Positions 1-64,000 of a stretch of DNA of 64,000 nt are shown piece after piece. The notes beneath the pieces were generated by a model. It searched no databases. It had not been told where the DNA came from and saw only the letters and a program-made list of their open reading frames with translations. The translations under genes and the position numbers were made by a program. Position 1 is the first letter of the stretch; each line of letters starts with the position of its first letter. Source of the stretch: Primulina eburnea (taxonomy: Eukaryota > Streptophyta > Magnoliopsida > Lamiales > Gesneriaceae). The stretch spans positions 40,096,682 through 40,160,681 of the forward strand of contig NC_133104.1 of NCBI RefSeq assembly GCF_022965805.1, written 5' to 3'.

Positions 1-125
1 GAAGAGTGTTTTTATATTGTTTTTAAGCAATTTCGGTTTATGCATCTATTTTGAGTTTAGTTTATCTTTTGATGTATTTTAATTCTTTGGAGTGTCAATG
101 AATTTGATTTTGTTATACTCACAAG

Positions 126-2024
126 TGTCACGCCCCGACACCGGGGTTACGACACCGGCGTTGCTCAACAATCACATAATCGTCAAACAACAAGCCTCGT
201 AGTACAGTATATACCAAAACCAGTTTATTTCTCATAATCAACAAAAATCGTCTTTACAACTTAAATACCCAAAATAAACTGATTAAAATGTTTTAATAGT
301 GCGGAAATGATAAACATAAACTAAGCTTTAAAACTTCTGGGATAGCTCGAGATCTTCTACCATCCCCAAAATTGCTCTTGCTAATCTTCATCCATTTGCT
401 CTTCGTTCTTATCTGGGGGGATGAAGTAAGGGGTGAGTATTTTGAGAAATACTCAGCAAGTGGAGAGCCGTTCAAGACAAGAATCAACATATACATATAC
501 TTGAATTCAAATTTTACATAGCATATCATAACTTGAATAATAACGAATATTCATACTTCGTAATCATAACATGTCATCACATATCATACTCGTATAGCAT
601 ATTTGTATTGCACTGAAATTAATCTCATTTCCATGGTTTCCTGATATCAGTCTCCTATATATTAATCCTCTAAGGAGTGAGGCCATGTCCAATATGTTAA
701 TCCTCTAAGGAGTGAGGCCGTACAACGGTTACCATCCCACCGTATAAGGGTCATAGTTCGGAAATCCTTTATCATATTCAATCGAATCCTAACAGTGCTT
801 TGAACATATAATTTGACAAATCTTGAAGAAAATATATAATGAACAAGGAATTATGCTCGAACGAACTTTCAAAAACGAAATAATTCATACGCAACATATT
901 TTAAAACAAGTCCACTTACGAAGAACAAGTGTGGCAAACAAAAACTCACTTACAAAATAATATATACATAACAAAAGCGCACTTATGAAAGACAAGTGTG
1001 CAAATTATAATATAGCAAAAACCCACTTATCTTAGATCTTGCTTGAAGAAAAAGTTGAAGGAACAAGGTGAAATTTGTCTCCCAAAAAAATCAGCCAACT
1101 TTCATGCACGTTTGCGATTTAATGAACCGTTGGATCAAGCTTGAACTTGTACATCACGTTCACAAGTATGTTATTTAAAATATGAACGGTGTAGATTGCG
1201 TTTGGACTTCTGTTGTACCAGATTATGGACAAGAAACCGTAGATATGTTGTTTCAGCGTAGAATCTGAGCAGTATTTTTGAAAGGACCGTACCTCTAACC
1301 GATGGATTTGACTGAATTTTGGATATGTTGTTAAAAACATATAAAAGTATGTTTTGAACGGTGGAAATTGGATTCTAAGGTCTGAAGTGATGGGAAGAAA
1401 TTTCAGAACGTGGGCAGATTTTCGATCTTTTGGCAACACCTCGGGGGACGAAATTCTCAAAAATTGGAGAGAGAGGAGCTCGAAATTTTGAGCTTGGAAT
1501 GTGTAAATTTTGAATGCATAGAGTATCTTATTTATAGGTGTGAGGATAAAAATCATACCATAACTGGGTTGATACTTCTTCCATAAGTTCCATGATATTT
1601 CTTCCATATTTTATAACATGCCAAATTCACAAAACCTGATTCCCAAACAATGCTTATTTACCAAAATTATCTTATCTCCTAAATCAATTATATATGTATA
1701 TTTATCTATTTATTCATCTCATACATGTACCTATATTATCCTTTTAATTTATTATAAATATCAAGATTCCTACACATATACATAGGTATATATATTTATT
1801 TATATTAACTAATTCTTAATTAAATTATTGAAGAGTTTAAAAAACTAAATCCTTGATAAATTAATATCATCTTGAGTACAAATAAATAAACGATTTAGAA
1901 TTTATGGGATTTTACAATATTTCTCTAGTTTATTAAATTAATAAATATATATCACATATATAAATTATCTCATTATTTAAATTCTTGATATACTTATCTC
2001 CGAAAAAAAAATCGGGGTTTCACA
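126..2024. mobile_element. Solo LTR, about 1.9 kb
   Basis: The block begins TGTCACGCCCCG and ends CGGGGTTTCACA, giving TG...CA termini and the short inverted ends expected of an LTR. The flanks are ACAAG on the left (121-125) and ACGAG on the right (2025-2029), a 5-bp target duplication with one mismatch. Inside at about 661-720 a 19-bp unit with TCCTCTAAGGAGTGAGGCC occurs twice. No gag or pol reading frame is present, so this is a solo LTR left by LTR-LTR recombination. LTRs with this type of terminus are common in large plant gypsy elements; the lineage cannot be named from the LTR alone. An open frame on the minus strand at 1119-1607 has no recognisable protein motif and is taken as chance. 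Confidence 0.7.
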
Positions 2025-2488
2025 ACGAGTATTATTTTGGTGTAAACGGTTTACATATTTTTCTAGTGATTTTTATCATGAGATATTGCACAAGTTTTTA
2101 TACTTGTGCATAATTTAAATCTGCATCTATTCATTCAAGTTATACTCGTGTGTTAAATAATTAATTTCAGTTGCATGTTATGCGCTCGTATTGACTTACA
2201 AGAGCACAACACAAACTTCTGATACACACACAATATATTAATTACATGTATGTTTATGATCAACAATCCTTTCACCTTGTTTCCTACAAAGTGTTGTAGT
2301 TTATGTAGGTTGGAATAGCAAAGATCTTTAAAGAATTGTGATTAAGGTTAACTAGTACTTATTGTGGGCCTTTAAGTACAACATGAATTAATAGAGTTCT
2401 AATTGTTGTTTGTACATCAGGTTTCATCAAGGCTGGATGTTTGTTTTTTCACATCCTAAAACAATAGGCTTGTTTGGTTTTAAATCTT

Positions 2489-2566
<78 letters not shown>

Positions 2567-2945
2567 AGTGAAGAATAGTCTACAAATGTCATGTTTTGAA
2601 GATTTTAAAAGTGGGGGAACATCTATTTTTAGATGAACAATAATATACTTTTCAAATATCAAATATTACATGCTAAGTATTCGATAAAATATTTCAACAA
2701 AAAATGTTTATATTCATTCAACTCGTATAATTTTCAAATAATTTTACTAAATATATAATCGATTTTTACGAGTAATTATTTTGAGTGTCTTGGTTTACCA
2801 AACTCGACTTAATTTGTTTATGAATGTTCAGATATTAACAACTCCTACATCACCATTTCTTCCATTTAAGAAAAATATTCACTACAAAACTTTGATTAAT
2901 ACTTTAACGACAATGGGTCGTAGTCTAACCCAATGTGAGCCTCAA
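2025..2945. other. AT-rich spacer with (TA)n microsatellite
   Basis: No gene is seen. A (TA)n run of about 70 bp occupies 2492-2561; the 60-residue minus-strand ORF across it (2480-2662) is a poly-Ile/Tyr artefact of the microsatellite. The remainder is AT-rich with no coding or repeat signature I can name. Confidence 0.7.
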
Positions 2946-3150
2946 CCCTTACTCATATCCATGCACCACTATTTATTATGAGCCATAGGTTGGTCCAGTG
3001 TGAGCTATATATAACTCATATTCACGCATCATTATCATAGAATATCCCATGTACCGTCACACATAGATATGAGATACGGTTCATACTGGACCAACCGACG
3101 TTCCGTGAAAAATAGTATGTATGAATATGAACTGATATTCATGTTATGTC
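2946..3150. repeat. Fold-back (inverted repeat) element
   Basis: A left arm around 2950-3006 containing GGTTGGTCCAGTGTGA is mirrored by a right arm around 3079-3145 containing TCATACTGGACCAACC. The arms extend outward through an ATATCCATGCA / TGTATGAATAT portion with several mismatches. The loop is about 70 bp. This looks like a decayed MITE or fold-back transposon; the superfamily cannot be assigned because clear target duplications were not found. Confidence 0.5.
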
Positions 3151-3424
3151 ATCCTACTACACGTGATTTACAATTACTCTCTTATATAAATTCATTTCCA
3201 ACTGCATCCTAGCCACTCATTACGACTTATTAAACTCCTTGCATGTTTGAAGCGTGGGAAGTGGGACATTCGTGCCACACGTGCTTAGAAATTTTGATGT
3301 CTCAAAACTGAAGCAACAGATTTTACCTCAAACTCTTTTAGTACGGTTTAAGATTCCCCTAATATTAAATATTTGAAAATAAAAAATATATATAATTTGT
3401 TAACTATATATATTAATTTCCATA

Positions 3425-3701
3425 TCTATACTATATATATACTATACTATATTATTAAGTATGAAGATATGATAATAACTACCTATAGAGAAGACCAACT
3501 TATTTTTCTATTTTTATCCTTATATGATACTAATATAACACTTTTTTTTAAAATTTCAACACACTGTTATTTTTTATTTTTTTTATTTCAACCATTCAAA
3601 TATCAATTTAGTCCCTCCATAATTTGTCAAATTTCACTTTAGTCCATCGATAACAATAAAAAAAATTGTACACACACGTAATGCGTGTGCAGAGTAACTA
3701 G
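3425..3701 (+). mobile_element. Miniature Helitron-like element
   Basis: The block starts TCTATACTATAT directly after an A. It ends with a hairpin (CACACG at 3673-3678 pairing with CGTGTG at 3684-3689), then eight bases, then CTAG at 3698-3701 followed by T. That is the non-autonomous Helitron pattern: 5' TC, a 3' hairpin about 10 nt before CTRR, and insertion between A and T. No Rep/helicase sequence is present, as expected for a 277-bp derivative. The 5' boundary is less certain than the 3' one because TC is a weak signal. Confidence 0.5.
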
Positions 3702-4660
3702 TTTCAATAATGTTTCATGTCTTAATGTCATCAAAATAATATTAATTATTCAATATATGGGTCGTGTGTATATGTATATATTAGGACAACAATAATTAAT
3801 ATTAGAAACAATTGGATATGAGTTTAATATAATTTGGCAAAAAAATAAACAAACCTTGACAAAAGATACAGAAATATTGTTGTCCTCTATTGCAATTTGT
3901 ACATGTTTAGACATAATCTTGAAAACTCAAACAGAGCTTATAGAGTATCCTCGTTTCGGATGAGTACTGTTCTTTTACTAACATTCATCACTTTGTCAAA
4001 GAATATGTGCAAGCTTTCCTATTAACCTCACTCGCAATTAGTACAAATACCCAATGGAAGTAAGGATTCAAAAGGAAAATGCTCGAACCAAAATCCTGCA
4101 TACCCAACATTGCAGCTTTTGTCCGAAAAATCCACGGGCATCTTACCTATAAACACTATTCCCATTCAGAAAAAAAACACGAGTGGTAACAGAAGGATAT
4201 GCCCGGATACAACATGGTCGAACCCACACAAACTCCATACCTTAAGCACTGCTATCTCTAGAAAGCAAGATTCCATCCATTGAGGTAAATTAACAAAGGA
4301 AAACCGTAGTGAAATCCCACAAACTTCCCGAGACAAGATCTTCAATTTCCCCAAGAACATTTCGATATTTTGTTTTTAAACCGGTGGAACATTCTTGGAC
4401 TACGACAGTCCATTAGGAAAACCATCTCTACCTGCGCTCTAATCTGCATCAGCAAATATATTTTAGACACCATTTGCCCTCTAGGAAGGATCTTATTAAT
4501 ATTGATATCGAGTGTAAATGAATGGTTTTTTTTCTTTTTTTTTTGTGCTGATCATGTGGAATGTAGTTAGTGAAGTGGAAGAGTCAATCATGGATTTAAT
4601 TCAATAGAGCAGCAGGTTTATTTCATCCTACCTATGTGACATTACCTCTATGATAGGATG
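3702..4660. other. Gene-free spacer
   Basis: No gene, RNA or clear repeat was recognised. Short open frames at 4166-4360 (-) and 4370-4570 (+) end in homopolymer-driven Phe-rich tails and show no domain. Confidence 0.6.
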
Positions 4661-4860
4661 AGATTATTCCATCCTACCCCTGCAGGCACTGCTGCCTGCA
4701 GGGGTACATCCAAGGGCCGTAATTCTTTCTTGCCCAATTTTTTTTTTTAATTTTTTTTCCCATGAAGTGGAATCCCAACCATTCATATGGAGTGTTAGCA
4801 CAGCCCCACACCTAGGATCGAACGAACCGATAGGATGGATGACCAAGATTTACCTATGCA
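4660..4860. repeat. Repeat with perfect CCCCTGCAGGCA hairpin
   Basis: At 4676-4703 a 12-bp stem (CCCCTGCAGGCA / TGCCTGCAGGGG) surrounds a 4-base loop. It lies in a patch with flanking ATCCTA and GGATGG motifs. The GC-rich stem stands out from the AT-rich surroundings and suggests the core of a small transposon-derived repeat. The function is unknown. Confidence 0.45.
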
Positions 4861-4959
4861 TATATAGGACCCAATTTTTTTAAAAAAAATTGTATATATG
4901 ACAAGATCTTACCCGTTAAAATGAAGTGAGGATAATACCCACGTAGATAGGATCTCATC

Positions 4960-5588
4960 TACTTAATTCAGGAACACCTCGGTCTAACAGTTTGACTCAT
5001 TCAAGTCCCCAGTTCCTAATAATTGTATACACATCGACCTCTCAAATCTCCCCATACGTGCAAGCCAATTTAAAAAAATACTTCAGTCTGTCGCCACCTT
5101 TTTCATACAATATTCAAGAAAGTAAAGTAATTAACCAGCATCATCAACACGGCACACACTGCACACGCTAGGTCACATATATATTTACATTTCTGCAAAC
5201 CGCGGTACACAAGCATTTTAAATAAATCCCAATAGTATTTTTATATCTGCTAATTAACTCCATCTTATATTTTCAAATTTAGCATTGCAAGACTCGTTTT
5301 TGTATCATTTTTTTATTGGTTTTTCCATTTTCTTTCTCTCTTCTCTATTCCTTTTTGGAATCCCTTAATTTCAGAATTTGGCAGCCATCTATGTTCATCT
5401 CTCCATAAAAATGTATGCAGTATGTGTGTTTGTGTTAAGCGAGTTTGCTTTGATTCATCCGCTTCGGGAGTTGTGTTAAACGATTTTTGTCGGATCCAAT
5501 ATTTTTAACGCTATTTCCAATAATCAGTACTGGTGTTAGATGTGAGCGTTATTTTTTTTCTTGTTATTATCGATAATCAAGATCGAAA
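4960..5588 (+). promoter_or_regulatory. Upstream/5' UTR region of the ORP gene
   Basis: This is the spacer directly before the ORP start codon. It contains a pyrimidine-rich stretch at about 5328-5352 (runs of TTTCTTTCTCTC type), common in plant 5' UTRs. No unambiguous TATA box can be fixed at a defined distance, so the transcription start is not assigned. Confidence 0.35.
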
Positions 5589-8500
5589 ATGCGGGTAAAG
5601 GAAATGCACCCTCTATGTTGCATAACGTTGGAGAGTAATCCGATGACAGGGGACGCGTCGCCGGAGCCGACCCTCTTAAGGACCAGGTCTGCGTTAGATT
5701 TCTACGGCAGTGGATCTGACATCAATGCCGGCCGATATGATGTTAGCACCAGTACTAGCGTGGCCGGGATACTCAACAAGTGGACCAACTACGGCATGGG
5801 CTGGAGATCCCGATGGTTCACCTTGAGAAGTAACGGCGTCCTCTCTTACACAAAATCTCGCCGCCCCGACGCGCCTCCGGGAAGAGACGTCGTTCTCATT
5901 GGCTCCCCCTCCACCTGCCGTAGGAGTGGCAGGAAACACAGCAGAAGCGTCGGCATTGTACAGTTAAAGGTCAGTAAATGGTGGTAAATTGTTGAAAAGT
6001 AAACAAGAACACGAATCTAGTCATCAAAATGTAAATATTTTCTAAATAGCTGAACTGATGGTATGATTTGACAAGAAATTGAATGTGCCTCGGGGGTAGG
6101 GAAGAAGAACGGAACTAAAGTGGGGGCTTGTCTCTTTTGAATGTACTTCAAAATGAATTTTTACTAATATAGGCCATCAAATTTGTTTGTAAATTAACTA
6201 TTCCAGAAAGAATCCTTTTTTTACCTGATATATTTACTTTCTATTAACATGGTTTTTAAGATTTTCTTGAAATGCTCGTATATTATTTCTTTTTAAGAAA
6301 AAACTGGGTGTTAATCGAGAGTGGGTCACATCAGCAGGTGGAAATTATATTATAGGGCAAAAATGTGTAGCCTAGCTAAATTCTCTTCGTATGGTCACAT
6401 CAAATATTTGGAGGTCTCTTTTCTTTATATTTCTACCCTCGTTTTGCTAAATTTCTGTTTCAAGGATTGATGTCAAATATTTGTGATTTTTTCGTCTAAA
6501 GCTATAATCTTTATTCTATTTTCAGTCATATGGGCACAGGGTACAAGCCTATACTTGAATTAAAATACTTTTACAGCGGTCACGAATGGCATCTCTTTTT
6601 TAAGTTTGGTCAAACAAAACAGCGTTGGATTTGATTTTTTCTTTTCCCGACTCTAGGAATGGAATACTTAGAAGAAATTAGGGAAGGGGAATGCCTTTAA
6701 AACGTGAAGAGAATATTCTAGCTTCCTGTGGTTTTATACTTCGTCGTCAAGTCCGAGAACAAAGTAAACTACTGTCGATTATTCTGAAACTTTTCATTGT
6801 CTGTTCAAAGAAATGTTCTGTTTGCATCTGAGGATATATGGGTTTTTTTTCCTTGAAAGGTAAGGTTTTAATCTTCTTAAGATGGTTTTATATGGTGTCA
6901 CCTTTTGGAATTGTGTTAAAAGCTGCGGCGACTCGTATTAATGTACACAGTGATTGAAATTAAAAATTGTCATTTGATTCGCATATTTGTGTAAGCGATT
7001 TGATGCACTCTAACCTATCATATTCTCCAGTTTTTTGGTTTTATATTGAAGTCTTCATTTGGGTGGGAATAACACTTTCTTGGATTACATTCCTGTGAAG
7101 TTCAAAAGGTAAAGGGTGAAGTACATTTAAGATTCACATGTACCAATTGAGTTCTATCCGGTTCCATGTTTGACCCAGCCAACTCAGGCACACCCTTTAT
7201 TGGAAGCACTGGTTAACTGCTTCTTCTATCTGTTAATGTCTGTCTGAGTTAGTTTTCTGCGGTGTTTATTGGTTTATGCTTGGGAAATGCATATTGCTGT
7301 GCACTGACATAAAACGTTACGGATTTTTGTGTTTCCAGGTTTCATCTTTTCGCGAGAGTAAATCTGACGACAGGAGGTTTTATGTGTTTACCGCAACGAA
7401 GACGCTTCATTTAAGGACCAATTCTAAAAAAGAGAGAGTGGCGTGGATACAGGCTTTGATTTCTACAAGAAGCCTTTTTTCGTTGAGACAGCAGAACGAA
7501 AGCATCCCTCTTTTAACTAGATCTTTGACAATATCAACCGAAAGGCTGAAGGATCGATTGCTCGAGGAGGGGATTGACTGAGGGGCTTGTTGAAGACTGT
7601 GAGCAGATAATGCTCTCGGAATTTTCGGGCATACAAGGACAGTTTCAAGCTCTTTTCAAGGAACGTTCCAATTTACTTGACACGTTGAGACAATTGGAGG
7701 TATGAGTCGTCAAGGCTAACTTAGTTAAGAGAGAAATTTTCTGACTTGTTCTATATACTGCTTCCAATTGGCTCTTTTTGCTTGATGGGTATCATCTAAT
7801 CACAATTGTAGTTTGTATTTTACATCTGATTAAGAAGTTAATGTAGATGGTCGATTGTCCCCCCTACTGGTATGAAATAATAGAATTCCCAGCTGCATCA
7901 TTTTTACATTTTTTCCTGAGTTGATATTTCTCGTTTCTTTATATTGGAGTTTTTGCATCATTAGAGGGAAATAGTTCATGAATCAATTCTTAATACCTCT
8001 GAAGTTGTTTCTTATGATCCATTTTCCAACGTTTACCTTCTGATGAAGACTCGGTTGTCGGATTTGCTTGGTATGATTGGTTTGCCGTTATTATGAATTG
8101 CACGAGCATGTATTTATTTTGGCAGATTATTCTTTATTAGGGAATGCCAATAAAAGTTCTCCAAATCCAGTCTAGCTCTTTGGCATCATGTCTTTGAATA
8201 GGAAAACATGAGAATTTCATTTTGCTTTTCCAGGCAGCAAATATTGAAGCTGAAGCCTCTGGACTGAATGATGGGGAATACCAATCAATGAAGCATGACT
8301 ATACTAATGTAGCCGGAGGAAAATATATTGGTATTTCCTCATCCTTATTCCTGCCCTGGACCTTAAGTATCAATGATAATCCTTGACCCACAAATTTTCT
8401 AATTTTTCATTTAAGCTTTATGACATTTTCTCGCATATTTAATTTTGAATTTTCCGTTAAGTTTTCAAATTTTGATTTTGGTACACTGCCCTTTAATTTT

Positions 8501-11500
8501 CGGCTATTTTGATTCAATTGCTGACGTGGCTTTTGACAAGTAATTTTCAATGTTACGTCAGCATTTTCCTTCCCCATATCAACAATTGGACCAAAATAAC
8601 TGAAAAAAGTTAGTGAACCAAAACCAAATTTAGCGAACCAAAACCTAAAATTGAACTAGTTTGTGAACTAAAAAAACTATTTTCCCATTAAAATTTCTCT
8701 TATTCTTACTAGCGTGGTCTATCTTTGGTTTGATGAGTTCTTTTGTGTTGGTGAAACACTTGTTTAGGAGTTTAGATTATCTTTGTTAGTTATCTATTGT
8801 ACATACATTCTTGCTTCCAACAATTGATGCTTATGCCTCGTGTATTTTCCAGTGTAGTCAGCCATCGAAACATGGTGCCTGGTCAAGTATACGAATTAAA
8901 AAATTTAAAGTTTGCTATATAATCACTAGCTCTATTTTTTGGTATAACAGATATTCAGGCCAACAATCTGTATTGGTGCCAAAATTACTTATTTTATTCT
9001 CTTGCTTTGCAAGTTAGTATAATTGTTCGAAATGGAACTATTGCTACTGTCGCACAGTATGACTATTCATGTAGTACAAGAATTAAAATGTGGTGCTTGT
9101 GCTGCTAGATGGGTTAGATATATTCGGATTGCACATTATTAATTGAATCTTTTGGTGTAGTAGCAGGTGTTAAATCTCATACTATTTGTATAAAAGAGAA
9201 AATTATTGTCGAGTGACTTACAAGGCCTGAAAATTGTTGGAAACTTTGTCAAAATGAACAGCCATTTGTAAGGAATCTATAATTATTTACGTTTCTGTTG
9301 TTAAATTGGATCACAGGATTTAATGTCAATGTGTGTGAATATGTAGCATATGGCTAAATATTTCTTATTCTTGAAGCAGCAAAAAAAATTATTTTCCTTG
9401 TAAAGATCCTGATGAATATTCTTTTATCCTAACATCTTGGTTCGATAACAGAATGGAGCACCACAGAATCATCTGATGATATTGAAAAGCAAGATCTTGA
9501 TGAAGTATCAGATGAGGATGAAACTCGTTTCTTTGACACAAATGAGTTTTTTCCTGAACCAATAGATCGCATGGATGGCTTTGTGACGTTTGAAAATCCT
9601 ACTGACTCTGCTGAAAAGGTTGATAAAAAAGTAAATTCTAAATACCCATACGTGGAAAGAAGAAAGAAGCTACCCGATCCAATTGAGAAGGAGAAAGCCG
9701 TCAGCTTATGGTCTATGATCAAGGACAACATTGGAAAGGATTTGGCACGTGTTTGTCTCCCTGTGTTCTTTAACGAGCCAATATCATCTTTGCAAAAGTG
9801 CTTTGAAGACCTAGAATATTCTCATCTTTTGGATCAAGCATATGAACATGGTAGAGCGGTAAGGTCTATTTAGTTTACAAATCATGCTTTGTTTTGCTTC
9901 TTTATGATGATAATGGTAGCAACCTTTCGTTCTTTATCACATCTTTTGCATTGCAGTTTAGTTATAAATCGGGCACTTCAGTTCTGGTAATGATTTTGAG
10001 TCAATCACTGGATATAAATTGTGAAAACACTGCTGTAGTCCACTTGTAGCTTTTCAATTCTCTTTTGGATTCTCTAATTTTGAATTCATTTATAAAATAA
10101 GCAATATTCCTAAATATGACTAGTGTGGGTTGATTTTTCCCACCTAAACTTGTAACTCAGGAGATGAGTGTGATCAATCAGTTTTATCAAATAAATATTC
10201 TAAATATATTGCCTCTTAGACGGTTCTGGTTTTTTGGGAACTCTAGTAATCGTTAACATGAAGAGATTATGAGCATTTCTGGGGAATAATGATCACCACT
10301 ACTGTTTTCGTGAAACTGCCTGTATGACTTAATGATGAAAATGTGATACTCGATTACAGGTTAAAAGACTTGAATTATGTTGTTACCAACTACAAATTTT
10401 GGTGTGGCAAGAAACATTCTCCTATAGACATTATGTTTCATTGATCGTATAGTGGACTAATCTGGGTCTTTTAATAATTAGAATGTTGTTTTAAAAGCCT
10501 CATGCATATAATCATCAAATACGATGTTACACCAGGGGAACAGTCTGTTGAGAACTTTGAATGTTGCTGCTTTTGCTGTTTCTGGATATGCTTCATCAGA
10601 AGGCCGCCTCTCTAAACCCTTCAACCCTTTACTTGGTGAAACTTATGAAGCCGATTATCCGGACAAAGGAGTTCGATTCTTCTCTGAGAAGGTGATTGTG
10701 CAAAGAATAATACCAACATTTTAATTGACCCTTTATGAGATGAGCTAAACTTTTCTTACCCAATTAGCCAATTGTCATGTGCAAGCATATCAACCTGTTC
10801 ACCTGTTTTCTAGTTATTTTTTCCACTGCTATAGGATTAATGATTATACTTTTAACTTGAATTTCTTGAAATAGGTGAGTCACCACCCCACTCTCATTGC
10901 TTGTCACTGTGAAGGTAGAGGCTGGAAATTCTGGGGGGACACTAACCTTAAATCTAAATTTTGGGGAAGATCGATTCAACTTGATCCCGTCGGAACTCTT
11001 ACTTTGGAGTTTGATGATGGGGAAGTGTTCCAGTGGAGCAAGGTACATAATCCTTTTCTATTCAGCAGCATTTCAGGGTTGATTGTATACACACAGGTAA
11101 ATTTTCTTATTACTTCTTCTCAGGTGACAACAAGCATATGTAATCTAATCCTAGGTAATATATACTGTGATCACCATGGGACCATGAATATACAAGGTAA
11201 TCGCCAATACTCGTGCAAACTCAAGTTCAAGGAGCTATCTTTTCTCGAACGTAATCCTCACCAGGTTAGTCCAGTTCCTGCATGCAATTTTGGTTCACCT
11301 TATTCTTTGAAGTCAACAAATTGATACTTGCGAGAAAGTACCTTTTTGCTTTTTAAGTGCGGTTTAAGAAGTGAAAATCCCACATTCTATTGAGATTATA
11401 AAGTGTTATTTAATTATTTTTTTTAAAAGTGTTACTTTAAAAAAGCTTCTCCATGCGAAATAAGTTTTTTATTCGAACTTCGAAGATTTTTTTTAACTAA

Positions 11501-13056
11501 ATGAACTATGACATCTTGATAGGTTCATGGATTTGTTGAAGATGCAATGGGGAGAAAGGTTGCCCGCTTATTTGGAAAGTGGGATGAAAGCCTCTACTTT
11601 AACAAGGGAGATGGAACAGGGAACTCAAAAGATTGGTCGGAGTCATCTTTGTTGTGGAAAAAGAATGACCGACCTTTGAACGCGACACGCTACAACCTTA
11701 CTTCATTTGCAATCACACTGAACGAATTGACGGCGGGTCTCAAGGTATAGATAACCTACTAGATAGTTTATTGTCTTTCTGTTTATCTTTGGTTAGGCGG
11801 AGTAGTCAAAGGCATGCTCAAGGCCAATACACACTGGTCAGTGCGCCTGGGTCATTCCAGGAGCACTGGCATCGCATAGGCACGCCATTAATTAAGACAA
11901 GGGCTAGGTCTGCACGTTCTTCCCCTTTGTGGTTCTTGTTGATGTATAATATCCCTAGGTTTGTATTATCAAGTTTTGACCGCGCTCAACCTACATGATA
12001 TGACAAAAGCTCAGGGTGGTGGTGCTGATACAGTATAAGTTAAAACTAATTAATTTACTTTTTTATTGCTAAAGTTTATAATTTCTGCTTTTATAATTAT
12101 GGATGAAATTGGTGAACCTGATCATAATTTATGGGTAAATTTTTATTAATTGTTTTACTTTTTTGTTAAATTATGTAAAAGTGTCACATGTATGAGTGGA
12201 TTGTGTTTTGGTTATTTGATTAAATATTGATGAATATTTGAATATTTAATTTATGTGAATTTTAAATCAAGTGGTTATACTTGGATTTTATTGAGAATTG
12301 CAGGAATATGTCAATATATAATTTTTTCCACTTATGTGCATTTTACGTGTCTGGTACATCAAATATAATTTCATAGTTCTATATGATTTTATCTGTTTGA
12401 ATCATGGATGAAGGAGAAGCTTCCACCAACAGATTCGAGACTGAGACCGGACCAGCGACATCTTGAGAATGGCGAATACGACAGAGCGAACTCTGAGAAG
12501 CTCCGATTGGAGATGAGACAAAGAATGGTATGTGTAATTCCATTTTCTCGACCAAATTTTATCGTATCTTTAAACATCATGACCGCAAACTTACACATGT
12601 AATAACTTCTCATCTTCTTATAGTAAGGATGCTTTTGTTCTGCTAGACTTCTGTAAATTACCGTACATTTAAAGATCACACGATCCATGGACACTTCACA
12701 TAAATGTATTTGTTCTAAAATGATCATCTTGTCTTTTCTTTGATTTCTTGGTGGTCGAATCACACACTTCCCGCCCAGAGAAACTAAAAAAACACAAGTA
12801 AAACCTTATCTGCGCCCTCCCTTTCATTTGACAGTGGTATTGAAGATTATTTATATGCATGAATACATCTTATCTGCAGTCGAGGAAGTTGCAAGAACAC
12901 GGTTGGAAGCCGAGATGGTTCCAAAGAGACAGTGCAGGCACCTTCCGATACGTGGGAGGATACTGGGAAGCCCGAGAGCTAGGGAAGTGGAACGAATGCC
13001 CCAACATTTTTGGTGAAGTTCACGAAAGCCTCCTTAATTCGTTTGAAGGTTCATGA
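5589..13056 (+). CDS. ORP: Oxysterol-binding-protein-related protein (ORP1/ORP2 type), ten exons, exon 2 frameshifted
   Basis: Lipid (sterol/phosphoinositide) transfer protein with an N-terminal PH domain and a C-terminal OSBP ligand domain. Exons read by hand: 5589-5969, 7339-7699, 8234-8330, 9452-9858, 10536-10691, 10875-11042, 11124-11264, 11523-11744, 12414-12527, 12880-13056 (stop). All introns are GT-AG and all phases agree, about 740 residues, close to plant ORP1/2 size. The PH domain ([19 protein letters not shown]) spans exons 1-2. A coiled-coil-type linker follows ([11 protein letters not shown]). The OSBP domain carries [19 protein letters not shown] and the sterol-binding signature [16 protein letters not shown]. 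The second ATG (5604, MHPLCC) is the likelier start because that N-terminus is typical of the family. Oddity: exon 2 runs into TGA at 7579-7581. Removing one G from the GGGG run at 7569-7572 restores the conserved reading [14 protein letters not shown] and opens the rest of the exon. Either the assembly has a homopolymer error or the gene is broken. Confidence 0.9.
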
Positions 13057-13507
13057 TTCCTTGAAAGGTACTCATAGAGTGTTGAAAACCTCTGAAAATA
13101 TGTGATTTTAACTTTTTACTTGAAATTCTTTATATATTCTGCAATTAACCTTTGTGAAACAGTACTTTGGAGCACCAATATAGAAATAATCTCAGGAAGA
13201 CGAACTCTATCTTAAAATTGTTTAACCTCTAAAATGTTGTGTAATTTTGACAAAGGGACCAGATCCAATTAAGGATGTACGGGTTGAATGCTAATGAAAA
13301 TATTCTCTTTTAGGAGAATGACAATGCCATGGTTGCCAAGATTTGACAAACTGAAGCTTTATTGACTTCAGCGTCAGTTCTTCAATTTCAGAATTTCAAA
13401 TCGCCGGATATTCCTTTGCGGCGAGACAATTTTTGTTCCTCGCCCGATGTGCTTTTTGTCTCTCTTAAAAATATATTCGAGTTTGCAGCTTACTAGTTGC
13501 AAATCGA

Positions 13508-13579
13508 GCATTTGTTGTAAGATATTATTTTAGAGCAGTGCTCGCATTTGTTGTAAGATATTATTTTGGAGCAGTGCTC
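13508..13579 (+). repeat. Tandem 36-bp duplication in ORP 3' flank
   Basis: The unit beginning GCATTTGTTGTAAGATATTA occurs twice head to tail (13508-13543 and 13544-13579) with one difference. It lies about 450 bp past the ORP stop codon, probably inside the 3' UTR. Confidence 0.8.
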
Positions 13580-13998
13580 TGAATAAGTGGAAAAGTTGTA
13601 TAGCAATCATCTTTTAGTTTGGTGATAGATCATAGATGTCTTGTGGAAGCCTAAAATGATATGTCTCAGTTAAGCTCATTGATACGACCTTTCATTCAAT
13701 CTTACATGGTTAATGTCTGACAAACGTGGTTTGCAGACTATTACGTCAGTCAGTCTGAGGAGTTTGTCACGCATAAGGTTGGCAATAGGACGGGGCGGAG
13801 GCGGATTTGTCATCCCCGACCCCGAATTTCATCCTTACCCTCATACCCGTCTATTTCCCCGTTTTTTCGGGTTCAAGGATCAAATCCACATCTCCGTCAT
13901 CATTGTGTTTCAAAAATATTAATGGGACAAGACGGAGGAGAGTACGAGCATTATCCGAATCAAAAATTATTGTTAACTATTATTATTAGCGATAATAT

Positions 13999-14031
<33 letters not shown>

Positions 14032-15464
14032 CATTATTATTAGGACGGGTTAGCGATAATATCCTCATATCCGTTTCGATCTATTTTTGGGATTTTAAAA
14101 AATCCTTGAACCCGAACTATTGTGGGTTCCCAAATATGTGGAGAAAATTGTCGTCCTTAGTCAAACATAGCTTTTAATTTACTTTTAATTTAATTCTCAT
14201 AATTTATGAAAAACGTATTATGATGAATACTAAAATATGCTACAATCTCATAAATAATTTTTTGAATACTTCGTTTCTAAGTTATAACCATCACACCATG
14301 AAAATTAAAAAAAAAAAACATATTATATTCTTGGAACAACCCCAAGCTCAATTAAAATAAGAATATATAGCAGTTTCATATTTTAAAAAAAGAAATCATT
14401 GTACATAGAAGCAAGAAACTGAATCTAAATACAAATTTTATCATTCAAAAAGAAAAAAAAAAAAGCAAATCAAAATTTTATTAAAATAAATATTTTAAAA
14501 AAAAATTCAGAATAGGAACATAAAATTTCTTGCACAATATTATTCAATGTTTTTATGAAAACCAAGTGTGAGCATTGCATGATATTTTGGAGACATATCA
14601 CGATCGTATTCAAAGAATTAAATTGCATAAAAAAATTCAGCATTAATGCATATAATGTTGATTAATGCATATTAAGGAATCAAGTAGTCCTCTAAAATTA
14701 CTCAATCGTTTTTCAGCCTTTTCGAAAGAAAAGCGTGCGCGTCGTATTCTTTTTTTTTTTGGGACAAATACTTCTGAGGGGTGGCCATCTTTTATCCTTG
14801 CCTTGACAAATTCAATTTGCTCGATTGGTAAATTTCTCTTTCAAATTCTTGACTATGTTCGTGAATGAGAACTTTCACGATTTGAGAAAACAATCAATGT
14901 CGACATGTAATATATGTAAGTATATACTTTTTTTTTATTATCAATGGCGTACTAGTTTGGTTTTAACATGAAATTGAACACATGTAAAACGAACATGTCT
15001 TTTTTATTGAGAAAAATTTATGTCACTACATCATTACGGGATACTCGATCAATCGAAAAATATTCTTCTGGCTCAGCTCGTACAAGTTGTATATGTAGGA
15101 CGGAGAAATATGAGTAATTGTTGGAAACTTTCAAAAGGCAAAATTGTGATGACTATAATAGGTCAATATATAGTAATAATATAATCGGATTTGGAAAATA
15201 TCAACTTAAAAATTTTTGAAAAAGAGGAGCATCGACTACAAGTGAAACAAATCGAAATGCAAGTTGCAACCAAACATACCCATAACTCTTTTTATTATAG
15301 CAGCGAACTTTGTTACACCTAATCAAAGAGGTAAACATAACAAACAAGAAAACAAAAAGTACGAGGAGAAAAGAGTCGTTATCGATCGATGCCTCGACTC
15401 TTCCACTCATAGGTTAAAACATTTTTATACAAGTGAAGCTGAAAATGCAATAAATTTATTGCAT
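13580..15464. other. Spacer between ORP and NPF6 genes
   Basis: No gene was recognised. The stretch holds a GC-richer patch at 13780-13880 (GGACGGGGCGGAGGCGG and its partial mirror, possibly a decayed non-autonomous transposon), a (TTA)n/(TAT)n tract near 13976-14041, and A-rich runs at 14300-14520. The left end includes the ORP 3' UTR and the right end the NPF6 3' UTR. Confidence 0.55.
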
Positions 15465-18400
15465 TTAGTGGCAAATAGGTCCAGCCTCCTCCAATTCAAT
15501 TCCTTCATCGGCGAGCCTCTTCTCCTTGTACACGTACCGTCTCGAACAAGCCAAAAAAACACACATATTCAAAACACTTAGAATCCCCAACAACCAATAG
15601 AAGTTGTAAAGCTTCCCTTCATTGAGATTATCCGCTAACCACGGCTTACTCGGACCCGTTGCTTGATGAACCACCGTCACCAAAATCGAGCTGAAGAAGA
15701 ATCCTAGCGATATCGTACTTAGAAACAAACCCGTGCTCATTGTCTTCATTCCCTTCGGACATTCCCTAAGGAAGAAATCGAGTTGTCCGATATACGTGAA
15801 AGCCTCACCGGCACCCACCAAGAGGAACTGTGGTACCAAACAAAAGACCGTTAGCGGTATAACGGCCTCGGGGTTGTGCGTAAGGCCGTGTGATCGGGCT
15901 GCTTTGAGTCTATTGATTTCTGTGAATGCTGCAGCTACCATGCCAACTATTGACAAGACTAGCCCTACAAAAATCTTTTGTAGAGGAGTGAGACCATGGG
16001 GATTCTTTAGAACCCGCCTGCATATAGGGACTATCAGCCGATCGTAGATAGGCACGGTCAAGAGGATGCTACCGACGAAGAAAACAGTGAGGGACGCGGC
16101 CGGGATCTGGAAGGACTTGCCGATGTGGCGGTCCATGGTGGTTGCTTGTTGAACTGAGAACGTGGTCATTTGGGCGTATACAGTCCAAAACATTATTGTC
16201 GTGGCCCAAGTCGGCAGCATCCTAATCACTAGTTTTACTTCTTCCACGTCGGTTAATGTCTTAAGGTACCATTTGTTTGCCATTTTGACTCCAATTTCGG
16301 GCTCCTTGATTGCTGCCTTGTCCAGAAAACTACAACCCCAAAAAATCGCTAATAAGTATAGTAGAACAACCATGCACTGATATATATTTAAATTTCACAA
16401 TAAACTAATTAAAATGGCTGGATTTATTAGTTATTAGCTTCAACCCGGTTTGGAAACACTCTTGAATCCTGACATCTAATCAGACACGAGACTTGACAAT
16501 CTAACGCCTCGTGATCTTAGATTCTTTAAGTGTCAAGTTGCTTGTGCATGTCTCAATTATGCGAGGTTTATATTTAAATAAATAATTATTATTTATTGTG
16601 TAGGTAAAAATTGAGCAAAGATATTGTTAAAAACCAAAAAACAAACTCAACCAAGAAGTTAAGAGCCCACATAGACTGACATTTTCTTGTCATTTAGCAG
16701 CAGTTGCCCATAGTATTTCTGCCTATGGAAGTATATAATGTGGTGTATGATTTCCAAGGATATTCAATTATCCTTAGAAATAGATCCAATGATCTACTCT
16801 AAAAAACCGGAGTTGAGTTAGGTCCAAAGTTCTAATCTTAACAATGCTTAGTTATAATTTTCAATATTTGAAGATGACTATATATCATGATTATAGTTTT
16901 TAAAATTATATTAAAAAAAGTTGTGGGTGTTAAAAGTTGCTTTCTCCTGATAATATTTTAGTGCTTAAAATTTCAAAGGTAATTTCATTTTGCTAGAATA
17001 TATAAAATTATAATTATTATTTTTTTATCGCCCATTCAAATAATTAAATAATTATGCTGAAAATGGGAATATTAGATTTTAACAAAAGTTTTATATTGTG
17101 TCCCTGATGTTTAGATTTTAGAATATTCCTAAAAGAGAAAACAGTGAATTGATAAAATAATAACCAAAAATGGGGTTGGCAGTTAATACAGTTAAAAAAA
17201 AGTTGTATGGGCGAACTCACCGGAACTCCTTGCTGTGTGGTAACTGTTGCTTCTTCTTGCTACTGTACCCTTCATCTTCAACACTGTACAAAAGCGAAGG
17301 GTCTGACGGAAGTTCCAGGTGTCTCTTCCGCCAGGCGGCCACAAAAACCGATGCGATCTGTGTCAACGGGCTGCCCACAAGTTTCTTGATACGATACCGT
17401 TTCGTGCCCGACATGAACACCATCCACCCCACGATGATTGTGCAGGCACAAAGCCCATATCCCCAATCTCTTCCAAGATTATCTTGAATGTAAACAAATA
17501 CTGTAACTGCTGCCAGTGCCCCAACCATGATGAAGAAGAAAAACCAGCTGAAGAATTTGGTCATTTGTTGTCTCTCCTTCTCGTCCGAATCATCGAATTG
17601 ATCGGACCCTAAGCCCGAGACGCTGGATTTGAGGCCTCCGGTGCCGAGAGCCGTCAGGTATAGGGCCAGGTAGAGGGCTGAGATCTGCTTGCTGCTCGCC
17701 GGGATGCATGATGGGCTGCCGGCGGTGCATTTTGGTGGCCGGAGACTGGGGATTGTGGTTGAGATTGTCAGGATTGTGACACCCTGATCATCAAGAAAAT
17801 ATAAATATTAATCAATTATTCTATTTTCAACCCAGATATTCTATTGTTGAATTAGTCTTTGATTGTTTACAATCTATGATTTTAATTCTCTCTTTCAATT
17901 TTCCTCTTCACAATCCAAGATTCAAGGAAGTAATTATATATAATAAGATGAATGATTCAAAGGAAAATTTATTCACAACTCTTTCTATTTTCCTCATCAC
18001 GTGATATAAAATTTTCATGGAAGTGATGGTGTTATAGTCTCCGTAAGTTAATAGAAAAACTTTCACATAGATAGAGGGCTAGCTTGAAAAAGGTAAATAA
18101 TTTAATTAGGCGACAAATCAAGAAATTATACGTGTATTATTATTACACAAATTATGCATATATTTTTTTCGGAAACTATATCCTTGAAATATATAAGTAC
18201 GTAAGTCGCCGTGTAATTACCGTTGCTTGAACGATGGCGAAAATAGCGATGGTGAAGTACCTGCAAACAAGCACAGAAATGGAATCTTATGGAATGTCGA
18301 CAAATATATTTAATATTGCAGTTACCGCCATAATATGGCGCATTTTTAGAGCACAAAAATGTTAAAAAAGTTAAAAGAAATTCACCTCCCCAGAAAAGTA

Positions 18401-18832
18401 TCTGCTATGAACCCTCCAAGCAAACACAGCATAAAAGAAGTGCCAAGAAAATTAGTGACATTGTTGGCTGCGGCCGCATTCCCCAAGTGCATAGTTCCTG
18501 TCAGATATGTCACCAAATTCACTGCTATTCCTAGCGTAGTAAATCTCTCAACCGCCTCAACTCCTGCTCACAAAAAAATCAACTTTCATCAAAGGGCTAG
18601 CTCTTCGGAAATATATACGTACGCTGTTATATTTTACTAAACATCGCGTAAGACATTAATACTAAAACATATGTTGCGACTTCCCAAACAAAAAAAAAGA
18701 ACTTAATAAATAACCTAGAATCATGGCGGCGCTTGTCCATCCGCCGGACTTGGATTTGACGGCGGGACGGCCCTTGTAATCCCAGGCATCGGGAAGAGTT
18801 TCAGCCTCTCGTTGGGTTTGTGGGAGCGCCAT
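15465..18832 (-). CDS. NPF6: NPF6-family (NRT1.1/CHL1-like) nitrate/anion transporter, five exons
   Basis: Proton-coupled plasma-membrane transporter of the NRT1/PTR family. Exons on the minus strand: 18715-18832, 18386-18563, 18221-18260, 17221-17783 and 15465-16329, with correct GT-AG sites and phases, coding for 587 residues (Arabidopsis NRT1.1 has 590). The start MALPQTQREAETLPDAWDYKG aligns with NRT1.1; an upstream in-frame ATG at 18913 lacks family support. Diagnostic features: the ExxER proton motif (E42, E45, R46), Thr102 in GRYFT matching the NRT1.1 phospho-switch Thr101, and FFLRECPKGMK. The family's nitrate-binding His356 position, in the context FWTV-H-AQ, is Tyr351 here (FWTVYAQ). 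By analogy with maize NPF6.4 versus NPF6.6 this suggests altered anion selectivity, chloride over nitrate, or NPF6.4-like behaviour. The reading frame is complete with no lesion. Confidence 0.93.
16801..16845 (-). repeat. TRIM LTR remnant in NPF6 intron 4
   Basis: The sequence GAGTTGAGTTAGGTCCAAAGTTCTAATCTTAACA inside the last NPF6 intron matches the 3' end of the TRIM LTR found at 24.3, 35.4 and 52.7 kb. No other part of the element is visible. Confidence 0.5.
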
Positions 18833-20136
18833 TTTGTCAGGTCTCAGTTTATTTATTATTCTTTTGGCCCGTGAAATGCAGTTTGTTAATATGAAGCAGA
18901 GATTTTGGGACAACGAATATGTTGCAAGCTCTTTTAGTTTAGGAAAGATAGCAAGAGTGGGGCACTGTAAGCTTTTAACTTTCTGGGAGATTATGATCTC
19001 CGAGGGGAGCTTCGTGGTCTTTTAATAGCAGTAGCTCTCCATCTGATGTGGCATGTAAGGACTACACTTATTAATTAATTAATTATATATATAAATATAT
19101 ATGTATTTCACCGCTTTAGATCTATTATTTTTTAATTATATGATATAATATGATCTTAGAGTTTATTTTATTTTTGTACATACTAGTATTCAATTTTGCC
19201 AAAAATTCTTAATATTTAATAGAAGAATAGTCCATTAATTTAGATACACATGATAACATTAAGCTCATAAATGAGAGACATTTATCAGACAAAAAAAATT
19301 GTGGCATACTCGTGACGGATATATAATTTTTGCTGGATCAAATATAAATTAGAGACCACAAAAAAAAAATAAAAATGAAAGAATGAAAATAGTGACACCC
19401 CAGCTGTATATTACATTTTGGGAGTACTGATATTCTGATCATCCATGGTTTGCAACGCAACGACTTATAGATAAGGTCATTAATTTGTTTTTAAACTTTG
19501 CTTCGATAAGAGACAGTAGGGACGATTGAATATTCATAGAAAATGCGTGTGGTTAAGTTGTCGACACATAACATTAATTAATATGCAACAATTCTTTTTT
19601 TATCTTTAGGTATTTGAATATATGTAGAGGAAATTAGTTCTTTTGTGCTCGCCTTGTTTACTAGTATAATTTTTTTTAGATTTAATTAAAATAAAGATCA
19701 ACTAGTCTAGCGATCATGTTACAATTTGAGAACTTGACATACCATCATGACAGAATGTTGGTATGATGGTTTGACGCTTAATTAGAGTTGTCAAAACGAA
19801 GTAAGTCGTCAGGACGTCTTGTATTAATCCATCAAATTACACATAAAATTCATAAGTTTGTCGGGTCTGCCCGTCTCACCACCTAAAAAATAGGTGGGAT
19901 GGGTTGATAATTTTCCAACCATAAAAAAGACGAACCGACTCACCCACTGAACTGTTTTGTTGACATATCAAAGCATAAACTGGGTTGATAACTTAAAATT
20001 TTATTTATTTACTTATTACATGGTATATTTGATCATGTTTATTGATCAATATTACAATATGTACTTTATATGCTGATGATTAACCTACAACGTGGTTAAA
20101 TCTTTTTGTCATTCTACAAAAGTAATAAAAGAGTGT

Positions 20137-20140
<4 letters not shown>
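18833..20140. other. NPF6 upstream region and gene-free spacer
   Basis: The NPF6 promoter should lie here. A TAATTAATTAATTATATATATAAATA stretch near 19070-19097 could supply a TATA element, but no spacing supports a definite call. A patch at 19780-19960 with CGGGTCTGCCCGTCTCACC and GACGAACCGACTCACC resembles decayed hAT-like repeats. No gene was recognised. Confidence 0.45.

Positions 20141-20186
<46 letters not shown>
20141..20186. repeat. (TA)n microsatellite
   Basis: Uninterrupted TA dinucleotides for about 46 bp. Confidence 0.95.
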
Positions 20187-20192
<6 letters not shown>

Positions 20193-20601
20193 ACATTTAT
20201 TCATTATTTCATATTATTTATTTATTGAAGACTGGGATTTCGATGTCCACGCATGACGCATTCTCTGATCGACCTAACACTAACAGGACATTTAATGTCA
20301 TCAATTTTACAGTTCATTGTATTTGGGAGTTACAATGCACGACACAAGCTGCTTAGGTGCAACTGCCCACTCGTTCAAAATAATAATAATAATAATAATA
20401 ATCTTTTGTTTTGAGGAAAAAAACAATCAGATAAAGTTTAATATAAATTTAATTTCATTATTTTATTTTATTTTGATTTTTTTTTTTACATGAGTGCAAA
20501 TGTGCGGTAAACGATTAGGCATATATTTATTCCAAAGAAAATAGAACGCACTCTAATTATCCTTTTCTCCATTAGCCGTTGATGTTTTCTTTGTATTTAA
20601 G

Positions 20602-20661
20602 TATTTTATTTCCTAATTTAGTAAAAATTTTGGCGGGAACTTACTAAATATAGCACAACTC

Positions 20662-20698
<37 letters not shown>

Positions 20699-20760
20699 TA
20701 GAGTTGTGCTATATTTAGTAAGTTCCCGTCAAAATTTTACTAAATTAGGAAATAAAAAAA
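20602..20760. repeat. Near-perfect 65-bp-arm hairpin with (TA)n loop
   Basis: The left arm (20602-20668, containing GAACTTACTAAATATAGCAC) and right arm (20695-20760, containing GTGCTATATTTAGTAAGTTC) are reverse complements with about three differences over roughly 65 bp. They surround a pure TA loop at 20669-20694. The low divergence implies a young inverted duplication. If transcribed it would give a long dsRNA stem of the sort that feeds small-RNA production; that is inference. Confidence 0.85.
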
Positions 20761-22526
20761 GAAAAATTATTTCCTAATATATTTAATAATATTACAATTT
20801 TTAATAACAATAAAATGAGTTGTCTTTTCAAAGTTTATTTTTGAAATTTCATGCCTATTGGATAACACAATTTGATATATTTGATAAAATATTATGTAAT
20901 TAATTAAATTATGAAAATTAATAAAATTTTCATAAAATATATCAAATTCTTTTTCAAATTTCAGTTTTAAAATTAAATTTCTTTAAAATATAAATCTCAC
21001 TTTTAATTTCAAATTTAAATCTAAATATCTTGAAAAAATAAATAGAATTCAAAGATTTGATATCGGTTCTATCACATGATTTAATATCTTGGTTCCATCA
21101 CATAATTCATATCAAAAAATTAATTTTAAAAATGATAATTCTAAAAAAAAGATATATAATTAATCTCGAAATAAGTGAACTACAATGAACTGCAATAAAT
21201 GATGGAAAACAATTAATTTTATGCGATATTATTGATATTTTTGTAATAAAGAATTATATATTTTCTTTTAAAAAAAATTCAAATGTGAATTGAAAAAATT
21301 TGAAAATATAAACTTCAATTATTATTTGAATTGATTATAATTTATATCAACTCTTTTATTCGTTAAAATTTAAATTTAATTCATTTTTATATCAATTTAA
21401 ATTTAATCTATGAATTATGTGTTTTTTTTAATATATATTTTATTCAAATTGAAACTGAACTCAATTGAAAACTTAATCTACTTTTAAATCATTGAAAAAT
21501 ACATTTAGAGCTTAAACTCTATTCCCCAAACTGTTAAAAAAAACAAAAATCTCTATTATTAGTTCGTTGATACGATCAACCAGCATATGGAAACAACAAA
21601 AATTCAAGTTTAAAATGTATTTTTCATTATCAAAATTTTATTATTATTTTTTCCTATCATTTTGTTTTTTTATTTAATGGTATTATTTATATTTTTTTTA
21701 TTTTATTTGACTCACATGCACACACATATATATAAACAAAAGTTTTTTCCATATCTGGAAAGTTTTTTGTAAAAAATAATATTTTATAAAAACAATATCA
21801 TTATTAATGTATTCACGTACCACATTAATATTTGAAACAAATAGGAAATAAATATGTAATTAAATGTGAATTGTTTTTTAAAATTCAAATTCAAATTTGA
21901 TGTTTTTGAAATTATAAACTATATTTAAGTATCTGTATTGGTTATATTACTCTATTTAATTTCAATTATGATTTTAAGTTGTGTGTTACTTTTATAGAAT
22001 TTATGTTTACTATTCCTATCATACTAAATAAAATATAAAATCTTTTATATAATATTATGTTTTACAATTTTTTTAAAATAGTGTCCGTAAATTGTTGTTA
22101 TTATTATTATTATGTATCTTAATAGAAATTTAAAATATGCATTTTAATAGAAATTTAATATAAATATTTTTAACATGTCCAAAAAATAATCACTTTTTTA
22201 GTCAAAATTTATTCATATAATAAATGACAAAAATAATTGAATTTTTAAACAATGTTTATTTATTCTTTAAAATTTTGATAAACAAAATAATATGAGATTT
22301 TTAAATATTTTTCTATTTTTTATATTTATAGCCGTCCAACTTAATCAAGATAATAAGTCAATTTAACGACAAAATATTGTTATCATTATTTGAGCGTTAT
22401 TTCAAATGACATTAATATTTTGATAATAATATTTAAAAATTAAATATATTCATTATATTAAATCAATAATTTTAAATAATTACTTAATATTTACTAATTT
22501 TAATTATTAATTATATAAATAACACT
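20761..22526. other. AT-rich gene-free stretch, possible Helitron body
   Basis: About 1.8 kb of very AT-rich DNA without recognisable coding sequence. It ends in the Helitron-like terminus described next and begins at the hairpin, so it may be the body of a non-autonomous element, but no 5' Helitron end could be fixed. Confidence 0.3.
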
Positions 22527-22551
22527 GTGCATCGCACGGGTGAAATACTAA
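22527..22551 (+). mobile_element. Helitron-like 3' terminus
   Basis: A small hairpin GTGC-ATC-GCAC (22527-22537) is followed by GGGTGAAATA and CTAA (22548-22551) and then T. This fits the hairpin plus CTRR|T rule for Helitron 3' ends, but the stem is only four pairs. Confidence 0.35.
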
Positions 22552-22861
22552 TATATATAGTAAGAAACTCCTCCTCAACTAAACAGAATGTCTGATTATT
22601 GGACTTCGATAATTATTTGCGGACGGTGCTCCTCACATAATGTAATAACAGAAACCATTCTAAAGTAAGAGCTAGAGGAATACTTCCAAATTCTCATTTA
22701 GACCTCCCTCAAATCATACCAAAAAATGGATTTTACTTACTAGTAGGTGCTAACTTCTGTTTTTCCCCTCCAGCATTCGCTTTTAGTTACAATATCTGTT
22801 TGACATTTATTAGTTACTTTTTGTCATATTAATCCACCAACACTTTCTCTTATACAGAATT

Positions 22862-22982
22862 GTTAAGATTAATGGGAATTTGACGTAACTCAACCTCAAA
22901 AGCTAACTGAAGAGGGGAGGATTGTCCAAACTCATATATGTAATTTTCAGATATTTTATCCCATCGATTTGGGACAATTAAC
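22862..22982 (-). repeat. TRIM solo LTR remnant
   Basis: The segment has the same order of motifs as the TRIM LTR read on the minus strand: TGTTAAGATT, AACTCAACCTCAAAAGCTA, GGGAGGATTGTCCAAACTCATATATG and a degraded CCCATCGATTTGGGA. No internal primer-binding site follows, so this is a solo or truncated LTR. Confidence 0.6.
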
Positions 22983-23020
22983 AAAAATCGGTATAATTAT
23001 GATTAACTCTTTTGCTTCGG

Positions 23021-23021
<1 letters not shown>

Positions 23022-23088
<67 letters not shown>
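23022..23088. repeat. (AT)n microsatellite
   Basis: Uninterrupted AT dinucleotides for about 67 bp. Confidence 0.95.
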
Positions 23089-23090
<2 letters not shown>

Positions 23091-23760
23091 TCGTATATGT
23101 TGTTGGGTGTTTAATATTTTGGACCCGAACATGTGAGCAGTGGGAAGTAATTACGGTAGTTTAAAATTATGAATTGTTTGTTAGAGAAATTTTGGAAAAA
23201 TTAAGGTACAGAGATTATAAGCACAACTAATTTTCGGGATTGCCGGTGACCGGTGTCTGGCTAGGATTGATGATATGGAAAGCCACGGTTTATATCTATC
23301 CATAAATAGACACATACACATACATATATTTATTTACGTGTGTATCAAATGGACAAGTACTTGTTAAATATGTTTATAAAAAATTGTTTTAAAAATAAAT
23401 ATACATTTAGGAAAATCTTCTATAAAAACATTTTTACGATTAAAAAGATTATAGAAAAAATATTTCTATTATTATAGAATATCAAAAAAAAAATATCTCC
23501 CACTTGTTGTTTAATAACTATACATGAAGACGCTTTTTTAAAAAAAAAGTATTTTAATAAACATTTTACTAAAATTCTGTCTAAACAAATATTTGAACTT
23601 TTTTCAATTATAAAACATTAAAAAAGTTCTTAAAATACTTGTACAAATATAGCCGTAAATTGGATTTTTCGTAAATATTTTTTTTTTACGGTAAAACTCG
23701 TAATTTTATGCAAAGAATCGTCAATTACAAGATTAACCAACCAAGATGAAAATTCTCTAC
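23089..23760. other. Gene-free spacer
   Basis: AT-rich, with poly-A and poly-T runs; no gene, RNA or named repeat was recognised. Confidence 0.6.
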
Positions 23761-24045
23761 TCATCCACACAAAAGGATGGGGGAGAAAAAAAAAACAAAA
23801 TGAGCCAAATTATGATCTACTTTATTAGCCGATCGTCGAACATGACTTAATTCAGAGATAATAGGTGCCTGAATTCGAGCTCTGATATCTGCTGCACAAG
23901 AACCAATGTAGCTGAGATTTTCCCAATGGGTTGTGACTGTCACAGAAAGTCTGACTCCACTTGAACATCTTGAAAAATCTTTTTCATAAAGAAGCTTGAT
24001 TCCTTCCCATATTGCTAAAATATAAATATGATGGAGTTTTCTCAA
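23761..24045 (-). pseudogene. LINE-derived RNase H domain fragment
   Basis: The 94-residue minus-strand frame shows the C-terminal pattern of the plant RNase H-like (RVT_3) domain found at the end of non-LTR retrotransposon polyproteins: LSYIG, then DIRARI, then SHVRRSANKVDHNLAHF. The catalytic N-terminal acidic residues of the domain are not visible. No reverse transcriptase is found alongside. It is best read as a stranded LINE scrap or an RNase H-like pseudogene. Confidence 0.55.
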
Positions 24046-24178
24046 ACATTAAGATGATCATCAATTGCTTTGCTGCATAATTTAAAACATGTTATAAAAC
24101 AAAAATGAAGTCAACACCCCCTTTCGTTTCAAATCAATGATGATAAGGAGACTTTTGGATATAATTTTAAGAAATATC

Positions 24179-24454
24179 AGCTCAACGCGAGATGATTTTT
24201 TGAGTTCATATATGCAACTCTCAAGAACTTAATCACGTCGATGTGAGATATCTAATGTGCGTGAAACTTACAAGATATTCTAATGGCCCATAAAGTCACT
24301 TCAAAACCTAAATTAAGTTTGAACTCTGATATCATGTTAAGATTATTGAATGAGTCTAACTCAACCTCTAAAATATAGCTAAAAGAGGTAAATTGTCTGA
24401 GTTCATATATACAAATCTCAATAACTCAATACACTCGATTTGATATATCTAACA
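24179..24454 (-). mobile_element. TRIM (miniature LTR retrotransposon), minus orientation
   Basis: Read on the minus strand: an LTR at 24335-24454 (TGTTAG-type start, ending TCTTAACA), immediately followed by a tRNA-Met primer site TGATATCAGAG (24324-24334), a 65-bp interior, and a second, truncated LTR at 24179-24257. No coding capacity exists, as is normal for TRIMs. Confidence 0.6.
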
Positions 24455-24556
24455 CATAAACAACATCTAACTTTATTGACTTCATGCATATAAACGTGTA
24501 AACCTTTACACACCGCTGATTTTTAGTCCACCCAAATCGATTAAACGTGAAGTTAA

Positions 24557-24564
24557 CAAAAAGG
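24557..24564 (+). repeat. Left 8-bp direct repeat AACAAAAA
   Basis: AACAAAAA immediately outside the left inverted repeat recurs at 32782-32789 immediately outside the right one. This is consistent with a target-site duplication for the whole bracketed block. Confidence 0.55.
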
Positions 24565-24702
24565 GGAAATTGTCAAAAACTCCCTATTTCCATTCTCAAC
24601 CTCCTCTTTACTCCCTACCCCATTAAAACTTTGTTTCAACTCCCCATATCCCTCAAATTTCCAAGTTTGCCCTTATATATTTATTTTAAATAATTGATTT
24701 CT
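24565..24702 (+). repeat. Left terminal inverted repeat bracketing the endogenous virus
   Basis: The sequence starts GGGGAAATTGTCAAAAACTC and aligns, with scattered mismatches and short gaps, over about 138 bp to the reverse complement of 32641-32781. Shared landmarks in order are GGGAAATTG, TTACTCCCTA, ATTAAAACT, CAACTCCC, GCCCTTAT and AATTGAT. The inner edge abuts viral-side DNA. Confidence 0.65.
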
Positions 24703-24950
24703 TTTTTGTAGTAAAAGGCCCATCATGCTTCCGTAAAATAAATTGAATATTTTACCTTTTTGACTAGAGTACCACCGGGTTATATCCACCGTTTTTTACG
24801 AACTGCTCCTCACAGTCCAACCACACGATCGCAACCGATGGTTACTAAGCAGATTCCTTCAGCAATACTTAGCACAGCTCTAATTCGTTTCCTACCTTAG
24901 AGCGTACAGCAAAAGATCAATTTTTGAAAATAATACATGATAGGGGCTAA
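24703..24950 (-). other. Viral leader-side sequence or host junction, no ORF
   Basis: About 250 bp lie between the left inverted repeat and the viral poly(A) signals. They would correspond to the part of the pregenomic leader downstream of the poly(A) site, but the exact virus-host boundary cannot be seen. GATCAATTTTTGAAAATA at 24916-24933 resembles GATCAATTAAAGAAAATA at 32645-32662 near the other boundary. Confidence 0.35.
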
Positions 24951-24964
24951 GAGCAAAGATCTCT

Positions 24965-24988
24965 TTTATTCAAACACAAACATTTATT
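24965..24988 (-). terminator. Caulimovirid poly(A) signals
   Basis: Two AATAAA hexamers on the minus strand (24983-24988 and 24965-24970) lie about 165-190 nt downstream of the TATA box. This is the spacing expected for the short terminal redundancy of a pararetroviral pregenomic RNA. Confidence 0.6.
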
Positions 24989-25146
24989 TATTACATAGTA
25001 ACCTCCTGTAGAGGAGGAGAAACTTGTTTTAGCTACTTATCGTAGCTGAACTCTTAACACACATAAAACTTGAAAGAAAATATTACAACCTTGTATGAAA
25101 GAAATGGAGAAAATATTTGATGATCTTCACTTCCTTCTTTCTGCCT

Positions 25147-25154
25147 TATTTATA
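25147..25154 (-). promoter_or_regulatory. Caulimovirid pregenomic RNA promoter (TATA box)
   Basis: TATAAATA on the minus strand in the context CTTCTATAAATAAGG, downstream of the last large viral ORF and upstream of the poly(A) signals. This is the position of the 35S-type promoter in caulimovirids. The predicted start is about 30 nt further along the minus strand, near 25115-25120. Confidence 0.65.
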
Positions 25155-25247
25155 GAAGGCTTCTTCGGATTTGAACTTCGGATTTCAAATCTTCATAAGC
25201 CTTTACAGCTTGCATTGGGGACCATTTGGTGGTTGAGGGGTCCCTGT

Positions 25248-25448
25248 CTAGATTATTAATCTTGACATTAACTTCTCATCCTCCTTTATCTCTTTTAGAT
25301 ACCATTGACGATGAGTTTCCAGGATATCGGCAGTAATTTCATCTTTTTTATACTCTTTGAAATGATTTACTAACCATTTAAGAGCTTCTGCCTCTTTCCT
25401 CTTGTATGTTATTCTTCTTTTCAAAACTTTCAAATATACACGATACAT
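25248..25448 (-). CDS. Small 66-residue viral ORF of unknown role
   Basis: A charged, Lys/Glu-rich 66-residue frame downstream of the transactivator-like ORF and just upstream of the viral TATA box. No domain is recognised. It includes KRRITYKRKEAEALKWLVNH and an Ile/Leu-rich helical C-terminus. Caulimovirids of the CaMV type have no ORF here, so it is either lineage-specific or a chance frame in the promoter region. It remains open, but at 66 residues that is weak evidence of coding. Confidence 0.35.
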   Translation of the reverse strand: MYRVYLKVLKRRITYKRKEAEALKWLVNHFKEYKKDEITADILETHRQWYLKEIKEDEKLMSRLII

Positions 25449-25695
25449 TTTAAGTTTTGGTTCTGGTGTGTTAACTGGTTTCCTTTCTGTCCTTATTTAT
25501 GGATGAATTTTCGGGACCAGTTAATTTACTTTTATTCATTGGATTCCTTTTAGATTGGTGTCCAATGCTTGCTGAGTCATCCACCATTTGTTATTGATGG
25601 TCTATTTGTCCTTTACCACTAATTAGTGGTTGTCTTGTTTCTTCCACTCACATGGTAGTGGTCCTGCTTTTGTAGTGGAGGGTCACATGTCCCTT

Positions 25696-27042
25696 TTAAT
25701 TTTGTCGAGGAATCTTTGGCTTTCGGCTTCCTCGAGGAAATCGTGAATGTGGTCCATCCCCACTTGTACTGGTATCGGTAAAGTGTTTCCGATCAGATCT
25801 CGGCTTGAATCCTTTACCAAATTCCGGTTCCTTCTGGTTTTGGCATTCTGGACAGATGTTTTCAGACCATCTTCCTACATGTGCCATATTACAGAATTTC
25901 CGACGAGTTTCTTTACTTGCCGGCAGCTTGCTATTCCACAAAAGATTTCTTTTCTTTTCAAATAGATCTTCTGCAAAACTTGTTGTTTTTCCTGTCATGG
26001 TATTTAACAGGAATGATCCGTTCCCTGAATGATTGTAGAATTTGAACGGAAACTTGACTTTGTCCATCTCAGTGAGACAGACCCAAATACCCCAAGCTCT
26101 TCTGGTAGAAATGTCATCTTCAGTCATTGAAGACACTAGGGGTGTTTCTTCTGTCGGAGGGTCCTTGATAAATTTCTGGATATTTGAATCTGGCCTCCTT
26201 AGCTTGATGAAATGAAAGGCTTCGTGAGAACCTTTCCCTGCTGGTTCTGGTGCTGCACTAAAGAAGTATAGCTCCAAAACATCTCCTCTGGACAAATAAT
26301 CATTGTTTGCCCAAGTCTCGTGAACAGCTTCCTGGATCCACTTTGGTAAACCTGAGATTTCCGGAAAGCTGGGTGATGTAGTATAAACTGAGGCAAGAGC
26401 CCCAAATTCATACCAAGCTTTAACCTCCTTGGGATATGAATTAGGTTTCATCCATACCCTTGGATATTTTCCTGAAACATCAACCCTATTTGTAGCTGGG
26501 TTAATGCCAATACGTGTTTTTAATTTCTCCCAATTCTGCTGATAAACCTGGAATGGAGAAATTACACCTTCATTAGTACCAACCTTAGCTTTACCTTTGT
26601 CAATACGAGGCCTAAGGTTGATCTCTCCCTCTTCAATCCCCGAGGTGAAGGGTTGACTTGAGGACTCAAGATAAGGATCAGGAGTCTCAATTTTTGTTTC
26701 AGCCGACTCATCTCGTGATGATCCCGACTTAACACTTGTGCAAGGGGTATTTGAATCCCCCGCTACAGGTATAGAGTCCTGTACTCGAAAACTCTCCATT
26801 TGAGAAACCAGTGGTCTCTCAATGCCCTGGAGGATAGGCCTTTGCGTTACAGACCATAACTGAGTATATGCCTGTAAACATCCTGTAATTCGATCAGAGA
26901 CAATTCTCTTATCAGCTTGTTGTAGCCTTCCCGCAACTTCTGCGTTAACAGCTAACTTGTTGAACTCGGTTTGAAGCATTTCAAGGTGTTCCCTCAAATG
27001 CCTCTGCATCTTGATAATAGCATCAATGTCAATGCTGTCCAT
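25696..27042 (-). CDS. Caulimovirid transactivator/viroplasmin-like protein (ORF VI position), endogenous copy
   Basis: Intact 448-residue frame, last in the polycistronic series; it overlaps the polymerase ORF by 14 nt. Predicted features: an N-terminal helical/coiled-coil stretch (residues 1-65), a low-complexity Ser/Glu/Pro middle (95-160), a folded core (about 165-365), a Cys/His cluster C384-H388-C397-C400 that could bind zinc, and a basic Arg/Lys/Pro tail. In the family, the protein in this position forms inclusion bodies and lets ribosomes reinitiate on the polycistronic RNA. I assign the role mainly from gene order and architecture; direct motif support is moderate. Nothing in the frame is broken. 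Confidence 0.6.
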   Translation of the reverse strand: MDSIDIDAIIKMQRHLREHLEMLQTEFNKLAVNAEVAGRLQQADKRIVSDRITGCLQAYTQLWSVTQRPILQGIERPLVSQMESFRVQDSIPVAGDSNTPCTSVKSGSSRDESAETKIETPDPYLESSSQPFTSGIEEGEINLRPRIDKGKAKVGTNEGVISPFQVYQQNWEKLKTRIGINPATNRVDVSGKYPRVWMKPNSYPKEVKAWYEFGALASVYTTSPSFPEISGLPKWIQEAVHETWANNDYLSRGDVLELYFFSAAPEPAGKGSHEAFHFIKLRRPDSNIQKFIKDPPTEETPLVSSMTEDDISTRRAWGIWVCLTEMDKVKFPFKFYNHSGNGSFLLNTMTGKTTSFAEDLFEKKRNLLWNSKLPASKETRRKFCNMAHVGRWSENICPECQNQKEPEFGKGFKPRSDRKHFTDTSTSGDGPHSRFPRGSRKPKIPRQN

Positions 27043-29065
27043 CTCTTGTTAAAAAATCTGCAAGAATATTTTCATGAGATTTTATTATCATAATATCAAA
27101 AATATAATTTTGACATAAAGCTTGCCATCGTAATAATCTAGCCTTCTCCGGTTTAGACTCAATTCTATTCCTCAAAAAGGCTTTAACTTGAGTGTTATCA
27201 ACTTTCAAAGTGAATTTCTTTGCAAGTAAAAATAACGGCCATTTTTCAAAAGCCCTTTTTACTGCATAAAATTCCTTTTCGTTGATATGCCATCTTATGG
27301 CTTCTGCGTCTGAGAATAACCCACTACAATATCTGCATGGTTGTTCTCCATCTGGTGTGAGCTTTGTTAATACTGCAGCCCACCAATGATCACTGGCATC
27401 GGTATATAATACCAGATCATCCTCGTCTTGAGGAATAGCCATCTTTGGAAGATTTTTGCAAACCTTCTTTAAATGGATAAGTCCCTTTGTGTGTTCGTCT
27501 GTCCATATAAATCTAGCATCCTTTTTCAATAATGGACTGAACACCTTCCTGTGTTTTGCTAGGTTTTTAATAAACATCCCAGCAAAATTAACAACCCCTA
27601 AAAAACTTTGAAGTTGTTTCTTGTCTTTGAGATTCTCTGGAAAATTCTGCACCTTTTCTACTATGTGTTCTTGCAGAATTATTCCTGATTCATCGATTTC
27701 AATTCCGAGGAATTCAATCTTTCTTGTAGCAATGACTGCTTTCTTTTCAGATAAAACCAGTCCTTCTTTCTTGCAAACATTAGAGAAAATCTCCAAATGT
27801 TTAACATGTTCATTCATATCTTTGGATGCTATTAGAACATCGTCGATGTAAACAAACATAAACTTGAAATAATCTTTGAAAAGATTATCCATCTTTCTTT
27901 GAAATATTTGGGGTGAGTTAGCCAATCCCATTGGTAATACTTCCCAAATATAATGTCCTTGAGGTGTGGAGAAAGCTGTGAATTTCTTGCTTTCTTCCTG
28001 CATCCGAATCTGATAGAATCCAGACTTGCAATCAAATTTAGAGAATATCTTGGCATTGCGAATGCAACTAATCAAGTGTTCTCTACTAGGTATAAAATAC
28101 CCATCAAACTCCAGAATCTTATTAATTTCTTGATAATTAATAACCAATCTGGGTTTTCCTCGTTTAATTTCACCATGGTTTCTTACCAGAAAACCTGGAC
28201 TGCTATATGGTGACATACCTGCTTTGATTAATCCAAGGTCCAAATGTTCCTTGATTATAATCTGCATATCCCTCTGATCAATGATGTTCATTGGGATGGG
28301 TTTACAACGGACAAATTCATACTCTTTGCCTTCCTTGATCTTAAGGCAAGCCCTGAGTTGATTTCTGTCCCACCATGCCAAGGGATCTTCGTTATAATTT
28401 TCTTTGATCCTCTTCTTGACATCTTCCAGTGATACCTTAGATTCAAACTCTACTTCATTTGTGTGTAGAGTTATCTTAAGGCATTCTATATCTTCTGGTT
28501 GGAGTTCCTTATCTGCTCTTAACTGGAGCATTGTTTCTCCAAACCGTCTTGAATCCTTCATTTTTGGGTTCAGAAGTTTTCCTGAATCACCACGCTTGCT
28601 GCGAAACTGGATTGGCAATTTTCTGTAAAATGCCTCCCTAAGTCTCTGGACTATGATTTTGTGGGCACATGGTGTTGTGAACACTAATCTTCTAGTCTCA
28701 TTTTCTTGTGTATAGGACTTGAACATTTGTAGGAAATTATTTCCTAACAATATGTCAGCTCCTGTATCATGAAAATAAATTGGTGGTGTCTTTACCTTGT
28801 ACCAAGGTGTTTGTCCAGCACCGCCAATCATGATTTCAGTCATCTTAATCCCTTTACATAAGATTAAGATTCTTCTGGAAAAATCTCTTCCAGCAATCTT
28901 GGGTAACTCTTCTTCCAAATTATTTGGAAAAACTCCTCGTTTTGCTGTACATATTCCAGCACCTGAATCAATATATGCAGCAAAGTATTCTGCCTTATAT
29001 TGTTCATACAACATTCCTACTGGAATGTATATGGAGAATGGACTTGTGGTCATTGGATTTTCCAC
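27029..29065 (-). CDS. Caulimovirid Pro-RT-RNase H polyprotein, endogenous copy
   Basis: Intact 678-residue polyprotein, the usual length for a caulimovirid ORF V product. It has an aspartic protease (IDSGAG at 32-37 and the flap-side ILLGNNF at 105-111). The reverse transcriptase includes KPRLVINY at 304-311, FDCKSGFYQI at 344-353, LPMGLANSP at 377-385 and the catalytic YIDD at 406-409. RNase H has YTDAS at 554-558, Glu597 in INEKEFYAV, VDNTQVKAF at 622-630 and ADFLTR at 669-674. All catalytic residues I can check are present. It makes DNA from the pregenomic RNA and matures itself. The start overlaps the movement-protein ORF by 16 nt, the end overlaps the transactivator ORF by 14 nt. No stop or frameshift interrupts it. 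The absence of an integrase confirms a pararetrovirus rather than an LTR retrotransposon. Confidence 0.95.
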   Translation of the reverse strand: MENPMTTSPFSIYIPVGMLYEQYKAEYFAAYIDSGAGICTAKRGVFPNNLEEELPKIAGRDFSRRILILCKGIKMTEIMIGGAGQTPWYKVKTPPIYFHDTGADILLGNNFLQMFKSYTQENETRRLVFTTPCAHKIIVQRLREAFYRKLPIQFRSKRGDSGKLLNPKMKDSRRFGETMLQLRADKELQPEDIECLKITLHTNEVEFESKVSLEDVKKRIKENYNEDPLAWWDRNQLRACLKIKEGKEYEFVRCKPIPMNIIDQRDMQIIIKEHLDLGLIKAGMSPYSSPGFLVRNHGEIKRGKPRLVINYQEINKILEFDGYFIPSREHLISCIRNAKIFSKFDCKSGFYQIRMQEESKKFTAFSTPQGHYIWEVLPMGLANSPQIFQRKMDNLFKDYFKFMFVYIDDVLIASKDMNEHVKHLEIFSNVCKKEGLVLSEKKAVIATRKIEFLGIEIDESGIILQEHIVEKVQNFPENLKDKKQLQSFLGVVNFAGMFIKNLAKHRKVFSPLLKKDARFIWTDEHTKGLIHLKKVCKNLPKMAIPQDEDDLVLYTDASDHWWAAVLTKLTPDGEQPCRYCSGLFSDAEAIRWHINEKEFYAVKRAFEKWPLFLLAKKFTLKVDNTQVKAFLRNRIESKPEKARLLRWQALCQNYIFDIMIIKSHENILADFLTRDGQH

Positions 29066-30285
29066 ATTTTATCTTCTGCCATAAACTCCATTCCATATTC
29101 TAGACGTTTCCAAGGTTTATGTTCCTCGAGAAACTCTAGCCCAAGAATCAATCGTTCTGATTCTTTTCCTGGAATTCCTTGAATATGAACCTCCAATTCT
29201 CCGATATTAATCAGTCCTTGGTAAGTTCCTATCATCGGTTGTTCCAAATAGTATATTGAATTACAAGGAAATTGATTCCTTTGTTTTGTAATATCAAATA
29301 CTATTTCTACTTCCTTCCAACCTTCTGGGCATCTGAGCTTTCCTATTGTAGAAAAACTTTTCAACTCCTGTTGGGTTTCTATGACAGGCTTTTTATCCCA
29401 TCTGTAACTTGTAATTCTATCTCCTTGAAAAGATAGTCTTCTTGGTTCCAGTCTAAGACTTTGATTTCTCTGTAGAATCGGTTTGTCTTGGATCTGGATA
29501 TCTGTTTCCTGTATTAAAGGAAACTCAATTCTTTCTGGATAAATTGCCTGCGCAACTTTTCCAAATATCTCAGGTATTTCAATAAACTCGTTTCTAATAA
29601 ACAATTCAGAATGATGTGTATTAGATAGAGCATATGAAATCTGATAGGTAATAGAATATGGTCTATTGCCTTCCTTCATCAACCTTTTTTCCTTGAAGTT
29701 CTGATGTAATGTCAAGGCTCGGCTGAAATCTCGATCTGCCAGGTTGTAGGCTATCCTTGGATAGATTACTCCTACAATTTTTCCTGCACAGAGGTTTCCT
29801 GAGATTGTTCCCAGTACTGAATCTTGTAGATTCCCCATTCTTTTATCGCATATGGCGATATCAATTGGTGAATCTATCCCTTCTTTGAAAGTAGCCTTTA
29901 TCATAATCTGGATTGCTCCTATATGAATCCAGGACATAGTCCTTGCTACTTCTATCTTGAGTTTTTGTAATTCCTCCTTTATTTCTTCGGAAGGAATTAA
30001 CTGCATCTCCATTCTATTTCCTGTAAGTTCCATTGGGATTGCCATTTCCCTTCTAGAAACTTTATAGATTAGATGATGCTTTCTGTTTCTTAGGCCAAGA
30101 CTTCCTAAGAACTTTTCTACCTGTCCTGCAGAGAAACCTTGATATCTCTGTAGACTCGGATTTTCTCTCATGATTCTTTGAACCATGTTATGAGATATTG
30201 TTGTCTGGCTAAAAAACCCAGACAAATCTTCATGTGTTTCGTGTCGAAACACCTCGTCTTCAGTCAGATTCCGATTCTGTTCCAT
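29050..30285 (-). CDS. Caulimovirid movement protein (30K superfamily), endogenous copy
   Basis: Intact 411-residue frame. Residues about 118-226 hold the 30K core: GAIQIMIKATFKEGIDSP, then the conserved Asp in ICDKR (D147), LADRDF, and PYSITYQISYALSNTHHS. Members of this family coat plasmodesmata as tubules for cell-to-cell spread. The start overlaps the coat-protein ORF by 26 nt and the end overlaps the polymerase ORF by 16 nt. The C-terminal 180 residues extend past the core; near residues 370-385 the string LILGLEFLEE resembles the flap-side (I/L)LGxxFL motif of retropepsins, without a DSG active site. Placement after, not before, the coat protein is unlike cauliflower mosaic virus. Confidence 0.85.
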   Translation of the reverse strand: MEQNRNLTEDEVFRHETHEDLSGFFSQTTISHNMVQRIMRENPSLQRYQGFSAGQVEKFLGSLGLRNRKHHLIYKVSRREMAIPMELTGNRMEMQLIPSEEIKEELQKLKIEVARTMSWIHIGAIQIMIKATFKEGIDSPIDIAICDKRMGNLQDSVLGTISGNLCAGKIVGVIYPRIAYNLADRDFSRALTLHQNFKEKRLMKEGNRPYSITYQISYALSNTHHSELFIRNEFIEIPEIFGKVAQAIYPERIEFPLIQETDIQIQDKPILQRNQSLRLEPRRLSFQGDRITSYRWDKKPVIETQQELKSFSTIGKLRCPEGWKEVEIVFDITKQRNQFPCNSIYYLEQPMIGTYQGLINIGELEVHIQGIPGKESERLILGLEFLEEHKPWKRLEYGMEFMAEDKMWKIQ

Positions 30286-31702
30286 CAGATTCTTCCTGAC
30301 TTAAGACTTCCTCTTCTTCATATATACTCTCATCTGAGGCAATGTCCTCAAATTGGTATACTTGAATGAGATCTTGGTAATAAACTGCTTCTTCAATATC
30401 CGGAGTAGGATCAAAACGTTTAATACCTCTTTTCTCATTTTCTGGACAATTGGTCGAGATATGACCTCTTGCTCCACATGTCCAGCAATTACAATCCTTG
30501 AAACTTTCATTGGCTCTAGTATGAGCTCTTCTGAAAGTTTTCTTTGTAGGTGTTCTTCCTGTGCTTCGAGATGAACTTGATGCCTGGGATGATATCCTAC
30601 TTCTCGATGGTCCGCTTCTTTGTCCAGATTTATAAGATCTGGCTTTCTGTCTAGACCATACGGTTCTTGGTTTCCAAGAACTTCTTCCACTTCGTGCATA
30701 AGGATGAGTCCTAAAACTTTTCCTTTTATGTTTCTGTGGTTTACTTCCAATAATTGTTGGAAGATCATTTTCCTTACAACACAAAGGAGTTCTTTTGTTG
30801 ATACTCCTTAGTCGTTTGTAATTCTTTTGTAATGCTGCCATGTGACACCATTCTGCTAATTTCCCTTTAAGGAAAGAGGCTCTTCTTGCCAATGTATCTG
30901 GATTACCAGGTACGTATTCCCCTATGAGCATTTCTCTCCACGGGCTTGGCATTTTTGCGAAGAAAAGCTGCATAGCTATATCTTCTTCGACTCCTGAATT
31001 CCATCTATATTTGGTGAATAACATAATGTATTCATCTACCAAACATATATCATGTAATTCAAGACTATGCAGAGCTTGAGTATATTTTTTCTTCTTCTCT
31101 GTATTTTGACTGTTGAAATAGTCTACCCCTATAAAGTGTGCTTTGAATAGGGTAGCCATCTTTCCAGCGATCTCACTAAGAGATTCTCCAACTAGGACTG
31201 ACTCTTTCATGTCTGCTGAAGTCATGTCCCAAGCAATTTTTACTGATCCCATAAGACTCATTTCCAAAAGTTTAATGAATCCTTCTTTGTTGAGATCAAG
31301 TGTTCCTGCTGCAATTCTCATAGCAGATGTCCAATCGTCTATGAGATCTTCTCTGTTTTTGAAGTCCAATACATCAAGGTTAAGCATAACCCCGTAAGGA
31401 TGTATAGGATCTAAAACAGTTTTCCCATAGGGTGTTTGGTGCAAAGGGATTTGAGTTCTCCTTGCCCTTGTTCCCGCTGGGTGTGATCCTCCACCAGTAT
31501 GGAAATCAGTCTGAGATTCTCTCATATTTATATTATGAGATCCCATACTTTCCCTTGGTGGTTCCTGGGAAGATGACCAGGTTATTGCAGGTGGTGTTTC
31601 ACCTACTGCTGTATTCATCTTTAGATCTACTACTTTGAGATTTGCGAAAGATTCCGCAAGCTCTTGTAGATCCTCCAAACCAATCCTTTCTAGAGTTGTC
31701 AT
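30260..31702 (-). CDS. Caulimovirid coat protein with CCHC zinc knuckle, endogenous copy
   Basis: Intact 480-residue frame. Residues about 95-300 form the capsid core, including YGVMLNLDVLDFKNREDLID and WREMLIGEYVPG. A strongly basic Arg/Ser/Lys region (320-400) precedes the knuckle C406-x2-C409-x4-H414-x4-C419 (CWTCGARGHISTNC). The C-terminus (455-480) is very acidic (Glu/Asp/Ser), as in caulimovirid precapsid proteins. The basic patch and knuckle package the pregenomic RNA. The start codon shares one base with the previous ORF's stop in a TGATG arrangement at 31700-31704, the classic reinitiation geometry. No disruption is seen. Confidence 0.9.
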   Translation of the reverse strand: MTTLERIGLEDLQELAESFANLKVVDLKMNTAVGETPPAITWSSSQEPPRESMGSHNINMRESQTDFHTGGGSHPAGTRARRTQIPLHQTPYGKTVLDPIHPYGVMLNLDVLDFKNREDLIDDWTSAMRIAAGTLDLNKEGFIKLLEMSLMGSVKIAWDMTSADMKESVLVGESLSEIAGKMATLFKAHFIGVDYFNSQNTEKKKKYTQALHSLELHDICLVDEYIMLFTKYRWNSGVEEDIAMQLFFAKMPSPWREMLIGEYVPGNPDTLARRASFLKGKLAEWCHMAALQKNYKRLRSINKRTPLCCKENDLPTIIGSKPQKHKRKSFRTHPYARSGRSSWKPRTVWSRQKARSYKSGQRSGPSRSRISSQASSSSRSTGRTPTKKTFRRAHTRANESFKDCNCWTCGARGHISTNCPENEKRGIKRFDPTPDIEEAVYYQDLIQVYQFEDIASDESIYEEEEVLSQEESDGTESESD

Positions 31703-32073
31703 CAGATCAATTTCTTTTCTGAGACAGATTTGATTAGATTGATCATCTTTTCTTCTTCAGTTAAAGGTTTTGACACCACTCTGGCCTTCCCTTGTTGATG
31801 TAACAAAGGTTCGGTACCAAAGGATGGTGGTAACCAGCCTCCTGAAGTTCTTCTACTAGAACTTGGTTGTTGTTCTAGTTTCTGTATTCTTGTTTGAATA
31901 TCCTTTAAGATCTCAAGAATTTCTTCTTGTTTCTCTAGGACCTTTTCAATCCTTTGAGGTACATAATATAGCATATTGCCATAATTTTGTACCGTTTTCT
32001 GTATTTCTCTAAGATCCAGAGAGAGCTTAGAGGAGTCTGGTACTATCTCCAGAAATTTATTATTCTGAATCAT
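31702..32073 (-). CDS. Virion-associated-protein-like small coiled-coil ORF, endogenous copy
   Basis: Intact 123-residue frame just upstream of the coat protein. Residues about 20-68 form a predicted coiled coil (heptad-like IEKVLEKQEEILEILKDIQ), followed by a Ser/Pro/Gly linker and a short helical C-terminus. Caulimovirid virion-associated proteins (ORF III products) are of this size, have an N-terminal coiled coil and precede the coat protein. The assignment rests on size, position and coiled coil, not on sequence identity. Confidence 0.6.
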   Translation of the reverse strand: MIQNNKFLEIVPDSSKLSLDLREIQKTVQNYGNMLYYVPQRIEKVLEKQEEILEILKDIQTRIQKLEQQPSSSRRTSGGWLPPSFGTEPLLHQQGKARVVSKPLTEEEKMINLIKSVSEKKLI

Positions 32074-32120
32074 AAATTTTTACCTGAGGGTGCTGTTGCT
32101 TCCCTTCGTAGATCTTCTGT

Positions 32121-32318
32121 TTATACAGATCCATTGTTCTCTGAAGAATTTCTTCTGAGTAGATTTTGAAGTATGTTTTTACGGTTCTTTAAACCTTGTA
32201 AACGCATACCTTTCGTTCTGAGTTCAGTGAAGCATGTACTTCGCTGTAATTCTTGTTCTAATTGAATTATTTCTAGGGAAATAAGTTCAATTTCGAGCTG
32301 GATGGTAGTCCCTGGCAT
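32121..32318 (-). CDS. Small viral ORF (65 residues), unknown role
   Basis: A 65-residue, Leu/Ile/Glu-rich, probably helical protein, separated from the preceding 71-residue ORF by two bases and from the next by 47 bases. Tight packing in the viral polycistron supports it being real. No family is recognised. Confidence 0.5.
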   Translation of the reverse strand: MPGTTIQLEIELISLEIIQLEQELQRSTCFTELRTKGMRLQGLKNRKNILQNLLRRNSSENNGSV

Positions 32319-32320
32319 AT

Positions 32321-32536
32321 TTAACAGATCATTGAAGATCTGGTCTTTTCGGCCTGTAAGAGTCTACCTTTTGTGTATGCAAGGTTTTGCAAACACTGCT
32401 GTCTTTCATCAGGAGATAAATTTCCTTTGTTCTCCTGTTTCTGATATCTAACAATAGTTAGATAAACTTGTGTATATTCCAAAATATTGGAATAGTTCTT
32501 GTAAATTATTCTCCTCGAACTAAAGTTCGGATTCAT
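32321..32536 (-). CDS. First viral small ORF (71 residues), unknown role
   Basis: A 71-residue frame, the first ORF downstream of the primer-binding site (73 nt of spacing). It is Gln/Tyr/Asn-rich with a basic character; no domain is recognised. Caulimoviruses often have a small dispensable ORF VII at this position. Confidence 0.5.
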   Translation of the reverse strand: MNPNFSSRRIIYKNYSNILEYTQVYLTIVRYQKQENKGNLSPDERQQCLQNLAYTKGRLLQAEKTRSSMIC

Positions 32537-32608
32537 AATTTTTTCGAAATTCTCCTTCTCATATATTTAATTACTAGTAATAATAAAATTTTCGTGTTTG
32601 AAATAAAT

Positions 32609-32627
32609 TAACCATGCTCTGATACCA
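32609..32627 (-). other. Caulimovirid tRNA-Met primer-binding site
   Basis: On the minus strand TGGTATCAGAGCATGGTTA, complementary to the 3' end of plant initiator tRNA-Met. It primes minus-strand DNA synthesis and conventionally marks position 1 of the circular viral genome. It lies upstream of every viral ORF and about 14 bp from the right inverted repeat. Confidence 0.9.
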
Positions 32628-32640
32628 TTTTGTGAAGCGC

Positions 32641-32781
32641 GGAGGATCAATTAAAGAAAATAGAGAATAAGGGTAGTTTTGTCAATTCTATAGGTTTAGG
32701 GAGTTAAAAGAGAGTTTTTGATGGCTAGGGAGTTAGGAACAAGTTAAGTTTGGGTTTAGGGATTTAGGAGCAATTTTCCCT
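32641..32781 (-). repeat. Right terminal inverted repeat bracketing the endogenous virus
   Basis: The reverse complement begins AGGGAAAATTGCTCC and matches the left repeat at 24565-24702 through to ACCCTTATT and AATTGATCC. The inner edge is within about 15 bp of the viral primer site. Confidence 0.65.
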
Positions 32782-32789
32782 AACAAAAA
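32782..32789 (+). repeat. Right 8-bp direct repeat AACAAAAA
   Basis: Perfect copy of 24557-24564, directly outside the right inverted repeat. Because it is A-rich, coincidence cannot be excluded. Confidence 0.5.
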
Positions 32790-34364
32790 CACATGTCCAT
32801 TATTATTCATTTAAGGTGGTTCATAAAGCATATCAAAGCAATCAATTTTAATAGATATCGTACAAAATTCTACTTATAATTACAAATAAAAAAATTTGAA
32901 AAAGTACTCGATGAGATTTAACTTCATAATTACAATTATTCTGAGATAATGAGAATATAAATGGTGGAGCAATAAGTAGATGTCTTGTTCAGTCCTGATT
33001 AGTGGTGTTTTCAGTGTTAGGTTTCATGTCATCCTTAAATTTCTTATTCTTGATGAGTGTAAAGATTTTCACAATGGAAGGTGGGGAATTATCATAATCA
33101 CCATCATAAATAAGCCCCATCGAGTAAGAATACGTGTGCGGCTACTAATTCATACAGCAACTCGATAGAATTGACGCTTGTTTCAAATCAGGCAAGACAC
33201 CAAGTCGCTCTAGGTCTTCCGATTCCCTCGCTTTATGTAGATTTCGGGATAATATAATTTTAATTTCATACTATCGAATTCGAATTTCAATTTTAGTCAT
33301 CTGTATCGTGATGTGGTGATGCACTCGTTGTCGATATGTGACTCGATGTTGATGTCAGTGGGTTTAAAATATTTGAGTTGCACCATTACCACTAGCTATA
33401 GCTTTTACCAAAAGCGATAAGCATTCGGTCCTACGTTATCTTAGTAAAATACAAATACGAGAGACAATAAATATAATATGAATGCTTATTTGGATATTTA
33501 GAAAATGGGAGATAACAAGAAAGTTTGAAAGGAGAGTTTATCGATGGTGTCAAATGTGTATCGATGGGTTGACTCGAAGCTTATGGTTGTTCACTTTTTG
33601 TTTTAGAAACATGTGCGCCCTCCACTTTGAAGGGTTTGTTTTCACTCTTTTTCTTTTTTTATTTTCCTCATTAAGTGTTTCTTTTTCTTTTGTAATCATT
33701 CTGAAAATGCACCATTTCCATAAAATTAAATAAAATATCTACAATTGGAAATTTGAAAAATGTGCTCATTTTCTTGTCTTAGCTAACCTCCACTACTCCC
33801 GCGAACAAAAATAACCAAACTAAGGAAAAGAAAATTAAAAGGTAAAGAATAGAAAAGTTAAAAATATATGTATACAAAATGTGTAGAAGTTTGCCGTTTC
33901 AATTTCTTGCAGTGAAAATAACCAAACTAAGGAAAAGAAAATTAAAAGGTCTTAGATTTTTATACTTGTTTTTCGAACATAAACTTTTTCGGAGTCTGGG
34001 GACCGTGTCAGGCAAACAATCATTGGTTAATTTAGCCGTCATGAGGACAATATTTTTGATCTCGTAATATTCTTATATTTTATTTTTATCGTATTATCAA
34101 TAAATTTACGATTTTATTTTATTAATAAATATATATTTTTTTTTCAATTTCAACTATTTTTCATTGGAGTGAGTATTGGCTTGACAAAAGACATGTTAGC
34201 AATATCCAGAGTCATGTTCGCATTTCCAGAGCTATGTCAGCAATCCGGTAAAATAATGAATAAAATTGAAAACAAAAATGCAAGTTAGTATACTAAGTGT
34301 TGGGATGCAATAATTGTCTATGTTTAGTAGATCGATTGAACGTGATATTTCAGCTTTTATACAT
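32790..34364. other. Gene-free spacer with 33-bp direct repeat
   Basis: No gene was recognised; the short open frames are unsupported. A perfect 33-bp direct repeat (ATAACCAAACTAAGGAAAAG and following) occurs at 33811-33843 and 33918-33950. Confidence 0.6.
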
Positions 34365-34373
34365 TTTTATATA

Positions 34374-34541
34374 GACAAAAACTAGTGTGAGACGGTCTCA
34401 CGGGTCGAATTTGTGAGACGGGTCTCTTATTTGGGTCATCCATGAAAAAGTATAACTTTTTATGCTAAGAATATTACTTTTTATTGTGAATATGGTAGGA
34501 TTGACCCGTCTCACATATTAATATCCGAATGAGACTCATTC
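34374..34541 (+). mobile_element. GAGACGGTCTC MITE copy 1, Mutator-like
   Basis: 168-bp palindromic element from GACAAAAACT to GACTCATTC with GTGAGACGGTCTCAC near one end and the degenerate complement near the other. Perfect 9-bp duplication TTTTATATA at 34365-34373 and 34542-34550. Confidence 0.85.
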
Positions 34542-35399
34542 TTTTATATATCAGAGTTATACGGTTATCATTTATTATAGTTTTTATTAAAACAATAAAC
34601 GTTATTCTCCAAATATAACCGGTTGATATAAAATCTTAATTAGCCAATACGCAAAAGAACCCCACAAAAATCTGTTATGTTTGTTTTACTAGGACGTAGT
34701 GTCTCGACAGGCATCTCCTGATTCAGCAACTTCTGTAATTGAGCAATTAATTAATCGTAAAATAGTAAATTAATGTCGCCAATTATTAATGTCTCAATTA
34801 TGCACAAGTGGGAATACGAGGGTCAAAATATAGCATGTCATGTAATATATATATTTAAGTGATTTTGTCTGTCCGATGACCACTTGGGTCAAGTTACATT
34901 TCAGAATTAAAAAAAAAAAAAAAACACGTCAAGCGTAAAAAATGTCTGTACACCTCCATATAATTTAAATATGAATATTCATTTGATTCTTCATTTCGCT
35001 GTGGCAATAAAGAATTTTTTTTTGGTTTTTGCTGAAAGGAACGTAATTTGATTTTTTGCCATACATAATTCAAAATAAATTCCATATTAAAGAATTAATA
35101 TAAAATCAGTCAGCTATCGAGTTCAATAAACATTTTGAAATGAGTGGGCGGACTTTGGATTAGACAAAAATTAGGCAATCTATCAAATCATTTCGAATAG
35201 TTTTATTGTCCACATATTAAATGATATTTATGTATTAAACAAAAAACATGGTCTCACAAGTCAATTAATGAGATGAACTTTCAATTCGACCCGATATTGA
35301 AAAAAATAATTATTTTTTATGTCAAAAGTTTTACTTTTCTTCGTAAATATAAATTGGGTCAAATCGTCCCACATATATAGACTCGTGAGACTTTCTCAC

Positions 35400-35768
35400 T
35401 GTTAATATTGAAACTTGAACATAACTCAACCTTAAAAATTAGCTCAAGTGGGGAATTGTTCAACTCTATGTATGCAACTCTCAAATATTTTTATTCAATC
35501 GATGTCAGACAACTAACACACTCTCCTCACGTCTAGGAATGAACATCTGGAGCGTGAATTTATAAATGACTCAATTATGAACAGAACGAGTAATCTAACT
35601 ATAGGTAGTCCAATACATAACGATTAACGGTAGAACCATGACTCTGATACTATATTAAGATTAGAACTTGTACCTAACTCAATCCAAAAACTAGCTCATT
35701 GGATAGGATTGTCCAATTTGATATATGCAACTTCTAAAGAATTTATTCAACCAATACGAGATAATAAG
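35400..35768 (-). mobile_element. TRIM, two LTRs, minus orientation
   Basis: Read on the minus strand: 5' LTR about 35653-35768, primer site TAGTATCAGAGT (35641-35652), interior of about 110 bp, purine tract before 35518, and 3' LTR 35400-35518 starting TGTTAGTTGTC. The LTRs are about 115-119 bp and clearly diverged. No protein is encoded. Confidence 0.65.
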
Positions 35769-36446
35769 GGACATGATTGTGAATAGAAATAGAAATGTAA
35801 TAAAATTGTGATTAATAGTTGTATTCATGACTCTACTAGAGGAAAAGTAAGTTGAATTGAGCACTCATTGCCGGCACGCGTCATTTACATTTTTTAAAAA
35901 CACATATTCCTTCATTTGATTTGAAGAGGAAACATAATAAAGAAAACATTTTTATGGAATGATTGTTATCTTAGAAACTCCAAATAAATTTTAGAAATCG
36001 AAATTGACATTTCTCAATATTATTGTGGTGAAAAATCAAAATCAAAATCAAACTGAATAACTTGATCGTTTTTCTTAGAAAAAACCGAATGGTATTACTT
36101 TGCAAATAAAATAAAAAATAATATTTTCTGGCATGTAATATGAACATTTTTCATTTTTTGTTCTATATTAATTAATTTACGATTTTAGTCAACCAATATG
36201 TATTTTTCTAATTTTTATTCTTTTATAACCGAAGTGCTGACGTGTGGACTAAAATTGTGATCTTGTCAATAACATTTTCAAAAATAAAAATATACAAGTT
36301 ACATTATACAAATATTACTACCCTTAAAAGTAAAATCGACTGATAATATTATTCAATAGAAGCTTGCAAAATCAAATAAAAGGAGAGTCGGATGGTCTTC
36401 ATCCAAGGTTTGGAATTAGGTTGACCAGCCTCAATAATTTTAATTT

Positions 36447-36627
36447 GAGTGAGTCTCATGTGATACCGTCTCACGAATCATAATCTGTGAGGCGGGTCAA
36501 CCCTACCCATATTCACAATAAAAGTGATACTCTTAGCATAAAAAGTAATACTTTTGCATGGGTGACCCAAATAAGAGATCCGTCTCACAAATACGACCCG
36601 TGAGACCGTCTCACACAAGTTTTTGTC
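36447..36627 (-). mobile_element. GAGACGGTCTC MITE copy 2, Mutator-like
   Basis: 181-bp copy in inverse orientation from GAGTGAGTCTC to AAGTTTTTGTC. Perfect 9-bp duplication TTTTAATTT at 36438-36446 and 36628-36636. Confidence 0.85.
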
Positions 36628-36980
36628 TTTTAATTTTGAATCGATATTAATTAATATAACTAAATAATAGTTTTTGACAATTATGAATTTCATGTCGGTA
36701 CCGGGACCCAATATTTTACTCTGATTCGTCCCCATTTTCAACATCCGCCCAATTGCATTAATTAACGTTTCATTAATGCCAATGTTTATATATTATTAAT
36801 AATTAATAATTAATAAACAAACAGCTTTTTCCAATGAATTAAAAATTAAATTAATTCTCTTTGCGAGTCTGTGTCCAAGGAATCTAGCCAAGTCTTTCCA
36901 TGACCAAACAGAACATCAATTCTGTAAATGAATCAACTCCACCTTAGATATATATATCCAAGATTTAAATAAGGACCAAC

Positions 36981-37099
36981 AAAATAATGCATGAGAAATC
37001 TACAACAACACATAGTGGGAGCGATCGAAACGTAACGAAAAAATAATCCATAAAAAATCTACAACAACACGTAGTGGGACGATCGAAACGTAACGAAAT
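36981..37099 (+). repeat. Tandem 59-60-bp duplication
   Basis: Two head-to-tail units (36981-37040 and 37041-37099), each with ATCTACAACAACAC and GATCGAAACGTAACGAAA, differing at a few positions. No gene context. Confidence 0.8.
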
Positions 37100-37511
37100 A
37101 CTCAGAGGTCAACTGAGTTTGGCAACCTTTCATTATAATTTGTCATTCTCATGCAAAGCCTTGGTCCCAAACAGTACTAGAATCCAAATCCAACATCAAA
37201 ATTTTCAAACTTTTAATAAATTAGGAATCATTGGTAGATGTCACATATGTAGAATCAAAGTCGTGACTTAAAAAATATTTGTTTGCAATCTTTCGGTATA
37301 TCCAAAAGTCAGGACCCAGACATGACGTGACAAATTGAGATCGGGGACAGATTTTTAAATATTCCCCCGTGCTTTTCAGGATATATCCCGAGGACCCAAA
37401 TAATTTGGCCCTCTGATTCTTTTTCTATTTTTTTTTTAAAAAAAATTTAATGTGTTTGAGAAAATAATAGCAATAATTGAAGAGAGAGAAGTATGACAAT
37501 ATTTGTGTACC

Positions 37512-37690
37512 AACAAAAAATTGTGTGAGACGGTCTCGCACGTCGTATTTTGTGAGACTGGTCTCTTATTTGAATCATCCATGAAAAAAGTATTACTTTT
37601 TATATTAAGAGTATTACTTTTTATTGTGAATATCGATAAGATTGACCCGTCTCACAGATAAAAATTCGTGAGACCGTCTCATGCGTGCCG
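37512..37690 (+). mobile_element. GAGACGGTCTC MITE copy 3, end truncated
   Basis: Carries TGTGTGAGACGGTCTC, the paired ATTACTTTTTAT motifs and GACCCGTCTCACAG in family order; the right terminus GAGACTCACTC is missing. Boundaries are approximate. Confidence 0.65.
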
Positions 37691-39618
37691 AGGCTGGAAA
37701 AAAAGTGTGTTGTTGTATGTATTTAATTTGTGGTAATTTTATTTTTTTTTCATATTCTTTTTTTGTTAATTTTTAGTTGAAGATTATTTTTTACAATATT
37801 TGTTTGATTTAATATCATTTTAAAATGGTATCTAGAAATGTATTCACCACATTAATATAGAATTCAGCAGATATAGATTCGTCAATTGTTTTTGAGTATT
37901 TTCTATTTATTGATCATAGCTTATAGAAAAATGTTGACCATTTTATATTATAACAAGCATTGATTTACGAAAACAGGTGGCTGATGACATATTTTTTTAT
38001 TAAAAAAAAACATTGTTTAGGTTTAGTAAAATTTATAATGTAATAAATAAATTTTATACTACAAAGTATGTCATCATTTGTGAGTCAGTCCATGTCCACG
38101 TAAAACCTTATCGTTCTTTGATATAGTACAAAAAATTTTCCCTTTCTTTGTTGTCTTTCTTCCCCCCTTTTATTTAATTGATCGCTATAATTTGAATGGC
38201 CAAACAAAGGAGGTGCCTTTTCGTTCTATTAATTAGCTAGCTCATGAGCACATATTTTATGTTCGTAATGCCATAAGAAGAAAATTTATTAATTAATCGA
38301 AACGTATTACTTATGTTGTGTGCTCTGGGTAAACTAAATAGGTTAACGCAGTAGTCTGCGAACTATACTGACCAAATATACTACATTGGACAAATTACGT
38401 ACACCAGACTCAAACTGGAAAGCCAAAAACAAAAAAAAAATTAAGCATATGATCTCTTAGTAGGTATTCGTCGTACCATTCGTTATATACATGCTTGCTT
38501 GTATGGCTTCCTCATAATGGTGCATTGTGATCACCTTATGATTTTGCTGATAAAAAGCATTGAACTTACGAACTTGAAAAATGGATCTGTTTATCGTAAA
38601 GAGATTTGTCGTTCCTGACACTGCTTCACCTTAATTGTTATTTGATAAAAATAATGATATAAGATTGAACCTACAGCCAAACTATTCCATATTTAGAAAA
38701 AATCGTAAAAATGAAATTTATTTTAATTTTAAGAAAATTTGAAACAAAAAAATTTCTAAGAATTTATTGATCCAAACTCGTTAATTCTGAAACATAACTT
38801 ATAAAAAGATTAATATTTCTTAGAAAACTTGTTTATCGAAATAAAGCTCTTATGTCCAAATACTCTCTAAGCCGAAATCGATCATGTGAAGTCAACATTA
38901 TACAATTTACAAGGTGAATATTTAATTTTATTCTGTGTGAAGATAAACACGTACTAAACGGCTAAAACCAATTTGAACAATCTCCGTACGTTTAGTTTGA
39001 GTTTTGCTTACATAATTCATATAATTATTTTATAATATTATATTTGTCTTTTATATTTCAAATTTTAATTAAAACAATTTTGACTTGATAACTTAACTAC
39101 TTGATAATTAATAATTCAGCTGTATATCGAATATATTAAAACTCACATTTATCCTTAAACACATGTTGATCGTTTTTTCAATAATAAAATTATTAGTCCA
39201 GAATAATTTTTGTTGAAAATTCTTAAATGTTAAGCATGAGAGTATTTAATGTTAAGAATTTAAAAATAATAATGTTCATAAAACCAATTTATTACCAATT
39301 TAATAGAGTACTTTTAGGAGTTTATTTGCGCTAGTTTTAACTAAAGTTTTACTCCTTCTGTTCTATATATTTAGATTTATTCGTGTTTTCACGCAAATGA
39401 AGAAAATTATTGAAAATGAAAATTTTATAAAAAAACAATTATCATTGTACCTTATTTAATGAGTACTTTAAACGAAATAAAAACTTTTTTGAAATAACAA
39501 ATTTTTATTTAATGAATAAAGGCATATTGATAAATTAAAAAATAGATAAAATAATGTTAAAAATAGACATTTGACTATATATTGAGACATATAAAAAAGA
39601 AAATATAATCTTTATATA
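37691..39618. other. Gene-free AT-rich spacer
   Basis: No gene, RNA or named repeat was recognised in this stretch. Confidence 0.6.
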
Positions 39619-39800
39619 ATAAAAACTCTTGTGAGACGGTCTCATAGATCAATTTCGTGGGTCGAATATCTTATTTGGACCATCCATAAAAAAAATATTA
39701 TTTTTTATGCTAAGAATATTATTTTTTATTATGAATATCAGTATGTTTGACATGTCTCACAGATAAATATTCGTGAGACCGTCTCATAAGAGACCTGCTC
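39619..39800 (+). mobile_element. GAGACGGTCTC MITE copy 4
   Basis: Contains TGTGAGACGGTCTCATAG, the mirrored central TATTATTTTTTAT motifs, CGTGAGACCGTCTCATAAG and the GAGACCTGCTC end. A target duplication was not clear. Confidence 0.65.
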
Positions 39801-40462
39801 TATATTTGAAACATGGTAGTACCACTTTCTTTTCTTTCTGATAAGTTATTTTGATTTTTTTTGAAAAAAAAAAATCTTGTTGGAGTTTGTTGCCAGAATT
39901 TTATTAGGTTAGGGTACAAAGTACTTGTGGTATCTAAATTGTAAAAATTTTGAAGGATATGTGTTGGCATTTAGAAGCAGAGATGACGATAGGTACGAGT
40001 ATATCGACGCCGGATTAAATCCAACCTATTTTGATATTTAATAGTACTTGATAGTGTGTTACAACTTTTCTTTGGATATTTTTTTCGCTATAATATTACA
40101 AGTTAAAAATAAAAATAGATTGTAAATATATAAATTTAAATATATACATTTAATTTAATTGTTTGGTCAGTATGCCTCATCGACCCATGTTATTAATAGT
40201 TATTAGCAACATAGCAGGGTGCCACATCATCATGTCCATTTTTTCCTCTTCATATTTATGTGGACGTGAGTGTCACTTTATTGGTGGACTCAAAAATGAG
40301 CACGATTGATAAACAATAGAACAAAAATATATGTATATGTATGTGTGTATTGCTTGAAAAAAAAATATATACATATAATGTGGGATAACGGTTATAACCC
40401 GAAGCGACTTTTATTGACTACATCATGAGTTATTTTAAATAACTATGATTTAATGTCTTCAA

Positions 40463-40645
40463 GGCAAAAACTTGTGTGAGGCGGTCTCACAGGTCGTATT
40501 TTGTGAGACGGATTTTTTATTTGGGTCATTCATGAAAAAATATTATTTTTTATCTTAAGAGTGTTAATTTTTATTGTAAATATCCGTATGGTTGACATGT
40601 CCCACATATAAATATTCGTAAAACTGTCTCACAAGAGACTTACTC
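40463..40645 (+). mobile_element. GAGACGGTCTC MITE copy 5
   Basis: 183-bp copy from GGCAAAAACTTG to GAGACTTACTC. The flanks TGTCTTCAA and ATGTCTCAA are an imperfect 9-bp duplication. Confidence 0.75.
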
Positions 40646-40778
40646 ATGTCTCAAACGAAAAATAATTAAGCTACTTGATGATAAATTTATTCGTCCCAAT
40701 ATATATCCTAACTTTTATAGGTGTGCATATTTCACTAAATTCGTATTAAATTCTTTATTTTGACTTTAACTTGGGTGA

Positions 40779-40781
<3 letters not shown>

Positions 40782-40853
<72 letters not shown>
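40782..40853. repeat. (TA)n microsatellite
   Basis: Uninterrupted AT/TA dinucleotides for about 72 bp, the longest such tract here. Confidence 0.95.
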
Positions 40854-40858
<5 letters not shown>

Positions 40859-43800
40859 GAAATCAACTTAAATTTAAATAATATCAACATTCAACACTAA
40901 TTTTGTTTTAAAAAAATATCAAAAGAAATTTATTTTCTCTCTATGATTCCCCACTCATTTAACCGAGTCTACTCGATAATTAATAACATTATTTATCAAT
41001 CTCTCCTTTATCTCATTTACCAAACTATACCTTAATAGATAAGTTAAAGAAACATTCAATTTTCACTTTATATTATGCAAAAAAGTAAAAATAAATAAAT
41101 AATGACTATATGATACAACTTATTTGAAAAAATAAAAAAATGGAGGGGATTGGTGTGAAATTGGCGTTTTCATTGGACGAGGCGATTCTATTTTCGAAAG
41201 GTTTTAGGTGGTGGAGGTCAAGCTTAAATATTTTTAAAAGGTCATATACACTTAAATCATTGAACTCTAAAGAAATAAGAATTAAGTCAATAAACAAATA
41301 ATTCTGTTTGAATTATATTTCCCAAAGAATGTAAACCTTTAACTCTCCACTCCGGCGGGCGAAGGGATTGGAATATGTCGGCCATTTCTAAAATTTAATC
41401 TAATTTAATACATTACGCACATTTTTCCATCAATGGCAATTGTAGCTCAACATGTTCCATTCTTCTTCATTCTTCCCAACACCATTCATTTTCTCTTACC
41501 TAACTTTATGAATTCATCTTTATATATATAGATAACATCTCTTTTAGTTGACCATGCATTAGCTTTAGAATTATAAAGTTAAGGTAAATTCTCATATTTT
41601 TAAGTAAGTAAATATGATTTAGAAATTAACCCAGGCAGTTGTAAAATTAAGGAGAAATTACAAATTTCTTTTAAGTTGACATGTTTTAGTTTTAATCATA
41701 TAACTTATCAATATTTTGTTTTCGTCCAGTAGCTTTAAATATTTTTGGATTTAGTTTTTTCCTTCAAAAGCCAGTAAACTCATCAAAAATTCTTTATTTG
41801 GCAACGATGATCTCTTAATTAGCTTCTGCAGTAAGAATAAACTTAATAAATCTATACAAAATCAAAGATAAAAATGAAGCAAAACTACACCAAATATTTA
41901 AAATATGAGGAAAAAAGCTTATTGTTTCTTTTTTTTTTTTTTTTTTTGTTTAGATAGATTTTAATGTGTATAATATATGTTTTATTATAGTCACACAAGT
42001 CATATAAGAAAGCATCCGTATCAAATAAGTAATATGCAGTTAGTTTAATGACTTTCGGTGAAACAAATGACCGAATCCCAAAATAAAAAAAAAAAATCCA
42101 AGCGATTGGATGAAAACTAAACATTAATAAGTTACATGATTAAAACAACAAACAAGTCAACTTACTTGATTAAAATTGATATTTTCTCTAATATTCATAT
42201 GGTGCGTGAAATTTTGTAACTGTTTTAATTTGATATAAAATAGTTAATTTTCAATTAACCCGCTCGTGTGATTAATAACGTTATTTTGCCTTAATTTTTT
42301 ACGCTTTGTTGCATATAAGCCGTTTAATAATTTTTTAATATTAACTTAACTAACCTATCATTTCATTATATTAATGTTCAATTACACAAACCCGAGAAAC
42401 TAACTATTGGTTTAGCTAAGTAATTAAAACATCCATTAGATAAAAATTAGTCGTGGAACACTTATTATGATCTGAATCTATTATCTTTTTCCCTTTATAA
42501 GTATCTAATCAAACTTTTTTTGTAAATTGTTAAATAAAATAATATTTTCTTTTGACAACAGTATATTAAATAAAATACATAAAAATATTATTAAATAAAT
42601 ATTTATTTGAATTTAAAGTACCCCACGTTTAGATTGCTCGGGAAAAATAGATTTTTTGAGCTTCAAGTGGACGAAACGAGCATTATAAATTATTGGGGAC
42701 TCAGTTTGACGACATGAAATACAAGTGATTGAGATATCTGCATTAATTGCTGGTGGTCAAGTTGAAGGTCATTGATTTCTTTTTTATTATTATTATTACA
42801 ACATACGCGAAATATTCAAATTTGTGGAGCCAGCTAATCTAGTAGAGGGTGAGATCGCTGAGCTACAAGCCCGATCTCCAAATGTCATTGATTTCAACTA
42901 CGGACATCTCCCTTCATTACTGATTTGTTCATGGTGTGTTTGCTGATATATGCATCATCATAGTATAAAAGTGTGTAAACGACTCGGATACATAACTTAA
43001 TTTATGTAATTCGATCGAGATTATAGAGTTTATATTTTTAGTGTGTATGTATAGTTTTTAATTCGACCCGACTCCATCGGTTTATTTATGTATATGGCCG
43101 CCTGATTAAGATTTTTTTATTATTATTATCAAGAATATAAACTATTTGTGTGCAATTCATTCAATCATATCAGTTAAATGTGATTTTTTTATCCTTCAAA
43201 TGATAATTTCCCGTAATTAGTTACTTTCGACGTTCTAATAATATGGGTTTTCTCTTTGGGCCTAACGTAGGGCCCGATTAGATGTTTTCTGTATCAAATA
43301 ACTGGGCTTACACTGTTGTGAGAGATTTGTTCCACTTGCTACCTTCGACAAGGGGGCGAATTGGGTTGGGTCTCGACCCGATTTGGTAAGACTCATTAAA
43401 TATATTATTAAATTGAATCTGTATATCATTGGAAAAAAATAAAAAATAACCAAGGCAATACCACTTTCCATTAAGGTTGCATTCCGGCGAACAAATTCGA
43501 CGGCAAGATTTTGGCTTTTCCGGGCAGGGAAGCGGGTGGAAGTGTGGATTTGAATCTGTATATCATGAAAAACAACAGTTGTAAGTACTGAATTTGAGAC
43601 CCGGACGAACAAGATCTCCGAACACAAGAGAATAAACAAACTATTGGTTGATTTGGGTAAATCTTAACTAGTCATTTTTTAAGTCACGTTATGGATTTCA
43701 TATATATATGTCAATATTAAGTCATTTCAAATATTTTCTTTAAATACTCTCTCAAATCTAAACTTTCAAATCCAAACAAAACCTTAGAGTATCATCCCAA

Positions 43801-43964
43801 GTTGATCGATTTAGGCATATACAACATTATTTTTATTTTTCAAAATATGTATCTATATTGCATAAATATTAAATTTATAGAAAAAATAGATTCTAAATGC
43901 TTGCAACAAGTTGTACTAGGTTTATAGTATGTCATAGGATTTGTTATGTACAATAGCTATACGT
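40854..43964. other. Gene-free spacer
   Basis: No supported gene. A minus-strand 125-residue frame at 43262-43639 covers a GC-richer patch (about 43470-43560) but shows no domain. A (TTA)n-type run lies near 42783-42797. Confidence 0.55.
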
Positions 43965-44144
43965 TCAGAAAACTATTGTGAGACTGTTTCAAAGGTCAGT
44001 TTTGTGAGATAGATATCTGACCGGACCTAATTCATGAAAAAATATCATTTTTTAATGTCGAAATATTTTTTTCATGATAATTATGTATCGGTTCAACTCT
44101 TCTAGTAAATAAAAATATGTAAAAACGTCACAAGAAACTTCTCC
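43965..44144 (+). mobile_element. GAGACGGTCTC MITE copy 6, decayed
   Basis: Recognisable but diverged: TTGTGAGACTGTTTCA, TTCATGAAAAAATAT, GTCACAAGAAACTTCTCC in family order. Confidence 0.55.
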
Positions 44145-45365
44145 AATAAATTTATTTAAATACTAATGGACCGATTTCTTATATAAAAATTGCATGCCTG
44201 CACTCTTCATTTAAAATAAATTTAAAAAAGCCATATTTTAATTATTAAAAGATACAATTTCCAACTTATTTTAATATTTCTTTTGGATATTCTCCATCGG
44301 AATAATATATTTTTTTAACCTTTGTCTTTAAGATTTTTTGAAAATGTATTTCCTCCAAATTAAATAAACAGAACTTTACCGCTATGTTGGTTTGGATCAG
44401 TCACGATTACTCCACTAAATTTTGTGGACTAATAAGTTCTAGCTTAATGGATTTAAAATCTATTTTAAAACTTGTATGTATCCAAACAATAAATTTAATA
44501 CCATCAGAATTTCGAAATCATAAATATTTGAAATCGTCTCACAGATGTAGATCGATTCAACCAAACACAACCCATTATATTATTTATGTATCGTTATATC
44601 TATACACATATTTTCTGCTGCATGATATATGACTCATTGTAATGCAAACTACATGCCTTTAATGCATGACCAGTTGTAAAATTACCTCACAAAGCCACGT
44701 GTAGGTTCCCAAATGGTTGAATATGTAGACTAGGTTATAGATGGAAAGATTTAGTCGACCATATTTTTAAGCATAGTTTAGTCCGTGGTACCAGAGAAAT
44801 AATATGAAAATAAGTAAAATTTTTAATTTTAAAATAAATAAAAATGATAATTAATATAATATTTGATTTGATTGATTAATTTGATTAAATTTGATATAAT
44901 GTGATTTTGTCTTTTTGAAAATATTAATAAAATATTTATAATATTATTTATCAAGAGTAATATTGTAATTTCAATTAAATGATTTGATTGATGTGAGATA
45001 AATTATTGATGATTTGATTGATATAAGATAAATCATTATTGGTATATGAATACATAATATGGTGCACCAAACATAATATTAGATTGAATAAAATATGAAT
45101 AAATAATATAACGAACCAAAACGTACTTTAGGCTACTAAAAGTCTCGATTCAATAACCATAAACGTCTCAAATATGTTTCGGATTGCATCACATGAAAAA
45201 TCATGAAATCAGAATACTTCTCAAATTCCATCGGGAAAGAAATTATATATAAATAAATTATTTAGAAATTTAAAGAAAGAATGCACCATATATATGAAAT
45301 TCAGTAATCGAAAAAACTATAATATTCGCAATTTATATCAAGAACTTAACTGTAATATAGCACAT
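44145..45365. other. Gene-free AT-rich spacer
   Basis: No gene or named repeat was recognised. Confidence 0.6.
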
Positions 45366-45602
45366 GGTGACGGGTAAAAAACCCGTCGCCAAATATGACG
45401 ACGACTTAAATATAAACGTCGTCAATAGCGACGGTGAAAAAAACCTATTGCAAAAAATGACGACGAGTTTGTTGGAACACTCGCAATATTAACGACGAGT
45501 TTATGCTAAACTGTCGCTAAAATAGCGACGGTTGTTGAGAAACCATCGCTAACTTTACTAGGCGACGGTTTTATTAAAAATCGTCGTTACTAAAGCGACG
45601 GT
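45366..45602. repeat. Clustered GCGACGG / CCGTCGC short repeats, possible CACTA subterminal region
   Basis: Within about 235 bp the motif GCGACGG(T), its complement and the related ACGACGA occur repeatedly in both orientations (for example GTGACGGG, CCCGTCGCC, TAGCGACGGT, AACCATCGCT, GGCGACGGTTTT, AATCGTCGTTAC). Dense short subterminal repeats of this kind are typical of plant CACTA elements. No CACTA/CACTG terminus or transposase was found, so the call is tentative. Confidence 0.45.
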
Positions 45603-45996
45603 TTTAATATCTATTCAGCAATTGTACGAAAACATTCCAACAAATGAGTACCATAGTTCTTGGCGACGTGAACTAAAAATAGATACAAATCTTGCATTAA
45701 TGACGATTCCTCACAGCTTGTATGATCGCGACGTTGAATTTGTGTGAATAAAATGAATTTGAATGAACGATTCGATTTATAATTCATAAATATCTAATAT
45801 CCTCATATTAATCTCACTCGCATTTTCCCCTGTGATTTTAGATACGGATAGCTAGAATCTAGATCTTCTTCTTTTTTTCTATTTTTCTTAATGAGAAGCC
45901 GGGAATGTGAGTCTATAGAAATAATTAGGCCTCATATGTGTCGAACAATTAGCTACAACAACAAGCGTCGAATAGAAAAATAACCATATGTAATAG

Positions 45997-46104
45997 GGCA
46001 AAAACTTGCGTGAGACGGTCTCATAGGTCGTATTGTGAATATGGGTTGGGTTAACCCGTCTCACAGATCATGATCCGTGAGACGGTCTCAAATGAGACCC
46101 ACTC
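45997..46104 (+). mobile_element. GAGACGGTCTC MITE copy 7, internally deleted
   Basis: 108-bp copy from GGCAAAAACTTG to GAGACCCACTC; the central part is missing. The 9-bp flanks ATGTAATAG (45988-45996) and ATATAATAG (46105-46113) differ at one base. Confidence 0.8.
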
Positions 46105-48780
46105 ATATAATAGAAGGAAAACCGTACTTTTAGTAATTTATATTTGTTTAACAGGAATCCGTTTGCTGAAAGATCCTGGCTTTCGTACTTTGGTGGGTCT
46201 CCGAGATCCTTTCGATGACCTATATATGTTGTGTTGAAGGGATATCTATCTAATCTGATCGTTTGCGTGAAGCCCGCGATAGCAACAGTATCGAGGAAAG
46301 TATACAGAAAAGATAGTTGTTTTCTGTTATATTAGTCTCTTTCCATTCTATGAAAATTAGATTAGTATTACTTAGTGATTCCGGCTTAGTCAGTCTTTTC
46401 TTCTATGATGAACTGTTGGCACCAATCCTACATAAAAAATCCAAAGTTGCGGATAACTCTTTTTTTTACCAAGATTTTACAATTTTGGTCCAAGGATTTA
46501 AAATATACACGTGATCGGAATTATTCAAGTACTGATATTTTGTTGGTGGGATTTGTTCGAAGCTTGTAGAACGAGTCAGAGATTTTCCTCCCCCATCACA
46601 CCTTGTTGTTTTTGTCTCATTAATCATGCATGAGTTCGATAATCACCATCAAGGAAATTTGGTAGTTATCCTTTAAGCGTAGAAAACTCAACAAAAATTT
46701 AGTTTCGGTTGATAGGGACTAGTAGGAAGCTTTAAATTACATGAAGACAATGGCCAAATTAAAGGGCTTTTGGCCCCTTGCAACAGACCTAACGAGTGTG
46801 GGGGCAAATATTAATACATCCTATGCACAAGATTTTTCTGCCCGAGGCTGAGTTTGAATGAAAATCAAATTTATTCTGTCCTACAAATTTTAGAAACCGG
46901 AAGAATACAGCAGAGAAATGAAGATAAGGGATCGATAGTATATGCTTTGAGACACTTAGCAATATAAATAATACCTGTTTAGCTGTCACTTCTACGTGTC
47001 CCTTTTTGAAAGGCTTCATTGTTTTTTGGTTGGATATTCAACGATTTGCTGCATTAAAATCCATATTTCTGAGTTTGTTCGATTTGGCTTTGATTAATAT
47101 GTGCAATATTCAAAGAGGCGTGTCCGCGCGTGTGTGTGTGTGTATATATATATATGTATGTATATGTATATAATATATGATATATCTATATACACATAGA
47201 TGATATTTTGTTTTTCCAGTTTTTGAATAGACGTGACTGTTACAATTCGGTCTCGAACATGAGATTTCGTCGCAATCGCAATACAACCATGATTTGGAAT
47301 AAAGTGTGGTATTTATGGTTTAGAGATATTATAGGAAATTCTTGATGTACTATATTTAGAATAGCTTAATTTACTCTATTTTTATTAAACTTAATTTGTA
47401 ATTAAGACTCAAGAATATAATGATATACACAAAATTTCTCCTAGTCCTTTCTTTTTCCAATAAATAAATAAAATTTAATATTTGGTAAATAGACAAATTA
47501 TATATATATAAAACAAAAATGGCCGCCTAATTATAAAACATGCTCGACACATTTGAGATTCCATTTCCCATTAATTGATCATCAAAGCCTTTCATGTTTG
47601 GACAAAAATGTGTAAGTGCAATTTGCACAAACACAAAAGGCTACAAAAAATAATGGAAGTGTAGAACCTTAATTAGTTATGTGTGTAAATAAATTGAATC
47701 AATTGATCCTCGGACTGACTTTGATCATATCATCTTTATATTATATTGTCGTCGATGCATGTAATAACGTAGTAGATGGAATAATCATCATAGGTCGATC
47801 GACTCAAAATACGATACATTAGCCAAAAATTAAAAATTACTTTGTTATTATGAGTTTAATTTGAAAATAAAATATTAATTTCCAATTTTCTAATTTTATA
47901 TATAACTGATGAAGTTTAGAGAATGCTAATAATAAGTGGAATATATTATACCCAATCAAGAAGAATAAATATATTTCATTATAATCTTAAGTTGAGAAAA
48001 TAGTTCAAATAAAATCAAATAAGATATGATATATAAATCACTGGATTTAGATTTTTAGCAAAGGAACATGGCAATTTGCAATCCTACTTCACATGAATCC
48101 AAAAGTTTGCCCTATCTATGCTAGTGATGCCAGCTAAATCACTTGTAGACCCATGACTTTATATTCGCAAAAAAATTTATTATTTTCGAATTATATTTTA
48201 TTTTTCATGTCCTTCAGAAAAAGTGATTTTTTTTTCTTAAATGGCTAATTTATTACGATAAAAGCCTTCGGTTTATACTTTATAAATATGAAATACCGAT
48301 CATTATTAAATAATTCAGACGTTTTATTTCACTTTGAATTTTTATTTTTTTTGAAATAAAATAAATAGTTAAAATAATTATATTTAATGTTCGTGTATTC
48401 AGTTAAAGTTTTAATAAATCCAACGAATTCCCCTTGACCTAAACCAATTTCAAAAATTAAAGATTTTTAAAGCTTACTTTCATCTTGACCTCATATATAT
48501 CAAGTGTGGCTTTGTTCTCATATGAAAAATATATCCATTTCACACTCAAATAAGTTATTAAAAGATAGCAGCAAGTGAAGTTAACATCATTCTTGTGTTT
48601 TCGTGAGAATTAAAATTCAGATTGACAACTTTAGGATATAAAAATTATTTCCAAAATAAGGAAATGTATATTTTTAATTATTTTTATTATTTGTATAGAA
48701 AAATATATTTGATTATCTTATTATTTTTTTTAAAAAAAATATGGAGAACGATTTACCTTCGGCTTGACATCGTCCCTATC
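46105..48780. other. Gene-free spacer before the first HyPRP gene
   Basis: No supported gene. A (GT)n-(AT)n compound microsatellite lies at about 47125-47170. Short frames at 46317-46514 and 46789-47019 have no recognisable content. Confidence 0.55.
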
Positions 48781-48796
48781 ACTCCCTTTTCTCTCC

Positions 48797-48804
48797 TATA
48801 AAAT
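48797..48804 (+). promoter_or_regulatory. TATA box of HyPRP gene 1
   Basis: TATAAAAT in the context CTCCTATAAAATCC, 81 bp upstream of the ATG, leaving a 5' UTR of roughly 50 nt. Confidence 0.7.
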
Positions 48805-48884
48805 CCACTCCTGCTTCGCAAATCCTTCTATCCCAAAAACCCTTCTCATTTTACAATCCCCCATTGTAAAAGTTTGAGAAACTT

Positions 48885-49349
48885 ATGGCTTCCAAGAAAA
48901 GCACATCCGTTGCCCTATTTTTAGTCCTAAACCTTCTATTCTTCACTTTCGCTTCAGCATGCGACACTTGCCCAACCACTAAGCCAAAACCGAAACCAAA
49001 ACCGAAGCCGAAGCCCCAACCATGTCCGCCAGGTGCCCCAGTCCCAGTCCCTGTCCCAGCCCCAGTCCCAGTCCCAGTCCCAGCCCCAGCCACCTGCCCT
49101 AGAGATACCCTAAAACTAGCTGCATGTGCCGATTTGCTGGGTGGATTGATCACTGTCACCATTGGCACTCCCCCGAAAACTCCGTGTTGCACCTTACTCG
49201 AGGGCTTAGCGGATCTCGAAGCCGCCGTGTGCCTTTGCACAGCCATTAAAGCCAATATTTTGGGCATCAACCTTAATGTCCCAGTTTCCCTTAGCTTGCT
49301 TCTTAATGTCTGCTCCAAGAAAGTTCCACCAGGCTTCCAATGTCCTTAA
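48885..49349 (+). CDS. Hybrid proline-rich protein with 8-cysteine (8CM/LTP-like) domain
   Basis: Single-exon 154-residue secreted cell-wall protein. Signal peptide about residues 1-25 (cleavage near FASA-CD). A Pro-rich middle follows: KPKP repeats (about 33-45), then [10 protein letters not shown] repeats (about 52-67). The C-terminal 8CM domain (about 70-154) has the full cysteine pattern: TC, AAC, CC, CLC, VC, QC. This combination defines plant HyPRPs, which sit at the wall-membrane interface and are linked to development and stress. The start is fixed by the signal peptide and the TATA box. The minus-strand frame over the same DNA is a shadow. Confidence 0.92.
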
Positions 49350-50668
49350 AATCGTGCTATCACTCGTAAAAAATTCGCTTGTTCGTGCATGAGGGTTGCT
49401 ATTAATTACTTTTCATTTCTTTTTGAAAGTTACATTATAATAAAAAAATGACGAAGTGAATCTCATCCGACTTAGCATAAATATATATACCGTACGTACT
49501 TGTGAATTGCTAAATGTTGTTCTGCATTTGGTTTTCTGTGTGCCAAATAAAGGGAGAAAAACATACTGGTTCCTATAATTTTGTTGTAGAAGGCAGTATA
49601 GCTTTTTTTCTCTATAATTGCATTTCTTGTTGCTTTTTAATTGTAATATTGAAAACCGAGTTTGTTCTTATTTATGGTATTTATGTATGCGACGTATACA
49701 CCAGCTTTAAAAGGGAAATTATCGGATAATCAAGCGATACGATACAAAATACAGAGTTAGTTTCTGCTCCATCTGAAAGAATTTCTTCTCAATATATGTC
49801 AATATCATTTGATCACGTGTGATTCTCTCACATTTTAATGATATCATAGTGTCAGCATTCCTAAACTCGTGAACTCAACTTTATTTTGGGTCATATTACT
49901 CAACGTCACTGCAGTATCGAAAGTTAAAAAATCTCGATTTCTACAAAACTTTTCCGACAAAACCACATTTGTCGAGCCCCACCAATTAATATATCATTCT
50001 ATATTTTTTACTATCTTCATTTTCAATTTCCATTTATATAATATTTAAATATATTTTTTATAATCATTTTAATTAATTATATATTTTAGTTTTATTTAAT
50101 AAATTCATAATATTTTTAAATTTAATAGTTCATATATAATTATAATTTTATCTTAATATGCAGTTTACGAAAAAGAATAATTTAATGAAAATATTATGGA
50201 AGGTTGATAAATTTTAAAAAGCTAAAAATCGTAAGTGAATTTTTTAAAAATGATAATTGGAAGTTTATTTTTTTTATAAAAAAATGAAGTTAAAAACAAA
50301 ATTAAAACTCATTTTTTGGAGTTTGGAAAACAAATACAAAAAAATAAAATTAAAAAATCTAAAATTGGAGTGAGACCCGCCTGCAAGGAAAATATATTGT
50401 TTGAACCCAGCATCCCAAATTGGATGATGGGTGTATGTTGATGATCGAGTCACTAAATTTTTTGTAGAAAACTCCAAATTGGTGGGGAAACTATGGGCGG
50501 ACGAAGAGAAATAATTTCCATTTTAAAATGATTATTTGGGGCAAGAATTAGAATAATATATAGTAGAGCCGGGAATTCTTTAATCTGAACCACTTATTAA
50601 CTAAAATATAACTATTTAGGATCATAAACGACTTATCTTTGTAGACCTTTTCTCTCTTTTAAATTTTG

Positions 50669-50712
<44 letters not shown>

Positions 50713-51539
50713 CAAAATGTTTGAATCTCGCATCAAATAAGAGTTTAAGATATGTTAGACTGTCACACAAGAGCTCTATCCATATTTTAATTTATGATTA
50801 ATAAACTCTAAAAAGAATATGAAAGACATGATTTGAAATAAATGTACACGCTTACATGCATCAATAAAGTTTGGTGATTTGTTAACCTCAACGGAAACAA
50901 ATCATATCATAAAACCGTAAATAATCCGAATAAAAACAATTATTGTGAGGAATTTAGCACAAGATTTCCTTTAAAAAAAAACTGATTTAATTAATAGACG
51001 ATTTGAAAATGATTTGTACGGTAATTGGCCTTCGGATTCGGAAGCTGGCCTCACAAAAATCATAATTTTTGTTTATGTATATTTAATGTGTATAATATAA
51101 TATTTATTTTTGTCTCATGAGCCATATAAGAAAGTAACGATATCAAATAAGTAATATTTTAGTGATTTCGAAAAAAAAGACTAAAGCAAAATGATCAAAA
51201 TTATATTTTATGAAAACCAAACTTTGATAAATTAAATTAGTAATGTCAAAACCAGGTGAAGTTACAACACTATAATTACAATTTTCCATTTTAATTATTT
51301 TATTAAAAAATGTTTTAATTATTAATATCATAAAATTTTATTAAATTTTAATATATAATTCCATTTAGCTCGGGAAAATATTGAATCACATGTATCCATT
51401 TCTAGCAAACTTGCATTTCCAATAATAGCCCCCCACCAAATCTTAATTCCATACAAAAAAAATGTTTTAGAAATTTACACTCAATTTGTTAATGAGAAAA
51501 ACTCAATGGAAAAACTGTCAGAATTTTTCTTTCCTAATG
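49350..51539. other. HyPRP gene 1 3' flank and spacer
   Basis: Holds the 3' UTR at the left and a (TA)n tract at 50670-50711 flanked by ATTTTGTT / AACAAAAT, making a small hairpin. No further gene was recognised. Confidence 0.6.
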
Positions 51540-51900
51540 GGCAAAAATTTGTGTGAGACGGTCTCACAGATCGTATTTTGTGAGACGGATATTTATTTGG
51601 ATAATTCATGAAAAAGTATTACTTTTTTGAGTGAGTCTCATGTGAGACCGTCTCACGGATACTAATATGTGAGACGGGTCAACTCTACCCATATTCACAA
51701 TAAAAAGTAATACTCTTAGAATAAAAAATTATACTTTTTCATGTATGACTCAAATAAGAGATTCGTCTCACAAATTTGACTCGTGAGACCGTCTCATACA
51801 AGTTTTTGCCTACTTTTTATGCTAAGATTAGTGAATATGAGTAGGATTGACCCGTCTCACGTATTGAGATCCGTAAGATGGTCTCACATAATTCTTACTC
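51540..51900 (+). mobile_element. GAGACGGTCTC MITE copy 8 (outer), split by copy 9
   Basis: Outer copy runs 51540-51628 and 51811-51900, interrupted by an inverted sibling. Its flanks TTCCTAATG (51531-51539) and TTCCTAATA (51901-51909) form a 9-bp duplication with one mismatch. Confidence 0.85.
51629..51810 (-). mobile_element. GAGACGGTCTC MITE copy 9 (inner, nested)
   Basis: 182-bp copy from GAGTGAGTCTC to AAGTTTTTGCC, inserted into copy 8 in the opposite orientation. Flanks TACTTTTTT (51620-51628) and TACTTTTTA (51811-51819) are a 9-bp duplication with one mismatch. Confidence 0.88.
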
Positions 51901-52445
51901 TTCCTAATAATACAAAAAAATCGTCGGTTTTCAGCACAAAGGTTGGCAGCTGTCACATTTGACTTTATATATGGTGATAAATAAAACATAAATTTAATTT
52001 GGATAAGAATCTAATGAGGATAATACATTTTTTAGTCACCAAATCTCATCAATTTAGAAAATCATGAAAAATCAAAATCAATAATGTTTAAAATCAATGC
52101 ACGTATTTCCTCACCATTTTCAACTCCATGAAACTTAGAGAGAAACGTTAAATCAAATTCATATGACAATTTTTGCATTCTGTCAAACATCATACCATAT
52201 ATATATACTTGTTTGGTTAGTAATTATTATTTAAAACTTTTACATTTAATTTCGTTATTATTATATTTCTTCTATTTTTTATATAAAAAAATCCGGTACA
52301 TATATCTTATCACACTTTTAATAACTAATTAATTCGGATAAAGTATAAGTAAATTCTAAATTTGCTTTTATAAACTAAATAATTTATATTAATTTTTGTT
52401 GTTTGGGTTAAATTAATGGTGGAAAATAACTTATTGGTTTTTGTT

Positions 52446-52766
52446 AATATTGGAACTTGGGCCTAATTCAACCCCAAAAACTAGCTGGAGGGAGGAGAAT
52501 TGTCCAAGACCATATAGATCAAAGTTCCAATCCTAACATGGTATCAGAGCTCAGGTTCCACCATTATGTGTTAGACCACCCGTTCTGCCCATAATTGGGT
52601 CATTTGTAAACTTCACGCTCCAGATGTTCATTCCTGGACGTGAAGGGGGTGTGTTAGTTGTCTCACATCGGTTGGATAACCTGGGAGTTGTATATATAAT
52701 TTTGGACAATCCTCCCTCTTGAGCTAACTTTTGGGGTTGGATTAGGTTCAAGTTCTAATCTTAACA
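52446..52766 (+). mobile_element. TRIM with one normal and one inverted LTR portion
   Basis: Plus orientation: primer site TGGTATCAGAGC (52539-52550), interior of about 100 bp, purine tract GAAGGGGGTG (52642-52651), and 3' LTR 52652-52766 (TGTTAGTTGTC...TCTTAACA). In place of the 5' LTR lies a reverse-complement LTR segment (52446-52520), then a stub GTTCCAATCCTAACA. The result is a fold-back. Confidence 0.7.
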
Positions 52767-53181
52767 GTTTTGGTAACTTAGATGGTAAGATAAAAAATAG
52801 AAATTTAAAAAAAGCATTCATCAATAATAATTAATTTATTGTGAGTGGTAAAATATTCATTTGTCATCCTCCCTCAATTTTCGTTCTATTACAGGGCAAC
52901 GTGATTCTACACCATACCAAAAAAAGAAGAAGAAAAAAGGTGAGGATTAAGCCAAGAAAATAACTGAAATACAAATATTACAAATTGTGACAAATACCAC
53001 ATGAACTAGTTACATTATTACAAGCTGCGACATAATAAAATTAAATTAGAGTTTCGAAAAAACATGCATGGACACACACACACATGCACACACAAAAGGA
53101 AGGGGAAAAGAACTTAATTAGGAGCACTCGGCATATAATTAACACCTCTCAAAAACACACACAGTGGCCAAATAAGTACAA
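52767..53181. other. 3' flank of HyPRP gene 2
   Basis: Probable 3' UTR and terminator side of the minus-strand HyPRP gene; (CA)n-like run at about 53070-53090. No gene was recognised. Confidence 0.5.
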
Positions 53182-53940
53182 TTAAAGTGGCGGGCATACA
53201 AAACCCGGAGGAGGGGTAAAGCCACAGGTTGCCAGCACTTGTAGAGCGAGAGGAAGGAAAATGTTCAGATTCAGAAGCTTAAGTCTTATTGTTGTGCACA
53301 GACAAATGGCTGCTTCTAGGTCTAACAATCCCTGAAGCACTGGGCAGCATATGTTTTCGACTGGATTTCCTATTATAACATGCACTAATCCCCCAAGAAC
53401 ATCCAAACAGAGCCCGAGTTTAAGCGCATCTATGGGGCATGTGGCGGCCGGAGGAGGACTGATGCTAGGCGGGGTTCCACCTCCACCTCCACCTCCGGGA
53501 GGTGTGTAAGGTGGATAAGAAGATGATGGAGGTGGTCGTGTGACTGGAGGGGTTGTTATAGGAGGGATGATTCCCGGTGGATTGATTATAGGTGGGATGA
53601 TGCCCGGAGGATTTGTTATTGGTGGGATGATGCCTGGTGGATTTGTTACCGGCGGTGGCGGGATAATGGGTGGCACGATGACGGGTGGGTTGCTTATCGG
53701 TGGCAACACTCCGTGATGGGGCGGAGATGGTGGTCTTGGGACAGATGGAGGACGGTGGTGGGGTGGCGGGTGAGGTCTAGGATGGGATGGTGGACGGGGC
53801 CTAGGAGTTGATGGTGGAGAAGGGCGGTGGTAGGGTGGATATTGAGGTGGGCAGTTTTGTTGCCAAGCATAAGCGGGTGGCAATGCATTCAACATGCAGA
53901 GCATGCACACGATGAACATAGCCAAGAACTTGGTACCCAT
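53182..53940 (-). CDS. Hybrid proline-rich protein with long Pro-rich domain and 8CM domain
   Basis: Single-exon 252-residue secreted wall protein. Signal peptide about residues 1-25 (ending AYA-W). A His/Pro/Arg-rich segment (about 30-80), then five or so IIPPITNPPG-type repeats (about 85-135), a Gly run (about 150-155), and the C-terminal 8CM domain (about 168-250) with cysteines TC, LC, CC, CLC, TC and VC. The layout is that of the 36-kDa proline-rich/TPRP-F1 type of plant HyPRP. It faces HyPRP gene 1 in convergent orientation 3.8 kb away and shares the 8CM domain but not the Pro-rich repeats. The frame is intact. Confidence 0.92.
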   Translation of the reverse strand: MGTKFLAMFIVCMLCMLNALPPAYAWQQNCPPQYPPYHRPSPPSTPRPRPPSHPRPHPPPHHRPPSVPRPPSPPHHGVLPPISNPPVIVPPIIPPPPVTNPPGIIPPITNPPGIIPPIINPPGIIPPITTPPVTRPPPSSSYPPYTPPGGGGGGGTPPSISPPPAATCPIDALKLGLCLDVLGGLVHVIIGNPVENICCPVLQGLLDLEAAICLCTTIRLKLLNLNIFLPLALQVLATCGFTPPPGFVCPPL

Positions 53941-54004
53941 GGCTTGGGGTTTGAGTTATCTCTATATTCTTGATTTTATGAAAGAGTTTCGACCCCAACG
54001 ATTT

Positions 54005-54012
54005 AATTTATA
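54005..54012 (-). promoter_or_regulatory. TATA box of HyPRP gene 2
   Basis: TATAAATT on the minus strand, 65 bp upstream of the ATG at 53940. Confidence 0.6.
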
Positions 54013-54706
54013 GATGAATTATATGAACAACCCGTGAATCCTATATATGATACAAGTGGTAGATATATAGCACGACCAAATCGAGTTTGTAATTCAATAG
54101 TTTATTTATTATTACGAATATAAACCAAACTTGTTGAAAATTTTCTGTCCCAAAATGTTTGGTTCTTCGTTGGCTAGGATTTTGTGATTAAATAACTTAT
54201 ATCGTTCAATCTGATTTTTGTCAAAACTTCGATCAATATTCATGTAATAATTTGACAAGCAACAAAATAAACCGAATACTCTCCCTCTAGTGCCCATTGT
54301 CTATGGGTGAAGTGATGAATATAAAAATTGAAATGGAAATTTTGGATGTTAGTGAATCGTTTGCAAACTTCGATGCCAATCCGTGATGGTTTCTTTTGTT
54401 CCATAACGTGTCCACTTTGCACGAATTTTCATGCTTCTTTCTCCATGCTTCCTAGCTCCATTATCCCTTATTCATTTTGGTTAATTACCCAAATATTACG
54501 GGAAAAAGATTATCTAAAACATATTATACGTCTATTTCGATTTTCGGCTACGAAGTGATCAACAAAATGATTTGGGGCCAATCCTACGTAAATTATATAT
54601 TCGTTAACCGTGTTCTGAAACACAAAGAAAAAATCATCACTATATTGAATTATATACCAAACGATGAATTGAAAAACCAATGCACTCTACGTGGAGATGA
54701 AGTGAT

Positions 54707-54758
<52 letters not shown>

Positions 54759-55533
54759 CGAACATTTGTGAAATTACAGGCAAGCATTAGCACGGTTTTT
54801 GTCCTCGCGAAGTGTTGGCGGGTTTTCGAGAAAGCCAACACTGTCGGATTATGCCGTGTGTGATTTTTGTAGCAGGGATTTTACAATATGTCCTGAACTC
54901 GTTGCTTTAGCAGTTTAGCTAGCTTATAGTTAATATATTCTTTAGAAGGGACGAAGCGAAAAGAAAATTAGTGGATTTATAAATTTGTATAGTAATCGTT
55001 TGGCTCATGAAATAAAATTATGAATGGTGTAGGATGAATTGTGTATGTTGTAAATATGACATCTTTAGGCAAACATTAGTAACCACGTGGGTTTGGGTAA
55101 AAGGTTCAATCGGTACTCGAGGGGCAAATAATGAAGTAGTGTTAGTGCACATCACCAAGTACAATATTTTTAGCCACAGTAGAAGATCCAAATCCGTCTT
55201 GCCATCTGTAAATGATGCTTTTGAGTCATGCAAGGATTAGAACCAGTCTTGTGGAAGTTGTGAGGTTTTAAGTATGGTTGCTAACAATGGAAACTAAGAA
55301 GTGAAGAGCATGGTTCTCTGACCCAAGTAGAGGGGCGAAAATTTCAATTTCACTCCCATCAAACGATTATTAAAAAATTTAACAGAAAACAATCCAGTAA
55401 TTCATTTGCTCGAAGTTCAAATATATTGGTTTTTCGACTCGAATTTTCCAAGATAATTTATTTGACTGAGACATCAAACGAGTGAAGAGAACACGAGAAG
55501 ATACGCATGAAATGCTAATCCACAATCAGCAAC
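54013..55533. other. Spacer between HyPRP gene 2 and NDUFB8
   Basis: Upstream region of HyPRP gene 2 at the left and 3' UTR of NDUFB8 at the right. A (TA)n microsatellite lies at 54707-54751; the frames crossing it are artefacts. No gene was recognised. Confidence 0.6.
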
Positions 55534-58500
55534 CTAGGGTTCTTCTCCAAGCTCCACTCTTAAGTTGTCGTATGGGTAGACCTTCGGTGCCTGATAAAAA
55601 TAAAGGATAAAATATGACGCACAGATTATTGAAGCCATAACTATAAAGCAACATGTGCTGAGAAACTTTTTTACGGACACATATCAAGCAGAGATAATCA
55701 AGTTAGACCTAGAATCCACAAGTACAGGAAACATCCATGTTAGTTTGGCAAATTCATTTTCCACTTTGCAACTAAATTGGAGTTCTTCAATTATTAAAGC
55801 TCAATTCTGAAAGGTCAAATAAAGCAAAAATAGGTATATTTATACTTGTTAAGCAGCACTTTGAATTAAGCCCGTAGGTTGCATGTTAAGGTGTGCCCTG
55901 TATGATTAGAATCCTCGGAAACAAGTAAGAATATTAACATAGGCACCTCTCCATCATGTAGGAATCCCTGCCTCTATAATTACAATTTGACCCAACCATT
56001 CTTCTATGGCTATGGTTGAGAAGTGTTATGATAGTATCCTCGCCTTGACTTTAAACACAGATTGAGACTTGTATCTAGTCCATCCTCTTCAGCAGAACCG
56101 TAGCTAGTAGACTTACTTCCCGTTCAGAGTTACAATTCCAATGGATCCATGAGCTTAAGCTTTTGGATAAAGTTTTTGACCCAACGTAGCTCAAGCATTA
56201 TTGCGGATTCCAAAAGGGTCTCAGAGCATTTCTTTAAGTTGCTCTAGTGATGCACTGGATGAGCCACATCTATCTAATCAAGGACGATTATTGACATCTT
56301 CGGAGTCTTTCCACTCAACTCAACCTCTGATAGGACGAGGGACATCTCTCTCTATCCTCAGCTCTTCGATAGCAGACCTCACCATATAATTCATTCTAAT
56401 TCATTGATCTAAAACTACAGGTTTGATCCCTCTTATCATGCAAAAAAATGTGATAAAATGGATCAGTAGAGATAATGAGAAGAATTCTAGAATGGATTTT
56501 TAGCATGTGAATAATTATGGAAACAACTAGGTTAGCAGAAGCTAGGCAAAATTAGGTCTCAACCAGCAACCACGACATAACTTCGGACAGAGCTGGAGAT
56601 AGTTGGTGGAAATCCAGTAATTGCTAGAGCCACGACAAAACCTAACTAGGTTGACATCTTGTCCTCAACCTTAAAGAAGTCAAAGCAATAAATAGAAGGA
56701 ACGGAAGGTTGCAAAATTTGCCGTTACTGCACACTGGAGTCCTTTATATACCAACTCGTGGGTAAGCTCTGTAACTGCTTTTAGCTATATCGGAGAAGAT
56801 ATCGCATTAAAGTGCTACATAATCTTGATAGTGGGTTCAATGACTCAATCCATGTGAAAGATGGGCTTTCAAATGAAGATGCAACGACAAATGACTCGGT
56901 AGAAATAGTGATTCCGTAAAGAAAGATATTTGGCGTACTTGGTAGTGTTTACGTCAGGTTTAAATAGGCAAGTATAACAATGATGACTTTAGGTGGAGAT
57001 GCCTTTTAGGGAAGTTGGAACCCTATTTTACGTTTTGGGTTGGAATAGGGTGTCACGACTCCAACGCACCCCTGAATCACAAGCGCTCATATCCCGAAAC
57101 TAGCAAGTAACCAATACTTCTTTTCCACAAAAAATATATCATTCAAGTCACACATAAATTTTGAATGCATATAAGCCTTGACACATGGCGATATCCAATT
57201 GCAAGAAAAACAAGGAAATTATGGTTCTAGCCAAATATTCGTAATAATTTTTCCATCAACAGTTTAATAAAGAGAAACCAAAAGAAGATTGTTTCCATAA
57301 GCCTAATTTAATCATGGACCTGACTTGCCTTCACTATGCTCAATGATCATATATCACTCTAAAAATTACTTGGGACACTATACCTTTCTATGAAAGAGTG
57401 TAGTCAACAAAAAATCTTGGAAGAAAAACACAGACTAAGAGAAGTAGGGCAGCTGAAAATTCATAACCTCATAGAACAGTAAAAACAGCACACTTGAAAG
57501 AAAACTCGTGATAACATGTGATTGCACCACTAAATAAAGGCAAATCACAAGAAAATAGCAACTCATGTTATCATTCAGCTGCGAAGCAGAAAAAACAATT
57601 CAATGACACAGAAAACTTGATCCATTAAACATAATATAATAAAATGGGTTCAAGTGCACAAGAAAGAAGCACAGAATCTATTCTAATTCTTCTTTCAAAC
57701 ATTAGCAAATCCTGTTTCTTCATTATCTTAAAATATATACTCCAGAGAAAGATGCAAGCTTGACTTAATTTAAAAAGAATCATAGCCAAATTAAGTAGAC
57801 TAAGCACAGCAGTAATCTTAGTTATAAGATTTAACTTCTTGTACATAAAAATATAACCATCACAATAATATAGGTATTGAATTTATCGAACAAAAGGTAG
57901 AAGACAAACCCTTTCTGATTCTTATTTTTCATATATTATGCAGTCTAATATATACCTTTCCTCTGAGCAATATGAATGTCAATGATATTTGAGGGGGTTA
58001 ACTTGGGCATATCTTGACTCGAAGCATCAGGATCTGTTGATGAGTGATTGTGCATCTCTTGATTTGGCCTCAGATCTGATTCACGGTTTTTGGTAGGCAC
58101 ATTGTCTCTTCTTTCCTGTGCATTGCTTTTCCTTGTATAAACTAGACCCTTGCATTGTTTCTCATTTATTTCTGTTGTATCAGACGGTGTAGCAGAATAA
58201 TCAGGAGTTTGACATTCAAATGCTAGGTCTGAGTTATCTTGGCATTCATCTTCATCGGAGTTATACTCCCTGAAAATGAGCGTCATAGTTTGACCGTCCC
58301 TCAATAGAGACAAACATCCGTTTTGACACAGGATCAAAGCACTTAAACCCCCGTTGATTAGATGGATACCCATAAAAAATGAACCTACAAGACTGAGGAT
58401 CTACTTTGGGTCGGTTTGGATCATGATGATGCATAAAGACTAGACTTACAAATATTTTTGGGGAATTTCTGTGAGAAGTCTAGTATTAAGAAAGCATTTT

Positions 58501-61426
58501 CGAAATATGCTAATGAGAGATTGAAATTTCAAAATATGTCATGGTAGAAGATTTATTAAATAAGTAGTTGTAAGAATCGCTTTTCCCAAAGATGCTTCAG
58601 GACCTTAGTCTGAAAACTAATCGCTCGAGCAACCTCGATAAGATGTTTGCTATTTCTTTGAGCTACTATGTTTTGTTGTAGACTATGAGAACAAGAAGTT
58701 TGATGTACAAGCCCTTTGTCTAAAAAAAATCTCTTAGTAAATTATTAACAAATTCTCTCCCATTATCACTTCGAAAAATTTTAATTCCAATTTAAATTGG
58801 TTTTGAACCATACTATAATTTTTTTTAAAATATTCAAAACCTATTATTTATCTTTTTGAAAGAAATGTCCAAGTGATACGAGTGTGGTCATTAATAAAAG
58901 TGATAAACCAACGTTTTCCAGATAAAGTAGACACTCTGAAAGGATCCTAAACATCACTATGAATCAAAGTAAATGGAGCAGACTCTTTGTAAGGTCAAGG
59001 TGGAAAAACAGACCTACGATGCTTAGCCAATGCACATGATTCACAACGAAACAAAGATAGATTCGTATTAATAAAAAGCTTTGGTAACAACTGTCTCAAA
59101 TAACCAAAATTAAGATGCCCTAAATGACAGTGCCATTACATAAGCATGGAAAGAATCGGCATGGAGAATATAAAGACTGTTATCCTACTTAGCATTGTCA
59201 ATCATCCTCTTCATGCAAAACAATGAAACCCAAAATGAGAAGACAAACAAACAACCCGACAATTAAGATCAATAGTCAATTGGTTAACAAAATAAAGATT
59301 ATATGACAAAGTGGAACTTATAGAACATTATTAAGCATTAAAAAGGGAAAAATGACGATAGTCTCCTTTCCAAAAATAGGGGCCAATGTACCATCGACAA
59401 TTTTAACTTTTCTGTTTCCGGCACATGGGACATTGGTGGAGAAAAAATGTGATGTTCCAGACATATGATCTGTGGCCTCTGAATCGACAATCCAGGAGGT
59501 GTTAGAAATCGAGTTAGCGAGATTGGCTAAGGAGGATATACCTGTTTGGGATAAGGAACATGAGGAATTAGAACTACCTAAGTGATATCGGAACAGTTAT
59601 GACAAGAGCTCAAGTTGATCCTTAGTAAAAGGAGTTGGTTCCGAAGTGAGAGAGGGTTGGCTGGAGTCGGCACTCCTTGATTAAAGAGCATGACCGGCCC
59701 GTTTTGGTCCACTAGATTTCTTCTTGAGATTGGCAAGTTGGCCATGGATTTTCCAGCAAGTGCCAACTGTATGTCATGGTTTATTGCACTTTTCCCACCA
59801 TACAGGTGAGCTTCTGCCTTTGCCCACAAGTGCCAAGCCATCAAAATCCATGCAGGATTAATCCAGCTTTGGCATCATCACAAGACGATGGGCTTCTTCA
59901 CGCCGAATCGGAAAATACTCAACGGATGCTAGGCAGTGGATTTCCTCCAAGAACACAGCCTCTAACTTCATCAAGATCTTTAGTTAAACCTGCGAGAAAA
60001 ACAAAGACTCGACTCCTTTCACATTTTGCTTAAAACGGGCGCTATCCTTACTGTTTTCCCACTCTTCAGCCTTGAGAAGATCTAACTCTTTCCAAATGGA
60101 ATTAAATCGGTGTCCTGTTGTACCCACGACAAACGGGTATTCAATTCATACAACTGTCCGTAGTTTCTTTGTCTGAAAATGTCTACCTAACAGCCTCCCA
60201 AACATCATGGACTGTAGGAAGAAACATAAGGGTTTACCAATGATAGGCTCCATTGAATTAATTAGCCAAGCTTTGACGTGGGAATTTCCAGACCTACAGT
60301 GCTTTTACTTTGAATCTGTGGAAGCAGGCGCCTTAAGCCCAATTTTCCCTTTCTCTCAATGACGAGGCGGATTGATTGAGCCCACTCAAGATCATTCTTG
60401 CCATCGACTTACGGATGGTAAGTTAAAGGGAATTATCGGATAGAGCCATGGGTGAGGGGGAAAAAGAGTCGCTGCCTGAAGCGGTAGAACTACTGCCACT
60501 GGTATTGCCACCGGGTGACCCTGTACTGCCGTTGCTGATAGATTAAGTGGTACCGGACCCAGTTCCAACCATCGCAGCCCTAAAACTCATGATCGACTGG
60601 CTCGTGATACCATATTGAACTTATCGAACACAAGGTAGAAGACATAAACCCTTTCTGATTCTTATTTTTCATATATTATTCGGTCTAATGTGTACCTTTA
60701 AATAGGTAAAATATACAGAATTAAATCCCAACAAATCTGGGAGCGTATTCTATTACAATCCTATCATAGAACATAACTCAATTAAATCAAATCTATATCG
60801 AAACATATAGTATTTAAATAGGGATAAACTTATCAACAATAGGGCTTGCATTAAAACAAAAGATGCAATCAACAAGTACTGACTTACAAATGGTATTTTA
60901 GAAGCTTTATCATTCCACACAGCTAATAATCCAAGCGATGCGAAAAAACTCAATCCTCCACACAACCAAGCTAATGCTTCATACTAGTTGAACAATAAAA
61001 AAATTTTGGAACATCAAACGAACGCTCAACAGATTTTGCATAGAAAACCTATCCAAAAGAACAAAAAAACACAGCAAATAGTTAAAAGTCTCACCTTTCC
61101 AACAGTATCAGCAATGCGATCAATACATGGTTCCGGAAATGGAGTTCCATTATCCCATACAAGCTCATCGTTCACCGGAAGCTGCAAATTCAGCAATTTA
61201 TAGTAATTTAACCCACGTAAGCTTGCTTTCAGTAGGGTTTCATTTATTTCTTTTCCGCGAAAAAAAAAAACAGAATTCAGAGGTTTACGGGTTTGTCGGG
61301 GACGATGTGTTTGCCAACGGGGAGGCCCATACCCGAACGCTGGCGGAGAGAGGATGCGACTGAACGTGAAACGACACCATTTGCGCCCATGATCCGGGAC
61401 GCAGCCTGGCTCAGCCTTCCTGCCAT
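55534..61426 (-). CDS. NDUFB8: NADH dehydrogenase (complex I) beta subcomplex subunit 8, four exons
   Basis: Accessory membrane-arm subunit of mitochondrial complex I. Exons on the minus strand: 61289-61426, 61095-61181, 60888-60983 and 55534-55590 (stop TAG at 55534-55536), all with GT-AG borders and phase 0, giving 125 residues as in Arabidopsis. Exon 1 begins MAGRLSQAASRIMG and supplies a basic, Ser/Arg-rich mitochondrial presequence. Exon 2 holds LPVNDELVWDNGTPFPEPC, exon 3 the membrane helix (LSFFASLGLLAVW), exon 4 APKVYPYDNLRVELGEEP. Introns 1 and 2 are about 107 and 111 bp, but intron 3 is 5.3 kb because it contains a copia relic. Because exon 4 is only 57 bp and far away, automated callers may truncate the gene. 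Confidence 0.93.
55591..57869 (-). other. NDUFB8 intron 3, part left of the copia relic
   Basis: About 2.3 kb of intron sequence with no recognised gene. A 62-residue Ser-rich plus-strand frame at 56201-56389 and a minus-strand frame at 57625-57846 show no known domain. The GC content is somewhat higher than in intergenic spacers, so an old unrecognised insertion is possible. Confidence 0.5.
57875..60838 (-). mobile_element. Degenerate Ty1/copia retrotransposon in NDUFB8 intron 3
   Basis: Flanked by a perfect 5-bp duplication ATAGG (57870-57874 and 60839-60843). Minus-strand order: 5' LTR 60613-60838 (226 bp, starts TGTTGATAAG, ends TTCAATA), primer site TGGTATCACGAG (60601-60612), gag start (MSFRAAMVGTGSG with an early stop), gag remnants, protease motif WIVDSEATDHM (the catalytic DSG is DSE), integrase-like remnants (HSDV, RWFITFI, NDHTRI) with many stops, and a fragment reading KVDPQSCRFIFYGYPSNQRG, typical of the copia integrase C-terminal side. 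Reverse transcriptase and RNase H are absent. The 3' LTR is only an 84-bp stub (57875-57958). Confidence 0.85.
57945..58373 (-). pseudogene. Residual open frame of the copia relic
   Basis: A 142-residue frame, Asp/Glu/Ser/Thr-rich, covering the hinge between integrase and the missing reverse transcriptase plus the junction into the LTR stub. It has survived by chance and is part of the element above, not a gene. Confidence 0.7.
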
Positions 61427-62856
61427 TTCGATATGTGTTCACTACTTTTTGCTGTGAAATTATAGTGCTAAAATTGAAAGAGGGGAAAGAGATGCTGATT
61501 TGAGGAAAACGTTCTTACGACGTCGCATGTAAGGGTTAACAACGATTTCATTATTGAATCGCTGCCTTTGATATATTCAACGGCGTGGTTGGGTTAAATT
61601 GCATACACAGCTTTCTTTTGAAATTTCAAAAAGCTAATAATTTCTAGTAAAAATGATTATGTCTCTTGTGACACGGTCTCACGAATTTTTATCTGTGAAA
61701 CGAGTCAACCTTACCGATATTCAAAATAAAAAGTAATATTCTTAACATAAAAAGTAATACTTTTTCATAAAAGACTCAAATAAGAGATCAGTCTTACAAA
61801 ATACGACTCGTGAGATCGTTTCTCATAAGTTTTTTGCCTTTAAAAATTAGACATGTAACTTTTATGTTTTTTTTTTAAATAAATTCAAATAATCTAAACT
61901 TCATAGTTTTAGATACATGCATTTTTAATAATTTCCATAAATATGATGAAAAATTATTTTGTATGCAATAAGAGATATTAAAATAATATTTTTATAGGGG
62001 TCTACAAGCAATTTTTAAATAAAAAAATAGGGGTTTGGCGCTTATTTATATTTCACATGGGTTATCAGCTCTTTTTGAGATTTTACAAGGGGATTTATGC
62101 AATTTATCCATGGCATTTTTATTGTTTATATAATTTAAACCAAAAAAATCAAAAAAATCAAATTTTTTATGCTTTTTTCTTGACATCGAGTATCCACCCA
62201 ACCCAATTGGATAAACCCCTATTTGGGAATTTCGGGTTCGGGTATATTTTAAGGTCGGGTTTCATGTTCCCGGCCAAAGGCCCAAAACATTGTCGGAAAC
62301 CCGCCTATATTTTTCATAATTTTAAGTTTTTTTTTAGGTATTGCATTGTTTGTAGGATAGGACAATCGCACCATTGGTAATTGAATGATATAATATTTTA
62401 CTTCTTATATCTATTCTTTAGTAATTGGACTACCTAATCCTCACTTTACTTTTCAACCTTCGTCCATTGTCCAACATTTGCTTTCCTTTGTTTTGCGTTT
62501 ACTTTCCTCTCACAAGTACTAATTTCTTTGACCGTCCGTTCTTGCTGTATTTCAGAGCCTCAAAGGTTTTGGATTGTGAGGAAGAATGGTTGTGGATTGT
62601 TAGTAACCCAATATCAGATGGCTTTTATAAATTTAAAGGAAAAAAAGAACTCGAGAGCTAGGCACGATAATTACAAAACAAACTAAATCATTGGTTCATT
62701 AATCAATCCTGAAAACATTTCCAGAAAAGATAAACAAACAAGGGCTGAACGATGAATCTATAAGAACATGTCCATAAAATATTAATAACATATATAGAAG
62801 GTCGAAAATCAGTAGAAACAAATGCATAAAATCACAACCACCAACACAAAAAAGTA
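61427..62856. other. Spacer between NDUFB8 and LDH, with a MITE
   Basis: Contains the NDUFB8 promoter side, a MITE copy (next entry) and the LDH 3' UTR at the right. No gene was recognised. A GGTTCGGG/CCCGGCC-bearing patch at about 62220-62300 may be an old repeat. Confidence 0.5.
61655..61838 (-). mobile_element. GAGACGGTCTC MITE copy 10
   Basis: 184-bp copy in inverse orientation ending AAGTTTTTTGCC. Flanks AGTAAAAAT and TTTAAAAAT are an imperfect 9-bp duplication. It lies about 230 bp upstream of the NDUFB8 start codon. Confidence 0.7.
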
Positions 62857-64000
62857 TCATATTCCCAATTGACTTTGTACTTCCAGAATTGTCTTGGCGG
62901 AGTTCCTCAGCTGCTGAGCTTCTTCATCAGTAAGATGCACATTGGTTACCCCCAACACTCCGCTCCTACCCAACTGAGCAGGCAAGCTGATAAAAACATC
63001 GCCACCATCGATATTGTAGAAGCCCTTTGCAAGAACCGAGACTGGATGGATCCTTCTTTGATCCCTTAGTATCGTTCGAGCCAAGCTAGCGACGGAGTAC
63101 CCGATCGCCCATGAGGTGTAGCCTTTCAATCTTATGACTTCATATGCACTTTGGACAACTTCTTTGTGTATGTTTACTAAGGTTTGTTTCTCATAAGCAA
63201 TCTGTTGCCTCTGTAAGAAGCTTAGTATTGGCACTCCTCCTACACTTATGCTTGACCATAGAGCCACAGAACTGTCACCATGTTCCCCAACAATGTAGGC
63301 CTAGAATTGGAGAGGTATGAATAATTAATACATAGGGTAGAACAATTAATAGCACTGGCTTCTTTACTCAACAGAATGGAACAACAAAAGTCCAAGCATT
63401 TTGTATGAATATTCATGCGTTACTTGGTGGGAAGGTAAACCAACAATCTTTGCCAACTACTCACATTTTGACGAAAGGAATTGTGGGATATATCATTAAG
63501 CGAATGTCGTAGGTAGATCTCATGTCATGGAACAAAAAGACAAGAATTAAATATTAATAATAGCAATGAATAAATTAATCTCACCTGCACCTCCTGTGCA
63601 TTAACATCAAGGTGATCGGCGATCAAGAACCGGAACCTGGACGAGTCCAGGTTCGTACCCGATCCAATAACCCGATTAGGTGGGAATCCGGACAACTTCC
63701 AGGCTATATAAGTCAGCACATCAACTGGGTTAGAAACCACCAATATTATACAATCCGGAGAGTACTTAGCCAATGGTGGAACAATATGCTTAAACAGAGA
63801 CACGTTCCTCTGCAGCAGATTCAGCCTGCTTTCTCCCGGATTCTGCCGTGCACCGGCCGTGACGATGCAAAGGTCGGAGTTTGCAGTGACAGAGTAGTCA
63901 AGGGAGGCGCGTATCTTCGTACGTGGAAGGAAGGCGGCGGCGTGTTGGAGGTCGAGCATCTCGCCGCGCAGCTTGTCTTCTTTGGCGTCGACGAGGGCAA
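62857..64000 (-). CDS. LDH: L-lactate dehydrogenase, 3' part (5' end beyond window)
   Basis: NAD-dependent cytosolic enzyme of plant lactate fermentation (pyruvate to lactate). Two exon parts are visible: 63585-64000 (open to the window edge) and 62857-63300, joined across a GT-AG intron of 284 bp. Visible product about 285 of an expected 350 residues; the N-terminal Rossmann glycine motif lies outside. Motifs: [31 protein letters not shown] (active-site loop with the LDH-type Gln rather than the Arg of malate dehydrogenases, plus the catalytic Arg), [23 protein letters not shown] (substrate Arg) and AYIVGEHGD (proton-relay His). The C-terminus ends EVQSQLGI. No lesion is seen. Confidence 0.93.

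What the first reader, a model, noticed from the sequence alone, without database searches (positions are those of the whole stretch)
24557..32789. Endogenous pararetrovirus bracketed by inverted repeats and an 8-bp direct repeat
About 138-bp inverted repeats lie immediately outside the viral DNA on both sides and are flanked by AACAAAAA on both sides. Either a caulimovirid integrated in the loop of a pre-existing TIR/fold-back transposon, or the whole TIR-virus-TIR block was mobilised by a DNA transposase, which would be a virus-in-transposon composite. The inner edges fit the virus very closely on the primer-site side (about 15 bp).
Basis: partly seen in the sequence, partly recalled or inferred. 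Interest (0 to 1): 0.9.

Follow-up and report, generated by a model that had tools for sequence, protein, structure and literature searches.

The report
Plant virus moving as a transposon
In this plant genome a whole DNA virus lies between the two ends of a Mutator-type jumping gene, and this virus-plus-ends unit has inserted intact at dozens of unrelated places, which suggests that a virus family thought to enter chromosomes by accident has acquired a way of inserting itself.

Summary
An endogenous caulimovirid (CP, MP, PR-RT-RNase H and TAV-like frames, tRNA-Met-type primer site) lies between 136/135-bp inverted repeats, 69% identical. The flanking duplication is 9 bp (TAACAAAAA), Mutator-like. 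In the window's own genome (probably Primulina eburnea) the block recurs: of 47 other copies and the window copy examined, 44 showed both ends, and 37 of these 44 have an exact 9-bp target duplication (34 different words). So the virus did not simply land in an old fold-back; TIR-virus-TIR is the mobile unit. An RT piece of 20 copies is 98.3-100% identical to the window. Variants shared between copies show strong purifying selection, above all in the movement protein (25 synonymous, 5 nonsynonymous), while private variants there look neutral. Passive cargo does not predict this; a functional virus lineage inserting repeatedly does. One diverged relative (79% over 1.8 kb), perhaps two of three, has GGG ends and its own 9-bp duplication. 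No transposase was recognised in the element, so a host MULE transposase in trans is inferred. Not shown: a circular form, a virus-free element with these ends, the transposase.

The parts
24554..24562 (.). left 9-bp target-site duplication TAACAAAAA
   Evidence: exact match to 32781-32789; other copies have their own 9-bp duplications
24563..24698 (+). left terminal inverted repeat, 136 bp, starts GGGGAAATTGTC
   Evidence: 69% identical to the right arm; 24557-24730 has at least 40 matches at 96-100% in the genome, all 40 scored ones running to the inner end of the query
24699..25698 (-). viral non-coding region with a TATA-like motif (25148-25154) and AATAAA (24965-24970), read on the minus strand
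   Evidence: motif scan, which also found one more TATA-like and two more AATAAA matches; aligned in the 20 other copies compared
25699..27048 (-). 450-codon open frame, transactivator/viroplasmin-like (ORF VI type)
   Evidence: AlphaFold model of mean pLDDT 62; 12 BFVD matches with E<=0.001, 10 named as caulimovirid ORF VI, transactivator or inclusion-body proteins and 2 unnamed, but TM-scores (query-normalised) only 0.29-0.38
27032..29068 (-). protease - reverse transcriptase - RNase H frame (679 codons)
   Evidence: Pfam Peptidase_A3, RVT_1, RT_RNaseH, RT_RNaseH_2
29053..30300 (-). movement protein frame (416 codons)
   Evidence: Pfam MP PF01107, E 1.3e-31; nearest relatives
30263..31756 (-). 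coat protein frame (498 codons)
   Evidence: Pfam Caulimovir_coat_dom PF22909, E 1.4e-6, 29.1 bits against a cut-off of 27; CCHC-like motif in the translation
31705..32079 (-). 125-codon open frame, function not assigned
   Evidence: no Pfam match at or above a curated cut-off
32616..32627 (-). primer-binding site TGGTATCAGAGC (tRNA-Met type, recalled)
   Evidence: 19 exact genomic matches of the primer site with the 10 nt before it
32628..32645 (.). 18 nt between primer site and right arm, shared by the other copies
   Evidence: all 40 scored matches start at query base 1, in the primer site, and run through it
32646..32780 (-). right terminal inverted repeat, 135 bp (GGGAAAATTGCT read inward)
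   Evidence: most other copies end GGGGAAATTGCT
32781..32789 (.). right 9-bp target-site duplication TAACAAAAA

Best explanation
This is one copy of a composite mobile element: a caulimovirid genome, opened just upstream of its primer-binding site, bounded by Mutator-type terminal inverted repeats. SHOWN: the block TIR-virus-TIR sits as a unit at unrelated, AT-rich sites, nearly always within a 9-bp target duplication; the scored matches at either end cross the same TIR/virus junction, so the fusion behind this family happened once; none of the five frames scanned is a recognised transposase. INFERRED: a MULE transposase supplied in trans by the plant acts at the GGG ends; the lineage is kept going by functional viral replication and movement (hence selection on MP and RT), and each chromosomal copy decays after insertion. 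The simplest cycle is an episomal viral circle in which the two ends lie back to back in the leader before the primer site and serve as the transposase substrate; excision of chromosomal copies could supply such circles. The share of insertions coming from episomes rather than from chromosome-to-chromosome transposition is not known.
For: 47 other copies examined; both ends seen in 43 of them plus the window. Exact 9-bp duplications in 37 of 44; besides, one exact 10-bp (e7, read from the printed flanks), one exact 9-bp with a 1-nt shift (copy 10), three with 1 mismatch (8, 11, 16), two with none (21, 34). Chance of a 9-bp match in sites of that composition about 7e-4. 47 left flanks compared: 1 pair with a 28-nt out-of-register match. 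From the left end inward 1.67 kb are 99.6-99.8% identical in 6 of 7 loci, 94% in the seventh. RT piece 98.3-100% identical to the window in 20 copies. Selection: MP shared variants 25 synonymous/5 nonsynonymous (omega about 0.07, p 8e-11), private 18/49 (omega 0.96), Fisher p 3.9e-7; RT shared 10/4 (0.15, p 8e-4), private 19/22 (0.44). Mean pairwise divergence non-coding 2.0%, RT 0.9%, MP 1.2%. A diverged relative (79% over 1,845 bp) has GGG ends about 8.9 kb apart and exact TAGTTTTTA; a second has GGG ends and T9. The right arms of all three relatives found score higher against the window's right arm than all 100 shuffles. TAV-like, not transposase-like, matches of the 450-aa frame.
Against: No joint of the two outer ends in the genome (0 matches to an exact two-word pattern with 0-30 nt between), so a circular form has no direct support. 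Arms only 69% identical, below cut-offs used to annotate MULEs (75-80%). No transposase and no virus-free element with these ends found; the pattern searches meant for this did not complete. RT private variants are not neutral (omega 0.44), and the shared/private contrast is significant for MP only (RT Fisher p 0.13). Some copies are already broken: MP stops in 4 of 21 and 1-nt gaps in 3 of 21, an RT stop in 1 and a 17-nt RT gap in 1. Only 20 of 47 other copies and only RT, MP and non-coding pieces were compared. Relatives: the middle of the elements was not read; the second has a T-run duplication and arms no more complementary than 63 of 200 shuffles; the third showed no left arm or duplication.
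Confidence: 0.78

Rival explanations
1. Passive composite: a MULE captured one integrated virus genome once (as a Pack-MULE captures genes) and a MULE transposase then multiplied the block as dead cargo.
For: Transposon ends and 9-bp duplications at 37 of 44 copies with both ends; a single fusion joint; no circular joint found; MULEs are known to carry foreign DNA (passages of PMC3310237, PMC8277862).
Against: Cargo should evolve neutrally along the whole tree; shared variants are 25 synonymous to 5 nonsynonymous in MP and 10 to 4 in RT. A relative with 79% similar viral DNA keeps the same kind of ends, so the association persisted long.
Confidence: 0.18
2. Virus integrated by end joining into the centre of a pre-existing fold-back MULE at this locus only.
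For: Virus lies at the symmetry axis; the empty fold-back would form one hairpin (z -3.7, 0 of 200 shuffles as good); palindromes are proposed break sites for caulimovirid integration (PMC10377300 passages).
Against: Dozens of other places have the same block with the same inner joints and their own duplications.
Confidence: 0.02
3. The inverted repeats are the two arms of the viral leader hairpin, viral by origin, that a transposase happens to accept.
For: If the outer ends were joined, the arms would form a long hairpin 18 nt before the primer site, where caulimovirids have a leader hairpin (recalled); the arms diverge together with the virus in relatives.
Against: Mismatches show no G-U bias for the viral sense strand (7 against 10); the ends look like MULE termini (recalled); no joint of the outer ends found.
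Confidence: 0.12

Closest known systems
Teratorn (piggyBac-herpesvirus fusion of medaka; PMC5601938, abstract and outline seen)
   Same: A DNA virus genome is fused with a DNA transposon and moves as one.
   Different: Teratorn is 180 kb, belongs to piggyBac and retains transposition activity (abstract); here 8.2 kb, a reverse-transcribing plant virus, Mutator-type ends, no recognised transposase, and purifying selection on the movement protein.
Pack-MULEs / Pack-TIRs (PMC3310237, PMC8277862; passages seen)
   Same: Non-autonomous TIR element with target duplications carrying foreign DNA between its ends.
   Different: Reported cargo is small (median 224 bp for animal Pack-TIRs, 305 bp for Pack-MULEs, passage); here a complete virus genome whose genes show purifying selection.
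Endogenous caulimovirids (review PMC10377300; passages seen)
   Same: Gene content, primer site, many dispersed copies in a plant genome.
   Different: The review calls the integration mechanism speculative and names break repair and LTR-retrotransposon hitch-hiking, plus a suggestion of a hijacked transposon-derived integrase; uniform 9-bp duplications with long TIRs do not appear in the 12 passages seen.

Membership tests
Mutator-like element (MULE) | 8-11 bp (typically 9) target-site duplication | tested here: met
   exact 9 bp in 37 of 44 copies with both ends; definition from passages of PMC6446971 and PMC3310237
Mutator-like element (MULE) | long terminal inverted repeats (about 100-500 bp) | tested here: met
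   136/135 bp
Mutator-like element (MULE) | high identity of the two arms (75-80% cut-offs of annotation pipelines) | tested here: not met
   69%; a pipeline threshold, not a biological limit
Mutator-like element (MULE) | MURA-type transposase, own or supplied by a family member | tested here: inconclusive
   none among the five frames of the element scanned; a partner elsewhere in the genome could not be looked for, as the searches meant for it did not complete
hAT element | 8-bp duplication and short TIRs (recalled) | tested here: not met
   9 bp in 37 of 44 copies, long TIRs
Caulimoviridae | MP, CP, aspartic protease, RT, RNase H | tested here: met
   Pfam matches above curated cut-offs
Caulimoviridae | tRNA-Met primer-binding site | tested here: met
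   TGGTATCAGAGC at 32627-32616; assignment to tRNA-Met recalled
Caulimoviridae genus (Solendovirus/Cavemovirus-like gene order) | CP-MP-RT-TAV order | tested here: inconclusive
   order seen here; genus comparison recalled; no reference tree made
Pack-MULE | non-autonomous MULE carrying a copied host gene fragment | tested here: not met
   payload is a virus genome, not a host gene fragment

The most novel reading that the evidence does not exclude
A lineage of plant pararetroviruses, a group thought to lack any integration machinery of its own, carries Mutator-type transposon ends as a lasting part of its genome and uses the host's MULE transposase to insert its complete genome into chromosomes with a 9-bp target duplication, while still evolving as a functional, moving virus: a reverse-transcribing virus that integrates as a DNA transposon.
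Probability: 0.6. Interest if true: 0.96.

Novelty: new variant of a known kind. Interest (0 to 1): 0.92.

Why it matters
How integrase-less pararetroviruses came to fill plant genomes is an open question (the review PMC10377300, passages, calls the mechanism speculative). Here the mechanism leaves a readable signature, uniform ends plus a 9-bp duplication, that can be looked for in other plant genomes and tested with a reporter flanked by the ends alone. It would be a plant, reverse-transcribing counterpart of Teratorn, and a route by which a transposon gains horizontal spread and a virus gains heritable insertion. Among the papers listed by the searches (an open-access library; one search listed 20 of 87; titles and abstract starts seen) no title or abstract start describes a caulimovirid bounded by DNA-transposon TIRs.

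Tried and rejected
Rejected: hAT (8 bp) reading of the duplication; virus landing in a fold-back at this locus only (other copies); arms kept as an RNA hairpin (no G-U bias); long-range pairing of the leader pieces including 24964-24994 and 32577-32607 (32 of 500 shuffles as good); terminal redundancy of the viral ends (98 of 500); transposase identity of the 450-aa frame (TAV-like). Dead ends: viral-contig scans with RT and with an MP alignment found no relative; Rfam and tRNA scans of the window empty; PDB fold search, none of 139 matches with E<=10 reached E<=0.001. Before the genome search answered I favoured the fold-back-landing reading; the other copies overturned it.

Rows dropped or not counted: copies 1, 30, 33 and e1 (one end not in the fetched stretch); 3 of the 11 further right ends (on C981, C620, C458) were not examined (for C981 the requested stretch lies beyond the contig). 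20 of the 47 other copies were used for the RT, MP and non-coding comparisons; they were picked from the first 39 with both ends seen. Codons with a gap were left out of the counts.
Full report
What is there. The window copy runs from 24563 to 32780 (8,218 bp) between two copies of TAACAAAAA (24554-24562, 32781-32789). Its arms are 136 and 135 bp, 94 of 136 paired positions identical, with three CTCCCTA-type motifs at the same offsets in each arm; the similarity is far above chance (94 against a shuffle maximum of 62 in 1000; BLASTN E 1.6e-4). The duplication is 9 bp, not 8, and the 9-bp reading also gives the better terminal match (GGGGAAATTG / GGGAAAATTG). Between the arms, on the minus strand, lie the primer site, a 125-codon frame, CP, MP, PR-RT-RNase H and a 450-codon frame. 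These five frames are open in this copy. The 450-aa frame has no Pfam family at its cut-off, but a model of middling confidence (mean pLDDT 62) matches caulimovirid transactivator/viroplasmin proteins: 12 BFVD matches at E<=0.001, 10 named as such or as inclusion-body proteins, 2 unnamed, with low query-normalised TM-scores of 0.29-0.38. None of the five frames scanned looks like a transposase; shorter or overlapping frames were not scanned.

Host. MP relatives (120 of 348 listed) are headed by an unnamed 88% sequence and are mostly Sesamum; TAV-frame relatives come from several other Lamiales and, as short pieces, from two Primulina species. A neighbouring NPF gene is nearest, among named proteins, to Rehmannia (79%). 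Contig C5 of the window's genome has the same length (41,820,699) as the contig listed for the Primulina eburnea protein P0330, so the host is probably P. eburnea (inference).

The block is repeated. After many busy answers the genome search ran: the left end with its inner edge has at least 40 matches of 96-100% (40 scored of 238 candidates), all reaching the inner end of the query; the right end with the primer site has at least 40 of 93-100% (of 340 candidates), all starting at the primer site. Seven fetched loci match the window from the end inward for 1.67 kb, six at 99.6-99.8% and one at 94%; outside the end they share nothing with the window's flank but dispersed and simple repeats.

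Each copy has its own target duplication. I fetched the edges of the 39 other copies (with loci) and of 8 of the 11 further right ends. Of these 47 plus the window, 44 showed both ends. Exact 9-bp duplications directly at the ends: 37 of 44, 34 different words by my count of the printed rows. One more has an exact 10-bp duplication (e7, read from the printed flanks), one an exact 9-bp duplication with the right end shifted by 1 nt (copy 10), three have one mismatch (8, 11, 16), two have none (21, 34; the right end of 34 is truncated). The 28 exact duplications tabulated are 94% A+T, with a lean to T at the first two and A at the last two positions. Copies 20, 28 and 31 keep exact duplications although 3 to 8 kb of extra DNA lie inside. 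Among 47 left flanks of 150 bp only one pair shares a short, out-of-register match, so these are not segmental duplicates. Of the 33 right ends found in the first stretches, 22 lie within 15 bp of the place predicted from the window copy; of the 11 others, 8 are 42-211 bp further and 3 are 80-332 bp nearer.

Age and selection. In a 1-kb RT piece, 20 other copies are 98.3-100% identical to the window; one of the 21 has a stop and one a 17-nt gap. Mean private changes per copy are 0.22-0.32% in the three regions, about 0.3-0.5 million years at the recalled plant rate of 7e-9 per site and year. Variants were split into private (one copy) and shared (two or more), with expectations weighted by the observed mutation spectrum. 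MP: private 18 synonymous, 49 nonsynonymous (omega 0.96); shared 25 and 5 (omega 0.07, p 8e-11). RT: private 19 and 22 (0.44); shared 10 and 4 (0.15, p 8e-4). Shared against private differs for MP (Fisher p 3.9e-7) but not significantly for RT (p 0.13). MP stops occur in 4 of 21 copies, one each, and 1-nt gaps in 3 of 21. The non-coding region diverges twice as much as RT (2.0% against 0.9%). The pattern is that of a lineage replicating with functional proteins, whose inserted copies then decay. A movement protein has no known use in transposition, so selection on it points to infection (inference).

The association is not recent. An exact search for the primer site with the 10 nt before it gave 19 places, three of them outside the main family. 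Around the primer site and inner right arm these are 84-86% similar to the window over 69-170 bp; on the other side the first is 79% similar over 1,845 bp, the second 85% over 565 and 67% over 327, the third 86% over 537 and 81% over 303. The first (C3, 20.91 Mb) has GGG ends about 8.9 kb apart, complementary arms (0 of 200 shuffles as good, though that alignment also runs into the flanks) and exact TAGTTTTTA on both sides; the second (C3, 48.70 Mb) has GGG ends about 7.9 kb apart and nine T on both sides, which is weaker, and arms no more complementary than 63 of 200 shuffles; in the third no left arm or duplication was seen (distances computed from it). The right arms of all three still score above all 100 shuffles against the window's right arm, the left arms only in the first two and barely. 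The middle of these relatives was not read.

Mechanism. Shown: unit insertion of the whole block with 9-bp duplications, one fusion joint for the family, no recognised transposase. Inferred: a MULE transposase in trans, and an episomal phase in which the two outer ends lie back to back before the primer site. Against the latter, no genomic sequence matches the two outer ends joined within 0-30 nt (exact pattern), and the arms show no sign of being kept as an RNA hairpin. I could not look for a virus-free element with these ends, because those searches did not complete.

Comparison. Passages of PMC6446971 and PMC3310237 give 8-11 or 9-11 bp duplications and long TIRs as MULE marks, which are met; the annotation cut-offs of 75-80% arm identity are not. 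PMC8277862 (passages) explains, in animals, single-copy Pack-TIRs by gap filling and multicopy ones by template switching followed by transposition; the latter may describe the founding event here. Teratorn (PMC5601938, abstract and outline) is the nearest precedent in kind. PMC10377300 (passages) calls caulimovirid integration speculative and lists break repair and LTR-element hitch-hiking, plus a cited suggestion of a hijacked transposon-derived integrase; this element gives a concrete further route.

Noticed in passing
window 41640-42195: Another fold-back of about 520 bp with arms only about 65% alike, palindromic up to its axis (DNA fold z -5.7); not related to the element's arms.
   Followed up: partly
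window 20604-20757: 154-bp near-perfect palindrome (95%) with a (TA)n core, MITE-like.
   Followed up: no
window 34372-34535, 36444-36628, 37515-37681, 39621-39800, 40462-40646, 51626-51811, 61661-61843: Dispersed repeat of about 170 bp in at least seven copies, with inverted-repeat-like ends (GTCTCA...TGAGAC).
   Followed up: partly
P0327, P0330: Predicted host proteins of Primulina tabacum and P. eburnea begin with 48-64 residues of the viral TAV-like frame (96% and 81% identical), then continue mostly with other sequence: gene models fused with virus fragments.
   Followed up: partly
G000 copies 19, 26, 27, 35-39, e3, e4, e5, e7, e8: A subset of copies has a left end of the GGGATTTT type instead of GGGAAATT; of the 8 with measured length, 7 are 42-211 bp longer than the window copy and one 80 bp shorter: at least two subfamilies. 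Copy 4, with the GGGGAAATT end, is also 189 bp longer.
   Followed up: partly
G000 C3:20.91 Mb, C3:48.70 Mb, C11:7.24 Mb (L161-L166): Diverged relatives of the element with strongly changed arms but GGG ends on both sides in two of three.
   Followed up: partly
G000 copies 20, 28, 31: Copies with 3 to 8 kb of extra DNA inside but exact outer 9-bp duplications, apparently nested insertions.
   Followed up: no
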